Shown in pieces: positions 1-64,000 of a stretch of DNA of 64,000 nucleotides. The notes under the pieces were generated by a model. It was not told the DNA's origin. It ran no database searches and saw only the letters and a program-made list of their open reading frames with translations. Source of the stretch: Symmachiella macrocystis. Lineage in GTDB: Bacteria > Planctomycetota > Planctomycetia > Planctomycetales > Planctomycetaceae. How positions within the stretch are numbered: the stretch's first letter is position 1; each line of letters starts with the position of its first letter. The stretch lies in the NCBI RefSeq assembly GCF_007860075.1, contig NZ_SJPP01000001.1, positions 3,259,490-3,323,489 of the forward strand, read 5' to 3'. The translations under genes and the position numbers were made by a program.

Positions 1-45
1 CGGATCAAGCCAGAGCGTCGAAATCCACCTTCCGCATCTCGCGTT

Positions 46-1722
46 TTAGACGCAGATGCCTTCCATGAACGGTCGCAGTTTCTCCTCGGAATACAGCGAA
101 AACGAGAATTCGCGGCTGGAGAGGACCTGATTGGCGACGAGCTGCTTCTCCAGTTCGGAGCGCTCCTGGACGATCTGCTCGGTTTGACCAGCGACCGCAA
201 CAGCGAATGTGGCCGTGATTTCACGCAAACGGCGGCCACGGTTGATGCGGGCATGCCGACCCGCACGACGCTGCCGCCGCATGAGCGGTTGGTCTCGCTC
301 GTGATTCGCTTCGGCCAGCAATTTGTGCTTCTCTTCCAGAAGCGGCATGAATTCACTCACTTGGGATTCGCTGAGATATTTCTCAGGATTATGCCGCATG
401 TCACGCAACATGAAATTGGCTCGCGTAACGTCTTCCTGTTGGACCTGATGCGCGTGCAGCGGCAACAAGACTGTGGCGGAAACGGCCATGAAGGATGGCG
501 GCGCTAGGCCATAGAAGCGGGCCATGATTCGATCCGTCATTTCATCGTATTTCGCACCGCCGATGCCGTGTAAAAACAGGTCCCCCAAGCAGAGCCGCGC
601 AAACAGCGTCGTCGTCAACGCCCGGGTACGCAGGTGATAGCCCCGTTGCGGCAATTCACGCAGCACCTCGACCGCACAACATGCTTCGTCATCGGGCGTT
701 AAGGGCAATTTGGCGAAGACCGTTTCACCATCTTGGAGATGAATCTCCGCTGCCACTTGCTTGGCATAAACGCGGCGGCGTTCGTGGGTACCGTCACGCC
801 AAATCCAAAACGGTGCCTCCAGCCAATCGTCCTGCTGTCGCAATTCGGGAACAGGATGGGTATGGCTTCGGACTTTGTTAATCGTGCGGTATTCGGCCAA
901 TGCGGTGTTGTAGACGTCTCCGAATCGGGGTAGCTGCGCAACGATATGGCTGAAAAACCACAGAAACGACTCGCTCTGACACAATCGGCTGAGCGGCAGC
1001 TCCAGATTGTTCACACCCCAACGCCGTTCCAATTGGTTTCGCCCTGCCGTAAAGCAATCGGAGAACTGTTGGGAATCCCGCGAGCGTTCAACGACCAACG
1101 GCCACAACTCTCGAATCAACGGGTCGATGCCCCAAGACGACATTTCGTCAGCAACGCGATCCCCAAAGCTTTCAAACAACTTGCGGTCATGGATTTCCGC
1201 TCCCTCCCAGGGGCGGGCGAAATGGCCGCTATCGAAGGCGATGGACCCGAACGACGGCTGGTCCCGATTGCCGGAGGGAACACGCAATGCCGCTGAGGCA
1301 AATGTATCGTTGTCGACAACCAGATTGATGCCGATCGCCTGGGGAGCTTGCGCCAGCTTGCCAATCGCAAAATTCTTGACCCAGACTCCGGGATGGAACA
1401 GCAGCGGCTGATGCCCCGTCACGTACACAAGTTCCGTCGAGTCGCTGCAGCTCGGCACATCCGCCCAGGTCCCGGTATAGCTTCGGGCGGCTTGGCACAG
1501 TTCCTTTCGCGCTCCGGCCCGTACGACGGAAAGTGAACGTCCCTGAATATCGGTGGTGGCCGCTGTGAGAAGCTGATGGTTTTCGTTGGCAAACCGTGTT
1601 GCGTTTTCCAAAGCGGGAACGGAATACAAACTGCCATCGTCGCGGGGGACGCTCAGTCGTATCCGCCGCTGAGCGACCTGGGCTTGAGTTTCCGATTCCG
1701 GCATGACCAGCGATTCAAACAT
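46..1722 (-). CDS. Conserved planctomycete protein, distantly BshC-like
   Basis: A 558-residue protein with no signal peptide or membrane segment. Around residues 99-112 it carries VYVTGHQPLLFHPG, followed by LVVDNDT. This layout recalls the VTGQQPGLFTGP and downstream acidic motifs of BshC, the cysteine-adding enzyme of bacillithiol synthesis. The similarity is by eye only and limited to the N-terminal half. The C-terminal third is Arg/Glu-rich and probably helical, as the BshC coiled coil is. No other thiol-synthesis gene is nearby. The start is the most upstream ATG; the ATG six codons later is equally possible, and neither has a clear ribosome-binding site. Function is unproven. Confidence 0.6.
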   Translation of the reverse strand: MFESLVMPESETQAQVAQRRIRLSVPRDDGSLYSVPALENATRFANENHQLLTAATTDIQGRSLSVVRAGARKELCQAARSYTGTWADVPSCSDSTELVYVTGHQPLLFHPGVWVKNFAIGKLAQAPQAIGINLVVDNDTFASAALRVPSGNRDQPSFGSIAFDSGHFARPWEGAEIHDRKLFESFGDRVADEMSSWGIDPLIRELWPLVVERSRDSQQFSDCFTAGRNQLERRWGVNNLELPLSRLCQSESFLWFFSHIVAQLPRFGDVYNTALAEYRTINKVRSHTHPVPELRQQDDWLEAPFWIWRDGTHERRRVYAKQVAAEIHLQDGETVFAKLPLTPDDEACCAVEVLRELPQRGYHLRTRALTTTLFARLCLGDLFLHGIGGAKYDEMTDRIMARFYGLAPPSFMAVSATVLLPLHAHQVQQEDVTRANFMLRDMRHNPEKYLSESQVSEFMPLLEEKHKLLAEANHERDQPLMRRQRRAGRHARINRGRRLREITATFAVAVAGQTEQIVQERSELEKQLVANQVLSSREFSFSLYSEEKLRPFMEGICV

Positions 1723-1807
1723 AGGTGGGTGGCAACAAGTTTCGAGGAACGATTATCAGCTGCGTTTTGGCTGTCCAATCCATGTTAAGGAGACTTGCCC
1801 CCGAAAC

Positions 1808-2584
1808 TCAACTCATGCGGCACGGCTCGCGGAGCTTCTCGCGGTTACATGTCGCAGGCGTGGATGACGACGATATTTCGGATGATGTCGGTTGCACCCC
1901 AAGCTCGCGATCCAGCACGGTACGGTAATAGGCTAGCCGCCGCTCCGCATCGTCCAACGAACCCCCGAAAGAGCGTTCCTCGTCCAAATAGACCCGCGGA
2001 ACGGCGATTTCCTGAATGGTCAACCCTTCCCGAGCGGCTTGTACCCAAACCTGCAGCGGCATGGCATAGCCGGTTTCGGTGACGCTCAGCGCTGCCAATG
2101 CCGAGACGCGATACGCTTTGAATCCGCAGAAAGCGTCCGTGAGCGACAATCCCAAGCGTTGGTTGATTTCCTGCGTGATTGTGGCGTTAATGCGCCGCCG
2201 ATCCTCGGGCGGGAGGCTGTCCTCGTCAAAGGAACGCAAATATCGGCTGCCGCTGACAATATCGATCGCCTCAGTGAGCTCCGCTGCAATCGTGGGAATC
2301 AATTCGGGCTGATGCTGTCCGTCGCAATCGATCGTCACCAAAACGTCATAGGCGTGGGCCTGCGCGTAAGCGAACGCAGAACGGAGTGCCGCTCCGTAGC
2401 CTTGGTTTTCCGTGTGTGTGACTACCTGAACGTTTGGGAATCCACGCAAGATCTCGCCAGTGCGGTCCTGCGATCCGTCGTCGACGACCAGGATCTGGGA
2501 GCCAAGCTTTTGGACCGCCTGCAGGACATCAGCAACATGCTCTTGTTCGTTGAAAACGGGCAGAGCAACGAGGACACCAGGCAT
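1808..2584 (-). CDS. Family 2 glycosyltransferase
   Basis: A 258-residue GT-A fold glycosyltransferase. It begins MPGVLVALPVFNEQEHV, the usual nucleotide-sugar binding strand, then has VVDDGSQDRTGE and the metal-binding TIDCDGQHQPE. This pattern is typical of dolichyl-phosphate-mannose-synthase-like enzymes that move a sugar from a nucleotide donor to a lipid or glycan acceptor. There is no C-terminal membrane anchor. The frame stays open a further 72 codons upstream, but the GT-A fold starts at this ATG, so I placed the start here. A palindromic element ends 22 bases upstream. The acceptor cannot be told from the sequence. Confidence 0.88.
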   Translation of the reverse strand: MPGVLVALPVFNEQEHVADVLQAVQKLGSQILVVDDGSQDRTGEILRGFPNVQVVTHTENQGYGAALRSAFAYAQAHAYDVLVTIDCDGQHQPELIPTIAAELTEAIDIVSGSRYLRSFDEDSLPPEDRRRINATITQEINQRLGLSLTDAFCGFKAYRVSALAALSVTETGYAMPLQVWVQAAREGLTIQEIAVPRVYLDEERSFGGSLDDAERRLAYYRTVLDRELGVQPTSSEISSSSTPATCNREKLREPCRMS

Positions 2585-2606
2585 GGCAAAGCAATCTATA
2601 CAAATC

Positions 2607-2691
2607 GTTCCAAAACCCTCTGACGCGTCCTGCTGAGGCTGGGTTTGCAAGTTTCGGCACAAGCAATACTCAGTTTTGAAACTGGCTCTAG
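2607..2691. repeat. Palindromic element copy 1 (GTTTCAAAAC arms)
   Basis: Imperfect terminal arms GTTCCAAAAC (2607-2616) and GTTTTGAAAC (2673-2682) flank exactly 56 bases, followed by TGGCTCTAG. A second copy at 59444-59529 has the same 76-base arm-to-arm length and shares CTCTGACGCGTC near one end and GTTTTGAAACTGG next to TCTAG at the other. Both copies sit about 20 bases upstream of a minus-strand start codon. It could be a small non-autonomous mobile repeat or a structured regulatory leader. Confidence 0.75.
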
Positions 2692-3789
2692 TGAGTTTAC
2701 ACACTGTTTCTGACGTAAATTCCATTCTAGAGCGGTCCGACATCAAGTCAACGACCGGGCGTCGGAGCGGGGTTGTGCACGAGTTTCTGCGCGAAGGCAT
2801 CCTGACGCATAGGCGATCAGTGTGATGTGCTGTCGACCGGCATCGGGGCTAAATATCGGTGACGAGGTACACCGACTGTGCGCGAATTTTATACTGAAAT
2901 TCGCGTTAATACCTATGCGGCAAATCGATCATTGGAAACATATTGGCCATGCATCTCTGGGGAATCGAGCAATTTTTTGCCAGCGAATGAGCCCCAAACT
3001 GCAGGCCCATGCAAGAGTTTGCAGAATTTACTCGAACGGACTTCGCAGGAAAGATTGGAATTCGCGGCACTCATGTCTAATACCTCACAGACGCTGGCCG
3101 AGATTTTAAGATAAATAATGCACAAACGAATATCTCTATTCAGGGAGGGGGCGAGTCAGTTTGCTCGCAACTTCCTGGTCAACGATACCACCTCTCAGCG
3201 GACAAAATTCCTGCGTCACTCTTTGTAATTTAGCAGATTTTTCATCACAGCCTCGTCGACGCAAGGTGTTTTTTAAATGAGACTTACGACTTCTGCTTGG
3301 GATTAAACGAGAAAACTGTTCGCATGCGAACTTTTTTGCCCACATTTGCGTCTTGTTTCCCGTATTAGTTGGTACAAGGGCGTAGTCATCAGAAGCCAAA
3401 ATGGCGGCGTCTTAAGAATAGTTTTTGGCAAATAGCATTGCCGGTTTAGGTTCTGGACAACGCGAAATGGACGGACAAGTGAGTCCCGCAAGTTTCCCAA
3501 ACGTTGTTTACGTTTTAAGCAGGTATGGAAGTTGCTCATGAAAGCTGATCACTGAAACGCCGATCGTCAAGCACCCATCCAAACATGGGGGGCGAATTCG
3601 AGGGTCGGTTCATGTTTCAGTGGCGAACTTTCACAACGTAGAACTGTCAACATCTGAAGGATAGGCACAAGTAATGTCTTGTTTGTGCAGCCTGCCTTTC
3701 ACTGCGAAGTTGCACAAACCGTGTTGGAAATTGGTCAAGTATCCCGGCAACTTGGGGAGCGCCACCCTAGAAAACGGAGGACGTTGGAA
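2692..3789. other. Gene-poor gap upstream of the sigma factor
   Basis: About 1.1 kb with no open frame that resembles a protein; short frames here lack ribosome-binding sites and family features. It is more AT-rich than its surroundings. The only clear structure is the inverted repeat at 2881-2905. The right part should hold the sigma-factor promoter, but I cannot place one with confidence. Confidence 0.6.
2881..2905. repeat. Perfect 9-bp inverted repeat
   Basis: CGCGAATTT at 2881-2889 and AAATTCGCG at 2897-2905 form a perfect 9-bp stem with a 7-base loop. There is no T-run after it on either strand, so it is not a classical terminator. It could be an operator. Confidence 0.55.
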
Positions 3790-5454
<1,665 letters not shown>

Positions 5455-5522
5455 AACTCCCTCCCGGCTTGCCGAGCAATCGCGCCGCAAGGCGTTGGGA
5501 GTTTGGTATCGCATCACAACGT

Positions 5523-5570
5523 CGCGAACCTCTCACCCATCAGGGTGTCCAGGTTTGCGGCGTTTTTTTT
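5523..5570 (+). terminator. Rho-independent terminator after sigma factor
   Basis: CGCGAACCT (5523-5531) pairs with AGGTTTGCG (5551-5559). An inner CACCC/GGGTG stem closes an ATCA loop. Eight T residues follow at 5563-5570. It lies 70 bases past the sigma-factor stop codon and ends that single-gene transcript. Confidence 0.85.
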
Positions 5571-5871
5571 ATTGGTCATCACCAAACTTGGAAAACGGCT
5601 TGGCTCCATTTTGGGGTGTGCAAAGGTGATTTGAGGTGCCCAGGGGCGTCGGCGGATCGTTGAATGTGGCGTGATTGGGGTGCAAGCGAGCAAAATTTCA
5701 GAAAAGGGGAGCCGGAGCGTTGATAAATCCGCAGGACGTTTGTCTAATACGCGGTTTCGCACTGGCAATGACGTCGAAGGTCTCAGCCCATTGGGCTGGT
5801 TGAAGTTCGACCTGTTCCCAGCATGTGCCGACCACTCAATCTGGTTTTCTGCGATCTCCTTGCGTTTCGAC

Positions 5872-5899
5872 TTGCATGGGCGGATCGGAATGCTATATT
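5872..5899 (+). promoter_or_regulatory. Sigma-70-type promoter for the tRNA-tuf operon
   Basis: TTGCAT (5872-5877) and TATATT (5894-5899) are separated by 16 bases. The -10 matches the consensus at five of six positions and the -35 at four. Transcription would start about 55 bases before the first tRNA. There is no other candidate between the terminator at 5570 and the tRNA cluster. Confidence 0.55.
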
Positions 5900-5961
5900 G
5901 GGCAGCTTGTTGCGTCGGAATTGTTTCGATTAGTTTTCACAGCGAATAAATTTAGTTTACC

Positions 5962-6037
5962 GCTAGCGTAGCTCAATTGGCAGAGCCCCGGTTTTGTAAA
6001 CCGGAGGTTGTGGGTTCAAGTCCCACCGCTAGCTCCA
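5962..6037 (+). tRNA. tRNA-Thr(UGU), CCA encoded
   Basis: Complete cloverleaf: acceptor GCTAGCG/CGCTAGC, D arm GCTC/GAGC, anticodon stem CCGGT/ACCGG with loop TTTGTAA giving anticodon TGT. The T arm is GTGGG-TTCAAGT-CCCAC. CCA is encoded at 6035-6037, unlike the next three tRNAs. It is first of a Thr-Tyr-Gly-Thr set before tuf, the same order as E. coli thrU-tyrU-glyT-thrT-tufB. Confidence 0.97.
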
Positions 6038-6136
6038 GCGGACAGGCGGAGGAGATGTCTTCGGTGGTCCGCTTCGTGAGGGGCGAGGCTGGGGTCGCAA
6101 GGCTGTTGCTCGCCGTTTGTTTGAAGTCGACAATTA

Positions 6137-6218
<82 letters not shown>

Positions 6219-6280
6219 ATCAAGAGGGCAGCGGTGATTCGGCGTTCATTGCTGTTGGTCGTAGGTTCCGGAGAAACGTT

Positions 6281-6351
6281 GCGGGCGTCGTATAATGGTA
6301 TTACCCCAGCCTTCCAAGCTGGAGACGTGGGTTCGATTCCCATCGCCCGCT
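6281..6351 (+). tRNA. tRNA-Gly(UCC)
   Basis: Acceptor GCGGGCG/CGCCCGC, anticodon stem CCAGC/GCTGG, loop CTTCCAA with anticodon TCC, T loop TTCGATT, discriminator T. No encoded CCA. Third in the tRNA cluster. Confidence 0.97.
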
Positions 6352-6417
6352 TTTTCGCGATGAGTTGCGGGGTGGCCGGCTTGGCGATTCGAGTTGGGAG
6401 TCCGAGCGACTTGATTC

Positions 6418-6490
<73 letters not shown>

Positions 6491-6602
6491 CTTGCAGCTG
6501 ATTTTGGCGAGCAAGTTTTTGCGGTCGATGAGGCCGTGTTGCATTAAGTGTTGAGTTGGAATTAACAACTGTCCCGGGAGATTGAATAGGTAGGGAGAAG
6601 AG

Positions 6603-7799
6603 ATGGCCAAAGAGGTCTTTGAGCGTACGAAGCCACACGTCAATGTTGGGACGATCGGTCACATTGACCACGGAAAAACGACACTCACCGCGGCGTTGTT
6701 GATGGTGCAGGGTGCCAAGGGTTTGGCGACGGTGAAAAGTTACGCCGATATCGCTAAGGGCGGAACCGTCCGTGACGAGACAAAGACGGTGACTATTGCC
6801 GTTAGTCACGTCGAGTACGAGTCTGAAACCCGTCACTATGCCCACATCGACTGTCCTGGGCACGCTGACTATATTAAAAACATGATTACCGGGGCGGCCC
6901 AGATGGACGGGGCGATCCTCGTGGTGTCTGCGGCTGACGGCCCCATGCCTCAGACGCGAGAGCACATTCTGTTGGCTCGTCAGGTTGACGTACCGGCGTT
7001 GGTGGTCTTTCTGAATAAGTGCGACCTGGTCGACGACGAAGAGTTGCTCGAGCTGGTTGAGATGGAAGTTCGTGAATTGCTGAGCAAGTACGACTTCCCC
7101 GGCGACGACATTCAGGTTGTTCGCGGAAATGCCAAGGGTGCGTTGGATAACCCGACTGATCCAGCCTTTAATGGCTGTATCGCCGAGTTGATGGACGCCT
7201 TGGACTCGAATATTCCTGAGCCGGCGCGTGAGTCCGACAAGCCGTTTCTGATGGCGGTGGAAGACGTGTTCTCGATCGAAGGTCGTGGGACGGTTGCCAC
7301 TGGTCGGATTGAGCAGGGCGTTGTCAATGTCGGCGAAAAAATTGAAGTCGTCGGTTTGAAGGATACCGTCGAGACCACCTGCACGGGTGTCGAGATGTTC
7401 AATAAGACTCTCGAAACAGGTATGGCTGGCGACAACGTGGGCTTGCTTCTGCGTGGTGTTAAGCGTGAAGATATTGAGCGTGGGCAGGTCTTGGCCAAGC
7501 CGGGTTCGATTCATCCGCACACCAAGTTTGAAGCCGAAGTTTACGTCCTGAGTAAAGACGAAGGTGGGCGGCACACGCCTTTCTTCAGTGGCTATCGTCC
7601 TCAATTTTACTTCCGTACAACCGACGTGACCGGGGCTGCCAAGCTGCTGGGTGATGCCGAGATGTGCATGCCGGGCGACAATGTTCGCTTGGAAGTCGAA
7701 ATGGGTTCGCCGGTCGCCTTGGAGGACGGAAGTCGCTTCGCGATTCGTGAAGGTGGCAAGACCGTCGGCTCGGGTGTTGTGACCAAGATTGTTGAGTAA
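6603..7799 (+). CDS. tuf: Elongation factor Tu
   Basis: A 398-residue GTPase that carries aminoacyl-tRNA to the ribosomal A site. G1 GHIDHGKT is at 19-26, G3 DCPGH at 83-87 and G4 NKCD at 138-141; domains 2 and 3 are complete to the end. The switch I segment normally reading RGITI is KTVTI (61-65). The threonine that contacts GTP-bound magnesium is kept, but the preceding Arg-Gly is lost. Start supported by GGGAGA seven bases upstream. It follows four tRNA genes, as tufB does in E. coli. There is no second tuf between fusA and rpsJ. Confidence 0.98.
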
Positions 7800-7905
7800 T
7801 TGTGATTCAGTGGGCACCCGCCGGCAGTTTTTCGGCGGGTGTTCATTTTCTGTATCGGTTTCGGCGCGGCCGCGTGCCCGTGCCGGGAATAGGTGGAGTG
7901 AAGTC

Positions 7906-8061
7906 ATGGCCCGCGAGTATGTTTGGCTGGAATGCACCGAGACCGGTGATCGGAACTATCGTGTTCAAAAAGAAACACGTGGTGCAGAGCGGCTGGAATT
8001 GAAAAAATATTGCCCGCGGCTTCGCCGTCATACGGTCCACAAAGAGTCACGGAAGAAGTGA
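7906..8061 (+). CDS. rpmG: 50S ribosomal protein bL33
   Basis: 51 residues, the usual bL33 length, starting MAREYVWLECTETGDRNYRV. Only one cysteine remains in each of the two positions where zinc-binding bL33 has a CxxC pair, so this copy is unlikely to hold zinc. GGTGGAG precedes the ATG by seven bases; the frame is open upstream but lacks a site. It lies between tuf and tRNA-Trp, a common place for rpmG before secE. Confidence 0.93.
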   Translation: MAREYVWLECTETGDRNYRVQKETRGAERLELKKYCPRLRRHTVHKESRKK

Positions 8062-8126
8062 TGTCGCGGCGATGGGCGGCGGGTTCTCCGTCGCGTTTTT
8101 GGGAGTCCGGCAATTCACCAATGCCT

Positions 8127-8199
8127 AGGGGTGTAGCTCAATTGGCAGAGCACTGGATTCCAAATCCAGCGGTTGGGGGTTCAAGTCCCTCCGCCCCTG
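8127..8199 (+). tRNA. tRNA-Trp(CCA)
   Basis: Acceptor AGGGGTG/CGCCCCT, D arm GCTC/GAGC, anticodon stem CTGGA/TCCAG, loop TTCCAAA with anticodon CCA, T loop TTCAAGT, discriminator G. No encoded CCA tail. The tRNA-Trp to secE-nusG linkage is widely conserved in bacteria. Confidence 0.97.
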
Positions 8200-8418
8200 T
8201 TTTTATGCTCGCCGCTGACTTGCCGCTGGCACGACATGATTGAGGATGGTGTGGCTTGCCGGCAGTTTGCCGCGTATTGTCCAGGCTGTTGAGAGGATGG
8301 CGGGGGCCGCCGTAGTGCGGATGTGGTTTTTCGGAGCCAATTTTCATGGCCACGCAGCTTTTAGGAAAAGGTTGCCGGTCGTTCACACGTGATACAAATC
8401 GCCCTGGGGCGTGAATTC

Positions 8419-8862
8419 ATGGCAAACGCAAAAAAAAGCACCTCATTTTTGGGCGAACTGCTGAGTTTGCAGTCGTATAAGCCAAAGCAGGGACGGCTTG
8501 TCCGGCAGCTGACGACAGCTGGCGTGGCGCTGATTGCGCTGCTCGGGGCGGTTTCGCTCTCGCAGGGCCCGATGGTTGGTGTTGAGCCGGAATTGGTTCG
8601 CATCGGTGTACCGGTGTTGTTGTTTCTGGTTGGCTTGGTGTTCGCTTTTCGGGTTGTGAACTATTCTGTGTTTGCCGACTTTTTGATTGCCGTGCAGGGA
8701 GAGTTGACCAAGGTCTCCTGGCCCAGCAAGCAGGAATTGAAGAATTCGACGATCGTTGTTGTGGTGACGATGTTCGCTTTGGGCGGCATGCTGTTGGTAT
8801 ACGATCTTTTTTGGTACAAATTAATGACAACAGTCGGCGTGCTTGTTGAGGCGTCGTCTTAG
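8419..8862 (+). CDS. secE: Preprotein translocase subunit SecE
   Basis: 147 residues with three membrane segments (about 35-53, 63-82 and 113-136). The conserved amphipathic helix and hinge reads [13 protein letters not shown] before the last one, the signature of SecE, which clamps SecY in the SecYEG channel. I chose the ATG at 8419 (MANAKKST); an ATG ten codons earlier has no ribosome-binding site. The three-segment form resembles the E. coli rather than the short Gram-positive type. It precedes nusG as in most bacteria. Confidence 0.93.
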
Positions 8863-9005
8863 CGTTATGGGGCGAGATCGCCCTTGGTGTGTGGGTTGGC
8901 CGGTCGTCTGCTGTGTTGCGTCGCTTGCAGACGGGAGCCTTGTTGGCGATTGTGTTTAGTCGTCAAATTCTACTGGGGTTCCGGCAGGGTGAAGGAAAGG
9001 CCGTC

Positions 9006-9590
9006 ATGGCTGATGAGACCAATGCAGGTGGCGAAGCCGCTGAGCTTGAAAATACGGAAATGCTCTGGTATGTGCTCAAGATTCAGAGCAACCGTGAGAA
9101 ATCCATAAAGAAGTCGCTTGAGCGGCGTATCAATCGTGAGGGATTGGAACGCTACTTCGGTGAGATTATCATTCCGACAGAAAAAGTGTCGGAAGTTAAA
9201 AACGGAAAGAAGAAAGTCACCGAGCACAAGTTGTTTCCCGGCTATTTGATGGTCAACATGATCCTCAATGATGATACGTGGTTTCTGGTGCGGGAAACAG
9301 GCGGAGTGGGGGACTTTACCGGTTCGGCGAATAAGCCGATTCCGATGCAGGAGCACGAAATCGCTCGGATGCTGGGTCGTGAAGAGCAGAAGGAGGAAGA
9401 GGCGCCGCGGGTGGCCCTGACGTTTGGCGTGGGGGATACCGTGAAAATCAAAGAAGGCCCGTTTGAGGGGTTTGAAGGCGCGATTGATACCGTGGATGAG
9501 ACAACCGGTCGTTTGACAGTGCTGGTTGAAATTTTCGGCCGCACGACACCGGTCGAAGAGCTCGAGCATTGGCAAGTTGAGGCCGTCTGA
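9006..9590 (+). CDS. nusG: Transcription termination/antitermination factor NusG
   Basis: 194 residues. The NGN domain begins at [14 protein letters not shown] (about 20) and contains FPGYLMVNM; the C-terminal KOW motif is [16 protein letters not shown] (about 140-155). NusG binds the beta-prime clamp and links RNA polymerase to Rho or the ribosome. The acidic start [13 protein letters not shown] follows GGAAAGG, so I set the start at 9006 rather than at the open frame upstream. A Glu-rich insert lies between the two domains. Followed by rplK, the standard order. Confidence 0.96.
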
Positions 9591-9705
9591 AATCAGCGTG
9601 GCGGAGCGTGCGTCTCGTTCGGGGAATGCGATATTGAGGGATCGGCCAGCGGGTTCGATGTCACCAAGAAACAATTTTTCGGCAGTTTAATAAAGCAGGC
9701 AAGCG

Positions 9706-10131
9706 ATGGCGAAGGAATTAGTTACAACGATCAAGGTTCAGGTGATGGGTGGCCAGGCAACGCCGGCCCCTCCCGTCGGTACCGCGCTCGGTCCTCACGG
9801 TGTGAACATTGGTCAGTTCGTGATGCAGTTCAACGAACGGACCAAGGAGTTCACTGGTACCACGATTCCGGTGATCATTAGTGTTTACAACGATCGCTCG
9901 TTCGACTTCGTGCTGAAAAGCCCGCCTGCAGCGATTTTGCTCAAGCAAGCGGCTCAAATCGCCAAGGGGTCTGGTAACCCCAAAGCGGATAAGGTCGGCA
10001 CTGTGACACAGGCGCAGTTGGAAGAAATCGCCAAGACGAAATTTGAAGATCTGAATGCACCGGACATCGCCCAGGCAGCACGGATCATTGCCGGCACCGC
10101 GAGAAGCATGGGGCTGGAAGTCGTCGGTTAA
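9706..10131 (+). CDS. rplK: 50S ribosomal protein uL11
   Basis: 141 residues, the normal length. The N-terminal domain holds the proline-rich [20 protein letters not shown], and the C-terminal RNA-binding domain has [12 protein letters not shown]. It forms the L11 stalk base on 23S rRNA, where GTPase factors act. It heads the rplK-rplA pair, 74 bases before rplA. Confidence 0.97.
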
Positions 10132-10205
10132 TCAGCGGCGCTGTGAAGGCACCGGATACATTTGAAGTGATCAAGTCAGTTGGAAAGAGTAGTCGAGGCT
10201 CGATG

Positions 10206-10910
10206 ATGGCAAAGCAATCCAAGCGGCAGGAATTTCTGTTGAAGCAGGTCGAGGGGCTAACGAGTGTTGGTTTGACCGAAGCGGTCGCCAAGCTCAAGGG
10301 CTTGGAACCGTCACTGCCTAAGAAGATTCCGGCCTGTAAGTTTGACCAAACAGTAGAAGTCGTTATGCGGTTGGGCATCGACGTCCGTCAGGCTGACCAG
10401 ATGGTGCGGGGTTCCATTGTGTTGCCGCATGGAATCGGGAAGTCCAAAACGGTACTGGTTTTTGCTCAGGGTGAAAATGCGACCGCGGCCGAAGAAGCCG
10501 GCGCTGATTTTGTGGGTGGCAAGGAATTGGCGGATAAGGTGAAGGATGGCTGGCTGGAATTCGACGCAGCGATCGCTACGCCCGACATGATGGGTGTAGT
10601 GGGGCCGTTGGGCCGTGTGTTGGGACCGCGGGGGCTGATGCCTTCGCCTCGTGCTGGCACGGTGACCCAAGATGTGGCGAACACGGTCAAGGAATACAAA
10701 GCGGGTAAGGTGGAGTTCCGCGCTGATGCTGGTGGCAATGTGCACTGTGTGATGGGCAAATTGTCGTTCAGTGAAGAGCAGTTGGTGGACAATATTTCCG
10801 CTTTCATCAAACAGATTCGGGCGATGAAGCCGTCGGGCTCCAAAGGGGTTTACGTGCGAACCATCGCCGTGTCAGCCACACACAGCCCGGGAATTGGTAT
10901 CGCGTTGTGA
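10206..10910 (+). CDS. rplA: 50S ribosomal protein uL1
   Basis: 234 residues. The L1 signature [20 protein letters not shown] is intact. It forms the L1 stalk that helps release E-site tRNA, and in other bacteria it represses its own operon by binding mRNA. I set the start at [10 protein letters not shown] after GAGG with a 7-base spacer; the preceding ATG codon and a longer open frame are possible alternatives. A gap of 282 bases with hairpins separates it from rplJ. Confidence 0.96.
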
Positions 10911-11192
10911 TACTTGCGGCGGTACGCACTCGGTTGGCCGGAGTGTGTGCTGAGCGACGCATTGACTGTTTTTCAGTCAACATGGCTGCTTGAAATGTGG
11001 CATCGGCGGGATTGTTTGGGCGATTCTGACGCTTTTGGCATAGAAATCGCTTCGGACGCGTGACTTTTTTCTCCCGTTGGTTTAGTGTACGCGAGAAGCC
11101 CCGGCGCAGCCGGTTTGTAGCAGCCTCCTGGGCTGCCCTTGGGATCGGTGAAAAATTTGCGCTGGGCGCACTAGCATTGATTGTTAAGTAGC
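10911..11192 (+). promoter_or_regulatory. Structured leader upstream of rplJL
   Basis: This gap contains TTGACTG/CAGTCAA (10962-10980) around a TTTTT loop and, nearer rplJ, AGCAGCC TCCT GGGCTGC. No protein-like frame is present. In many bacteria the same position holds the L10 leader, an mRNA structure bound by the L10-L7/L12 complex to repress rplJL. Position and hairpins fit that role, but I did not match the consensus kink-turn. Confidence 0.35.
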
Positions 11193-11711
11193 ATGAGTAA
11201 ATACATCAAGGAATTGATTGCGTCGGATGTCCGTGAGCGGATCGGCGACGTGCAGGAGCTTTTGGTGATTGATCCGTCGAAGGTCGATGCGATCACAACC
11301 AATCAGTTGCGCTTGGACCTGCGAAAAAAAGAAATCAAGATGGTGCTGGTCAAGAATTCCTTGGCCCGTATGGCACTGAATCAGGCGGGTGTTTCCGCCT
11401 TGGATCCGATCTTGGCCGGTCCGTCGGCCTTGGTTTGGGGTGGCGAGGATATCGTCGCGTTGTCCAAGGAGATGGCCAGCTGGGCCAAGGAAATCGACGG
11501 ATTGGAAATCAAGGGCGGCACGGTTGAGGGGACGACGTTGTCGGCCGCTGACGTGGAAGTCCTGAGTAAGAGTCCAGGCCGTCTGGAGTTGATCAGTCAG
11601 ATTGCCGGGTTGGCACTCAGCCCAGGTGGTCAATTGGTCGGTGCCTTGCTTGGTCCCGGCGGTAAGGTGTCCGGGCAGGTTAAGGCCCACTCGGAGCGAG
11701 AAGAAGAGTAG
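11193..11711 (+). CDS. rplJ: 50S ribosomal protein uL10
   Basis: 172 residues. It contains KKEIKMVLVKNSLARMAL in the RNA-binding domain, and its C-terminal helix, which anchors L7/L12 dimers, ends in an Arg/Glu tail. It links 23S rRNA to the L7/L12 stalk. The start is the ATG in MSKYIKEL; a TTG four codons earlier is open but less likely. It precedes rplL by 169 bases, the normal pair. Confidence 0.95.
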   Translation: MSKYIKELIASDVRERIGDVQELLVIDPSKVDAITTNQLRLDLRKKEIKMVLVKNSLARMALNQAGVSALDPILAGPSALVWGGEDIVALSKEMASWAKEIDGLEIKGGTVEGTTLSAADVEVLSKSPGRLELISQIAGLALSPGGQLVGALLGPGGKVSGQVKAHSEREEE

Positions 11712-11880
11712 TCGCTTCGGTTTATTGTTTGAGTTGAGTTTTGAAGAGCGGCTGGAAACTAGAAGAGCTTGATTTGCGTCGATTGGGGGCGTCGGCTCGT
11801 GAGTGATCCTGTCTGCGAATCTCCTATAAATTCTGTATATGCGTCCAACGATTTTGATGTGCTGAGAAAGGAACACGGTT

Positions 11881-12288
11881 ATGGCGACGGCTGATGTTAT
11901 TGAATACGATGAACCGACGGTTGAGTTGGGTGACAAGATTGCTGGCTTGACATTGTTGGAGGCCAAGAAGCTGGCCGACTATTTGAAAGATCACCATGGC
12001 ATCGAGCCGGCTGGCGGCGGCGCGGTTATGGTGGCTTCCGGTGGAGATGGTGGCGGCGGCGAAGCTGCGGCCGAGCAAACGGAATTCACTTGCATGATCA
12101 CCGGGTTTGGTGACAGCAAGATTCCGGTGATTAAAGTCGTGCGTGCCGCGACCGGATTGGGCTTGAAGGAAGCCAAGGAGTTGGTTGAGAGTGCTCCCAA
12201 GCCATTGAAAGAGGGTGTCTCCAAGGAAGATGCTGAGAAGCTGAAGGCGGAAGTTGAAGCCGCTGGTGGTACCGCCGAAATCAAGTGA
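11881..12288 (+). CDS. rplL: 50S ribosomal protein bL12 (L7/L12)
   Basis: 135 residues, slightly longer than the usual 120-128. The N-terminal dimerisation helices (about 1-50) are joined by a Gly/Ala-rich hinge with [12 protein letters not shown] to the factor-binding domain, which has [20 protein letters not shown]. It recruits EF-Tu, EF-G and other GTPases. AAAGGA precedes the ATG. Confidence 0.97.
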
Positions 12289-12879
12289 TCGCAGGTGTTG
12301 CCGTGGTGCGGGCTGCTTGAGGGATGGCGGTTGTCGATTTTGTTAGGCAACCGTGTGAGGATTCGGCGGGGTGTATTGTCCAGGTGGGTTTGGGGAATAG
12401 CTCCGTCGTTGGCAGTTGTGGTTTTGATCGTGCAGGCGTGTAGAGGCAGTCTCTGGCGGAGTGCGGTTCGGCAATTGCGCGGCTAAGTCGTTTGCTTGTC
12501 GGGTCGAGTCCGTTGAGGCGCTGGCCACAGTGGTTGGAGCCGCTGTGGTGATGACTGTATGGCGCGTGTGCCGTGGTGTAACGCCACGGCGGCGAGCTGT
12601 CCGCCCCTGAAACCAACTTCATGGATCCTTGGTAATCTTCGCTCTTGCTCAAACATCGCCCCACTGCAATTTGGCTGAGAGTTGTCACTCATTCGGTCCC
12701 GGATATCGCTGGCCCTCAAACGCGCTGCGCGTCATGTCGCTGCTTGCGCGAAGCTGTTTCGACGCGCGTGATGTTCCGCGTCGCAGGCGAAGGTCGCGAT
12801 TGGGGGCTGTTCATGGATTAGTCTCCTGTTTCCGCCGTCACGCACATCAGGCAGAACCTAGGAATTTAGAGAGCCACGC
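12289..12879. other. 590-base gap before rpoB
   Basis: No frame here looks protein-coding and no RNA gene is visible. In many bacteria the rplL-rpoB gap contains a partial terminator and an RNase III site. I see no clear terminator, but a separate rpoBC promoter or processing site would fit this long gap. Confidence 0.5.
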
Positions 12880-15800
12880 ATGCCTATTCCTCACCAACGC
12901 ACGTTGATTTTTGATGAAGTTCGTAACTTTGGTGAAATCCCCGACGAATTTGAGTTGCCTGACCTGACTCAGATTCAGACCGCGTCTTACGCGGAGTTCT
13001 TGCAGGTCGGCATTCCCTCGCGGCAACGCAAGGACCAAGGCTTGGAGGGTATCCTCCGTGAGATTTTTCCCGTAGAAAGCTATGACGGCCAGTATTCGCT
13101 GGACTACGTCAAGTATGAGCTGGGAAAGCCTCGCTACACGCCGACCGAATGTGTCCAGTTGCGGATGACGTACGGTCGTCCCTTCCGTGTCTGGTTGCGC
13201 CTCAACAAAGAGCAGCCGATCGAGGAAGAAGTCTATCTGGGCGACATGCCGATCATGCTCGGTGGTGGTGAGTTTATCATCAACGGTGCCGAGCGGGTGG
13301 TTGTGAGCCAGTTGCACCGTTCGCCAGGTGTGGACTTTGTCTCTTCTTCGGAACCGGGTGGAAAGCCGACTTATTCCTGTCGCGTGATCCCCGAGCGGGG
13401 AAGCTGGATCGAGTTGAACATCTCGAAGAAGGAAGGTCTTGGCGTTCGGATTGACCAAAGTGGTAAGTTCTCGGCTCTCACGTTGCTGCGAGCCATGGAC
13501 CCGGAATACTCGACCGATGCTTCGTTGTTGAAGTTGTTCTACGAGGTGACCGAAAACAAGACGTCGCCGGCCAGTTTGGAAAAAACGTTAGGCAAGATTG
13601 CCGCCGAAGACATCGTGTTTCCCGCAGGGCATGAGCGTTGCGGTGAAATCATTGCCGAGGCGGGCGAGGCACTCACTGAGAAGATGCACGACGACATCAA
13701 AGAGTCGTCGCTAAAGTCGATTTCGGTGATTGAAAAGGTCGATGACGCGTTGATCCTCAACAGTCTGGAAGAGGACACAACCTGCAGTCACGAAGAAGCC
13801 TTGTTGCGGATTTATCAACGGTTGCGTCCGGGGAACCCGCCGCAATTGGATAAGGCGACGGACCTGTTCCGTGAAAAGTTCTACGACGTGAATCGCTACC
13901 GGTTGGGTCGCGTCGGACGCTTCCGCATTAATCGCAAGTTCAATCAAGACGTGCCGGACACGGAGATGACTCTGCGTGCCGAGGACTTCATCAACGCGAT
14001 CCGTTATATCATCCGGTTGCGGGTGAGCGATCCGACGGCCTATGTCGACGACATCGACAACCTGGGAAATCGCCGTTTGCGGACGATTGATGAGTTGGGT
14101 GCCGATGAGGTTCGCAAAGGTTTCTTGAAACTGCGGCGGACGGTCCAGGAACGGATGACACACAAGGATGTGGAGGAAATGACTCCACGGACTTTGGTTA
14201 ATCCCAAGAGTGTTTCGGCAGCAATCGAGTTCTTCTTCGGTCGTAGCGAACTGTCGCAAGTTGTCGACCAGACGAACCCGCTTTCGATGCTGACGCACGA
14301 ACGCCGTTTGAGTGCGTTGGGGCCGGGTGGTTTGAATCGTAAACGGGCCGGCTTTGAAGTCCGTGACGTTCACATTTCGCACTACGGTCGTATTTGTCCG
14401 ATTGAGACGCCGGAAGGGACGAACATCGGCCTGATTTCCAGCTTGAGTATGTACTCCAAGGTGGATCATTACGGCTTCCTGACCACGCCCTATCGCAAAG
14501 TGAACAAGGGCAAGCTGACCGACGAAATTTGCTGGCTGCGTGCCGACGAAGAAGCGTCGTCGCACTTGGCCCCGGCTGATACTCCGGTCGAAAAAGGCCG
14601 ACTGACCAACGATCGCGTGATCGCACGTCACCGCAGCGACTTTGTCTGGGTCGGCGCCGATGAGATCAACTACATCGATATTTCACCACGGCAAATGGTG
14701 GGTGTCTCGGCGGGATTGATTCCGTTTCTGGAGCACGACGATGCCAACCGGGCTTTGATGGGTTCCAACATGCAACGGCAAGCGGTGCCGCTGTTGGTCG
14801 CCGAACCGCCGCTGGTGGGAACGGGCATTGAAGGGCCGGTTGCGGAAAACTCCGGCATGTTGGTTCGCACCGAAAAATCGGGCACGATCAATTACGTCGA
14901 TGCGAATGTCGTCGAGGTGGACGGCCGGAAATACCCCATGAAGAAATTCGTGGGATTGAACGAACGGACTTGCCTGAACCAAAAGCCGATTGTGGCCTTG
15001 GGGCAAAAAGTCAAAAAAGGACAAGTACTGTGCGACGGAGCCGCCACAGTAAATGGCCTGCTGGCATTGGGCCGGAACGTGTTGGTCGGCTTCATGTCGT
15101 GGGAAGGTTACAACTTCGAAGACGCGATTATTCTTTCCGAGAAGATGGTCAAGTCTGACACGTACACGTCGATTCATATTGATGAATTTGATGTGGAAAT
15201 TCGTGAAACAAAGTTGGGGCGTGAAGAGTTCACGCGTGATATTCCCAACGTGAGCGAAAAGGCGTTGCGGCATTTGGGCGAGGACGGGATCGTACAAATC
15301 GGTACGCGTGTCCGTTCTGGAGATATTTTGGTTGGCAAAGTCTCTCCGAAAGCCAAGTCGGAATTGACTCCGGAAGAAAAGTTGCTGCACGCCATCTTCG
15401 GACGTGCCGGCGAAGACGTGAAGAATGAAAGCCTCGAAGTCTCCTCGGGCGTGGAAGGCATCGTGATCGACACGCAAAAGTTCTCCCGCAAGATGAGCTT
15501 GACCGAAGGGGAGCGCAAGAAGTTCGATGCGGAACTCAAGTCCAAGGAGCAAGAAGGTCACAAGGCGATTGCCGAGGCATTCTTGGAATTCTTGAAAGAG
15601 TTTGAATCGGCTTTGGGTAAAAAACTCACCGACGATGACGGCCAAAACGTGGGTTCCAGCGAAAACGAAAAAGCGATTGCCGAGTACGCCGAAGGGTTTT
15701 TGTCCCGCTACGAAGGTTTGGACATCCGCAGCCCGCAGAAAAAATCGGCCTGCAATGCTGTTATCAAAAGTTCGTGGGTCACGGTCGAAAATGCGATCGA

Positions 15801-16593
15801 TACGCACAACCAAATGCTCAACTCGCTAAAACGGGGCGACGAATTGCCCAGCGGTGTGTTGCAGATGGTCAAGGTTTACGTGGCATCGAAGCGACAGATT
15901 TCCGTCGGAGACAAGATGGCCGGACGGCACGGTAACAAGGGTGTGATTTCCAAAGTGTTGCCTGAAGAAGATATGCCGTTTTTGGAAGATGGCACGCCGA
16001 TCGACATCATTTTGAACCCGTTGGGCGTACCGAGTCGGATGAACGTGGGACAGATTTTGGAGACCCACCTGGGTTGGGCTGCTGAGAAGTTGGAATACCG
16101 TGCGGTGTGCCCGGTCTTCGACGGTGCTTCTGAAGATGTACTGCGAGGCGAGTTGAAAGCCGCTGGATTGCCCGAAGACGGCAAGTCGGTGCTCTTCGAC
16201 GGTCGGACTGGTGAACAGTTGGATCAAAAGGTGACCGTGGGCCGGATCTACATGCTCAAGTTGCACCACTTGGTGGACGACAAGGTCCACGCACGGGCTA
16301 CTGGACCGTACTCGTTGATCACGCAGCAGCCATTGGGCGGTAAAGCGCGATTTGGCGGACAGCGGTTTGGAGAAATGGAAGTCTGGGCCTTGGAAGCCTA
16401 TGGGGCCGCCTACATTCTGCAGGAATTGTTGACGGTCAAAAGTGACGACGTCGAAGGACGGACGAAGATCTACGAGTCGATGGTCAAAGGGGAGAACACG
16501 CTGGAAGCGGGTACCCCGGCGAGCTTCGACGTTTTGAACAACGAAATTCGCGGGCTGGCCTTGAATCTGCAGCTTGAGAAAACTCGGATATAA
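12880..16593 (+). CDS. rpoB: RNA polymerase beta subunit
   Basis: 1237 residues, shorter than the 1342 of E. coli. The rifampicin-pocket segment [19 protein letters not shown] (about residue 457 on) keeps the aspartate, histidine and serine that contact the drug, but has VV where E. coli has [14 protein letters not shown] is near residue 1010 and [20 protein letters not shown] near the C-terminus, both part of the catalytic core and clamp. There is an acidic, Lys/Glu-rich stretch at about 870-940. The start at 12880 gives [13 protein letters not shown]. It is followed by rpoC after 100 bases. Confidence 0.98.
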
Positions 16594-16693
16594 CGCGGCC
16601 ATGGGACCGAGTCCCAGTGTGGGTGTGTATCACACGAGCGGCTCGAATTGACAGTTACGCCAGATCCCCAACATTATTTTAGGAGTGTGTGCA

Positions 16694-19600
16694 GTGAGCA
16701 CCGGCGAAGCAGCATACGATCGCATTAACGACTACGGCGCGGTGAAAATCGGGTTGGCGAGTCCGCACGATATTCGCGGTTGGTCGTTCGGCGAGGTGAA
16801 GAAGCCGGAAACCATCAACTACCGGACCTATCGTCCGGAGCGTGACGGCTTATTCTGCGAACGGATTTTTGGTCCGGAGAAGGACTGGGAATGCGCCTGC
16901 GGTAAATATCGCGGGATGAAATACAAGGGAATGATCTGCGACCGTTGCGGCGTGAAGGTGACGCATAGTCGCGTTCGCCGCAAGCGGATGGGCCATATTG
17001 AATTGGCCGCGCCGGTTGTACATATCTGGTTCTTCAAGTCGATGCCCAGCCGCTTGGGATCGTTGTTGAACATGAAGACAACCAGCTTGGAAAAGGTGGT
17101 CTATTTCCAAGATTATGTCGTCATCGATCCGGGTGACACCCCGCTGCGTGAACGGCAATTGCTGACCGAAGAAGAAGCTCGCCACGCCCGCGCTAAATAT
17201 GGGGACGATTCGTTTGAAATCGAAATGGGCGCCGAAGCAGTCAAGAAACTGCTGGGCAAGCTCAAGCTGGTCGAGCTATCGCACGAATTGCGCAACGAAC
17301 TGCGCGAAACCGGCAGTCAGCAGAAAATGAAGGATCTGATCAAGCGGCTCAAAACGGTGGAGAGCCTGCGCGACAGTGATAACCATCCCGAGTGGATGGT
17401 ACTGGATGTGATTCCGGTCATTCCGCCGGATCTGCGGCCGTTGGTGCTGTTGGATTCAGGCAACTTTGCGACCAGCGACTTGAACGACCTTTATCGTCGG
17501 ATTATCAATCGCAACACGCGTTTGAAAAAGTTGGTCGACCTCAACGCGCCGGAAGTCATCGTCCGCAACGAAAAGCGGATGTTGCAACAATCGGTCGACG
17601 CCCTGTTCGACAACAGCCGTTGTAAGCGGCCCGTATTAGGATCGTCGAACCGTCCGCTCAAGTCGCTGACCGACATGATCAAAGGGAAGCAAGGGCGGTT
17701 TCGTGAGAACCTGCTGGGGAAACGGGTCGACTACTCTGCACGGAGTGTGATCGTCGTCGGTCCGGAACTCAAATTGCACCAATGCGGTTTGCCCAAGAAA
17801 ATTGCCTTGGAGTTATTCCAGCCGTTCGTGATTCGCCGCCTGAAGGATCTCGGGCATGCGGATACCATCAAGAGCGCTAAGCGGATGCTCGAACGCAAGG
17901 ACGAGGATGTTTGGGACATTTTGGATGCGGTGATTCGCAATCACCCCGTCATGCTCAACCGTGCTCCGACTTTGCACCGTATGGGAATTCAGGCGTTCGA
18001 ACCGACGCTGATCGAAGGGAACGCCATCATGGTGCACCCGTTGGTCTGCAAAGGTTTTAACGCTGACTTTGATGGCGACCAGATGGCGGTCCACTTGCCG
18101 CTGTCGATCGAAGCCCAGGTCGAAGCCACAACGCTGATGATGTCGACGAACAACATTTTCAGCCCGGCCAATGGTGCGCCGATTATTAGTCCGTCGCAAG
18201 ACATCGTGATGGGTAGTTATTACCTGACACTCTCCAAGCCGGATCGTCCCGGCGAGGGCACGGTTTTTGCGTCGGTGGCCGAAGTCCATATGGCGGTTGC
18301 TCAAAACAAGGTCACCACGCATGCTCGGATTAAACTCCGATTGGCATCCGATACGCAGATCAAAGGGGAAGGCGCCGAGACCTTTAAGCCCGGTGGTTTG
18401 ATTGACACGACCGTCGGCCGCGTGATCTTCAACGACGATGTGGTCGCCCAAGGGATGCCCTATTACAACCTCACCATGCGGAGCAAGGACCTGGCGAACG
18501 TCGTTTCTGACTGCTACCAGATCCTGGGACGGCGGGCAACGATTGAATTGCTGGATCGCATGAAGGCACGTGGGTTCCAAGAATCCACGCGGAGCGGCCT
18601 CTCGTTTGCCACCAGTGACCTGAAGATTCCGCCCAACAAAGATAAAGTCATCGGCGAAGCGGAAAAGAAAGTGCTGCAACAACAGAAGTTGTTTGATCGC
18701 GGTATTATCACGAACCAGGAACGGTACAACCAGGTGCTCGACACCTGGACGCACGCCCGTGAACAAATTACGGCTGCGATGATGGAGGAACTGGAGAACG
18801 ACGTCCGTGGTGACGGTTCGTATGTGAATCCGATCTTCCTCATGGCCAACTCTGGTGCCCGTGGTGGTGTGGAACAGATTCGCCAATTGGCTGGTATGCG
18901 GGGTCTGATGGCCAAGCCGAGTGGTGAAATCATCGAGACACCGATTAAGGCCAACTTCTGTGAAGGGTTGACCGTGTTGGAATACTTCAGTTCCACGCAT
19001 GGTGCCCGCAAAGGTTTGGCCGATACGGCACTCAAGACAGCCGATAGTGGTTACCTGACGCGGAAACTGGCCGACGTGGCCCAAAATATGGTTGTCACGT
19101 CCTACGACTGCGGCACCATCCAAGGGATTACGCGTGGTGTTGTTTATCGGGGCGAAAAAGTTGAAGTCAGCCTGACCGACGCGATTTTGGGACGTGTCAG
19201 CCGGACAAACATCGTCAATCCGATCACCGACGAACTAATCGTCCGGGAAGGCGAATTGATTACTGTCGCCATCGCCCACAAGATTGAGCAGTTGGGACTG
19301 GAGAAAATCCAGGTCCGCAGCCCGATGACCTGCGAGGCACAACTCGGGATTTGCCGTTTGTGTTACGGTATGGATCTCTCGACCGGTTCGTTGGTCGAGG
19401 AAGGTATGGCTGTGGGGATTATCGCTGCTCAGAGTATCGGCGAACCGGGAACACAGTTGACGATGCGGACGTTCCACATTGGTGGGACCGCCTCTCGCGA
19501 AATTGAAGAAAGCGAAATCCGCACGAAACGTGCCGGTAAAGTTCGCTTTGCTCGCATTCGCAGTGTGGTGAACAACGAAGGCCAAAACGTGGTCTTGGCG

Positions 19601-21142
19601 CGAAGCGGCGAAATCATCCTGTTGGATGCCAAGGAGCGGGAACTCGAGAAGTATACGATCCCCAACGGAGCGGTGATCGTCGCCCAAGAGAACCAAGAAG
19701 TGCAACCGGGCGACCTGCTTTGTACGTGGGATCCTCACTCGGTGCCGATTCTTGCTGAAGTCGGCGGTAAAGTCCGCCTCGAAGAATGTGTCGAAGGGAT
19801 TTCGGTTCGGTCGGAAACGGAGGCCAGCGGAAACGTCCGCTTGACCGTTATCGAGCACAAAAGCGATTTGCATCCGCAGATTATTTTGGAAGACGGTACG
19901 GGCAAGATTCTCGACTTCTATTACCTGCCTGAACGTGCACACATTGAAGTAGGCAACGGTCAGCAAGTCACCGCTGGAATGGTCTTGGCCAAGACGCCGC
20001 GTGAAGCGGGCGGAACGCAGGACATCACCGGTGGTTTGCCGCGGGTGACCGAACTCTTCGAAGCACGGCGTCCCAAAGACCCGTCGGTTGTTGCCGAGAT
20101 CAATGGTGAGATCGACCTGGTCAGTGAAAAGAAACGTGGCAAGCGGGTGATTATTGTCCGCGGCGAAGACGGCACTGAGATCGAGCACATCATTCCGCAC
20201 GGAAAGCACTTGCGGGTGCATGCCAAAGATCTGGTCAATGCGGGGGACCAACTTGTCGATGGCCCGTTGGTTCCGCACGATATTCTGCGCGTCAGTGGCG
20301 AAGAAGCCGTACAGCAGTATTTGCTGCGTGAAGTGCAAAACGTCTATCGTTCGCAACGTGTGGAAATCGACGATAAGCATATCGAAATCATCGTCGCCCA
20401 GATGTTGCGTAAAGTCGGCATCGAAAGCGTGGGCGATACCACCTTGTTGCCCGGTATTGTGATCGACAAATTCGAGTTCCGCCGCATCAACCAACAGTTG
20501 ATGGAATGCGTTCGCGTGGTCGATCCGGGTGATACCGAATTCCATGCCGACGACATTGTCCCGGCGGAAACATTGGAAGAGGTGAATAGCCAAGTCGAGG
20601 CTGCGGGGGCAACTCCTGCGAGTTCCGCCCGACCACGTCCGGCGACGGCCAACACGATGTTATTGGGTATTACCAAGGCGGCTGTTCAAAGTGAAAGTTT
20701 CATTTCGGCGGCCAGTTTCCAGGAAACCACCAAGGTACTGACCGAGGCGGCGTTGGCCAGCAAGAGCGACAATCTGGTCGGTCTGAAGGAGAACGTGATT
20801 CTGGGGCACTTGGTGCCGGCGGGTACCGGTTTTTATACGCACCAGCAAGCGGAAGTTCGTATCAAGCCCGAAGCTCTGCAAGAGTTGAAGGAAGAAAAAG
20901 AACGGATCTTGCAGGCGCGGTTTAACCTACTCAACGAGGGGGATGAATTGCCGGCCGGTGAGGCACGTCCGCTTCAGCCACCGCAACCGCCTCAGCCACC
21001 CCAACCGGCTGAGCCGCAGTCCGATCCGCAACCTCAGTCTCTGCCTCAAGGGAGTAGTGAATCACCCATCATTCCGGATGAGGCGATGGACGTCTCGCGA
21101 GGAGAAGCGGGCGGTGCAGCAGCTCCGGAGAGTGGTGAGTGA
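16694..21142 (+). CDS. rpoC: RNA polymerase beta-prime subunit
   Basis: 1482 residues. The N-terminal zinc site has CAC and CDRC (about 66-88). The active-site NADFDGDQM, which binds the catalytic magnesium, is at about 456-464. The second zinc site is made of YDCG, TCEA and CRLC (about 804-890), and the trigger loop has [20 protein letters not shown] (about 908-927). I chose the GTG at 16694, eight bases after AGGAG; the in-frame GTG three codons earlier overlaps that site. The last 60 residues are a Pro/Gln/Ser-rich tail with PQPPQPPQP that E. coli lacks. Confidence 0.98.
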
Positions 21143-21499
21143 GCGGAAACCATAGGAAAATCAACCAAGATCCGACCTGTTCCGGCGGGATTCCCGCCGG
21201 GACCATTGACGCTGGCAGGCAATCACTATAGATTGCTACATTCGCGCAACTGTCCGATTTCGTCTCACGATCCGTGCAGTGCGTCGAAGGTTCCCCCAGT
21301 TTGTAAACGGTTTCGGTCATTTTTGTTGTCCGGCAACCGCGTTATTTAATATCGATTCAATTCATAGCAAAACGTTGACAACCAGACTCCAGGTTCCCAG
21401 GCGCGAGTTGATCTCGCGGTGCGGCCGACGCTTGAAACACAGCAATGCCGGGCCGGGACACTTGTTGGAGCAGCCTACGAAACGGTTCGGGTAAAGTTC
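21143..21499. other. Gap between rpoC and rpsL with a GC hairpin
   Basis: About 360 bases without a plausible gene. CCGGCGGG ATT CCCGCCGG at 21182-21200 is a perfect 8-bp stem just past the rpoC stop. It lacks a T-run, so it may be an RNA-processing or stability hairpin. A TTGACA at 21375-21380 has no matching -10 at the right distance. The str genes may be read from upstream. Confidence 0.5.
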
Positions 21500-21871
21500 A
21501 TGCCGACGATCAATCAGCTCATTCGAAAACCCCGCAAAAAGCAGGTCCAAAAGAGCAAGACTCCGCTATTGGAAACTTGCCCGCAGAAGAAGGGCGTTTG
21601 CTTGCAGGTCAAAACGATTACACCGAAAAAGCCGAACTCGGCTTTGCGGAAAGTGGCACGTGTGCGACTTTCGAATGGGAAAGAGGTCACAGCCTATATC
21701 CCGGGTGAAGGCCACAACCTGCAGGAACACTCGATCGTGTTGGTGCGGGGTGGACGTGTTCGCGACTTGCCGGGTGTGCGGTACAAAGTCATTCGTGGTG
21801 TGCTCGATACCTTGGGCGTTTCCGATCGCCGTCAAGCCCGTAGTCGTTACGGAAACAAGCGGCCTAAATAG
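21500..21871 (+). CDS. rpsL: 30S ribosomal protein uS12
   Basis: 123 residues starting [15 protein letters not shown]. The decoding-centre loop [11 protein letters not shown] and [10 protein letters not shown] are intact, so the lysines altered in streptomycin-resistant mutants are present. It monitors codon-anticodon pairing. The frame is open 27 codons upstream, but the conserved N-terminus fixes the start. First gene of the str group rpsL-rpsG-fusA. Confidence 0.97.
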
Positions 21872-22032
21872 ATCGGCCGCCGCAGGCAATGCCGACAGGT
21901 CGATTCGCACAGTGTCGACGTGTCCGGGCTCAGGGGTCAATCAACAGCGCTGCCGTCCAGTGGGGACCGGGTGGCGAATACGCGTTGCAGCCGAATTCAA
22001 ACAGATAACTCGCAGAAGGTTGAGAATTTAAG

Positions 22033-22515
22033 ATGGCCACTCGATTCACCGCCAGCCGGACCCAGTTGCGTCCCGATCCTCGTTGTGGATCAATTTTGGC
22101 ATCCAAGTTCATCAACTGCTTGATGTGTGACGGCAAAAAGAGCGTCGCACAAGGCTTGTTTTACGGAGCGCTCGACATCATCAAAGAGCGAGCCCCCGAG
22201 CAAGAGCCGATCGAAGTCTTCAACGCAGCCGTCGAGAACGTGAAGCCGTCGGTGGAAGTGCGTTCTAAACGGGTCGGTGGTGCGACCTACCAGGTGCCGA
22301 CTCCGGTAAGCCCCAAACGTCAACAGACGCTCGCCATTCGTTGGATTCTGGAAGTGACTCGCGGAAAACGGGGTCGTCCGATGGCGAATCGCTTGGCTGA
22401 CGAATTGCTGGCCGCCTACCGTCGTGAGGGCGCCGCGATGACCAAACGAGAAAACGTCCACCGTATGGCTGAAGCGAACAAGGCGTTTGCCCACTTCGGC
22501 TACAGCCGTCGCTAG
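22033..22515 (+). CDS. rpsG: 30S ribosomal protein uS7
   Basis: 160 residues. It has [18 protein letters not shown] and [20 protein letters not shown], the hallmarks of S7, which nucleates assembly of the 30S head and touches E-site tRNA. It ends with FAHFGYSRR. The ORF follows rpsL by 161 bases and a terminator lies 45 bases after its stop, so rpsLG may be separate from fusA. Confidence 0.97.
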
Positions 22516-22559
22516 AAAAACTTGATATTCCCCGCCGTTTGGCGGCGGACGAATTTAAA

Positions 22560-22594
22560 CGCGGGACTTGTGAAAAAGTCCCGCGTTGCTTTTT
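22560..22594 (+). terminator. Rho-independent terminator after rpsG
   Basis: CGCGGGACTT (22560-22569) and AAGTCCCGCG (22576-22585) form a perfect 10-bp stem with loop GTGAAA, followed by TTGCTTTTT. It separates rpsL-rpsG from fusA, so fusA needs its own promoter in the next 170 bases. Confidence 0.85.
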
Positions 22595-22767
22595 GCGCGG
22601 ATGTAGTTGGGCAGCGGGCCGTTTGGGCAGCTTGTGGTTTTACTGGACAGTCGATATGAACATTATCCTGTGGCTGGTTGAACCATTTCGCTAGCTTGCG
22701 TGTCCGATGCGCTTTGTTGCGATTGCTCGGTGCTTTTTATTGTCATTCATGCCTAAGATGCGGATCC

Positions 22768-24852
22768 ATGTCCAGACTCATAGAACATCTCCGGAATATC
22801 GGGATCATTGCCCATATCGACGCGGGTAAAACGACCACCACCGAGCGGATCTTGTACTACACAGGGTCATCGCACCGCATGGGGAGCGTCGATGACGGCA
22901 CCACTGAAACCGACTTCAATCCCGAGGAGCAGGAGCGGGGGATCACGATTTTCTCAGCTGCCGTCACCTGCACCTGGCGCGATACGACGATCAACATCAT
23001 CGACACGCCGGGGCACGTGGATTTCACGGCCGAGGTCGAGCGCAGCTTGCGAGTTCTAGACGGCGGCGTGGTGATCTTTAGCGCCCGCGAAGGGGTCGAG
23101 GCGCAAAGTGAGACTGTCTGGCGGCAGGCTGACAAATATCGGGTGCCGCGGATTTGCTTCATCAACAAGATGGACCGAATCGGTGCGGATTTTCAGCGTA
23201 CGTTTCAACAAATCAAGAACCGCCTCAATGCGAATCCGATTGCGATTCAGCTGCCGATGGGGGCGGGCTCACCCCCTGACCCGCAGGCCTTTAGCGGGAT
23301 CATTGATCTGATTGAGCAAAAGGCGATTTACTTCGACGCGGAATCCCGTGGGGAGAACTTCCGGACCGAGGAGATTCCCGCTGAGTACCAGGAGGCGGCC
23401 AAGAGCGCGCGGTCGCAACTGCTGGAGGCGATCGCCGAGCTCGATGAGCAGGTCCTGGAGAGCTATCTTGAGACCGAAGACATCCCTGTCGAGGATATTC
23501 ACCGATTGCTGCGGCAAGGGACAATCTCCGGTCAACTTCAGCCGGTCATGTGTGGCTCGTCGCTGGACTACATTGGTGTGCAGCCGTTGTTGGACGCGGT
23601 TTCATTGTATTTGCCCAGTCCGCTCGATCGTCCCCCGGTGCAGGGGGAAAATATGACCCCTAAGAAAAAAGGGGAGATCGAAGTTCGCAAGCCCTCGCCG
23701 ACGGAGCCGTTTTGCGGGTTGGTCTTTAAGATTCAAAGCGATCAGCATGGCGATTTGTGCTTTGTGCGGGTCTATTCCGGCGTGTTGAAAAGCCGCTCGC
23801 GGGTTTTGAATCCGCGGACTGGAAAAAAAGAACTGGTGAGCCAGTTGTGGCACATCCAAGCCTCCAGCCGCGAAAAAGTTGACGAGGTCTCGGCTGGTGA
23901 CATCGTCGGTGTGGTGGGCCTCAAAGAGACTGTCGTTACGGGGGACACGCTTTGTGCGCAGCAGCATCCGATGCTGCTGGAGAGTATTGTCTTCCCTGAG
24001 ACGGTGATCTCGACGGCTGTCGAACCGGAATCGAGTGCGGACCGTAAGAAATTGGCCCAAACGCTGGCGATCCTAGCCCGGCAAGACCCGACCTTTACGG
24101 CTGTGACCAACGAGGAAACGGGACAAACCATCATCAGCGGGATGGGTGAGTTGCACTTGGAAGTCATCCAACACAGCCTGGAGCGAGATTTTCACCTGAA
24201 AATCCGCACGCACAAGCCCCGCGTCAGTTACCGCGAGACTATTCGTAAGTCGATTACGGTGACTGGTGAGTTTAATCGACAGGTCGCCGGCGTCCCTCAA
24301 TTTGCCCAGGTGCAATTGAGGGTTGAGCCATTCCAGGGCGAATCTAGCTTAACATTCGAAGACGAGTTGAAGCCGAATGAATTTCCTTCGCAGTTAGCCA
24401 ATCTGGCTCGCCAGGCGGTCAAGGATGAGGCCAGCGGGGGTGGCGTGCTGGGATATCGCTTGGCGGACGTCAAGCTCACGCTGCTGGGCATCAAATATAG
24501 TGATTCGGATGACGTGGAGTCGGTGGTGTTGGCTGCGGCTATCGATGCGGTCCGAGCCGCTTTAACCGATACGAATGTCTTGCTCCTGGAGCCGATTATG
24601 AAGCTCGAGGTGGTGACTCCGGACGAGTTTTTGGGGAACATTACCGCTGATTTGCACTCCCGGCGAGCCACAATTCTTAATAGCGAGCAGCGGGAGCATT
24701 TGCGGGTGGTCAATGCAGAGGCCCCACTGGCGGCAATGTTTGGCTATTCCACCCAGATCCGCAGCTTGTCGACCGGTCGAGCATCATATTCTATGGAGCC
24801 GCTGCGTTACGGGGAGGCTCCGCCGGAGATTTTGAAGGAGATGTTGGGCTAA
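22768..24852 (+). CDS. fusA: Elongation factor G
   Basis: 694 residues. G1 AHIDAGKT is at 15-22; switch [10 protein letters not shown]3 DTPGH and G4 NKMD follow, then domains II-V to the end. It drives ribosomal translocation. I set the start at [18 protein letters not shown]; thirty further open codons upstream have no similarity to the family. Planctomycetes often carry several EF-G paralogues, so this could be one of them, but its place in the str group after rpsG argues for the main copy. No tuf follows it. Confidence 0.93.
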
Positions 24853-24949
24853 TCGAAGGGCAAATGGGTGTAGTTTGTGGTTGAAAGCGGGTCGCAGGGG
24901 CCTGGAATTCACAAAGATTTGAAATAAACAAAAGTCGTGGGTCACTTTA

Positions 24950-24978
24950 TTGACAAAAGTATTCTAGACCACTACCAT
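24950..24978 (+). promoter_or_regulatory. Sigma-70-type promoter for the S10 operon
   Basis: TTGACA (24950-24955, perfect -35) is followed after 17 bases by TACCAT (24973-24978, four of six). It lies 79 bases before rpsJ and after the fusA stop, so it would start the long S10-spc-alpha transcript. Confidence 0.55.
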
Positions 24979-24980
24979 TG

Positions 24981-25012
24981 CGAAATTTCCCGCCCAAAGT
25001 GCGGGGAAATTG
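24981..25012 (+). promoter_or_regulatory. Leader hairpin upstream of rpsJ
   Basis: AAATTTCCCGC and GCGGGGAAATT form a stem with one bulge around CCAAAGT. It is just downstream of the proposed promoter and would be at the very 5' end of the S10 mRNA. There is no T-run, so a leader structure is more likely than a fusA terminator. Confidence 0.4.
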
Positions 25013-25056
25013 TCGTTATTGGTGTAGGCATAAACTGTTAGCGAAGGATGGTTTGA

Positions 25057-25389
25057 GTGGCCGGCAAGAAGCAAGAAAAAATCCGAATCCGCATGGAGGC
25101 GTACGATCACTCGGTGCTTGATCAATCAGCATCGGAAATCGTCAACACGGCAAAGCGGACCGGAGCCGATGTCCACGGACCAATTCCCCTTCCGACGCGG
25201 ATTGAGCGTTACACGGTGCTGCGGAGTCCGCACGTGAACAAAAAATCTCGCGAGCAGTTTGAGATCCGGACGCATAAGCGTTTGGTGGACATTGTGCAGC
25301 CAACGGGGAAGACAATCGACGCGTTGAATAAGTTGTCTCTTCCGGCTGGTGTGGATATCAAGATTAAGGCGGCTGCTGCGGGTCGCTGA
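25057..25389 (+). CDS. rpsJ: 30S ribosomal protein uS10
   Basis: 110 residues starting at GTG after [23 protein letters not shown] and [20 protein letters not shown] are diagnostic. S10 sits in the 30S head and, as NusE, also joins antitermination complexes. It opens the S10 operon (rpsJ-rplC-rplD-rplW-rplB-rpsS-rplV-rpsC-rplP-rpmC-rpsQ). A 284-base gap separates it from rplC, unusually long inside this operon. Confidence 0.97.
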
Positions 25390-25673
25390 TCGGCCGTTTG
25401 GCTGTGAAGTGGTGGCGGTTGGCTGTTCTGCGTCTTGTTGGGCCCGGTTGCCTGGGTTCGGCGGGCGTGTTTCGCGCTGGCGGTTGGCTTGGGCTCTGGG
25501 GTATCCCCTGGAGTTGCTCCTCGGGTTTCGACTGGCTTGTGTTGCTTCGGCGATATCGGTCCATGTCTGCGGGGTTGCTGTGGTCTTCAGGCTGGGCGGC
25601 AATTCTGCTTGTGGTTATTTATTGTTGGTTGTGAAATATTTCGTATAGCGTTGCAGGGATTTGAGGCACGATC

Positions 25674-26369
25674 ATGTCAGTTGGACTACTGGGGCGCAAA
25701 ATCGGCATGACGCAGGTCTATAACGAGGCGGGCGATATTACGCCCGTGACGGTCATTCAGGCCGGACCTTGTGTGGTGCTGCAGGTTCGCACGTTGGAAC
25801 GCGATGGCTACGAGGCTGTGCAGGTCGGGTTTGGTGACAAGCCGCGGCGGTTGGCTCGGCAGTCGGAACGCGGGCACGTAGCGGCGATCAAAAGCAAGCG
25901 GTCCAAGGCTCGTGCGGCTGCGGGTGTTGAGTTGCCGGCGAAAGCGGATTGTGAACCAAAGCGGTTTGTGCGTGAGTTTCGTACAGACGGAGAAAGTTGC
26001 GATTGCGAAGTTGGTCAGGAGTTGACCGTTGATCTGTTTGCGGACGTATCTAATGTGGACGTGATTGCGACAAGCAAGGGGCGTGGGACGGCGGGTGTCA
26101 TGAAGCGGCACAATTTTGCCGGCCAGCGTGCCAGTCACGGTGTGAAGCGTGTGCATCGCCATGGTGGATCGATCGGGCAGAGTGCTGATCCGGCACGCGT
26201 GATTAAAGGGACAAAAATGGCGGGTCGCTACGGCAACGCTCGCATTACGGTTCGGAATCTCGAGTTGACGCGAGTCGACGGCGAGAATGGGTTGTTGCTG
26301 GTGGCCGGTTCGGTTCCCGGCCCCAAGGGTGGCTACGTGGTGATTCGGAAAACAAACAAGCTGGGCTAG
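25674..26369 (+). CDS. rplC: 50S ribosomal protein uL3
   Basis: 231 residues. GLLGRKIGMTQVYNEAGD starts the protein, and GTAGVMKRHNFAGQRASHG forms the extension that reaches the peptidyl-transferase centre. It is an early assembly protein of the 50S subunit. GAGG lies eight bases before the ATG. Next to rplD in the S10 operon. Confidence 0.97.
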   Translation: MSVGLLGRKIGMTQVYNEAGDITPVTVIQAGPCVVLQVRTLERDGYEAVQVGFGDKPRRLARQSERGHVAAIKSKRSKARAAAGVELPAKADCEPKRFVREFRTDGESCDCEVGQELTVDLFADVSNVDVIATSKGRGTAGVMKRHNFAGQRASHGVKRVHRHGGSIGQSADPARVIKGTKMAGRYGNARITVRNLELTRVDGENGLLLVAGSVPGPKGGYVVIRKTNKLG

Positions 26370-26449
26370 TCATTTTGCGGCTTGGCTCGGGCGTTTCAGG
26401 CAGTTGATTCCATACAGTTAAACGTGCACGTTATTGAGAGTAGTGAGTT

Positions 26450-27079
26450 ATGATTTCTCTTCCGATTCGCGACAAGTCCGGGCAAGAAGTGGGGACGTAT
26501 GAGTTCGACCCCGCTGACTTGGCGCCTGGTGTGAACCGGCAGTTGCTCCATGATGTGGTTGTGATGTACGAAGCGAACCGTCGTGTTGGTACTTCGGCGA
26601 CCAAGTCGCGTGGGCAGGTGGCAGGCAGCACTAAGAAGATGTATCGCCAAAAAGGTACGGGTCGTGCTCGGGCCGGTGCCAAGCGGACGCCGGTTCGTCG
26701 CGGTGGTGGTGTTACGTTTGGTAAAGTGACTCGCGACTTTAGTTATCGCCTGCCCAAAAAGGCAGTTCGGTTGGCGACGCGGATGGCCTTGTTGAGCAAG
26801 TTTCTGGACGGCCAGGCAGTGGTTTTGGATGAGCTGTCGGTTGATGCTCCCAAGACAAAGGTTGTGGCCGGTGTTTTGCGGTCGCTCGGCTTGGATCGGC
26901 AGTCCTGTTTGCTGGCTATTGATGAGTACAACGCTGACTTGTGGAAGTCCGGACGAAATATTGCGGATTTGCGAGTCTCGCCGGCTGCGGACCTGAACGC
27001 CTATGACGTGTTGCGTCAGCGGCAGTTTTTGGTGACCAAAGCGGCTTTGGATAAATTGCGCGGCGTCTCCGCGGAGTAA
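26450..27079 (+). CDS. rplD: 50S ribosomal protein uL4
   Basis: 209 residues. The loop that enters the exit tunnel contains KKMYRQKGTGRARAGAKR. In E. coli L4 also represses the S10 operon by acting on its leader; whether that holds here is unknown, but a leader hairpin does precede rpsJ. Placed between rplC and rplW as usual. Confidence 0.97.
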   Translation: MISLPIRDKSGQEVGTYEFDPADLAPGVNRQLLHDVVVMYEANRRVGTSATKSRGQVAGSTKKMYRQKGTGRARAGAKRTPVRRGGGVTFGKVTRDFSYRLPKKAVRLATRMALLSKFLDGQAVVLDELSVDAPKTKVVAGVLRSLGLDRQSCLLAIDEYNADLWKSGRNIADLRVSPAADLNAYDVLRQRQFLVTKAALDKLRGVSAE

Positions 27080-27127
27080 GTGTGTTCTCGCCACGAGATG
27101 CTGGCGTATTTGAAAAGGTGTGTGGCA

Positions 27128-27439
27128 ATGGCTACGGTGGAAAAAAAATCGGGGCTGACATTGGAGCCGTATCAGGTCGTTTATCGTCCGTTGATCACGG
27201 AAAAAGGTACGCACATTTCAACGCGGTACAATGCGTACCCGTTTGAAGTGAATCCGCTGTGCACAAAGACTGAAATCAAAGAAGCGGTTGAAAAGCTGTG
27301 GGAGGTTCGCGTTGTTGCTGTGCGGACTCAGAACCGCATCGGCAAGCCGCGGCGGACTAAGAATCAGGTCGGGCGGACAAGTGGTTGGAAGAAGGCGATC
27401 GTGCAATTGCACGATGAAGATCGGATCGCGTTCTTTTAG
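27128..27439 (+). CDS. rplW: 50S ribosomal protein uL23
   Basis: 103 residues. LEPYQVVYRPLITEKGTHIS and VRTQNRIGKPRRTKNQVGRT match L23, which sits at the tunnel exit and docks trigger factor and SRP. The start is MATVEKKSG, after AAGGTG; sixteen open codons upstream lack a site. Ends with DEDRIAFF. Confidence 0.96.
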   Translation: MATVEKKSGLTLEPYQVVYRPLITEKGTHISTRYNAYPFEVNPLCTKTEIKEAVEKLWEVRVVAVRTQNRIGKPRRTKNQVGRTSGWKKAIVQLHDEDRIAFF

Positions 27440-27529
27440 GCCGCTACTGCAGTCTTGTTAGAGTCAGAGCCGGTTTGGTCCGGTGGCGGAATTCTCGATT
27501 GTTCGAGCAAATAACAGAAAAAGACAGTC

Positions 27530-28387
27530 ATGGGTATCAAATTTTATAAGCCAACGACGGCCGGCCGTCGGGATGCCTCCGTAAGCGACTTCGCGGAGAT
27601 CACCGACCGTAAGAAAAAGCCGGAAAAGTCGTTGCTGACACGGTATAAGAAAAAAGGTGGCCGCAACAACCAGGGCAAAATTACTGCCCGTCATCGTGGC
27701 GGCGGCCACAAGCGGATGTATCGGGTAATAGATTTCAAGCGTTTGCGGGACGGGATTCCGGCGCGTGTGAAGTCCATCGAGTATGATCCGAATCGTTCTG
27801 CACGGATTGCCTTGTTGCACTATGTCGACGGGGTGAAATCATACATTTTGGCTCCCGAGGGGCTCAATGCGGGTGCGGTTGTTGAGAGCGGTCCGAATGC
27901 GGAGCCAACCTTGGGCAACTGTTTGCCGTTGTCGGCGATTCCTACAGGGGCCACGATTCACAACATCGAACTGCAACCGGGACGTGGTGGCCAATTGTGT
28001 CGCAGTGCCGGGACCGCAGCGGTGATGAATGCCCGCGAAGGCGATTGGGCACAAATCACCTTACCTTCTGGTGAGGTGCGACGTGTCCCGAGTAGTTGCC
28101 GAGCCACGATCGGGCCGATTGGAAACAGCGAACACAGTAAAATTGTGCTCGGTAAAGCCGGGCGGAAGCGTTGGATGGGTTGGCGGCCTCGCGTGCGGGG
28201 AACAGCTATGAATCCGGTCGCTCACCCGATGGGTGGTGGTGAAGGTCGCAACTCGGGCGGTCGGCATCCTTGTAGTCCTACGGGCAAGTTGGCCAAGGGT
28301 GGCCGCACGCGGAAGCGAAGGAAGTCGTCATCGGCAGCCATTGTCAGGCGGCGTAAGTCGCGGCGTTATGGCCAGTTGAAGCTCTGA
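27530..28387 (+). CDS. rplB: 50S ribosomal protein uL2
   Basis: 285 residues. [20 protein letters not shown] near the N-terminus and [20 protein letters not shown] near the C-terminus are intact, including the histidine next to the peptidyl-transferase centre. One of the most conserved 50S proteins. Placed between rplW and rpsS. Confidence 0.98.
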
Positions 28388-28491
28388 TAGTTGGTCAGGT
28401 GTTGTTTGGGTTGATGTGGCGTTTAAGAAATTGTCGGCTGACGCGGACGCATCTAAGTTTGATTTAAGTCAAAAAACAGAAGGACAGCGGG

Positions 28492-28761
28492 ATGGGTCGC
28501 TCTCTGAAAAAAGGGCCTTACGTTGATGCCAAATTGCTCAAGAAGATTGAGCGATTGGATGATGCCGGACGCAAAGAGCCGATTCGCACCTGGTGCCGTC
28601 GTTCGACGATTTCACCGGATTTTATCGGCCATACCTTCCTGGTGCACAATGGGCGGGCACATATCAATGTGTACGTCACGGAAGAAATGGTGGGGCACAA
28701 ACTCGGGGAGTTCGCACCAACGCGGACGTTCCGCGGGCATGGCGGTAAGGCTAAAAGATAA
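28492..28761 (+). CDS. rpsS: 30S ribosomal protein uS19
   Basis: 89 residues: [15 protein letters not shown] at the start and [19 protein letters not shown] at the end. It pairs with S13 in the 30S head and touches the A-site finger. Preceded by GAAGGA. Canonical order rplB-rpsS-rplV. Confidence 0.97.
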
Positions 28762-28823
28762 CCTCCCGCGATTGCGGCATTGGTCTACGAGATTGGTTGA
28801 CGGACAGGTTGAGGAAGATAGCT

Positions 28824-29165
28824 ATGGAATACAAATCGACGCATCGTTTCGCGCGGATTTCAGCGACAAAAGTCCGACCGTTTACGGAATTGGTTCGTGG
28901 GAAGTCAGCCGGCGAAGGTCTGGACTTGTTGCGTTTTGTGCCGAATCGCGGTGCAAGGTTCTTGGAAAAAGTCTTGCGGACCGCAATGGCCAACGCGGAG
29001 CAGTCCGGTGCGCGTAATGTTGAGAGTCTGATGATTAAGGATGCCCGCGCCGATGGCGGTCCGATGTTCAAGCGGTTGCAACCGCGAGCACGGGGAATGG
29101 CATTTATTATTCGGAAGCGTTTTTCGCACATTCATGTAGGGATTGAAGGTCCGGACATCGTCTAG
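28824..29165 (+). CDS. rplV: 50S ribosomal protein uL22
   Basis: 113 residues. RFARISATKVRPFTELVRGK and the hairpin ending RLQPRARGMAFIIRKR that lines the exit tunnel are present; the latter is where macrolide-resistance changes occur in other bacteria. Start at MEYKSTHRF after GAGGA; a TTG nine codons earlier is open but not favoured. Confidence 0.96.
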   Translation: MEYKSTHRFARISATKVRPFTELVRGKSAGEGLDLLRFVPNRGARFLEKVLRTAMANAEQSGARNVESLMIKDARADGGPMFKRLQPRARGMAFIIRKRFSHIHVGIEGPDIV

Positions 29166-29267
29166 TTGGCGGCGGCCAGGCTGCGATGAGCAGACTGTGT
29201 TGGTTTCGCTGTGGTGTTGTTCGTTCGTTATTCCAGCAGTTTTTGAATTACATAAGGCATACGGATC

Positions 29268-29969
29268 ATGGGTCAGAAAGTTCGGCCGACGGGTTTCCGC
29301 GTAGGGATTGTTGAAGAGTGGCGGAGTCGTTGGTACGCGTCAAAGAAAGAGTTCGGCGACCTCTTGGTCGAGGACTTCAAGATCCGCAAGTTCGTCAAAG
29401 AGAAATACCAGTTTGCGGGGATTTCGAAAGTTGAAATCGAACGCACGCGCGATCAAGTGGTCGTGCATTTGAACACAGCCCGTCCGGGCATCATCATCGG
29501 CCGCAAGGGGCAGGAAGTTGACCGCCTCAAAGCAGAGCTCGAAGATCTGACCGGCCGGCGAATGGAATTGAAGATCGTCGAAATCAACAACGCCATGAAA
29601 AACGCGGTGTTGGTAGCTGAAGACATTGCTCAGCAGTTGAGCAAACGGTCCAGCTTTCGGCGCACGATCAAACGCTCGATGGATTCGGTGATGGATGCGG
29701 GCGCGTTGGGTGTGAAGATTGTCCTCTCCGGCCGATTGGGCGGAGCGGAAATGTCTCGGACCGAAAAAGCGATGAGGGGATCAATTCCTTTGTCGACAAT
29801 TCAGAAACATATTGACTACGGTTTTGCCAAGGCACGCACGGCCCAGGGAATTATTGGGATCAAAGTGTGGATCGACTTGGGTCTTTATACAGACGAGGAG
29901 GATGGCGATGGCGCTAATGCCCAAACGGGTCAAGCACAGAAAAAGCCAAAGAAAACGTATAAAAGGTAA
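29268..29969 (+). CDS. rpsC: 30S ribosomal protein uS3
   Basis: 233 residues. The KH domain has NTARPGIIIGRKGQEVDRL; the C-terminal half holds GLGVKIV-type S3 sequence and SRTEKAMRGSIPLSTI. It forms part of the mRNA entry channel. The last 24 residues, a Lys/Gln/Asp-rich tail ending KKPKKTYKR, are encoded by DNA that is also the beginning of rplP in another frame. Confidence 0.97.
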   Translation: MGQKVRPTGFRVGIVEEWRSRWYASKKEFGDLLVEDFKIRKFVKEKYQFAGISKVEIERTRDQVVVHLNTARPGIIIGRKGQEVDRLKAELEDLTGRRMELKIVEINNAMKNAVLVAEDIAQQLSKRSSFRRTIKRSMDSVMDAGALGVKIVLSGRLGGAEMSRTEKAMRGSIPLSTIQKHIDYGFAKARTAQGIIGIKVWIDLGLYTDEEDGDGANAQTGQAQKKPKKTYKR

Positions 29970-30327
29970 CGCGACCCGCGGGAATACCGTGGTGTTGGGT
30001 GACTGGGGTTTGCAGTCGCTCGACGGTGGATATATCAAAGCCAACGTGATCGAAGCTTGCCGGATTGCCGCGACACAATACGTCCGCGGTGAGGGGAAGT
30101 TGTATATCCGCATCTTCCCGGACAAGCCTTGCACGTCTCGTCCGTTGGAAACTCGGATGGGTAAAGGTAAAGGTGAACCGGATCACTGGGTCGCAGTTGT
30201 TCGTCCAGGCACGGTAATGTTTGAATTGGCCGGCGTCTCGCAAGATGCTGCCAAGGATTGCTTCAATCGTGTGGCGCACAAATTGCCGGTCCGCGTGCGG
30301 TTGGTAGGCCGTCGTCCCGGTACCTGA
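29908..30327 (+). CDS. rplP: 50S ribosomal protein uL16
   Basis: 139 residues starting MALMPKRVKHRKSQRKRIKG. It helps position A-site tRNA near the peptidyl-transferase centre. GAGGAG ends seven bases before this ATG. The ATG two codons upstream is too close to the site and the ATG three codons downstream too far. The start lies inside rpsC, giving a 62-base out-of-frame overlap, unusual for a ribosomal operon whose other gaps are 30-300 bases. The conserved N-terminus of L16 supports it. Confidence 0.95.
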   Translation: MALMPKRVKHRKSQRKRIKGNATRGNTVVLGDWGLQSLDGGYIKANVIEACRIAATQYVRGEGKLYIRIFPDKPCTSRPLETRMGKGKGEPDHWVAVVRPGTVMFELAGVSQDAAKDCFNRVAHKLPVRVRLVGRRPGT

Positions 30328-30388
30328 GCCGATGTACGGAATGAATTGCTATTACTTTTGGACAAAATGCAGATAAAGACGAGTCGAC

Positions 30389-30622
30389 ATGACCAAGCCG
30401 CAAGAACTCCGCGAGATGAGTGACGAACAGTTAGCGTTCACATTGCGCGAAGCCCAACAAGAATTGTTCCGCCTGCGATTCCAAGCGGCTGCGGAACGAT
30501 CCGATGCGCCGAGCGCGTTGCGGAAGATCCGCCGCGACATCGCCCGCATTCACACAATCGCGCGGCAACGGGAATTGGCGCAAGAAGCGGAAGCCAATCT
30601 GGCGCCACAGGCGGAAGCCTGA
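30389..30622 (+). CDS. rpmC: 50S ribosomal protein uL29
   Basis: 77 residues, two-helix protein: LREMSDEQLAFTLREAQQEL and LRKIRRDIARIHTIARQREL. It sits by the tunnel exit next to L23. An Ala/Glu-rich tail of about 12 residues extends past the usual end. Confidence 0.94.
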   Translation: MTKPQELREMSDEQLAFTLREAQQELFRLRFQAAAERSDAPSALRKIRRDIARIHTIARQRELAQEAEANLAPQAEA

Positions 30623-30804
30623 GACGGGGGCAAGGTTTGCGGCTGGCAAGTGGTTTTCGACAGCCGGCACAAGGTGGCAATGAGTAGGGACAGCGGTTAC
30701 AGACACATATTTCGAAACCCCCGCAATTGCGGTGACCGGCACTGATGACACAATATCGCCGGTTGCGGCGGGCGAGTCTCGAGGCAAGTTGAGGACAGGT
30801 TAAG

Positions 30805-31056
30805 ATGCGTAAGAAATTGATCGGCGTAGTGACGAGCAATAAGATGGACAAGTCGTTGCGGGTCGAGGTTGAGAAGAACTATCAACACCCGCGCTACGGA
30901 AAGATTATCCGTAGTCGTACCGTATGCCACGTTCATGATGAAAAGAACGAGGCCAACGAAGGCGACTCTGTCGAAATCATCGAGTGCCGCCCCTTGTCGA
31001 AGACAAAATGTTGGAGTTTGGTGCGGATCGTTCGCGCCGCAGTTGTGGTTGAGTAA
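30805..31056 (+). CDS. rpsQ: 30S ribosomal protein uS17
   Basis: 83 residues. [20 protein letters not shown] and [20 protein letters not shown] are typical of S17, an early 16S rRNA binder with an OB fold. Last gene of the S10 group; rplN follows after 69 bases. Confidence 0.96.
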
Positions 31057-31125
31057 CGGTTGGCCACGAACGGTGATCGTCGCGTGGGTTTGTACGGCGT
31101 TGTTTGAGATTCAGTGGAAGTTATC

Positions 31126-31494
31126 ATGATTCAAATGCAAACACTTCTGGACGTTTGTGACAACACGGGGGCCAAGGTCGCCTGTTGCATCAAAGTTCTG
31201 GGAGGCACGGGACGGCGGACCGCCGGGCTGGGAGACGTTATCGTCGTCAGCATTAAAAAGTCCATTCCGGGTAGTTCGGTAAAATCGGGCGAAGTCGTGC
31301 GGGGTGTGATTGTTCGCTGCCGCAAGGGAACGCGCCGCAGTGATGGAAGTTATGTCCGCTTTGACCGCAATGCGATCGTGTTGATCGATAAAGATGCCAA
31401 CCCGCGGGGGACGCGTATCTTCGGTGCAGTAGCACGCGAGCTGCGTGAGCGCAAGTTTATGAAAATTGTCAGCCTGGCAAGTGAGGTAGTTTGA
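31126..31494 (+). CDS. rplN: 50S ribosomal protein uL14
   Basis: 122 residues, exactly the common length. [20 protein letters not shown] and [20 protein letters not shown] are diagnostic. It forms part of an intersubunit bridge and is the docking site of the silencing factor RsfS. A GTG four codons earlier is open, but the conserved N-terminus fixes this ATG. First gene of the spc group. Confidence 0.97.
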
Positions 31495-31497
31495 CCG

Positions 31498-31851
31498 ATG
31501 AAGATTCGACGTGGAGATACGGTGCAAGTCATTGCTGGCGACGACGCCAGCACGACAGCACGGAAAGTCCTCTCGGTCGAGGCCGGTGGAAAAAAGGTTC
31601 TTGTGGAAGGCGTGAACCGCGTTTACAAACACGTAAAACGCGGCCATCCCCGCAGTCCGCAAGGGGGCCGGCTCTCGAAAGAGATGCCAATTGACATTTC
31701 AAATGTGTTGCTTTACTGTGATTCGTGCGGTCGAGGCGTGCGGGTTGGGTATCGCTATACAAAAGATGGCAGTAAAGAGCGGTGTTGCAAGATTTGCGAT
31801 GCCGGGCTCGGTAACATCAGCCCTCCCAAGGCTCATTACGCTCAGTCATAA
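31498..31851 (+). CDS. rplX: 50S ribosomal protein uL24 with zinc ribbon
   Basis: 117 residues. The KOW motif is near the N-terminus (RRGDTVQVIAGDDASTTARK). The C-terminal part adds YCDSCGRG and CCKICDAG, two cysteine pairs that form a likely zinc ribbon. This extended form is known in several phyla. It starts three bases after the rplN stop, so translation is probably coupled. Confidence 0.96.
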   Translation: MKIRRGDTVQVIAGDDASTTARKVLSVEAGGKKVLVEGVNRVYKHVKRGHPRSPQGGRLSKEMPIDISNVLLYCDSCGRGVRVGYRYTKDGSKERCCKICDAGLGNISPPKAHYAQS

Positions 31852-32105
31852 ATCTGGCGACGGCGAGGCCGGCTTTCGGTCTCTTTTAAAACGCGGTTGC
31901 TACGACAATCGCAAATATAACAGTTTTTAATCCAGCGACGCAGCCTTTTGATCTTCTTCTCGAAGGTCGGCAGCGAGACTGGTAACAGCAAATAGCAGAT
32001 GTGTGCGGAGGCTTCGGTGTGTAGCCGAGGGTCGACCTTCAATCGCAATCCGGCAGTAATCGCTTGCTCGACGTGAGTGGCGAAAATTGGATGTGTGTAA
32101 GTACA

Positions 32106-32648
32106 ATGGCCAGGTTATTGGAACGATACCGGAATGAAATCCGGCCGACACTCGCGAAATCCCTGGGGCGGTCAAACCCCCACTCGCTTCCCCAGTTGGA
32201 GAAGATCGTCGTCAACATGGGTGTTGGGGCGGCTGCTCAAGATCGGAAGTGCTTGGAAGAAGCCGTCGAGCATTTAACGATTCTCAGTGGACAAAAGCCG
32301 GTCATTCGCCGCGCTCGCAAGTCCGTTGCCGGGTTCAAACTTCGCGAAGGGATGGAGATTGGCTGCATGGTCACGCTCCGCTCGCAGCGGATGTATGAAT
32401 TCCTGGACCGACTGATTACGTTGACCCTACCGCGGGTCCGCGACTTTCGGGGCCTGAGCCCCAAAGCGTTTGACGGCAATGGAAACTACAGCCTGGGTAT
32501 CAGCGACCAAATGGTATTTCCGGAAGTTGATCCGGATCGCGTGAAGAATCAACAAGGTATGACGATTACCTTAGTGACGACAGCCACGACTAATGATGAG
32601 GGGCGGCAATTACTCAAAGAACTGGGAATGCCGTTTCGCAAAGATTAG
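32106..32648 (+). CDS. rplE: 50S ribosomal protein uL5
   Basis: 180 residues, the usual length. VVNMGVGAAAQD, GQKPVIRRARKSVAGFKLRE and DFRGLSPKAFDGNGNYSLGI are family hallmarks. L5 binds 5S rRNA and contacts P-site tRNA. A 254-base gap without a gene precedes it. I placed the start at MARLLERYRNE; fourteen open codons upstream look non-coding. Confidence 0.96.
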   Translation: MARLLERYRNEIRPTLAKSLGRSNPHSLPQLEKIVVNMGVGAAAQDRKCLEEAVEHLTILSGQKPVIRRARKSVAGFKLREGMEIGCMVTLRSQRMYEFLDRLITLTLPRVRDFRGLSPKAFDGNGNYSLGISDQMVFPEVDPDRVKNQQGMTITLVTTATTNDEGRQLLKELGMPFRKD

Positions 32649-32753
32649 TGTCCGGCGGTTTTAGAGATTGCTGCACGGCGTAAAGAACTCACCGCGTAAA
32701 ACATAAAGTGTAATTCATAAGCTACAGGTTTTTTCCAGAAGAAATTTAGCGAG

Positions 32754-32939
32754 ATGGCCAGCAAAGCAAAGATCGAAAAGGCAAACCGGACGCCAAAATT
32801 CAGCAGCCGTCTCGAACGGCGCTGTGCCCTGTGCGGACGTCCCCGCGCGGTGTACCGCAAGTTCAAACTGTGCCGGATTTGTTTCCGCGACCTCTGTTTG
32901 GACGGCATGATCCCCGGTGCCAAGAAGGCGAGTTGGTAA
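32754..32939 (+). CDS. rpsZ: 30S ribosomal protein uS14, zinc type
   Basis: 61 residues, the short S14 form. CALC and CRIC form a four-cysteine zinc site; the end [11 protein letters not shown] is typical. It binds the 30S head late in assembly. The longer zinc-free form is not in this window. Located between rplE and rpsH as usual. Confidence 0.96.
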
Positions 32940-33065
32940 GCCCGGCGGCGACTGGGTGCGTTTCGCAAAACCTATACTAACAACGACACAGCACAGATGG
33001 TGCGGCAATATGTCTTGCACCGCTCGAAAAGTAGAGGAGCAATGCTCCTTGAGGTGTACTCCATT

Positions 33066-33461
33066 ATGATGACAGATCCGATTGCCGACATGCTCACGCG
33101 AATCCGTAATGCGGTGTCGATTGAGCGCGCATTCGTCGACGTACCCCTTTCGAAAGAGAAACGGGGAATTGCCGATGTGTTGCAACGCGAAGGCTATATT
33201 TGGGATTACGAAATAATCGAACAGCAGCCTTGCAGTGCCATGCGGATCCATCTGAAATACGGTCCCAACGGCGAACGTGTGATTCAAAAAATCGATCGCG
33301 TCAGCAAGCCGGGACGCCGGGTCTATTTGGGTGTCAACGACTTGCCGGAAATTCTGCAAGGCATGGGCATCAGCGTCGTTTCGACGAACAAAGGTTTGTT
33401 GAGCAACCGCGAAGCCAAGGAACAGTTGGTCGGCGGCGAAGTGCTGTGCAGTATTTGGTAG
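33066..33461 (+). CDS. rpsH: 30S ribosomal protein uS8
   Basis: 131 residues starting MMTDPIADMLTRIRNAVSIE. The C-terminal RNA-binding SVVSTNKGLLSNREAKEQLV is intact. S8 organises the 16S central domain and in E. coli represses the spc operon. GAGGTG lies nine bases before the first ATG of the pair; the second ATG is a possible start. Confidence 0.95.
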   Translation: MMTDPIADMLTRIRNAVSIERAFVDVPLSKEKRGIADVLQREGYIWDYEIIEQQPCSAMRIHLKYGPNGERVIQKIDRVSKPGRRVYLGVNDLPEILQGMGISVVSTNKGLLSNREAKEQLVGGEVLCSIW

Positions 33462-33573
33462 CGGGTCTCCCCGCCGCTGCGGCATTATCGTTCTTGTCAG
33501 ACGCAAGTAAAAACAGTTGACGGATCCGAGCCCTGAGGGCCGGTTTCGGTAAAAAAGAAGAAGGCAAAGTATC

Positions 33574-34122
33574 ATGTCAAGAATCGGGAAAAAACCGATT
33601 GCGGTCCCCGATGCTGTCGAAGTATCGATCAATGGCACCGTCGTTACGGTGAAAGGCCCCAACGGCGAATTGACGTTGGACCATCATCCATCCGTTTCGG
33701 TCAGTTTTGATGGTGACTCCAAGCAACTCGTGGTGGAGAACCCCACCGATTTGCGCGACAATCGCAAGTTCCACGGGCTGACCCGTAGCTTGTTGAATAA
33801 CATGGTGGCCGGCGTCACGACATATTTCGAAAAGAAATTGGACATCGTGGGTGTCGGCTACCAAGCCACAATCGACGGTACGAAGCTCTGCTTGCAGGTT
33901 GGGTTTGCGAACGTTGTCGAATTGCCGATTCCCGCAAATGTCGACTGCTCATTGCCCAGTAATATTCAGATCGCCCTGAAGAGTGCTGACAAGCAAGCGG
34001 TGGGACAGTTCGCCGCTGAAATCCGCCGCGTCCGCCCGCCTGAGCCTTACAAAGGCAAGGGAATCCGGTACCAGAACGAACAGGTTCGTCGGAAAGCCGG
34101 TAAGGCGTTGGCCAGCGGCTGA
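33574..34122 (+). CDS. rplF: 50S ribosomal protein uL6
   Basis: 182 residues. MSRIGKKPIAVPDAVEVSIN opens it and RRVRPPEPYKGKGIRYQNEQ marks the C-terminal RNA-binding domain. It contacts the sarcin-ricin loop region. Strong AGAAGAAGG upstream. Followed by rplR. Confidence 0.97.
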   Translation: MSRIGKKPIAVPDAVEVSINGTVVTVKGPNGELTLDHHPSVSVSFDGDSKQLVVENPTDLRDNRKFHGLTRSLLNNMVAGVTTYFEKKLDIVGVGYQATIDGTKLCLQVGFANVVELPIPANVDCSLPSNIQIALKSADKQAVGQFAAEIRRVRPPEPYKGKGIRYQNEQVRRKAGKALASG

Positions 34123-34206
34123 TGCGGTGATGTTTGTCTTTAAATGGTTTGCGATGTTTCTGGTCAGTGAAAAACAGGGCCGATCGGTAGGAAAGTTAGC
34201 AGTTCG

Positions 34207-34575
34207 ATGAAATACATAGCCCAAGTCAATAAACAGCGTAGCCGTCGTCGCTTTCGCGTTCGCAACAAGATTCGTGCGACCACATCGCGGCCGCGAGTTT
34301 CGGTCTACCGCAGCAACAAGCACATTTATGCCCAGATTATTGATGACGTCGCAGGACGTTCGTTGATTTCCGCGAGTACGCGTGAAGCGGGCATTTGTGC
34401 TGATGGTGAAAATGGCGGGAACGTCGCAGCGGCTTCAAAGGTCGGTGAAGCGTTGGCCAAAAAAGCTCTCGAAGCTGGAATCACCCAGGTCGCCTTTGAT
34501 CGCGGATTGTACAAATACCATGGTCGTGTCGCCGCTTTGGCCGACGCGGCTCGTCAGGGTGGGTTAGATTTTTAA
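34207..34575 (+). CDS. rplR: 50S ribosomal protein uL18
   Basis: 122 residues. [20 protein letters not shown] and [20 protein letters not shown] match L18, which carries 5S rRNA into the large subunit with L5. The basic N-terminus [16 protein letters not shown] is complete. Confidence 0.96.
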
Positions 34576-34706
34576 TCGACCCGGTTTTTAAATAGTTCAG
34601 ACATGCCATTTCCAAATTCGATGGCAATTTCGCCGCTGTGAGGCTGGCGACAATCGAGTGTGGAAACGAGTTTTTAAATCACGTAAAGGCTTTGGAGTAA
34701 TTCGCC

Positions 34707-35186
34707 GTGTCGACAGACAACCGATCAGATGGCAAAGAAAAAGTCGTGCAAATTCGCCGGTGCTCGTGCGTAGTCAAAGGTGGCCGTCGCTTCAGCTTTA
34801 CCGCGCTGGTTGTCAATGGTGACGGCAAGGGCGGCGTCTCCTACGGATATGGGAAGGCGACCGAAGTTCCGCTTGCCGTAGATAAAGCCAATAAGAACTG
34901 CCATCGTCACTCATCGCGAGTGAACGTGACCGGAACGACGATTCCGCATGCGGTGGTTGGTCGCTTTGGAGCGGCCCGCGTGTTGCTCATGCCGGCACGA
35001 CCGGGAACGGGCGTGATTGCCGGTGCCAGCGTGCGTGCCGTCGTCGAAGCTGCCGGTATTCATGACATTCTCACCAAAAGCCGGGGTTCAAACAATCCCA
35101 TGAATTTGGTGAAAGCGACAATCAACGGTTTGGAACAACTTCGTACGCGAGAAGATGTCGCCCGCCTCAGAGGCGTGAACGTCTAA
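34707..35186 (+). CDS. rpsE: 30S ribosomal protein uS5
   Basis: 159 residues from a GTG start. The double-stranded-RNA-binding fold has [40 protein letters not shown] marks the C-terminal half. It helps mRNA unwinding and fidelity. The next gene is rplO; rpmD (L30), which lies between them in E. coli, is absent. Confidence 0.96.
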
Positions 35187-35275
35187 CGTGACCGGCAGAT
35201 CGGTCCGGGGCAGTGCTGCTGTTGTCACCAAACACCTACTTATAACTTTACGAATCTTCGGAACGAAGTGTCCTC

Positions 35276-35728
35276 ATGATTATTGATGACGTCCATCGCG
35301 GAATTAAAAAGAACAAAAAGCGGAAACGCATTGGTCGTGGTCCTGGCTCGGGCAACGGTAAAACCGCAGCACGCGGTCACAATGGCTACGGCAGTCGTGC
35401 TGGTTCGTCCCAACGCATATCGTTTGAGGGGGGACAGACTCCTTTGGCGCGGCGGATTGCCAAACGGGGCTTCAATAACAAACGCTTCGCAACGAAAGTG
35501 GCGATCGTAAATGTCAGTGACCTCGAACAACGCTTCGATAGCGGTGCGACCATCGATGCGACTGCGCTGGCCGAAGCGAATTTGGCCAAGGGGCGCTTCG
35601 ATGTCATTAAAGTTCTGGGAGATGGCGACATCACCAAAAAGTTCACCGTTCGTGTCCATCGATGCTCGAAGTCGGCTGAAGAGAAGATTACCGCAGCCGG
35701 CGGCAGCATTGAAATCATCTACGCATAA
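35276..35728 (+). CDS. rplO: 50S ribosomal protein uL15
   Basis: 150 residues. The Gly/Arg-rich N-terminal extension has KRKRIGRGPGSGNGKTAARG and the C-terminal fold ends AGGSIEIIYA. It is a late-assembly 50S protein threading into 23S rRNA. A 251-base gap separates it from secY. Confidence 0.96.
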   Translation: MIIDDVHRGIKKNKKRKRIGRGPGSGNGKTAARGHNGYGSRAGSSQRISFEGGQTPLARRIAKRGFNNKRFATKVAIVNVSDLEQRFDSGATIDATALAEANLAKGRFDVIKVLGDGDITKKFTVRVHRCSKSAEEKITAAGGSIEIIYA

Positions 35729-35979
35729 GTGAAGGCAGCCGAGCCGCCATGGCGATCTGGGCTTCCCTCTGAGGAATATTGATAATAAAGTTCACCGACG
35801 CCGGAGTTCGCGTCGACCGGGCCGATTTGCTGTTGGCCCGCTGTTGATGTTCGCCGTCGTTGGTATTTTTTGTAATGTGGGTGCTGCTAATTTCTTGCAC
35901 CCCTTGACGGCCGGCACCTTGACAACACAAACTGCGGCGAAGTTTGGCATAATCATTCCTCGGAGAGGAATCGGAAACG

Positions 35980-37338
35980 ATGTTTGAAAAACTGATTACT
36001 GTTTTCAAAATCCCGGAGTTGCGTCGGAAGATCGTTCTGACTGCGACACTGCTTGCGGTGTACCGTATGGGGTTTTGGGTACCGTTGCCGATTGTCGATC
36101 AACAAGCCCTGGCCGATAAGATGGAAAATCTGGCCACCGGTGGCGGGATCGGACAAGCGCTGCAGATCGTTCAACTATTTTCCGCATCGAATATCGGCAT
36201 GAGCACGATCTTCGGTCTGGGGATTATGCCCTATATCTCCGCCTCGATTATCTTCCAGTTGATGGGCAGTGTTTATCCGCCTTTGGAAAAACTGCAAAAG
36301 GAAGGGGAATCGGGTCGTAAGAAAATCAATGAATATACACGGTACGCGACAGTCGTACTCTGTTTAATCCAAAGCTACTTTTGGGTCAAAACAATATCCG
36401 GCTGGGGGACGATCATCCCCGACTATAACAATTTCTTTGGCCATATGGTGGCCACGATCACCATGACGGCCGGCACGATCTTCCTGATGTGGATAGGTGA
36501 GCAAATCGATGAATACGGGATCGGCAACGGGATCAGCTTGCTGATTATGGCGGGGATTTTGGCCCGTATGCCCGACGCTGCGATCCAGTTGTTGCGTCCG
36601 GCCATGGAAAACGGAGTCGCTCTCGGGTCCGACTCGGGAATTGAAAAACTGCTTGTCTTGGCGGTGTTATTTGTTGTGGTGGTGGGGTCAGTGGTCTTTA
36701 TGACGCAAGGCCAGCGCAAGATCCCCACACAAAGCGCCAAGCACGTCCGCGGTCGTCGCGTTTACGGTGGACAACGACAATTCCTGCCTTTGCGGGTGAA
36801 CCAAGCCGGCGTGATGCCGATCATCTTCGCCTCAAGTTTGTTGATGATCCCCATGATTGGTTTCGGCCAGTTGGCCAAGTGGTTCGACTCGGTGATTTGG
36901 TCCGATCTGGCCGCGGCGTTCAGCGGTGCGGGACGCGGATTTTTGTACAACATTAGCTACGTCGGTTTGATTTATTTCTTCTGTTATTTCTGGACCGCCA
37001 TCACGTTCAATCCCAAGGATATGGCGAACAACCTCAAAGATTACGGCAGCTTTATTCCCGGGTATCGTCCAGGGAAACGGACTGCCGAGTATTTGGAACG
37101 CGTGATGGTGCGGATCACTTATGTCGGGGCTGCATTCTTGGCGGTCGTGGCCGTGATTCCGACAGTCATCGCTTCGGTTATGGGAATCGACTTTATGGTG
37201 GCCAGTTTCTTTGGTGGCACCGGATTGTTGATTGTTGTTTCTGTTGCTTTGGACTTAGTACAAAAAATTGACAGCCACCTCGTGATGCGGAATTACTCGG
37301 GCTTGTTGGATTCCGATGATTCCCGCGCTGCGTCCTAA
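35980..37338 (+). CDS. secY: Preprotein translocase subunit SecY
   Basis: 452 residues with about ten membrane segments, forming the protein-conducting channel with SecE. STIFGLGIMPYISASIIFQL and the cytoplasmic loop with FNPKDMANNLKDYGSFIPGY and RPGKRTAEYLERV are family signatures. GGAGAGG precedes the ATG. It follows rplO as in most bacteria; adk does not follow, but map does. Confidence 0.97.
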   Translation: MFEKLITVFKIPELRRKIVLTATLLAVYRMGFWVPLPIVDQQALADKMENLATGGGIGQALQIVQLFSASNIGMSTIFGLGIMPYISASIIFQLMGSVYPPLEKLQKEGESGRKKINEYTRYATVVLCLIQSYFWVKTISGWGTIIPDYNNFFGHMVATITMTAGTIFLMWIGEQIDEYGIGNGISLLIMAGILARMPDAAIQLLRPAMENGVALGSDSGIEKLLVLAVLFVVVVGSVVFMTQGQRKIPTQSAKHVRGRRVYGGQRQFLPLRVNQAGVMPIIFASSLLMIPMIGFGQLAKWFDSVIWSDLAAAFSGAGRGFLYNISYVGLIYFFCYFWTAITFNPKDMANNLKDYGSFIPGYRPGKRTAEYLERVMVRITYVGAAFLAVVAVIPTVIASVMGIDFMVASFFGGTGLLIVVSVALDLVQKIDSHLVMRNYSGLLDSDDSRAAS

Positions 37339-37540
37339 CTTTCCCCCCGTGGGAATGACTGGGCTGCGGTGGATAACGCATCACGCCGAATGGAGTGGCG
37401 TCGGGGCAAAGTACTATTTCCAATCATTACATTGAGCACGGACCGGAACTAGCGTTGGTTTGGTCCATGTCGGGTTGCGGGGTGCTTTCCCAGTTTCCAT
37501 TTCATACGGATCAGCGCGAACCGAATGAGTTGGCTAACCC

Positions 37541-38305
37541 GTGATAGTTTTGAAGAGCCCAGCTGAGATTGAAAAGATGCGTGAGGCGGGCCTTGTTGTG
37601 GCTCGGGCGCATCGAGCGGTTGGGAAAATTGTATCACCTGGGGTGAGTACCAGGCAAATTGACGACGCTGTGGAACGCGTGTTCGCAAAACACAATGCCA
37701 CACCGTTGTTCAAAGGGGTTCCCGGAGTCGTCCCCTTTCCGGCGGCAACGTGTATTTCGGTCAACGACGAAGTCGTTCATGGAATTCCATCGGACCGCCG
37801 GCTCGAGGAAGGCGATTTAGTAAGCGTCGACACCGGTTGTCGCTTGGACGGGTGGTGTGGAGATGCCGCTTGGACCTATGCGGTGGGCCGCGTCGACGAA
37901 GAGAAACAAAAATTGATGGCGGCGGGTCAGTCGACTCTGACGACCGCCATTGACGAGTTGCAGCGTCAACAGACTTGGGCGGGGGTCGCCGAGGTCATGG
38001 AATCGACTGTGAAGGATGCGGGGTTTTCGGTCGTCGAAGAACTCGTGGGGCACGGAATTGGCCGGGAAATGCATGAAGATCCGCAGGTCCCCAATTTCGT
38101 CACTCCTGAATTAGAAGAATATGATTTTGAACTTGTGCCCGGAATGGTGCTTGCCGTAGAGCCCATGCTCAATGCAGGGACCGCGGACGTCTGCCTGATG
38201 GACGATCACTGGACGATCGTCACAGCTGACGGTCGCCCGAGCGTGCACTATGAACATACCTTGGCCATCACAGCCGAGGGAGTCCGGATTTTAACGGCAC
38301 TCTGA
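37541..38305 (+). CDS. map: Type I methionine aminopeptidase
   Basis: 254 residues from a GTG start. It removes the initiator methionine from nascent proteins. The five metal ligands are all visible: D97, D108, H171, E207 and E238, together with H80 in VVHGIP; the first three have the same numbers as in E. coli. The loop normally reading HGDT is CGDA here, which does not touch the ligands. It stands between secY and rpmJ, a common order when infA is missing. Confidence 0.96.
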
Positions 38306-38673
38306 TCTCGCCGGAGGGAAAGTTACGGTTGCGTTTGTCGCAGACCGTAAAATTGAGTGGCGATTTTCCACCACAGCGGTGGGAAAATAGGCAAAGCGGC
38401 GATTGGTTGGGGGAAATTCCGCGCTCGTGCGGACGGGAAGCTCCAAATTCGCTGAAAAGTGTGTCGTATTACTTGTTTGCCCCCTGAGGGCGTGCTTATA
38501 ATCCGGGTCAATCTAAAGAAATCAAGCAACATCCCTCCTCGGCAGGCTGACGGAGTCGCTGACCGTGTTGACCATGGGACGGGGATTTCGATCCTTGGTT
38601 GGTGTGTATCTTGCCGTTTTTTGTTTCGCGGTCAGCGAAACATCGTTGAATTACAGGAGATTCGGTTGGCGTC
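38306..38673. other. Gap between map and rpmJ with hairpins
   Basis: About 370 bases with no gene; infA (IF-1), often found here, is not present. Two imperfect hairpins occur: ACGGT/ACCGT around 38325-38350, and ATTTTCCACC/GGTGGGAAAAT at 38363-38388. Neither has a T-run, so their role is unclear. Confidence 0.5.
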
Positions 38674-38790
38674 ATGAAAGTCCGAGCCAGCGTTAAACGC
38701 ATTTGTGAAAACTGTAAGATCGTCCGCCGTAAAGGCAAGATCTACGTGATTTGTTCATCCAACCCGCGGCACAAACAGCGGCAGGGTTAA
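38674..38790 (+). CDS. rpmJ: 50S ribosomal protein bL36
   Basis: 38 residues starting [20 protein letters not shown]. The zinc ligands C11, C14, C27 and H33 of the zinc-binding form are all present. AGGAG lies upstream. It is among the last proteins to join the 50S subunit. Position before rpsM is standard. Confidence 0.96.
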
Positions 38791-38944
38791 CGCCATCGTG
38801 ACGATCCGCGTAGTCGCCACCGCTGGTGGAATCGCGTGGGCCAGCATCGACTTGAGGGTCGATGGTTTCCGTATCGTCGCCGTGCCGAACTAAACTTTTT
38901 TATTAGGTGTGCGTAACCAATTCGCACAATGGAGCTGTTGTTTT

Positions 38945-39325
38945 ATGCCTCGTATTCAGGGCGTCGACATTCCCAATGACAAGCCGGTGTATATCTCGTT
39001 GACCTACCTTTACGGGGTCGGGCGAGCTTCGGCGATCAACATTTGTTACACGCTGGGTTTGGATCTGCACGCTAAGGCCAAAGATCTGACCGAAGATGAC
39101 ATCACGCGGATCGCGCATCTGCTTGAAAAAGACTATTTGACCGAAGGTCAGTTGCGACGCAAGGTGCAGCAGGATATCGCCCGTTTGCGGGATATCGGTT
39201 GTTATCGCGGCTTGCGGCATCGTCGCGGTTTGCCGGCACGGGGCCAGCGGACCAAGACCAATGCCCGGACGCGCAAAGGTGTCCGCAAAACGGTCGCCGG
39301 CAAAAAGGGTGTCAAAGACAGATAA
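38945..39325 (+). CDS. rpsM: 30S ribosomal protein uS13
   Basis: 126 residues starting MPRIQGVDIPNDKPVYISLT. GCYRGLRHRRGLPARGQRTK and the basic tail that touches tRNA are intact. The frame is open 12 codons further upstream, but the conserved start after GGAG decides it. First gene of the alpha group. Confidence 0.96.
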   Translation: MPRIQGVDIPNDKPVYISLTYLYGVGRASAINICYTLGLDLHAKAKDLTEDDITRIAHLLEKDYLTEGQLRRKVQQDIARLRDIGCYRGLRHRRGLPARGQRTKTNARTRKGVRKTVAGKKGVKDR

Positions 39326-39421
39326 CCGGTATGCTGTCGGCGTTTGCGCCGTCCTGCAATTTTTTACATATAGCGCCCCCATACACACATTTACGGAAAA
39401 CATTCCGAAGGAGAGTCCGCA

Positions 39422-39802
39422 GTGGCCAAGTCGAAACGACGCAAGGTGCGACGCAACGTCACGCGCGCTGTCGCACACATTAAGGCGACTTTCAATAACA
39501 CCACGGTGACCGTGACCGACGTCAACGGCGACGTGCTTTGCTGGGCAACCGCAGGCACGAGCGGTTTCAAAGGGAGTCGGAAAAGCACCCCCTTTGCAGC
39601 GCAGCGGGCTGCGGAAACCTGTGCCGAGCGTGCCGCCAAGTTTGGCGTGAAGGAAATCGAAGTCCGCGTTAAAGGTCCCGGGTCAGGCCGAGAAAGTGCG
39701 ATCACCGGTTTGCAGTCGTCCGGTTTGACGATCAAAGCCATTGAAGACGTGACCCCGTTGCCCCACAACGGCTGCCGTCCTCCCAAACGCCGCCGCGTTT
39801 GA
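39422..39802 (+). CDS. rpsK: 30S ribosomal protein uS11
   Basis: 126 residues from GTG after [24 protein letters not shown] and the end [12 protein letters not shown] are diagnostic. It lines the mRNA exit site with S7. The next gene is rpoA: rpsD (S4), usually between them, is absent from the 150-base gap. Confidence 0.97.
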
Positions 39803-39952
39803 TGCGTTTGGGCGAGCGGAGTCCATCGCGCCCCTGTTCGTGATTTTTCAGCCATTGGGCCACGGTTGAAACGGCAGGCAGCGATATCACATTGAGAGTT
39901 TATGACCGAGGCGGAGTTTCGCCTTGTCATCAAGTTTGTTGGAGAGAACCAG

Positions 39953-40978
39953 ATGCGAATTCGTTGGCGTGGTTTGGAGCTTCCGAGCAAGGTCTGTCCC
40001 GAATTGGACGTGGCCAGCCCGACTTACGGCAAGTTTGTCGCCGAACCGTTTGAGCGTGGTTTCGGTGTTACGATTGGCAACAGCCTGCGGCGGATTTTAC
40101 TATCCAGCCTCGAAGGCGCTGCCTTGACAAAAGTCAAAATCCAAGGTGTGCAGCACGAGTTCACCACAATCCCCGGCGTTGTCGAGGATGTGACCGACGT
40201 GGTGTTGAACCTCAAGTCACTCGTCCTCAAGAATCACTCCGGGGACACAAAAACACTCCGCATCGAGCGTCATGAGCGCGGTGTGGTGACCGGTGCCGAT
40301 ATCATCACCGATGAAACGGTTGATGTCATCAGCAAGGATATGGTGATCGCCACCATGACCGATGACGTGCCGTTGGTGATGGAACTGACAGCACAAACCG
40401 GTCGTGGATACGTTTCGGCCAGCGAACAGTATGAGATGGAAACCGAAGTCGGTGTCATTCCGCTCGATGCTCTGTATTCGCCGGTTGTGCGGGTGCGTTA
40501 CAAAATCGAAGATACACGCGTCGGTCAAAAGACCAACTACGACAAACTGATCTTGGAGATCTGGACCGATGGCACGGTCACACCGGAAATGGCGTTGGTC
40601 GAAGCGGCCAAGATTCTCCGCAAACACCTCAACCCGTTTGTGACTTATCGCGAACCGGGTCCCGAGTTGCCGCCGGACGCCAGTTTGAAACAAATGATGG
40701 AAGCCACCGGTTACGCTCCAGTCGATACAGAACTGGAAGAAAAGCTGAACCAGTCGTTGGCCGAATTGAACCTCTCGGTTCGTGCGACCAACTGTCTGGA
40801 ATCCGAAGGAATCAATACCGTGCGGGATTTGGTGTCTCGCACGGAAGACCAATTGTTGCAAGTCCGCAATTTCGGCGAAACCACTTTGACCGAAGTTCGT
40901 GAACGGCTGGACGCCATCAACTTGCGATTGGGGATGCGTGTGCCGCAAGGCGCGCCCGGCATGCCCGCTGGTATGTAA
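39953..40978 (+). CDS. rpoA: RNA polymerase alpha subunit
   Basis: 341 residues. The N-terminal dimerisation domain has [20 protein letters not shown]; the C-terminal domain, which contacts UP elements and activators, has [20 protein letters not shown] and [14 protein letters not shown] (about 265-320). I set the start at [10 protein letters not shown] after GGAGAG with a 7-base spacer; an ATG 17 codons upstream is possible but less well placed. Followed by rplQ. Confidence 0.95.
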
Positions 40979-41080
40979 CACGGACTTTGTAATAAACACC
41001 GAAACGGTTTGGATTTCCACTGACGAGTCATCGCCGGTTTCGCGCAACTGTAATACTGATCGAAGACTGAAGAGAGTCCC

Positions 41081-41824
41081 ATGCGTCACCGAATGAAAGG
41101 CCGCAAGCTCGGCCGCAATGCATCACACCGCCGCGCGATGTTTCGCAACATGGCCACCAGCCTGATCTGCTCTGTCCGCGTGGATGAAGATGATCCGCAG
41201 GCGCCCAAGGTTCCCGGACGGATTGTGACAACCGTGGCCAAGGCCAAGGAACTCCGCCCGTACGTCGAAAAACTGGTCACCATGGCTCGTAAGTCATTGG
41301 CCCATACCGAACGCGCTGCCGAGTTCAGCACCTCCGCCGATCGCAACACCGAAGAGTGGAAGAGTTGGCGGAATTCGGAAGAGTGGAACAAGTGGAATCA
41401 AGCGATTGCACCGGCCGTCAACTATCGTCGTCGTGCGTTCGCCCTGTTGCGCGATAAAACGGCCGTCGATGTTTTGTTCGCCGAATTGGCTGAACGGTTT
41501 GAAGATCGCCCCGGGGGATACACCCGTGTGATTCGATTGGCCGATGTTCGTCTCGGTGATGCCGGTGAACAGGCATTGATCGAATTCGTTGGCGAACGTG
41601 ACCGCGTCACGAGCAAACAAGCTGCGGCCCCCATGGTCGTTGAAGATGACGAAACCGAGGCCGGCACGGAAGACAACGCCGACACGGAAGACAACGCCGA
41701 CACGGAAAGCGAAACCGCAGTTGACGAATCGGCCGCCGGAAGCGAAACTTCCGAGACTGAGGCGGAAACAGCAGAGGTCGCTGGTGAGGAACCGGCGGAC
41801 GATGACAAAAAGGCTGAAGCATAA
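41081..41824 (+). CDS. rplQ: 50S ribosomal protein bL17 with insertion and acidic tail
   Basis: 247 residues, about twice the usual 120. The core begins [20 protein letters not shown] and includes [17 protein letters not shown]. About 35 residues containing [13 protein letters not shown] are inserted after the AHTERAAEF segment. The last 60 residues are almost entirely Glu, Asp, Ala, Thr and Ser, including a perfect TEDNAD duplication. Such a polyanionic tail on an rRNA-binding protein is unusual; it might act in assembly or be disordered. Last ribosomal gene of the cluster. Confidence 0.93.
41666..41701 (+). repeat. 18-base tandem repeat inside rplQ
   Basis: ACGGAAGACAACGCCGAC occurs twice in direct tandem (41666-41683, 41684-41701), with a third partial ACGGAA after it. 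It encodes TEDNAD twice in the acidic tail of L17 and marks a recent slippage expansion. Confidence 0.85.
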
Positions 41825-41891
41825 TCAACGCGACGCGCGGATCATCCTGCCGCGTCGCCCCCGCCCAGTTGAGAAAGGATTCTCAACAAAT

Positions 41892-42482
41892 ATGGCCAAC
41901 CGCGGATTTGATTTTAGCTGGGCAATGGAACAACTCTGCCGCGACATCGTCGGCAGGCTCGATGAATTCTCGCATGTGCGGATGGACCAAGTAGCCGTCA
42001 CCTTCGCACAAGCCCGCCGCCGCGTCCCTTATGGACTGCAGGCCAAACTGACCCCCATGCGCTTCGAAGGGGGATCGCTGACGACCTCCCGCTATGGCCG
42101 GGAATGGACGGTCCAACGGCTGTACGATCACAGCGGCGAAAATGAGTACCTCTACATACTCACGTTCTACCTGCCGCGGTTTTTAGATCATGACTTTCGT
42201 GAAAAGATGATCACGATCGTCCATGAATTGCACCACATCAGCCCCCATTTCGACGGAGACATCCGCCGACATTCCGGCCGGTACCACGTGCATTCGCACA
42301 GCCAAAAAGAATACGACGCAATGTGCGCCCGCTTGGTGGATCAATACTTAAAGCAAAAGCCGCCAGCCGCGCAGCATAAGTTCCTCAAAACCGACTTTCG
42401 CAAACTCGCCAAACAACACGGCGGAGTCGTCGGCATCCGCCTGCCCGTGCCCAAGCTGATTCCGTTGCGGGAATCGGCGTGA
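41892..42482 (+). CDS. Putative zinc metallopeptidase-like protein
   Basis: 196 residues. IVHELHHISPHFDGDIRRHS contains a HExxH motif (HELHH) with further histidines and RYHVHSHSQKEYD downstream that could supply a third zinc ligand. There is no signal peptide, so it is probably cytoplasmic. The N-terminal half has no family I recognise. AAAGGA lies upstream of the ATG. It starts 67 bases after rplQ in the same direction and may be the last gene of that transcript. Enzyme activity is an inference from the motif only. Confidence 0.7.
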   Translation: MANRGFDFSWAMEQLCRDIVGRLDEFSHVRMDQVAVTFAQARRRVPYGLQAKLTPMRFEGGSLTTSRYGREWTVQRLYDHSGENEYLYILTFYLPRFLDHDFREKMITIVHELHHISPHFDGDIRRHSGRYHVHSHSQKEYDAMCARLVDQYLKQKPPAAQHKFLKTDFRKLAKQHGGVVGIRLPVPKLIPLRESA

Positions 42483-42516
42483 AGCGGGGATTTTCGGTAC
42501 CGGAAATGCAACCGCG

Positions 42517-43131
42517 TTAAAATGCGCCGCCAACGATTGACTTTGGCGCTGCCGGCATCTCGCCTATTAGTCTTCGTGCAACATATTTGAAGACTTTCTC
42601 GTGTGCTGTTCCTGCGACGGCGCCCGGTCCGGCTTCTATGAAGCACCACTCACCTCGAACGTCGCGCACGAAATCTGCGGCAATCAATCGAGATCGAAAA
42701 GGACCAGCGATTGAAGCAGCCATTGCTTTTAATTGACGCAAATCTCGTGTTGTTGGTGGAAATCCGTTGGGCTCTGCGACGGCATCCAGATAGTGAAAAC
42801 TCCACGCTACCGGTTCACCGTCAATAATCCATGTGCGGATTTCTTGTGGTACATCGCCGTACATCCAATGACCGGCAACGGCGATATCCAGCCATTGACG
42901 GGCAATGATCGGCTTGTCCCAGCCAAAACTCCGCCTGAGGAGTTGAGCTTCGTCTTTCAATTCCTTGAGGTCCGCCACCTTTGACTGCTGACCGCCGCGC
43001 TTCCACGATGACTTTGGCGTTCGTACAAAAAGTGGAAATGTCAGATCGTTGGGTATTTCATCATCAAGACCAATCACCCAGGTCGTTGGCATCGGGACTT
43101 GAATGTTATGTTGTTCAAGTTTTCCGAGCAC
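42517..43131 (-). CDS. ATP-grasp domain protein, probably damaged at the 5' end
   Basis: 204 residues from a GTG. PTTWVIGLDDEIPNDLTFPLFVRTP, cut here to its key parts PTTW and FPLFVR, begins the ATP-grasp N lobe; SRLIAADFVRD and WCFIEAGPG are its metal-binding end, as in DUF4343-type ATP-grasp ligases. The GTG has no ribosome-binding site. The frame stays open upstream through DRPEERRELIGLDDV to a TGA at 43201-43203, and the 54-codon reading frame before that TGA is in the same phase. Either one gene of about 281 residues has gained a stop, or this is a second cistron with a poor start. Confidence 0.6.
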   Translation of the reverse strand: MLGKLEQHNIQVPMPTTWVIGLDDEIPNDLTFPLFVRTPKSSWKRGGQQSKVADLKELKDEAQLLRRSFGWDKPIIARQWLDIAVAGHWMYGDVPQEIRTWIIDGEPVAWSFHYLDAVAEPNGFPPTTRDLRQLKAMAASIAGPFRSRLIAADFVRDVRGEWCFIEAGPGAVAGTAHEKVFKYVARRLIGEMPAAPKSIVGGAF

Positions 43132-43200
43132 ATCGTCTAAGCCAATAAGCTCCCGGCGTTCTTCCGGGCGATCATGAATGTGGGGACGATCACCGACTTG

Positions 43201-43365
43201 TCAGTCAAGGTCTTCAACTCCGCACTCGTAGCCGAATAAGAAACCCATGTCATCCCGATGAGACTGTTGGATGTCCAGGGCATTGACTTCGATCAGCCAA
43301 TCCAAGCGTTTGTCGCGCAAGCGTTTCGCGTCGGGCAGGTCGTCTTTGTCGTAAAATAACTTCAT
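43201..43365 (-). CDS. 54-residue small protein or 5' part of a broken ATP-grasp gene
   Basis: Starts MKLFYDKDDLPDAKRLRDKR, preceded by GAGG ten bases upstream, and ends GFLFGYECGVEDLD. It is charged, with no signal peptide or membrane segment, and matches no family I know. It is in frame with the ATP-grasp gene that follows, separated by one TGA and 23 sense codons that lack an ATG. It may be a separate cistron or the N-terminus of the same protein. Confidence 0.5.
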   Translation of the reverse strand: MKLFYDKDDLPDAKRLRDKRLDWLIEVNALDIQQSHRDDMGFLFGYECGVEDLD

Positions 43366-43634
43366 GGCGAGCTAACCTCGATTGAATATCATGCACGCGG
43401 CGTCGAAGAGTTTATCACTCTGTGCTGCGTGTGCTAAGCGACTCTACAATCCGACCGCCCTGCCCTTCCTCAGTCCTTAGCCATGGTATCAATCCGTTGA
43501 GAATGTCTGCTTGCGACGCATGTTTTGGCCTCTCGTAGAAAGCGATTTGGGCGGGTCGAAACTATTGATCATTGTTGCCAAAGGGGCGGGCGGTTTGACA
43601 TACTTCATTGTAGCAAGCGGTTGGGTTCTTGTAG

Positions 43635-44663
43635 GTGCTCGGCTTGTCCCGAAATTGTTTTTTCAATCACAACCATTTTTTGCCAGTGCCAACAATTAAA
43701 ATCAACAACAATGTCGATCCGCATCGTGAATTCCCCGATCCGGTGGGGCTGCCTGAAACCGTGGACCTTGCGCGTGCGACCCGCACGTCGCGTCTAGTGG
43801 GGGTTTCCACGATTGGCGTGGTCGTTCGGTTGATGATTATCGGCATTGAGTTGGCCGGGTTTTGGGTGTGGGGCTATTCGGTCTTGCTGGTCGATGCGGT
43901 CGCGTCGCTGGCGGACGTGGTGGCGAGTGTCGCCATTATCATTGCCATTAAAATTGCCGAGCGACCTCCCGATGAGGATCATCCCTTCGGTCACGGTCGC
44001 TTTGAACCGCTGGCTGGTATGCAAATGGGGATTCTCATTTGCATGTTGGGGGGCGGAGTGATCGGCCAGCAATTCTTTGCCGTCTTCACCGAAGCCCCCG
44101 CGGGCAACGTGAATGTCTGGGTGGCTGCAATTCCGTTAGCGGCTGCTGTGATCTTCGAATTGATTTGCCGCATGATTTTGCGGATCGGGCGACGCGAGCA
44201 CAGTACCGCACTCATCTCCGAGGCGTACCATTATCGCGTCGACGGCATCACCAGTTTATTGGCCGCCGTGGGATTGCTGGTGGCCAGCGCGATTCCGCAG
44301 TTCAGCAATTTGGTCGACCATATCGGAGCCATGCTACTCGCGGCGATCATGCTGGGCTTGGGAGCGACCGCCGTTTGGCAAAACGTGCATCAACTGCTCG
44401 ACCGCGTCCCTGACTCGGAATGGTTTCGACGCGTACGGACTTCGGCGGAGAAGGTCGAAGGGGTGTTGGACGTCGAAAAAGTGCGGATGCAATGTGCCGG
44501 TCCAGATGCCCATGTTGATATCGACATCGAAGTCGATCCGCGTCAAACCGTCAGTGAGGCGCATGTCATCACGCAACACGTCCGCGCCCAAATTCAAACC
44601 GACTGGCCCGCTGTCCGCGATGTGGTCGTCCACGTCGAACCCTATTTCGACGGCGACCACTAA
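43635..44663 (+). CDS. Cation diffusion facilitator family transporter
   Basis: Up to 342 residues with about six membrane segments. DEDHPFGHGRFEPLAG is the CDF signature and the HYRVD segment in SEAYHYRVDGITS provides another metal site; the C-terminal cytoplasmic domain is ferredoxin-like with VHVEPYFDGDH. It should export zinc or a similar divalent ion in exchange for protons. The start is uncertain: the GTG at 43635 and a GTG at 43686 (MPTIKINNN) are both possible and neither has a good site. Isolated; the next gene is on the other strand. Confidence 0.88.
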   Translation: MLGLSRNCFFNHNHFLPVPTIKINNNVDPHREFPDPVGLPETVDLARATRTSRLVGVSTIGVVVRLMIIGIELAGFWVWGYSVLLVDAVASLADVVASVAIIIAIKIAERPPDEDHPFGHGRFEPLAGMQMGILICMLGGGVIGQQFFAVFTEAPAGNVNVWVAAIPLAAAVIFELICRMILRIGRREHSTALISEAYHYRVDGITSLLAAVGLLVASAIPQFSNLVDHIGAMLLAAIMLGLGATAVWQNVHQLLDRVPDSEWFRRVRTSAEKVEGVLDVEKVRMQCAGPDAHVDIDIEVDPRQTVSEAHVITQHVRAQIQTDWPAVRDVVVHVEPYFDGDH

Positions 44664-44711
44664 ACACGGCAGCCCGATGGAACCGGTTCTGCGGGAGGCG
44701 TGTGACTAAGA

Positions 44712-45563
44712 TTAGTGCTTTGTCGGCGCATCGCCGGTGGAGATTTGTGCGTTCGGTTGCTGGGGTCCATAGATCCACAGCGGCACGCGTAGCTCCGGAT
44801 ATTCTGGATCGTCAGTGAAGATTCGCACCACCGTCACATGTTTGCCGGACGGGACTTGATCGCTGACTGCCAGTTTGACGGGAATCCGGCGGAAACCGTT
44901 TTCATCAGCGACAGCATCTTCGAGGCGCAATTGGACGAGGTCGGAGTCACAACTGACACCCTCAACCCGAAAGTGATCGGGACGCATGTCGGTTACGGTA
45001 ATGGATTGCTCCTCAATTCGGCCGCCGTTGTGATATAAAACCATGCTGGCCGGTCGCACGGTCACGCCGCGGTCCGGGACGCGGAGTTGAAATGCCAAAT
45101 CCGTGCTTTGTGATTCCTTGGAACGCGCGGGGCGGGTTTCGACGGTGACGGTGTACTCATGGTTACCCGGTTCTTGGTTGGCCATCAGCACACGCAGCAG
45201 GATCATGCCTTGTTCGCCGGGGGGAATCGGGAGCAGCAGTTCGTCTTTATCATTGGGGCGAAAACGCTGATCGCCGACGATCACTTCCGGTTTCAAACAT
45301 CCACAACTGACGGAGATTTTGGTCATGATCACGGGTGTGTTCCCGCGATTCACGAAACCGTATCTTGCATTTTCCTCTGCCGTGGGATCGACCAGTCCTT
45401 TGTCGACCAGATATTGCGTAAATGCCAGCGATGCCGGGGAGGGATTGACCGCGAAGGGTCGCGCCAAAGGTGCGGAGGCATGGGCGGCGATTGAACAGAC
45501 CAGCGGAATCAAAGCCGTGGCCAATGCCAGTTTCATTTTCGCGCGAGAATAGCGTACCGTCAT
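44712..45563 (-). CDS. DUF1573 domain protein, exported
   Basis: 283 residues with an N-terminal signal peptide (KLALATALIPLVCSIAAHAS). FVNRGNTPVIMTKISVSCGC is the DUF1573 motif: a beta-sandwich domain with a conserved SCGC, common and multi-copy in planctomycetes and Bacteroidetes. The rest is beta-rich, ending in a Pro/Gln tail. GGAGG precedes the ATG by six bases. It probably acts in the periplasm; its partner is unknown. Confidence 0.85.
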   Translation of the reverse strand: MTVRYSRAKMKLALATALIPLVCSIAAHASAPLARPFAVNPSPASLAFTQYLVDKGLVDPTAEENARYGFVNRGNTPVIMTKISVSCGCLKPEVIVGDQRFRPNDKDELLLPIPPGEQGMILLRVLMANQEPGNHEYTVTVETRPARSKESQSTDLAFQLRVPDRGVTVRPASMVLYHNGGRIEEQSITVTDMRPDHFRVEGVSCDSDLVQLRLEDAVADENGFRRIPVKLAVSDQVPSGKHVTVVRIFTDDPEYPELRVPLWIYGPQQPNAQISTGDAPTKH

Positions 45564-45884
45564 GCGCAGCCTCCATGCCGCTGGATATTACAATGAGTCG
45601 AGAGAGGAAGGGCGGGCTTTTAGCACATTCGCTCAAGAGCAGCAAGGTGAGCCATGTGCAGTTGGGCTATCTCAAATGGCCAGTGGAGTTACTTGCTGGG
45701 ATTGCCTTTTACGCCCGTCAGAACATACGGAGCAAGCGATCACTTATAACAAGAAACCAAGCCGACGAGAGTAGCGACGCACGCTCAGATTGCCTACGCT
45801 GCTTGAGCAGTATTTAGCAGGCAGAGCACCGGCGACGCGAACGCTCCTTCTTCCGGCCACTCACCACTCTGAATATATTCCTCC
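45564..45884. other. Divergent promoter region
   Basis: About 320 bases between two divergently read genes. No RNA gene or protein-like frame. It should contain both promoters; I see no clear -35/-10 pair. Confidence 0.5.
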
Positions 45885-46889
45885 ATGAAACAATTCTTCA
45901 TCAAAAAATGGTTCCTGGTCGGGCTGGCGGTGACAATCACCAGCGGGATTCTGTACGGCTGGCAGCGTCCGCAGGGGATTGAGAGTCTCACCGAATTTGT
46001 GCATCCGCGATGGCTGACCGGGTTTGTGTTGTTTTTGATGTCGATCACACTCGACAGCCGACAGCTACGTGCCTCGTTTCGTGCGCCCGCGCCGGTGCTG
46101 TTGGCTGTGGGGCTGAACTACCTGGTTGTACCGACCGCCGCTTGGGCGCTGATGTCGATACAACTCTCCGAGGATTTTCGTTTTGGTCTGATGATCGCCG
46201 GGAGCGTACCCTGTACGATGGCGGCCGCTTCGGTCTGGACGCGCAAGGCCCGGGGAAACGACGCCGTGTCGTTGTTGGTCACCATGTCGACCAATGCCAT
46301 CTGCTTTATCGTCACGCCACTGTGGCTCAACATGGCGATCCCTACCGGCGCCGCCCATTTGGATGCTTGGGAGATGGTCCGCCGGTTAGTCGAAACGGTG
46401 CTGATCCCCTGCTCTGTTGGACAGCTGCTTCGCCAACGGGGAGTCGTCGCAGACTTTGCGACCCGCGCAAAGACGGTGCTGGGTGTTGTTGCCCAGTCTT
46501 TTGTCTTGGTGCTCGTGCTGTTTGCGGCGCTGAAGTCAGGCCGGAATTTAGCCGTAACCAATGCTCACGTGAGTCTGTTGGCCGTGGCTGTGGTCTGGGC
46601 CAGCTGCGTTGGAATTCACACAACAGTGCTGTTTGCGGGCCGGTATTTCTCCGGGAAGCTGGGCATTACGGAGGCGGATGGTAAAGCGGTGGCGATTTCG
46701 GGCAGCCAAAAGACCTTGCCGATTGGAGTCTACATCGCGACCGACCCGGCAATGTTCGGGGCATTCCCGTTTGCCGTGTTTCCGATGCTGATGTATCACG
46801 CGTCGCAATTGTTTGTCGACACGGCAGTGGCCGACCGTTGGGCCGCGGAGGCCGACGTGACCGAATCTATAGTTGCCACGGAGAAGTGA
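45885..46889 (+). CDS. Bile acid:sodium symporter-like (SBF-like) membrane protein
   Basis: 334 residues with nine or ten membrane segments. Two half-motifs are visible: AGSVPCTMAAASVWTRKARG and AISGSQKTLPIGVYIATDP, as in the SBF-like/YfeH group of the BASS transporter superfamily. It likely moves an organic anion with sodium; the substrate is unknown. It faces the VWA gene pair tail to tail, with 12 bases between stops. Confidence 0.88.
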   Translation: MKQFFIKKWFLVGLAVTITSGILYGWQRPQGIESLTEFVHPRWLTGFVLFLMSITLDSRQLRASFRAPAPVLLAVGLNYLVVPTAAWALMSIQLSEDFRFGLMIAGSVPCTMAAASVWTRKARGNDAVSLLVTMSTNAICFIVTPLWLNMAIPTGAAHLDAWEMVRRLVETVLIPCSVGQLLRQRGVVADFATRAKTVLGVVAQSFVLVLVLFAALKSGRNLAVTNAHVSLLAVAVVWASCVGIHTTVLFAGRYFSGKLGITEADGKAVAISGSQKTLPIGVYIATDPAMFGAFPFAVFPMLMYHASQLFVDTAVADRWAAEADVTESIVATEK

Positions 46890-46901
46890 CCGCGAGGAGG
46901 G

Positions 46902-48779
46902 TTATTGTTTTGGCAATTCGACTGTGACTTCATCGTAACGCGGGTCGCGGAACGTTTCAAAGAACTCCATGCCGAAGCCTTGGTCCATTTCGTATTTGGC
47001 CCGGTAGGCCCAGGGGGTGCCGCGATGTTTGAATATGACTTGCCGAAAACGGTTCGTGGCCAGTGCCAACTGATTATTCAACTCATTCATGTCGACCTTT
47101 GTGATCTTTACCTGCTCTTCATCCGGGGGCAGCATTTGCTTGGTGCGACGGAGGTTCCAGCGATTGCTCTTAGGGTTCTTCGGTTCGGGGTAGTTCTTGG
47201 CGTGTTGGTCCATTGCCAGCAAGTATTGAAACAGCCGCACGCGATAGGCCAGGACCTGCGCCGCAGCTAGGTCGTAATTGGCCTTCCAGCGCTGCGAGGT
47301 CTCCGTGTCACGCAGATCTTTAATGCTGTCTAACGTTTTGTTTGCTTCGTTGAGCATGCCCATGGCGCGGAGTGCGCGGCCGAAATAGATTTTCGCTTCT
47401 TCGCGGAAACCTTCTTCGTCGCCCTGATACCAATGTTCGCGAATGTACAAGTCTTTGTCACGATGTGGATTGAGTTTGACGATCACATCCCAAATCGTGC
47501 GTCGAAATTCGCTTTCATTGCGATCCTGCGCATACTCGTTCCTGGACACCAGATCCGGTGCATATTCTCTTATCGCCTCAAAACGGAATTTCCGCTCCTC
47601 CCCATGTTGGGTCGTAACAAGATTTTCCTCTTCGCTGGGGAGGATGAAAAAGATTCCACCCGATTCCTTGGCCAGCCGGACCTGCTCGTAGGGGCCAAAG
47701 CCGGCGGATTGCGCGTCCCAGCGTCCGTGCAAACCATCATATTGCAACGATTCGGGATAAGCGGTTTCGGGGCCGCGGCGAATCTGCAGCCAATGCGTCA
47801 GCCCAAATTGCGAGTCCTTCCAACGCACTCGGGCATAGGGATACCCGAAGATCGATTCGCGGCCAAGAATGTAGCAAGGGGCACGGGCCTTTTTAGCCTT
47901 GACCAGCGTCAGGTCAAAGGCTTCCCCGTCATCTCCCGATTCATCCGAAACAATGACGAGGATCAATCGCCGATTGCCGCGATTGGCGATAGTCGAATAC
48001 TTGTCGATGACGTATGAGATGGCGCCGCTCATATTTTCTTCGCCACTTTTGTCCACTTTGATATTGTTGATCGCCGCTTTGATCACGTTTTCATTGGAGG
48101 TTGGCTTTTTGGTCAGGTCTGTGATTCCTTTGCCAAAACTATGCATGGCTGTCAGAATTGGTGCGTCCTGATTTTTGGCAGCGCGCTTGCCCTGCTCTTC
48201 GACGATCCGCAGCTCTTCATAGATCTTATGGAATTCGTCACGAATCATCTTTTGGTCATTCTGCATGCTGTCGGACTCGTCAAACAGCCAGACGACCAGC
48301 AGCCCCTTCCCTTCACGCATCAGTCGTCGCAGCTCATCTGTCATACGGCTCATCGCCACGGGATAGCCTGAGACGGCAGCGCCGGTCTCGCCGTTCACTT
48401 CTCCTCCGTCCTCCAATTGGTCGCCCATCTCCTCAAAGCCTGGAAGCGGTGCCGGAATATTCGCCTGGAAATCGGTGTCCTTAGGCTTAGTGGTATCCTC
48501 GATCGACTTTCTCGCGTTATTATTGACTTCGTTACCGCCGATAGCGTCGGTCGCCACGCCGCCGGCTATGGCGGCCAGAGAGTTGGAGATTTCGGTCTCC
48601 GCATCTAAGGTGCTGTTGAACTCTGGCTGCTGACGCTCCTGTTCTTCAAACACCGTTTGAATGTCGATCTCTTCGATCTTTTGGACCACCGCATACTGCA
48701 CCATAAAGAGTGCAGCCAAAATGAAAAGATGCACCGCCAAGGAGGTGATCAAAGCTGACGCTTCTCGTTTTTGACGCAT
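46902..48779 (-). CDS. VWA-domain protein with TonB-like N-terminal anchor (second of pair)
   Basis: 625 residues. Start at MRQKREASALITSLAVHLFI; the frame is open upstream to the previous gene but GGAA lies eight bases before this ATG. The single membrane segment has S13-x3-H17, the arrangement seen in TonB. The outer part has a VWA domain with MIDAS motif DESDSM in VVWLFDESDSM and ILVIVSDESGDDG, followed by a long helical region. It should sit in the inner membrane with the VWA domain in the periplasm. Lies 120 bases after its paralogue. Confidence 0.85.
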   Translation of the reverse strand: MRQKREASALITSLAVHLFILAALFMVQYAVVQKIEEIDIQTVFEEQERQQPEFNSTLDAETEISNSLAAIAGGVATDAIGGNEVNNNARKSIEDTTKPKDTDFQANIPAPLPGFEEMGDQLEDGGEVNGETGAAVSGYPVAMSRMTDELRRLMREGKGLLVVWLFDESDSMQNDQKMIRDEFHKIYEELRIVEEQGKRAAKNQDAPILTAMHSFGKGITDLTKKPTSNENVIKAAINNIKVDKSGEENMSGAISYVIDKYSTIANRGNRRLILVIVSDESGDDGEAFDLTLVKAKKARAPCYILGRESIFGYPYARVRWKDSQFGLTHWLQIRRGPETAYPESLQYDGLHGRWDAQSAGFGPYEQVRLAKESGGIFFILPSEEENLVTTQHGEERKFRFEAIREYAPDLVSRNEYAQDRNESEFRRTIWDVIVKLNPHRDKDLYIREHWYQGDEEGFREEAKIYFGRALRAMGMLNEANKTLDSIKDLRDTETSQRWKANYDLAAAQVLAYRVRLFQYLLAMDQHAKNYPEPKNPKSNRWNLRRTKQMLPPDEEQVKITKVDMNELNNQLALATNRFRQVIFKHRGTPWAYRAKYEMDQGFGMEFFETFRDPRYDEVTVELPKQ

Positions 48780-48899
48780 GAGGGAATTCCGATCGTTTCG
48801 TTGTGCTGTATTTACGATTCCTGCCTGCGGCCGGGCATCGCGCGGGCATCCGTCTTTATCTCGATAAGAGACGCGGCGGCTTATCGCACGGGTATTCAA

Positions 48900-50855
48900 T
48901 CACAGCCCTTTCGGTCCATCGCGTTGAAGTTGTTGGCGCTTCTTCTGTGCCGCTTCATCGCGCGGCGGTTGGTTTTCGCCTGCTTGACGCATGCGTTCTT
49001 CGATCTTGGCATAGCCCACACTGCGCTCAACCCATTGCCAACCAAGTGGCTGCGAAAGTTCGCGTTCGGCCAACAGGCTCCAAGGGGTATTGGGATGTTC
49101 GTCAATAATGCGTGTCAGATAGGTGCGCGCACGACCCGCTAGTTTTTTCACGCGGGCGCCGGAGATGATTTGGTCGGAGGGAATGAGCGCCCATTGATCG
49201 TTCTTGGGGTCGGAGAATTTACGCGGCTGGCCCTTCATTTCGGCCAGCACGGAGTTGTAACCTAAGCTGCGGACCTTCATGGCCAACGCGCGGCCAATCG
49301 CCAAATCATAACCGGCCTGCCAACGCGGCTCGCTAATCTTCTCGCGATCCGCTTCGCCGGTTTCCAAGATGCTCAAAATCTGATCCAACTGATAGGTCAG
49401 TTTGGCCATCGGTTTTTGGGATTCAGTCATCTGTTGCCGCAGGATGTTGTCGCTGTCGGCGCGGAACTCAGTTCGGGGGACGTTGATCTCGCCATCACGT
49501 TCGTTTTTCGTTAGGGCGGCGGCTTGCACCAATGCCATTTTGGCCTTGTTTTGTGACACGCGCCGATCGTATTCGGCACGGGATACGTAGTCGGGCCGAT
49601 AGTTTCTCATGACTGCTTTGTCGAATTTGGCACCACCGGCGACGTCATCGGTAATCAAAAACAACCCGCCCGTTTCGGCGCTCAATCGCGTCAGGCCGTA
49701 TGGTCCGTGTCCCGATGACAGCACCATGTTGCGATTCGATCCTCCCCAAAAACTGAGCCGCAACCGTTCCGCCATCGCTGTTTCCGGTCCTTGATGCACG
49801 GGAAACTGTTTGGTGGATTTATCGGGGTAGGTCCAGGTGACATATCCCAGCTCGCGGCCAAACCTAGAGGCGTTACCGATCGTATAGGTGCGGATGCCAT
49901 ACCGGCGATTGAATTTGATCACACTGTCCAGCAGTGCTTCGTCATCCCCCCGCTCATCGGTGACCACGACGATCATCACATTGTAACCGGCGCGTGTGCG
50001 ATATTTGTAGTACTTTTGCGCTGCGTCGCGCACGGTGGCGTAAACGTTTTCGGTCCCCGATTCATCCATCACGATGTCACGTACAGCCTCAGTCATCTTG
50101 GCAATGTCGTCGACCGGTTTGTCCGTGATGAAGGTGTGTCTTTCGCCGAACGCAGCGACGACTGTTTTTAGTGGCGGGTCGTCTTGTTCGTGCAGTTGGC
50201 CCAATTGCGAATAGATACTTTGAAAACGATCGGCGATCGCTGTGCGTCGTTTTTTGAGCGAACCGGAGGCATCGAACAACCAAACCACGAGTGTCTTGCG
50301 CTCTTGCAACGACTGCCGGATTTCGGCCACCAACCGGTCCAGTGCTCCTTCGACACCGCCGACCATATCCGAAAATTCACCACTGACCTCAACCCGCTCA
50401 ATCAAGTCCGCCATCGCGGGACTTTCAATCACATCCGGTAAGGTGAAATCGGCGTCATCGAGTTCCTTGAGCTGCTCATCCAGATTCGTCTTTGGATTCT
50501 GCCCCGACATCGCGGCCATCGCTGCCGAGTTGGCTTGAGACTGCATATCGGAATCATTTCCGATGGCGTCGGCCTGTATCACGGTTTCAAATTCACGTCG
50601 CGGCTCCGGTTGATCGAACGTACTCTCGATTTCGGCCGCTTTGAATTCCTGGGTGGCGACATAAGTGACGCTGCCCAAGAGCAGCATCAGTCCAAAATGA
50701 AATGCGAGACTGGCGATCCAAGCGCGGGCGCTTTTGCCGCGGGGAAGACGCCATTTTGAGCGGGAATAAGCCGGACCGCTCTTTGTAGCGGAAGCCGTCC
50801 CTGGGGGATCAGCCGCACGGACGTTTAGCGTGCTTTGCGTCACAGCCAACTCCAA
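48900..50855 (-). CDS. VWA-domain protein with TonB-like N-terminal anchor (first of pair)
   Basis: 651 residues. One membrane segment (about 44-66) has S49-x3-H53, the TonB pattern. The VWA domain begins at TLVVWLFDASGSL with MIDAS DASGS at 195-199 and continues with NVMIVVVTDERGDDEALLDS. Downstream helical segments resemble its neighbour, so the two arose by tandem duplication and have diverged strongly. VWA domains usually bind protein partners through a metal. No ExbB/ExbD or MoxR gene is in the window. Confidence 0.85.
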   Translation of the reverse strand: MELAVTQSTLNVRAADPPGTASATKSGPAYSRSKWRLPRGKSARAWIASLAFHFGLMLLLGSVTYVATQEFKAAEIESTFDQPEPRREFETVIQADAIGNDSDMQSQANSAAMAAMSGQNPKTNLDEQLKELDDADFTLPDVIESPAMADLIERVEVSGEFSDMVGGVEGALDRLVAEIRQSLQERKTLVVWLFDASGSLKKRRTAIADRFQSIYSQLGQLHEQDDPPLKTVVAAFGERHTFITDKPVDDIAKMTEAVRDIVMDESGTENVYATVRDAAQKYYKYRTRAGYNVMIVVVTDERGDDEALLDSVIKFNRRYGIRTYTIGNASRFGRELGYVTWTYPDKSTKQFPVHQGPETAMAERLRLSFWGGSNRNMVLSSGHGPYGLTRLSAETGGLFLITDDVAGGAKFDKAVMRNYRPDYVSRAEYDRRVSQNKAKMALVQAAALTKNERDGEINVPRTEFRADSDNILRQQMTESQKPMAKLTYQLDQILSILETGEADREKISEPRWQAGYDLAIGRALAMKVRSLGYNSVLAEMKGQPRKFSDPKNDQWALIPSDQIISGARVKKLAGRARTYLTRIIDEHPNTPWSLLAERELSQPLGWQWVERSVGYAKIEERMRQAGENQPPRDEAAQKKRQQLQRDGPKGL

Positions 50856-50988
50856 TTACCCGAACGAACTGCGCCGCCCGACTGACCCTTCGAGAAACGC
50901 GGTCTCTTTAAGAGATGAACAACTGTTTGCAGTCTACCATACCCCGATGCGGTTGCAAAGAAGAGGTCCAGAGAGCGTGTTGCCTGGG

Positions 50989-51888
50989 TTACCACACGTC
51001 GGCTGCAGCAACTCCTTGTGCGGCAGCCAATTCTGTGGTTTTGGGGCGGCATTCCAGCCCCAGAAAGTCGCGGTAACCTAAGTCGTACGCTTCCTTCAAC
51101 ACACGATTGTAATGGATCTCGCCTGTCCCCGGTTCATTGCGACCGGGGGTGTCGGCCAACTGCAGATATCCGATCTGCCCTGCTTTCATCCCTTCCCGCA
51201 AATGCCCACACAAGTCCCCTTCGGTGATTTGCATGTGGTACAGGTCCCAATTGATCTTCACGTGCGGCGATCCGACTTCGTTGCAGATATGAATCGACGG
51301 CGGGCTGCCATACAGGCAATGCCCTTTGTGATCGACGCGGATGTTCATCGCTTCCAGAATCAGCATGATGTCGTTGGCTTCGGCGATGGGAGCAGCCAAT
51401 TTCAGACCGGTGATGATATTCTCGTGCATCTCCTTTTGCGTCATGCCGGGTTGGTCGTTGCCGCCGACGACAGTCATCTTTTTGCAATTGAGCTTTTTCG
51501 CCGCTGCGCATCCTTCCTCAATTTTCTTGACGAAGTTTGCATGGTTTTTAGGGTCGTTCAGTCCGGGGCTAAATCCCCAGGCGGTGAACTGAGCGCACTC
51601 AATGCCCAATTCTTGGCTTAGCGCAGCCATCGCGTCAATGTCTTGCCGCTCCCAGGGCCAGAATTCATAAGCGGGATAACCGAACGCGGCCGCTTGTTTG
51701 ATCCGTTCCAGGAAGGGGAGCTTCTTCCACCACATTTCGATGTTGACTGCGAATTTTGTGTGTGGCGTGCGACCCAATTGGCTGAGCTCTTCAGCAGAGA
51801 CCTCTTCAGTTGCATCGGCCGACTGGGCGGTCACAAACCCCGCAGCTGCGGCGGTTCCCAAAAAGGCGCGGCGATCAATCATGGGCAT
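50989..51888 (-). CDS. Sugar phosphate isomerase/epimerase (hydroxypyruvate-isomerase-like), Tat-exported
   Basis: 299 residues. A twin-arginine signal (DRRAFLGTAAAAGFV) precedes a TIM barrel with LILEAMN, INWDLYHMQ and FLGLEC, which give the metal-binding glutamates, aspartate and histidine of the AP-endonuclease-2 superfamily. Closest in layout to hydroxypyruvate isomerase (Hyi). Planctomycetes carry many such proteins next to Gfo/Idh/MocA and DUF1501 genes, thought to serve sugar breakdown. Divergent from the DUF1501 gene. Confidence 0.85.
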   Translation of the reverse strand: MPMIDRRAFLGTAAAAGFVTAQSADATEEVSAEELSQLGRTPHTKFAVNIEMWWKKLPFLERIKQAAAFGYPAYEFWPWERQDIDAMAALSQELGIECAQFTAWGFSPGLNDPKNHANFVKKIEEGCAAAKKLNCKKMTVVGGNDQPGMTQKEMHENIITGLKLAAPIAEANDIMLILEAMNIRVDHKGHCLYGSPPSIHICNEVGSPHVKINWDLYHMQITEGDLCGHLREGMKAGQIGYLQLADTPGRNEPGTGEIHYNRVLKEAYDLGYRDFLGLECRPKTTELAAAQGVAAADVW

Positions 51889-52072
51889 GATGACTGCTTT
51901 CCAACAGGACAGAATGGCGGATCGTGGTTATTTCCTCAAATTTCCACGCTAACGCACGACTGAACGAGGGTCAACTGACAAAAGAATGTCGTTGACCCGC
52001 CGCTTAGGCAGCGATACATTAAATAAGCGATAAACATCAGCTTTGCTGGATTCTCTGGGGTGGGAGGCTTCC

Positions 52073-53512
52073 ATGCTACGAATTCTCGGGAGCCGCACAC
52101 AACTTTGCGATGGCCTGCCCCGTCGCGAGTTGATGCGCGTCGGTGGGCTTTCTCTGTTCGGCGGCATGACGTTGCCTCGCTTATTAGCCGCCGCACGTCC
52201 CTCCCCCGCCGCTCCGATCGGTGGTACTGCGAAGTCGGTGATCTTGCTGAACTTGCTGGGCGGTCCGAGCCAGATGGACATGTTCGACATGAAACCGCTC
52301 GCGCCGGTGGAAGTCCGCGGTGAGTTTCAGCCCATCGACACCTCATTGCCCGGATTACAAATCTGCGAGCATTTGCCCAACACCGCGCGGTACATGCATC
52401 AGGCGACCATCGTGCGGACGGTCACTCACACCTACAACGCACACAATCCGTTGGCTATGATGACCGGATTCACCGGCGGGGCCAACAATCAACTGGCCCC
52501 GGAACCCACCGATCCGCCCGATATCGGCGCCATCTGCCAGTACCTGAATATGGGGCCCCGGGAAATGCCGGGGGCTGTTTGCTTGCCTTGTTTTCCCGGT
52601 TTCGGCGAACGGACCATGTACCCCGGTATCCGCCGTCCGGGACCTTACGGCGGATTTTTAGGACATCGCTACGATCCGCTGTTTGGAGAATGCGATCCGA
52701 AATTTGATCGCGAACCGAGCGTGAATTATTACGATCCAGTCCGCCCGATGGGAGCGCCGACGCTGCCGGCATTGGACGTCTTACCGGAGATGAACGTCGA
52801 TCGACTCGACCGTCGTTTGTCGATGCTGCAAAAACTAGACAGCGCGTTCGCGCAAGCGGAATCGTCGCCGGCGATTGCTCGCATGGATGAAGTCCAACAA
52901 CGCGCGCTGGCCATGCTCTCCACCAGCAAAGTCCGCGATGCCTTTGATCTCGACCGCGAGCCAGACTCCTTGCGCGATCAATATGGTCGAAACATGATGG
53001 GCTCCAGCCTGCTGGTTTCACGGCGATTGGTCGAAGCGGGGGTGCCGTTTATCAGCGTGCACGCCGAGATTTTCGGCCGCTATGGGCATTCGTATGACAT
53101 GCACCAAAACAATTTCGGCATGCTCAAAGAAGAAAACCTGCCGGTACTCGACATGGTCTACCCGGCACTAATCGAAGACCTCGAACAACGTGGCTTGCTG
53201 GATTCGACCCTGGTTGTGGTCATGGGAGAAATGGGACGTTCTCCGCGGGTGAATGCCAAAGCGGGTCGCGACCATTGGCCGCAGTGCGGATTCAGCCTGC
53301 TCACCGGGGGCGGAGTCCGTCGCGGTACGATCTTCGGGACCACTGACAAACAAGCGGCCTATCCGACTAGCCACCCCGTTTCACCGGGAGATATCGTTGC
53401 CACAATCTACCATTTGCTGGGCATCGACCCGCATATGATGGTTCCCGACCGCACGAACCGGCCGATTGCGATCGCCCACGGCGGCAATGTGATCACCGAT
53501 ATTGTAGCGTAA
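52073..53512 (+). CDS. DUF1501 domain protein, Tat signal
   Basis: 479 residues. LPRRELMRVGGLSLFGG is a twin-arginine signal. The fold is of the alkaline-phosphatase/sulfatase superfamily: SVILLNLLGGPSQMDMFDMK at the start and DSTLVVVMGEMGRSPRVN and GRDHWPQC near the end, normal for DUF1501. Such proteins are abundant in planctomycetes and often partner DUF1553 proteins, which are not seen here. Start chosen after GGAGG. Function not established. Confidence 0.9.
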   Translation: MLRILGSRTQLCDGLPRRELMRVGGLSLFGGMTLPRLLAAARPSPAAPIGGTAKSVILLNLLGGPSQMDMFDMKPLAPVEVRGEFQPIDTSLPGLQICEHLPNTARYMHQATIVRTVTHTYNAHNPLAMMTGFTGGANNQLAPEPTDPPDIGAICQYLNMGPREMPGAVCLPCFPGFGERTMYPGIRRPGPYGGFLGHRYDPLFGECDPKFDREPSVNYYDPVRPMGAPTLPALDVLPEMNVDRLDRRLSMLQKLDSAFAQAESSPAIARMDEVQQRALAMLSTSKVRDAFDLDREPDSLRDQYGRNMMGSSLLVSRRLVEAGVPFISVHAEIFGRYGHSYDMHQNNFGMLKEENLPVLDMVYPALIEDLEQRGLLDSTLVVVMGEMGRSPRVNAKAGRDHWPQCGFSLLTGGGVRRGTIFGTTDKQAAYPTSHPVSPGDIVATIYHLLGIDPHMMVPDRTNRPIAIAHGGNVITDIVA

Positions 53513-53712
53513 ATCGGCCATTCCCAGTCATTGCCAAAGCCGTTGTGCGGTGCCGTTTTATGGCGAAAACTCGCTCGCTTGAACCGAACTGGTAAAGCTG
53601 GTAATACAGATGCCTGACCGCCCCATTCTGTCGTGCGCGGTCGTTGCGCTGAAAGCCGTTTGGCTGGATTTTGCGCGAATTTTCTCTTCTTTATGTGACT
53701 AGGCTTCAGACA

Positions 53713-54735
53713 ATGCCCATTGCAACACCGGAACAGTATGGCCGTATGCTCGACGCCGCCCAAGCGGGCGATTATGCGTATCCCGCGATCAACGTCACCT
53801 CGTTGACGACAATCAACGCCGCTTTGAAGGCGTTTGCCGATAACAAGTCGGACGGCATCATTCAGGTCTCCACCGGTGGCGGACAATTTGCCTCGGGTTT
53901 AAGCGTCAACGACGCCGCCAAAGGCGCAATCGTGCTCGCCGAAGCGGCGCATCGCCTGGCTGCGGAATACGACATCTTCGTCGGCCTGCATACCGATCAC
54001 TGTCAACCGGGCAAAGTCGACGGATTCTTGCGTCCGCTCATTGCCGAAACAGCCCGCCGCCGCGAAGCCGGCTTGCCCAACCTGTTCCAATCGCACATGT
54101 TGGACGCTTCGGAATTGCCGCTCAAAGAGAATCTGGAACTTTCACTCGAATTGCTCAAGCTGTGTGCGGGCAACGAGATCATTCTCGAGGTCGAAGCGGG
54201 TGTCGTCGGTGGTGAAGAAGACGGCGTGGATCACTCTGATCAACCGGCCGAAAAGTTGTACACAACGACCGAAGACATGCTGGAAGTCTACGAAACCCTC
54301 AACGGGCACGGACGTTTTCTGTTCGCCGCCACATTTGGCAACGTACACGGCAGCTACAAACCGGGTGCGGTTAAATTGCGTCCGGATATTTTGAAGCTAG
54401 GCCAAGACGCGGTGATTGCTAAGCATGGTAAAGAAGCCGAATTCGATCTCGTGTTCCATGGTGGCTCTGGCACGCCGTTGGAAGAGATCCGCGAAACGTT
54501 GGCCTACGGCGTCGTGAAGATGAACATCGACACCGACACGCAATATGCCTTCACGCGTCCGATCGTCGATCACATCATGACGAACTACGCCGGCGTGCTG
54601 AAAATCGACGGTGAGATCGGCGTCAAAAAGGCTTACGATCCGCGGAGCTACCTGAAAAAAGGGGAAGCTGGCGTCGCCGAACGTCTCGGCCAAGCCTGCG
54701 AAGAACTCCGCTCCACCGGCAAGACCATCGCCTAG
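53713..54735 (+). CDS. Class II fructose-bisphosphate aldolase
   Basis: 340 residues. HTDHC (93-97) supplies a zinc ligand, with EAGVVGGEEDGVDHSD, FGNVHGSYKPGAVKL and VFHGGSGTPLEEI providing the remaining metal and phosphate contacts. It splits fructose 1,6-bisphosphate in glycolysis and works in reverse in gluconeogenesis. The length and sequence match the fbaA (class IIa) type. Start at MPIATPEQYG; 14 open codons upstream lack similarity. Appears monocistronic, closed by a hairpin. Confidence 0.94.
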   Translation: MPIATPEQYGRMLDAAQAGDYAYPAINVTSLTTINAALKAFADNKSDGIIQVSTGGGQFASGLSVNDAAKGAIVLAEAAHRLAAEYDIFVGLHTDHCQPGKVDGFLRPLIAETARRREAGLPNLFQSHMLDASELPLKENLELSLELLKLCAGNEIILEVEAGVVGGEEDGVDHSDQPAEKLYTTTEDMLEVYETLNGHGRFLFAATFGNVHGSYKPGAVKLRPDILKLGQDAVIAKHGKEAEFDLVFHGGSGTPLEEIRETLAYGVVKMNIDTDTQYAFTRPIVDHIMTNYAGVLKIDGEIGVKKAYDPRSYLKKGEAGVAERLGQACEELRSTGKTIA

Positions 54736-54751
54736 TCTCCAATAACGAAAT

Positions 54752-54787
54752 CGCCCCCCGGGATGCTCATGCTAGCGTCCCGGGGCG
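54752..54787 (+). terminator. GC-rich hairpin after the aldolase gene
   Basis: CGCCCCCCGGGA (54752-54763) pairs with TCCCGGGGCG (54778-54787) around a 14-base loop. It is 17 bases past the stop codon. The T-run is poor (GGTTTGC), so termination is likely but not certain. Confidence 0.5.
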
Positions 54788-54879
54788 GCGGTTTGCGCTA
54801 GGAAACAGAATTCGCACCTTTCGGCCATCTCACAACTGGTCATTCAAGTGCCCTGTTGTGCAATGTCGATAAGACCTGC

Positions 54880-55056
54880 ATGCGATATGTCCTAATCACA
54901 CTGCTGTTGCTGAGCTGCCCGGCGTGTACCGCCGCGCGAGCCAAGGCGTTGTTGCCCGACTGGAAGGGGACGACCACCAATGTCGTGGAAGCGCGACAGG
55001 TCTGGCACGAATCGACCGGGCACACGCTCAACGCGCCGACCAGCGCCACATACTAG
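54880..55056 (+). CDS. Possible small lipoprotein
   Basis: 58 residues starting MRYVLITLLLLSCPACTAAR. The N-terminus is a plausible lipoprotein signal with a cysteine after LLLLS, and the remainder is short and polar, ending in TSATY. There is no strong ribosome-binding site and no family I recognise. It ends seven bases before the convergent oxidoreductase gene. Weak call. Confidence 0.35.
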   Translation: MRYVLITLLLLSCPACTAARAKALLPDWKGTTTNVVEARQVWHESTGHTLNAPTSATY

Positions 55057-55063
55057 TCGGCTG

Positions 55064-56170
55064 TCAGTCCAACATCGTCAGCGCGTGTTCGCGGTTCTTC
55101 AGCGGGAACTCGACCGGGCCTTTTTGGCGGTGCGATTCAAAGACCGCATGAATCATCTCCGTCGCGCCGGCGGCATTGTAGATGTTGCCCAGCGGCAGAC
55201 GGTCTTCTTCGATCGCTACGATCAAATCCTTAACGGCTGCGACGTTGCCCGAATGCAAGTTGCCGCCGTCGAGACTTTCCGGTTTGCCCGGTCCATTGGA
55301 AGTGATCGGCACCCACTGCGCGCCGGTACGTCCCGGCGACCAAGACGAGTCGGGCAAATAATAGCCCGGCACCAGATATCCGGTGAATAGCTCCGCGATC
55401 CCTTTGGAGCCAAATATCTGCAGCCCAAACCGTCGCGGATTGCCCGCCTGATTGCGATACGACGAGAAATAGCCGTTCACATTTTTATCAAAAACGTACG
55501 TCGCCGACAGGCCATCACCGGCCAACGGGCCGAGTCCTTCGCCGCCGGGGTGGACGTCCGCTTTGGTCAACGGTTGTCCCTTGTTCGTCATCCGCGCATT
55601 GCAAGAACGGGCATCACCGGCCAGTGCGCGCATCAAGTCCAGCACGTGCGTCCCTAACACCCATAGGTCCTCCGCTCCACCGCGGCGATCCTCCTTACCC
55701 CGCGCACGAATTTCCAGCAGCGTACCGAGTTTGTCTTCGGCAATCATTTTTTGAATGGCTGTTAGCACAGGCGAGTATCGACTTTGGTGAGCGATCGCCA
55801 GTTTCACGTGGGTTGCCTCAACGGCTTTCATCATTTCATCCGCTTCGGCCATCGTACGACAAAATGGTTTTTCCATATACATATGGGCGCCGACCTCGGT
55901 ACAGGCGAGCACCATTTCGTGATGCCGGTCGATCCACCGCGGTCCTATGGCGACAATATCCGGCTGCTCCTGTTTGAGCATCTGTGCGTAATTGTCATAT
56001 CCCTTAGCCGCCCCGGTCTTTTTTAAAGCAGCGGCCAGTCCCTCGGCGTTGTCATCCGCGACGGCAACGACTTCGGTTTGGGGAATCTCATGCCACACCG
56101 TATCCAGCCCATGCCCATAATTGCCCCGCCCGGTACTGCCAATGATCGCCACGCGGTATTGATCGGCCAT
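55064..56170 (-). CDS. Gfo/Idh/MocA family oxidoreductase
   Basis: 368 residues. The Rossmann NAD-binding loop is VAIIGSTGRGNYGHG, EKPFCRT is the family's lysine-containing motif, and the C-terminal half is the substrate-binding beta-sheet domain. Enzymes of this family oxidise or reduce sugars and sugar acids. There is no Tat signal, unlike many planctomycete homologues. Start at MADQYRVAII after GGGAA; the open frame 77 codons upstream looks non-coding. Confidence 0.92.
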   Translation of the reverse strand: MADQYRVAIIGSTGRGNYGHGLDTVWHEIPQTEVVAVADDNAEGLAAALKKTGAAKGYDNYAQMLKQEQPDIVAIGPRWIDRHHEMVLACTEVGAHMYMEKPFCRTMAEADEMMKAVEATHVKLAIAHQSRYSPVLTAIQKMIAEDKLGTLLEIRARGKEDRRGGAEDLWVLGTHVLDLMRALAGDARSCNARMTNKGQPLTKADVHPGGEGLGPLAGDGLSATYVFDKNVNGYFSSYRNQAGNPRRFGLQIFGSKGIAELFTGYLVPGYYLPDSSWSPGRTGAQWVPITSNGPGKPESLDGGNLHSGNVAAVKDLIVAIEEDRLPLGNIYNAAGATEMIHAVFESHRQKGPVEFPLKNREHALTMLD

Positions 56171-56358
56171 GAATTTCAGTTCCCTGTTTTTGCATTGATT
56201 CGTAGTGCAGCATTGTCGGGCAGACCCCGTCTGCCGTGCATCATTCGTGTGATACCACCATTGTGCGTTGAACGAATCTGATTTCGCAAGCACAATCCCC
56301 GTTTTGCCTCGACGACCGGCCGCGGATATGATTGATGGGTGAACTCCCGGAGATGTGT

Positions 56359-56913
56359 ATGCAGAAGTCAACCGACGCAGAATTGGATGCTTACGTTGCA
56401 CGCCTAGACCGCAGGCGGTGGTGGTTAATTATTTTAGCGGTGTTGGCCGTACTTGGCATTTTGTTCGGCCTTCTTTCCGCGGCCGGTATTTTTACCCGAG
56501 TCCATTGGATTGGTTCCCACGAACTTGACGTGCACGTCCTTGTGCTCGATGCAAGGACGCAAATGCCCATACCGAAGGCCATGGTCACTCTTTTCGATGG
56601 GCCATCACATCCATTGGAAATACGCCCAGAAAACCTGAGTAAAATACATTTTGGTCCCGATGCAGATCATGCGAATCCTCTACAGGGGGAGACGGACCAG
56701 CAGGGGCGCGTCGTGCTGACGCGGCGATTCATGGCCCACGGCACATACAGCCGGTACTCCGAAGTCGGATCCGTGCTCACGTCAAAAGTCTGGGCCGAAG
56801 TTTCCGCACCCGGCTACGGAACCGTGATCATCCCGGTCGGTGGACAAGACGGAAAGCCGCGCGAAATTCAGAACAAAGGCCCTGTTTATTTGACGGTAAT
56901 GCTCTCTCGGTAG
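56359..56913 (+). CDS. Membrane-anchored protein with Ig-like domain
   Basis: 184 residues. An Arg-rich start (RLDRRRWW) is followed by one membrane segment (about 23-45), then a beta-rich domain: VHVLVLDARTQMPIPKAMVT, ETDQQGRVVLTRRF and VSAPGYGTVIIPV. This layout resembles carboxypeptidase-regulatory-like domains, which are often adhesion or surface modules. GGAG lies six bases before the ATG. No partner is apparent. Confidence 0.65.
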   Translation: MQKSTDAELDAYVARLDRRRWWLIILAVLAVLGILFGLLSAAGIFTRVHWIGSHELDVHVLVLDARTQMPIPKAMVTLFDGPSHPLEIRPENLSKIHFGPDADHANPLQGETDQQGRVVLTRRFMAHGTYSRYSEVGSVLTSKVWAEVSAPGYGTVIIPVGGQDGKPREIQNKGPVYLTVMLSR

Positions 56914-57091
56914 TACCGAACGGTGCTCATCTCATCGTTTCTCGAGACCGGCCGATTTAGAACTCGGGTGGTTTGCTGCGGCGCGTATGTTACATTAAGA
57001 ATCCGCTGCAAAACACGAAAGAAGGTTAGTGGTTTGCGTACCGATCCCTGTCCGCCCACTCCTCGAACGTCTCCTAGCACGGTGGCTGACT

Positions 57092-58246
57092 ATGCACTCG
57101 ATGTCGCAACCTTCTCGAATTCTACTGTTCACATGCGTGGCCGTTCTCTGCATTTTTCCGGCAGCAACGGCCGTTGCGCAGGAGCGGTCAATTGCCGCGA
57201 CGAATACCACACCCAATCTCAATGTGCTTTCCGCGGGGCAGTGGCAACAAATCGACACGGCTGTTGATCGCGGTCTGGAATTTATTGCCCGGAATCAACA
57301 AGCGGACGGTTCGTTCATGACTCTCAGGTCAGGGCAACCCGGCGTTTCCAGTTTGTGCATCATGGCGTTTCTCTCGCGCGGGCATGTTCCCGGCATGGGG
57401 CCCTATGGCGATCAGTTGGAACGCGCGATTGAATTTGTCCTTTCCACACAACATGCTTCCGGCGTTCTCTCGATCGAGCCTCGTGGCAGCGGAAGCAGGG
57501 GGCGGCCGAATTACAATCATGCCATCGCCGGGCTGATGCTAGGCGAGGTCTATGGCATGACCACCGGAGATCTCAGCAACCGCATCCGAGAATCAATTCC
57601 CCGCGCGCTTAAGTTTTCCCGCATGCGACAAACCCGCCGCAAACGCAATCCCCGCGATCACGGCGGTTGGCGATACATTGCTCCCTACGGCCCCAACGAT
57701 TCTGACCTGACCGCCACGAGTTGGCAATTGATGTTTTACCGCTCCGCCAAGAACGCCGAATTCGACGTGCCGGCCGAATTCATCGATGATGCAATGGGGT
57801 ACGTTCGCCGCTGTTATGTCCCGCAGAAGGGGGAATTCGTCTATGGACTAGCGCATGACGAAGAACACTACGCCAGTGGCGGCACTGTGGGCGGAGGCAT
57901 TGTGGCCCTCTCTATGGGCGGTGAACACCATACCGAAATGGCGCAGGCCGGCGGACGCTGGATCTTGCAACACCCCTTCACGCACTACAATCGCCGTCAA
58001 CAAAGCGACGACCGTTACCACTACAGCGCCTACTATTGCAGCCAAGCCATGTTTCAGCTCGGCGGAAAATACTGGGAGCGGTTTTACCCCGACTTGCAAA
58101 AAGTGCTGCTCACCAATCAACGGGCCGACGGTTCCTGGGACCGCGAAGCGATGCACGACGGCCAATTCGGCAACGTCTACACGACAGCCCTCACCATCCT
58201 GGCCCTCACACCCCCGTATCAGCTACTCCCGATTTATCAGCGCTGA
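57092..58246 (+). CDS. Prenyltransferase/squalene-cyclase-fold repeat protein, exported
   Basis: 384 residues with a signal peptide (ILLFTCVAVLCIFPAATAVA). It is an alpha/alpha toroid with repeated NQQADGSF and NQRADGSWD motifs, the QxxDGSW-like signature shared by squalene cyclases, prenyltransferases and complement-like proteins. The acidic catalytic DxDD of hopene cyclase is not seen, so a cyclase role is unlikely. Exported proteins of this fold are frequent in planctomycetes. Start at MHSMSQ; an ATG three codons later is equally possible. Confidence 0.78.
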   Translation: MHSMSQPSRILLFTCVAVLCIFPAATAVAQERSIAATNTTPNLNVLSAGQWQQIDTAVDRGLEFIARNQQADGSFMTLRSGQPGVSSLCIMAFLSRGHVPGMGPYGDQLERAIEFVLSTQHASGVLSIEPRGSGSRGRPNYNHAIAGLMLGEVYGMTTGDLSNRIRESIPRALKFSRMRQTRRKRNPRDHGGWRYIAPYGPNDSDLTATSWQLMFYRSAKNAEFDVPAEFIDDAMGYVRRCYVPQKGEFVYGLAHDEEHYASGGTVGGGIVALSMGGEHHTEMAQAGGRWILQHPFTHYNRRQQSDDRYHYSAYYCSQAMFQLGGKYWERFYPDLQKVLLTNQRADGSWDREAMHDGQFGNVYTTALTILALTPPYQLLPIYQR

Positions 58247-58414
58247 TGGTCTCTCCTGGGGCGCAGGGGCAAACAAACAAAACCGCCGCCTCGGAAATAG
58301 AGCAAGCCTTTCGCCGAGTGCCCTGCAGGACGCGTCGAAAGGCTCGTTTTCTAACATTGTCGGGACGACGTTGCGGAGCGACCTGGCTTTAGATAACGGT
58401 GCTCAACGTGGCTT

Positions 58415-59425
58415 TCATTTGACTGGTTGCGGCGCTGGCGGGGTCCAATTGCCCTCGATGATTTGCCAGCCGGGCAAGTAGCAACGAACGATGTAGTTCC
58501 ACCCGTCATTGATTGGCAAGTAGTTCGTCGCCTTTGGGTCGCCGCCAAAGTGAATCGTGACCGTTCCGTCACTGTTGCGTTTGGCGGTGATGCTGTTGAA
58601 CGAGTAGGCGTTGAGTTTGTTAGGAGTAAAGAAACCGTCCTTGTTTTAGAGCGTGACGGACCAAAAGGCCTCAACGGGCACGTCCTTGGGCATCGTCAGC
58701 GTGTAGGCGGTCTTGCCGTCGTTCTTCTCCGGCACGACGTTGAAGTACATCGCTCCGCGCTGCGGGTTGCCACCCCAGCCGTACGCGGCACCGATTAGGT
58801 GCTGCGTCGGGTCGACTTCACCTCGGGGACCGAAGGCCTTCGGCACGCCATCGAGCTTCGACACCAGACCATTAAGCGCCTTGCGGGTCGCCACGAGTGA
58901 CGTCTCGTCCCAATCCGGCAATTCCAGCTTGCCCGGCGACGCCTGCTTGATCTGGATCGCGTCTTGCATTGCGTGGGCCTTCTTCATGTCCTCCCGGCTG
59001 TTCGGATCGCAAAACGTGCGGAACAAAACCATCACATACCGCGTGCCGACAGTGTCGATCGTCAGCTTCACCTCGCCCGCGCCGTTCTTGAGCACCGGGT
59101 TGTATTCGTCCTGATCGATCACTAACAGCGACTGGAACCGGTCCGTTGATTCCGGTTTGATGACCGTCACCGGGCTGGTCAGGTCATAAACGCCGAACGA
59201 GTACAGCGTGTCCCGGTTGCCACGGATCGTCGTCTGGTTCTCGACCGAGTACACCTCGCGAAAGTTCATGAACTTGCCCACGCCCCCGGCCTTGTCAGCA
59301 TAGCCCTTAAACTGCATGTCGCTCTCAGCACGAACATAGTTCAGGACATTGACTGGTTCGCCGGCATACGCCGCAGTCGACGTGAGGCAGAAAAACAATG
59401 CGAAGGTGATTCGTGCAGAGATCAT
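58415..59425 (-). pseudogene. DUF1254/DUF1214 protein interrupted by one TAA
   Basis: A signal peptide and a DUF1254-like N-terminal domain are read from ATG 59425 after AGGAG. At 58646-58648 a TAA interrupts the DUF1214 domain: upstream reads EAFWSVTL and directly downstream, in the same frame, [18 protein letters not shown] continues to VKATNYLP-like sequence and a TGA at 58415-58417. DUF1214 proteins normally read WSVTLYN, so a tyrosine codon (TAC or TAT) became TAA. Intact length would be 336 residues. No other damage is visible, so the event is recent or a sequencing error. Confidence 0.85.
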
Positions 59426-59443
59426 CGGAAACTCCTACAAGTA

Positions 59444-59529
59444 GTTTCAAAACTCTCTGACGCGTCTCACTGACACTGATCTGAACGTTTCGAGAACAAG
59501 CGCAACCGGGTTTTGAAACTGGTTCTAGA
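59444..59529. repeat. Palindromic element copy 2 (GTTTCAAAAC arms)
   Basis: Perfect inverted arms GTTTCAAAAC (59444-59453) and GTTTTGAAAC (59510-59519) flank 56 bases, followed by TGGTTCTAG. Same length and ends as copy 1 at 2607-2691. It ends 18 bases upstream of the broken DUF1254/DUF1214 gene, just before that gene's AGGAG site. Confidence 0.8.
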
Positions 59530-59742
59530 CAAACAGTTTCAAGGTGGCGAAAGCCGCGTCGGTGGTCCACAAAAGCGTCCCCATCTACGCCTTGCTTGAC
59601 GCGACGGTGAGCATGTCGCGGCCAAGTTATATTGTTTGCGACGCACAAGAACAATTAATTGTTGGCGGCAGATATAAGTAGTAATTGGACGGCCAAACCG
59701 ATGAGAGCAGCGTTCAAACAAATGGCCGGATTGAAAGAATAG

Positions 59743-59786
59743 TCGGGACGACAGGATTCGAACCTGCGACCCCCGGCTCCCAAAGC
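59743..59786 (-). other. Attachment-site remnant: 3' half of tRNA-Pro(UGG)
   Basis: Read on the minus strand this is GCTTTGGGAGCCGG, a variable loop, GCAGG-TTCGAAT-CCTGT and the acceptor strand CGTCCCG plus A. That is the anticodon loop (TGG), the 3' anticodon stem, T arm and 3' acceptor of a tRNA-Pro. The 5' half is missing: upstream sequence no longer pairs. This is the typical duplicated core of an element integrated into a tRNA gene by a tyrosine recombinase. Confidence 0.85.
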
Positions 59787-60091
59787 AACTATCTTAGACG
59801 CGAATAGCCTGAAATTCCTCGGTGTTTATAGGCATTCTAGCCACCAAAACGCCTTTTGCAAACACTATCACTGAAGTGCATTGTTTCCCATGTTTTCGCG
59901 GTACTTTAAGAATCGGCCGGTGGCGAATCCGGTAGACTACCGGTAGTCCTGCCTCGCGCGTGCGTGCGAGGGAGAAGAAAGAATTCGGAATCCTCTCTCG
60001 CCCCAGAAGGACATCCCCCAGGCCGCGTTTGCCCCGTCGTCTCACCGTTTGGGGGATATGGCGATACACAGCGGTTGGCATCTGCGTCGCA
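59787..60091. other. Element end without genes, with palindrome
   Basis: Just inside the attachment site, about 300 bases hold no believable gene. GACTACCGGTAGTC at 59935-59948 is a perfect 14-base palindrome overlapping a second inverted repeat, CCGGTAG/CTACCGG (59929-59943). These could be binding sites for the recombinase, an excisionase or a repressor. Confidence 0.5.
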
Positions 60092-61352
60092 TCATGCCAC
60101 CTTCAACGACATCGGGTATCCAATCTGATCGAATGCCGCTTCAAATGCGCCGACCACCACCGGGATTCCGCTGGCCGTGGTAAATATCGCGCCATGCAAC
60201 GTCAGCACGAATACTTCGGGATGCCGGGCAATCAGGTCGGCCGCGACGGTCTCAATGACGAGCTTCGACTCTTCCTGCTGTAGCCGACGAATCAGGTTTT
60301 CGTGCTCCCAACCGTCCCGGTTTATTTCGCGAATAAATTGGTATACCGAAGGGAACAACCGTCGGAATGCATCCTCGACATCGGACGGATATTCAGCCCC
60401 GTGTCGATTGGCCTTCCGCTTCGCTACGACATCGGCCAGAAACCGCTTCTTCAGGTCGTTGCGGGTGAAATTGGGACATGCCCCAATTCTCAGTTCGGTC
60501 AGCAGAAAATCGTAGAATTCACCCGTCTGGACCAGCTCGCAGTATCGATCAACATCCCCGCCGTGGGACGATGGAGCCCGCTTGTCCTGCTTCTGTTGCC
60601 TGTTCCTTCCTGCGCCCTGATTGGGCTTTGTCCTCTGTCTTGGACCTTAACTCTCTCCCGATGAGTGCTGGTTGACAACAGCGAATATCGACGTGCTGTA
60701 GCGGTTCTGACCGGAGGCGAAGCGCCGGCCGAATCTCCAGTTTCATGGAAGTGATGTTGTTGCTCAGTCGTCCGAATCGACCGACGTTGACATGAAAATC
60801 CCGATCTTCGATATCGCGGACCAGCACGCCTTGGCTATCCCACGGATTCGACCGTTGGGGCAAAGACGCGATGATGTCACGGACCTGATTCCCGTCGATC
60901 GTCAAAAGTTGCTGATGCCGCTCCAGGGCGAAGTGCTCGGGCTTCATTCTTGATTGCCGCTCGTGTTCTGCTTCCTCGTGAAACGATCGCAGTCGATCAA
61001 TCAACCGGAAATCTTCCGCCGCGATGCGGACGTGCTTGTCGTCGCGGAATCTCTCTGCCAACCGATACCCGAACGACTGCTTCCCTACCTGATAAGGAAC
61101 TCGCTCAACAGCTCCACGTTCCAGCAATGCATCCACCACATGGTTGTAGCGGTGCTTGTGCATGATGTTCCGTAAGTACTTGGCCATTAGGCGGACGTTC
61201 CCAAATTGATCAACTTGACCGCGAGCTGTCTTGGTGAGAATCAGCGACATGAAATAGCGAGCGTCATCAGCCTGGTGAATCAAATTCGGTGTCCGCAGGA
61301 ATTCACGCGGGTGAAACGATTCAGGCAAGCAGAATTGGAAAAGTCCGTTCAT
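60092..61352 (-). pseudogene. Family-A-polymerase-like protein, frameshifted
   Basis: Two frames complete one protein of about 419 residues. The first (61352-60549) has a winged-helix-like N-terminus, then RFGRLSNNITSMKLEIRPAL and motif A-like VDIRCCQPALIG. The second, open from 60646 to 60092, has GEFYDFL, motif B-like LKKRFLADVVAKRKAN, QQEESKLVIETVAADL and motif C-like LTLHGAIFTT. The switch falls within 60552-60646, probably at a run of four G near 60556-60559. Motif C in relatives reads HD; here it is HG (60191-60196), so the catalytic aspartate is gone. The ATG overlaps the stop of the previous gene (ATGA). Most likely a decaying gene. Confidence 0.7.
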
Positions 61353-62785
61353 TCGTCGGACTCCCAATTCATTTGCTGGAGTGCAACGTGTACGGTGTTC
61401 CTCACGCCGTCCAGGAATGCCGCGTCTTTTTCTTCCTCTGCAACCTCGTGGTTGTAGGCGTCTATGTCGATGACCAATTCAATCGCCGTGGTGAGAATCG
61501 TCTGCAAGTCGTCCGGATCGAGGGCTTCCAACTCGAAAACCGAATCGCCGTACTGATCAACGAACCGGTCATAATTGGTCGATGTGGCCTTGGCCGTCAT
61601 CACAGGTGGCAATTCGTATTCTTGCACCTGCTGCGCGGTCAGCGCCACCTTAATCGGATGGATTTCCTCGATGCCGAAATCATCACGCTTCGACCGGGCG
61701 AAGCTTTGTGCAATCTCTTCACCGTCCGGATCGAAGTCGGAAACCATCAGGAGAATCAACTTGGCTTTGCCACTGCGTTGAAACCGCTTGGCCATCGCGT
61801 ACCGGGGTGGCAAACTGCAATACCCGCGACCCGAGGTTAGCGGTATGGTGAAGTCTCCTGCCACGGGCTTAAGAATCGGTTTGATGGTGTTTTTCTCGGC
61901 CACAATCTCGATGTGATGGGGCTGCGATTGCATCAGATTCCGGTAGTAACCTTTGAGAAGATGATCGACTTGTTCCCGGATGAATCGACGGGGGTTAGCG
62001 TACACCTTCCACGTGGTGACCGGCCGCGTGGGATCATGGATTGCACGCCAGTCGATGTGACCAGCCAACCGCGCCCTGGTGAGCAATTCGACCAATGCCT
62101 TGTACGACTTTCCCGAGTTGTCGTATACCGAATTGGATTTGCTGGCGTGTTTCAGCGGTGGATCGTTCAGCAGGCCGTAGTGAATCGCGCGGTCCGACAA
62201 CGGCCAGAACTTCCTCCCATCGTTAATGACTTTGAAAATCGCATCCAGCATCGGCTGCTTGGCCTTGCTGATCTTCGCCCGCTGTTTGCGACCAACGATT
62301 TCGAAAGCATCGGCATCGACACCGGATTGCTGTGTTCGATACTCCGAAAGCGCCCGGTGGGATTCTTCAGGATTCGCGTTAATCAGCTCTTCGCGCAGTT
62401 TGACGGCCAAGCTCTTATCACGTTGGCGGTTGAATTCGCGGAGCAACAGAACGAATTGGTCGATGTCATCCTCGCGCCGAATTGGATCAACCCGACAAGG
62501 CACGGTCAGCAACCCTAGCCGCTTAGCCGCGGTGTAGCGACGATGGCCGGAAAGGATGAAGCCGTCCAAGCTGATCACCAGGGGCTCGCGAACTCCGAAT
62601 TCCCGAATAGATTCGGCCATCGCGATAATCTCTGGATCATCGCGATTGATGACGCCGTAGATATCGTCGTTTTCAGGCGACGGACGAATTTCCAAAAGCG
62701 GACGTTCTGAAATTGGGTCATGTCCCAATTCCGCACTCCGCTGCCGCCTTCTAGCCGTAGACTTGGGCGATGTGATACTATCCAT
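61349..62785 (-). CDS. ParB-like / topoisomerase VI-A (Spo11)-like fusion protein
   Basis: 478 residues. N-terminal ParB-like domain with FILSGHRRYTAA (GHRR at 80-83). The middle has PLSDRAIHYGLL (about 195-206), resembling the winged-helix segment carrying the catalytic tyrosine of TopoVI-A/Spo11; Y203 is the candidate. The C-terminal part is a Toprim domain: EIVAEKN (E297), SGRGY (318-322) and DFDPDG (350-355), the acidic metal-binding triad. TopoVI-A normally needs a B subunit; none is present, as in the standalone Topo mini-A proteins of mobile elements. The stop overlaps the polymerase-like gene's ATG. Its likely job is DNA cleavage or segregation/replication for the element; unproven. 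Confidence 0.75.
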   Translation of the reverse strand: MDSITSPKSTARRRQRSAELGHDPISERPLLEIRPSPENDDIYGVINRDDPEIIAMAESIREFGVREPLVISLDGFILSGHRRYTAAKRLGLLTVPCRVDPIRREDDIDQFVLLLREFNRQRDKSLAVKLREELINANPEESHRALSEYRTQQSGVDADAFEIVGRKQRAKISKAKQPMLDAIFKVINDGRKFWPLSDRAIHYGLLNDPPLKHASKSNSVYDNSGKSYKALVELLTRARLAGHIDWRAIHDPTRPVTTWKVYANPRRFIREQVDHLLKGYYRNLMQSQPHHIEIVAEKNTIKPILKPVAGDFTIPLTSGRGYCSLPPRYAMAKRFQRSGKAKLILLMVSDFDPDGEEIAQSFARSKRDDFGIEEIHPIKVALTAQQVQEYELPPVMTAKATSTNYDRFVDQYGDSVFELEALDPDDLQTILTTAIELVIDIDAYNHEVAEEEKDAAFLDGVRNTVHVALQQMNWESDE

Positions 62786-62805
62786 TGTGCTTCACACAGC
62801 CAGTT

Positions 62806-62879
62806 TGGCCCCGGTCGGACTCGACCCGACATCCCCGCCTTTGACAAAAGCGCGCTCTATTCAATTGAGCTACTGGGCC
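62806..62879 (-). tRNA. tRNA-Asp(GUC) inside the mobile element
   Basis: Complete cloverleaf of 74 bases: acceptor GGCCCAG/CGGGGCC with one A-G mismatch, D arm GCTC/GAGC, anticodon stem CGCTT/AGGCG, loop TTGTCAA with anticodon GTC, T stem GTCGG/CCGAC with loop GTCGAGT. Odd points: the T loop starts with G, and the discriminator is A where bacterial tRNA-Asp normally has G. No encoded CCA. It lies 20 bases before the ParB/TopoVI-A gene and 27 after DUF1580, in the same direction. Confidence 0.7.
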
Positions 62880-62906
62880 GCACTGGCTTGCTTTGTGCTC
62901 CGTAGC

Positions 62907-63203
62907 TCAGATGTTGGTGTCAAAATCACGCTCGGCTGCTGTGATTTCCCGCTCCCGCCGTCGCAGTGTCCGAACGGGCGGAGTGTCGCCATCGGCCGCG
63001 GCGGTGGTGGCCGCAAAGAATCGCTCGATCGCCTCATCGGTGGTGTAGCGAATGCCGCCACGGAGAAACGTTTCGAGTCGGACGCCACGAACACCTTTCA
63101 TCCGCCAGCGGTGAATCGTGGAAACGTGGACTGCACCACCAGGAAGCGTCTGGGCGGCTTTGGCAAGAGTGATGGGAGTTTCGTTCGCAAGGTCGATGCT
63201 CAT
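62907..63203 (-). CDS. DUF1580 helix-turn-helix protein (excisionase-like)
   Basis: 98 residues. ITLAKAAQTLPGGAVHVSTIHRWRM, shown here by its key parts AKAAQTLP and STIHRW, is a MerR/excisionase-like winged helix, and GGIRYTTDEAIERFF ends the domain. DUF1580 proteins are common in planctomycete mobile regions and are presumed regulators or recombination directionality factors. GAGG lies eight bases before the ATG. The iteron-like repeats are just upstream of its start. Confidence 0.8.
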   Translation of the reverse strand: MSIDLANETPITLAKAAQTLPGGAVHVSTIHRWRMKGVRGVRLETFLRGGIRYTTDEAIERFFAATTAAADGDTPPVRTLRRREREITAAERDFDTNI

Positions 63204-63261
63204 TTCAGTACCTCAGATCAGTGAGATTTAACTACTGATGCAACGGTACGATGAGCTCTGC

Positions 63262-63337
63262 GGGAACAGTCAAGCGATGAGACTAGGGAATAGAATGGGG
63301 AACACTAGGGAACAAGAATAGGGAACACCGGGGACAA
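63262..63337. repeat. Iteron-like GGGAACA array
   Basis: GGGAACA or one-base variants begin at 63262, 63286, 63298, 63308, 63321 and 63330. The last five are 9-13 bases apart, about one helical turn. The array is upstream of the DUF1580 gene and just past the stop of the 117-residue gene. Such phased arrays bind replication initiators or repressors. Confidence 0.6.
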
Positions 63338-63339
63338 TT

Positions 63340-63693
63340 TCATTTTTGGCTGGCCAGTTCCTTCAACTTTTTCTGCCCTCGTGTGATATAGGTCTTCACT
63401 TTGTCGCGCACCTTCGTATTGCGTTCTTTGCCGAGTGATGGTAGCCACTTCGCTTCTTGCCATCGATCACGTGTCTTCGCGGGAGTATCAGACCAATGCG
63501 CCATGATGATGTTTCGTTTCTGTTCCGGTGAAAGCGTTTCGGCAACGTCCATGCGAATTCCGTGGGCCTCCAAGGCGTTCTGCAATTCCCTTTCGAAGTC
63601 CGAAGAAGCCATTGGCTGAGTACTTTTCACACTCCCGTTTTGCCTATCCTCGTTTGCGTTCTCTTCCGCGGCTTCAAGCTCGTCAGCCTCCAC
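63340..63693 (-). CDS. Hypothetical protein of the mobile element
   Basis: 117 residues from a GTG, highly charged: an acidic start (EADELEAAEENANEDRQNGS) and a basic end (KVKTYITRGQKKLKELASQK). The middle SPEQKRNIIMAHWSDTPAKT looks helical and may bind nucleic acid, but I recognise no family. The GTG comes one base after the stop of the upstream damaged gene, so the two were probably translated together. Confidence 0.55.
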   Translation of the reverse strand: MEADELEAAEENANEDRQNGSVKSTQPMASSDFERELQNALEAHGIRMDVAETLSPEQKRNIIMAHWSDTPAKTRDRWQEAKWLPSLGKERNTKVRDKVKTYITRGQKKLKELASQK

Positions 63694-63694
63694 C

Positions 63695-64000
63695 TTACTT
63701 TATGGCCATTGGTAAATCTTTGAGCCAACTCTCGACAACCGGCTGGTCGAAGTCGTCCAATTGCCGAGCTTTCTGAAACAGCGAAAAGTAAACAAGCGCC
63801 GCCCGCTTTTCGTCTTGCTCTGCGCCTGCCTGCCAGGCATCGGGGTCGCTGCCGTCTTCAGACAGGCCCTACGGTGCAACCTTTTCGCTTCCCCGCGAAT
63901 GAGCGTCGTAAACGGCCGCTAAGACCGTGATCTTCTCAACGTCCGTCAGCGCTCGCCTCGGGACTGGCAGAAGTTCCTCGTTACGTGGATCCTTGGCCGG
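63695..64000 (-). pseudogene. Truncated and stop-interrupted hypothetical gene
   Basis: One frame runs in from the window edge: RALTDVEKITVLAAVYDAHS, then after SEKVAP a TAG (63869-63871), then GLSEDGSDPDAWQAGAEQDE through KRAALVYFSLFQKARQLDDF to a TAA at 63695-63697. Coding character is clear on both sides of the TAG and the frame is unchanged. No start codon follows the TAG. The upstream end is outside the window. Family unknown. Confidence 0.6.

Follow-up and report, generated by a model that had tools for sequence, protein, structure and literature searches.

A fusion of a ParB-type domain to a Spo11/topoisomerase VI-like core in mobile elements of planctomycetes

The fusion locus

Within the 64,000-nucleotide stretch of DNA analysed here (the window), a single intact gene encodes a ParB domain joined to a topoisomerase-like core, and its neighbours are a disrupted polymerase-like gene, a predicted tRNA gene and a gene of the DUF1580 family (Table 1). 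The residues singled out by the first-pass annotation, Y203 (in DRAIHYGLL), E297 (in AEKNT) and the DFDPDG of residues 350-355, are all present at those positions in the translated 478-aa product. This is no chance reading frame, since there are 46 other loci with the fusion and since the differences from the closest full-length relative, whose protein is 72% identical, are concentrated in third codon positions (123, 70 and 260 at positions 1, 2 and 3). The best AlphaFold model was called confident, with a pTM of 0.68, and the remaining four scored lower, at pLDDT 78.6-83.3. Both fold assignments hold on this model, and the gene encodes a real two-part protein, with a ParB-type clamp domain and a predicted Spo11/topoisomerase VI-like DNA-cutting core; residues 125-172 lie between the two assigned folds, the ParB matches reaching residue 138 at most and the Top6A-like core starting at about residue 173.

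Table 1. Features of the fusion locus, in window coordinates
Feature	Position	Strand	Basis or remark
Polymerase-like gene, 3' piece	60095..60553	-	in another frame than the 5' piece; HG where five relatives have HD
Polymerase-like gene, 5' piece	60549..61352	-	its ATG overlaps the fusion TGA (ATGA)
ParB-Mini-A fusion gene, 478 aa	61349..62785	-	ATG start, intact
TopoVI-A/Spo11-like core (winged-helix 5Y-CAP + Toprim), residues 173-438	61472..62269	-	
E418 codon, candidate counterpart of Top6A E342	61532..61534	-	invariant; extended and global alignments; equivalence inferred
DFDPDG, residues 350-355, Toprim DxD metal site	61721..61738	-	sequence, alignment, invariance
E297 codon, Toprim glutamate	61895..61897	-	invariant; aligned to Top6A Toprim E
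Y203 codon, predicted catalytic tyrosine; R199 four residues before	62177..62179	-	invariance and Top6A alignment
ParB N-domain fold, residues 22-124; GHRR 80-83, NRQR 119-122	62414..62722	-	
Predicted tRNA-Asp(GTC), 20 bp upstream of the fusion start	62806..62879	-	also L008:7296-7369
DUF1580, excisionase/HTH-like, upstream of the fusion	62907..63203	-	PF07618 E=2.6e-15; weak phrog_66 excisionase, E 0.0034

The polymerase-like gene belongs to a family of about 430 aa without a Pfam match (L051 scanned), whose members are window 60095-61352, L051:1625-2911 and genes in L053, L078, L095 and L099. From its VDI..QP and LHDAI motifs, recognised by eye, we take it to resemble a minimal DNA polymerase palm. 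Its blast cluster occurs in 7 of the 47 fusion loci, the window's included, and among 50,697 phage records the family has matches in only two, of 595 and 635 kb. The DUF1580 gene is likewise found upstream of the fusion in six relatives (L050, L053, L055, L062, L066 and L086). In the window the tRNA-Asp, of which the genome has no close second copy, sits between DUF1580 and the fusion, and it may or may not belong to the element. A 14-mer search in the window, L008 and L012 for a repeat of this tRNA that could be an attachment site returned just the tRNA itself and one 16-base match 50 kb away in the window. With the integrases of relatives as queries no integrase was found in the window. About 13 kb from the fusion lies the remnant of a tyrosine recombinase (L012:309-797, minus strand), which has an internal deletion and ends that resemble those of the fusion-element integrases. 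Because there is no nearby integrase and the polymerase-like neighbour is broken, the window copy may have stopped serving an active element. To us the locus looks like an element in decay whose fusion gene has stayed intact and close to those of relatives.

The ParB domain

The N-terminal part matches PHROG ParB families, with E-values down to 8.5e-14, as well as Pfam ParB_N (E=2.4e-5; 24.7 bits, slightly below the 26.3-bit cut-off), and NCBIfam adds two weak ParB-type matches, both far below their own cut-offs. A sequence search of the PDB with the window protein returned solely ParB-fold proteins (ParB, Noc, sulfiredoxin), and the ParB N-domain fold was found on the predicted model. The domain had initially been described as a ParB-type GHRR nuclease-like domain: the ParB part of this description is borne out by the model and by the PHROG matches, and the nuclease part finds no support. 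A nuclease function for this half was accordingly rejected, the modelled domain being a ParB/sulfiredoxin-fold N-domain of the CTP-type, nucleotide-binding kind.

In ParB, E78 of the GERR motif and E111 of ENLQR are described as necessary for CTP hydrolysis, although not for CTP binding or clamp closure (PMC8494293). In all 41 aligned fusions the first of these positions is a histidine (H81), and the second (118) is never a glutamate (F in 5, Y in 15, C in 8, H in 10, A in 2 and N in 1). The nucleotide-binding residues G80, R83, N119 and R122, on the other hand, are invariant in the same 41 sequences. With the hydrolytic glutamates missing and the binding residues kept, the fusion ParB domain is therefore predicted to bind a nucleotide without hydrolysing CTP.

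The cleaving core

The Pfam TopoVI-A models gave no match to the window protein at E<=10, and the Top6A/Spo11 models gave none anywhere in its own genome, so that the link to TopoVI-A had to be sought with profiles and structures. Residues 218-458 match phrog_6247, annotated as "DNA topoisomerase" (E=1.7e-41). When the predicted model was compared with known structures, Top6A aligned over residues 173-438, and JetD and MksG only over ranges on the Toprim side.

For the profile comparisons the Top6A reference alignment (A6) consisted of eleven planctomycete Top6A sequences obtained by a PF21180 search, a model that matched in 132 of 294 Planctomycetota genomes. Among the 17 listed genomes of the window's own family, its own genome among them, PF21180 matched in none. 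Local hhalign alignments of the core with Top6A were weak (probability 2-12%). A broader C-terminal profile of 50 rows scored 30.4 (probability 9.3), as against 24.3 at most for 100 column shuffles and 13.5 for the reversed profile; in global mode the C-terminal profile reached a probability of 57 and an E-value of 1.5e-5, the shuffle controls covering local mode only.

These alignments pair R199, Y203, E297, D350 and D352 with invariant Top6A residues, Y203 falling on the second tyrosine of the Top6A RExYY motif, and the extended and global alignments pair E418 with an invariant residue as well. The residues named for M. mazei Top6A are R102, Y106, E202, D254, D256 and E342 (PMC13040014); the step from arginine to tyrosine is +4 in both proteins, and the invariant E335 of A6 would, by its spacing, correspond to E342. 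None of the six catalytic-type positions varies within the family: the catalytic set is unchanged in 41 of 41 aligned fusions and in all 50 rows of a mixed alignment of 11 fusions and 39 stand-alone proteins. The two central proposals of the first-pass annotation are supported: the fold on the confident model and the profile alignment speak for a TopoVI-A/Spo11-like core with a Toprim domain, and the invariance of Y203 and its pairing with RExYY make it a well-supported candidate for the 5Y-CAP tyrosine. A Y203 far from E297, D350 and D352 within one chain would be no refutation, because the Top6 active site spans two subunits, with the tyrosine of one and the Toprim domain of its partner about 10 Å apart at rest (PMC13040014).

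Top6B (PF09239) was not found in the window's own genome, which is 96.6% complete, and was found in 4 of 14 control genomes. With no B subunit and no Pfam match, filing the protein as a topoisomerase VI was rejected.

Takahashi et al. are said to have described Mini-A, in 2020, as viral type IIB relatives of Top6A. It is with these proteins that the core shows its closest ties. Mini-A is treated in PMC7614492 and PMC8185306, the former taking an example from phage NP1. A 300-aa protein of that phage, AND74899.1, matches the C-terminal half at 1.3e-25 (tblastn of the fetched loci; L093:41160-42062), and its reading frame is presumably the Mini-A shown in PMC7614492. Against 63 stand-alone proteins the fusion core gave a profile-profile E-value of 9.6e-56. 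The stand-alone profile itself had a sole PDB hit at E<=10, namely 1d3y (E 0.51); of the 63 members scanned singly, 11 have a DUF2399 match, and a weak match to the Top6A Toprim model was seen in one. The C-terminal half groups with the Mini-A proteins already known from phages. The novelty lies in the fusion to ParB and in the setting within elements. The fusion had been put forward as an architecture distinct from Topo mini-A, which holds for the ParB part and not for the core itself.

Distribution and phylogeny

Altogether there are 47 fusion loci, the window's and 46 others, including one whose fusion frame is broken (L067) and two that are cut by contig ends (L077 and L096). The window's own genome has three fusion genes and four ParB-only matches. 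Among 392 Planctomycetota genomes drawn, 20 had a match at 1e-10: fusions occurred in four of these (6 genes), the C-terminal half by itself in 11 and ParB by itself in five. Patterns derived from six fusions, run against 84,980 species genomes, found 45 loci. Near full length were 35, the isolate Blastopirellula marina DSM 3645 among them; 30 of the 35 carry Planctomycetota titles and five come from MAGs of other phyla, for which binning errors are possible. Six fusion loci come from IMG/VR viral contigs, and the 35, these six and the six genes of the draw add up to the 47. None of the 224 matching phage records and none of the 14 matching plasmid records covered 80% of the query, and the first viral scan, with P0001 as its sole query, found no relative. 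The stand-alone half is common in viruses, with at least 520 confirmed among the 600 pattern matches listed, of which 80 were kept. In the 79 viral stand-alone genes measured the entire stop-to-stop frame is at most 382 aa, too short for these to be fusions of such a type.

Two phylogenies of the C-terminal half were made, both of them leaving out L067. A quick tree places 46 of 46 fusion rows on one side and the 63 stand-alone proteins on the other (SH-aLRT 100), and a careful tree separates the fusions from 23 stand-alone rows with a support of 100/100. On these sequences the fusions form one clade. Inside it, the six rows labelled as HTH-prophage (L009, L010, L036, L079, L081 and L098) make up one group. 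An N-terminal HTH was identified by pattern in L009, L010, L036 and L079 and by eye in L081, L098 and L099; scans of L036 hit the HTH regions of CARF-HTH proteins. Genes resembling terminases, as judged by eye, are present in L009, L036, L079 and L098.

A profile built on the ParB domain of the fusion detected no ParB-like gene within about 3 kb of stand-alone Mini-A in any of 80 viral or nine planctomycete loci, so the ParB link is peculiar to the fusion clade. A search of the titles and summaries of the open-access literature found no paper on ParB fused to a topoisomerase or Spo11.

Several neighbouring arrangements deserve mention in their own right. Two of the loci in the window's own genome (L009 and L010) are prophage-type regions whose fusion and ParB-methylase genes are nearly the same, and L010 has what looks by eye like a transposase gene at the point where its helicase gene is cut short. 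A mobile region on contig C5 of this genome (L011) has a serine recombinase, a Prim-Pol-like gene and a ParB-methylase, all recognised by eye, and no Mini-A match. Finally, the frame at L085:953-2284 opens with HTH and ParB parts resembling those of the prophage-type fusions and continues into a ParB-methylase-type protein, with no Mini-A core; this could either be the consequence of a deletion between two adjoining ParB genes or an assembly fault.

Mobile-element setting

Many relatives of the fusion are located in planctomycete prophages or small mobile elements. Counting any such gene in the stretch examined, with classes defined by blast clusters and Pfam checks of representatives, we found a recombinase in 28 of the 47 loci, a replication-type gene in 28, both in 17 and neither in eight. 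For the 25 loci flanked by at least 4 kb on both sides the corresponding figures are 16 with a recombinase, 15 with a replication gene and nine with both. These tallies include one serine-recombinase cluster and one tyrosine-recombinase cluster (L034, L065) named by eye, a cluster (L058, L061, L009) called primase-helicase from a sub-threshold Toprim match, L059 by virtue of a DUF3987 protein, and L073 and L097 by virtue of HTH_36 proteins. The adjoining replication gene varies, being a Prim-Pol, a polymerase-like gene, a primase-helicase or an HTH_36 gene. In L069 the gene after the fusion (L069:9382-10014) resembles, by eye, a rolling-circle replication protein. ParB-methyltransferase genes are present in 7 of the 47 loci (blast clusters; one member Pfam-checked).

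In 17 of the 47 loci a tRNA gene is found no more than 300 bp from an integrase. In the 23 loci tested, exact repeats of the tRNA 3' end (25, 47, 49 and 17 bp) bound four elements, of 6.1, 7.9, 9.4 and 14.4 kb, which are defined by the exact repeat match, the 17-bp repeat being short. The smallest (L056) encodes a 263-aa ORF, a small HTH-like gene, the fusion, a Prim-Pol-cluster gene, a small regulator and the integrase.

Proposed function

We suggest, with moderate confidence, that the fusion is a DNA-cleaving enzyme of the Mini-A type (type IIB) that belongs to a mobile element and uses dimeric tyrosine cleavage, placed by ParB, in the replication or maintenance of that element. We infer that two chains would work together, one supplying Y203 and its partner E297/D350/D352, and that they would break both strands of duplex DNA with 5'-phosphotyrosyl linkage. 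For its part, the ParB domain would bind CTP or a related nucleotide, close around the DNA or tether itself to it without hydrolysis, and in this way place the cutting core on the DNA of its element or license it there. The protein probably cuts or untangles this DNA. Its most likely use, favoured on the basis of the gene neighbourhood, would be in element replication or maintenance, be it topology relief, the resolving of linked daughters or breaks that start replication or recombination. Several observations weigh against this scheme: the weak sequence-level similarity to Top6A, the pTM and the lower scores of the other four models, the lack of a ParB-like gene beside the stand-alone Mini-A genes searched, the eight loci with neither a recombinase nor a replication gene, and the state of the window copy. 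A "self-contained" cleaving or segregation factor, as envisaged by the first-pass annotation, is a putative role.

The fusion could instead be an offensive or defensive nuclease, directed by the element at the DNA of rival phages or plasmids, with a ParB domain that recognises the invading DNA or slides on it; Wadjet/MksG and Gabija offer Toprim nucleases for comparison. This seems unlikely. The alignable range is only 281-437 for MksG and 252-436 for JetD, as against 173-438 for Top6A, and in three members scanned the PADLOC matches fall nearly all on the ParB or HTH parts; moreover, MksG is without a 5Y-CAP tyrosine (PMC10123090), which in the fusions is invariant. A Wadjet/Gabija-type nuclease is thus not favoured. 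The same feature of MksG, a related enzyme, could be turned into an argument that Y203 is merely structural and that the Toprim domain cleaves hydrolytically, with no covalent intermediate; the authors of that work do propose another tyrosine, one located in the Toprim domain (PMC10123090). Nevertheless, R199 and Y203 keep the R102/Y106 spacing of M. mazei and are invariant in 50 of 50 sequences, and the winged-helix part aligns to Top6A, which makes a purely structural tyrosine highly improbable.

A more ambitious proposal is that the ATPase gate of Top6B has been replaced by CTP-driven closure of the ParB dimer. The single chain would then be a type IIB topoisomerase gated by a nucleotide, which would close on element DNA and then cut or pass strands. 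ParB N-domains do close on CTP and entrap DNA (PMC8494293), the domain is N-terminal to the DNA gate, its nucleotide-binding residues are conserved throughout and Top6B was not found in the genome. However, stand-alone Mini-A manages without ParB, and repeated cycles are doubtful because both hydrolytic glutamates are absent from every aligned fusion; closing might then be irreversible and license just one programmed break or passage. We regard this proposal as decidedly unlikely. ParB domains usually serve in partition or regulation, and the window copy lies in a seemingly decaying element; from these two points one could argue that the protein is a partition or regulatory factor that only binds DNA, its topoisomerase part having lost catalysis. 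The invariance of the six catalytic-type positions across the family speaks against such a loss, and we hold it to be the least probable of the readings.

The family bears on a wider issue. Viral contigs often carry Mini-A relatives, and the mechanism of a Top6A-like core that lacks its ATPase subunit is an open question; the accessible portion of PMC8185306 reports no characterisation of either archaeal Topo VIII or Mini-A. The family, a natural clade that couples such a core to a ParB nucleotide clamp, offers a direct test of whether CTP binding licenses tyrosine-dependent cleavage. It is, in addition, a marker of compact elements integrated at tRNA genes, mainly in Planctomycetota, in which the fusion protein is constant and the replication gene changes.

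Comparison with known systems

The N-terminal domain resembles those of the CTP-binding proteins ParB, Noc, KorB and PadC, from which the fusion differs by the replacement of both hydrolytic glutamates, a feature that it has in common with PadC (PMC8494293), and by the Top6A-like core that follows. ParB CTPases have a central HTH and a C-terminal dimer domain; the prophage-type subset of the fusions has an N-terminal HTH instead. The phage ParB-methyltransferase proteins are alike in joining a ParB domain to a DNA enzyme, but this is a methylase instead of a cleaving core. MksG and JetD of Wadjet share the Toprim half; MksG differs at the position of Y203 (PMC10123090), and both act with SMC complexes. 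With topoisomerase VI A and Spo11 the fusion shares the winged-helix and Toprim fold, with the catalytic set in register, but the sequence similarity is very low, a ParB domain has been added and the genome shows no Top6B. Mini-A comes closest, having in common with the fusion a truncated Top6A-like winged helix plus Toprim, conserved tyrosine and Toprim acids, coding by viruses or mobile elements and no B subunit; to this plan the fusion adds its N-terminal ParB domain.
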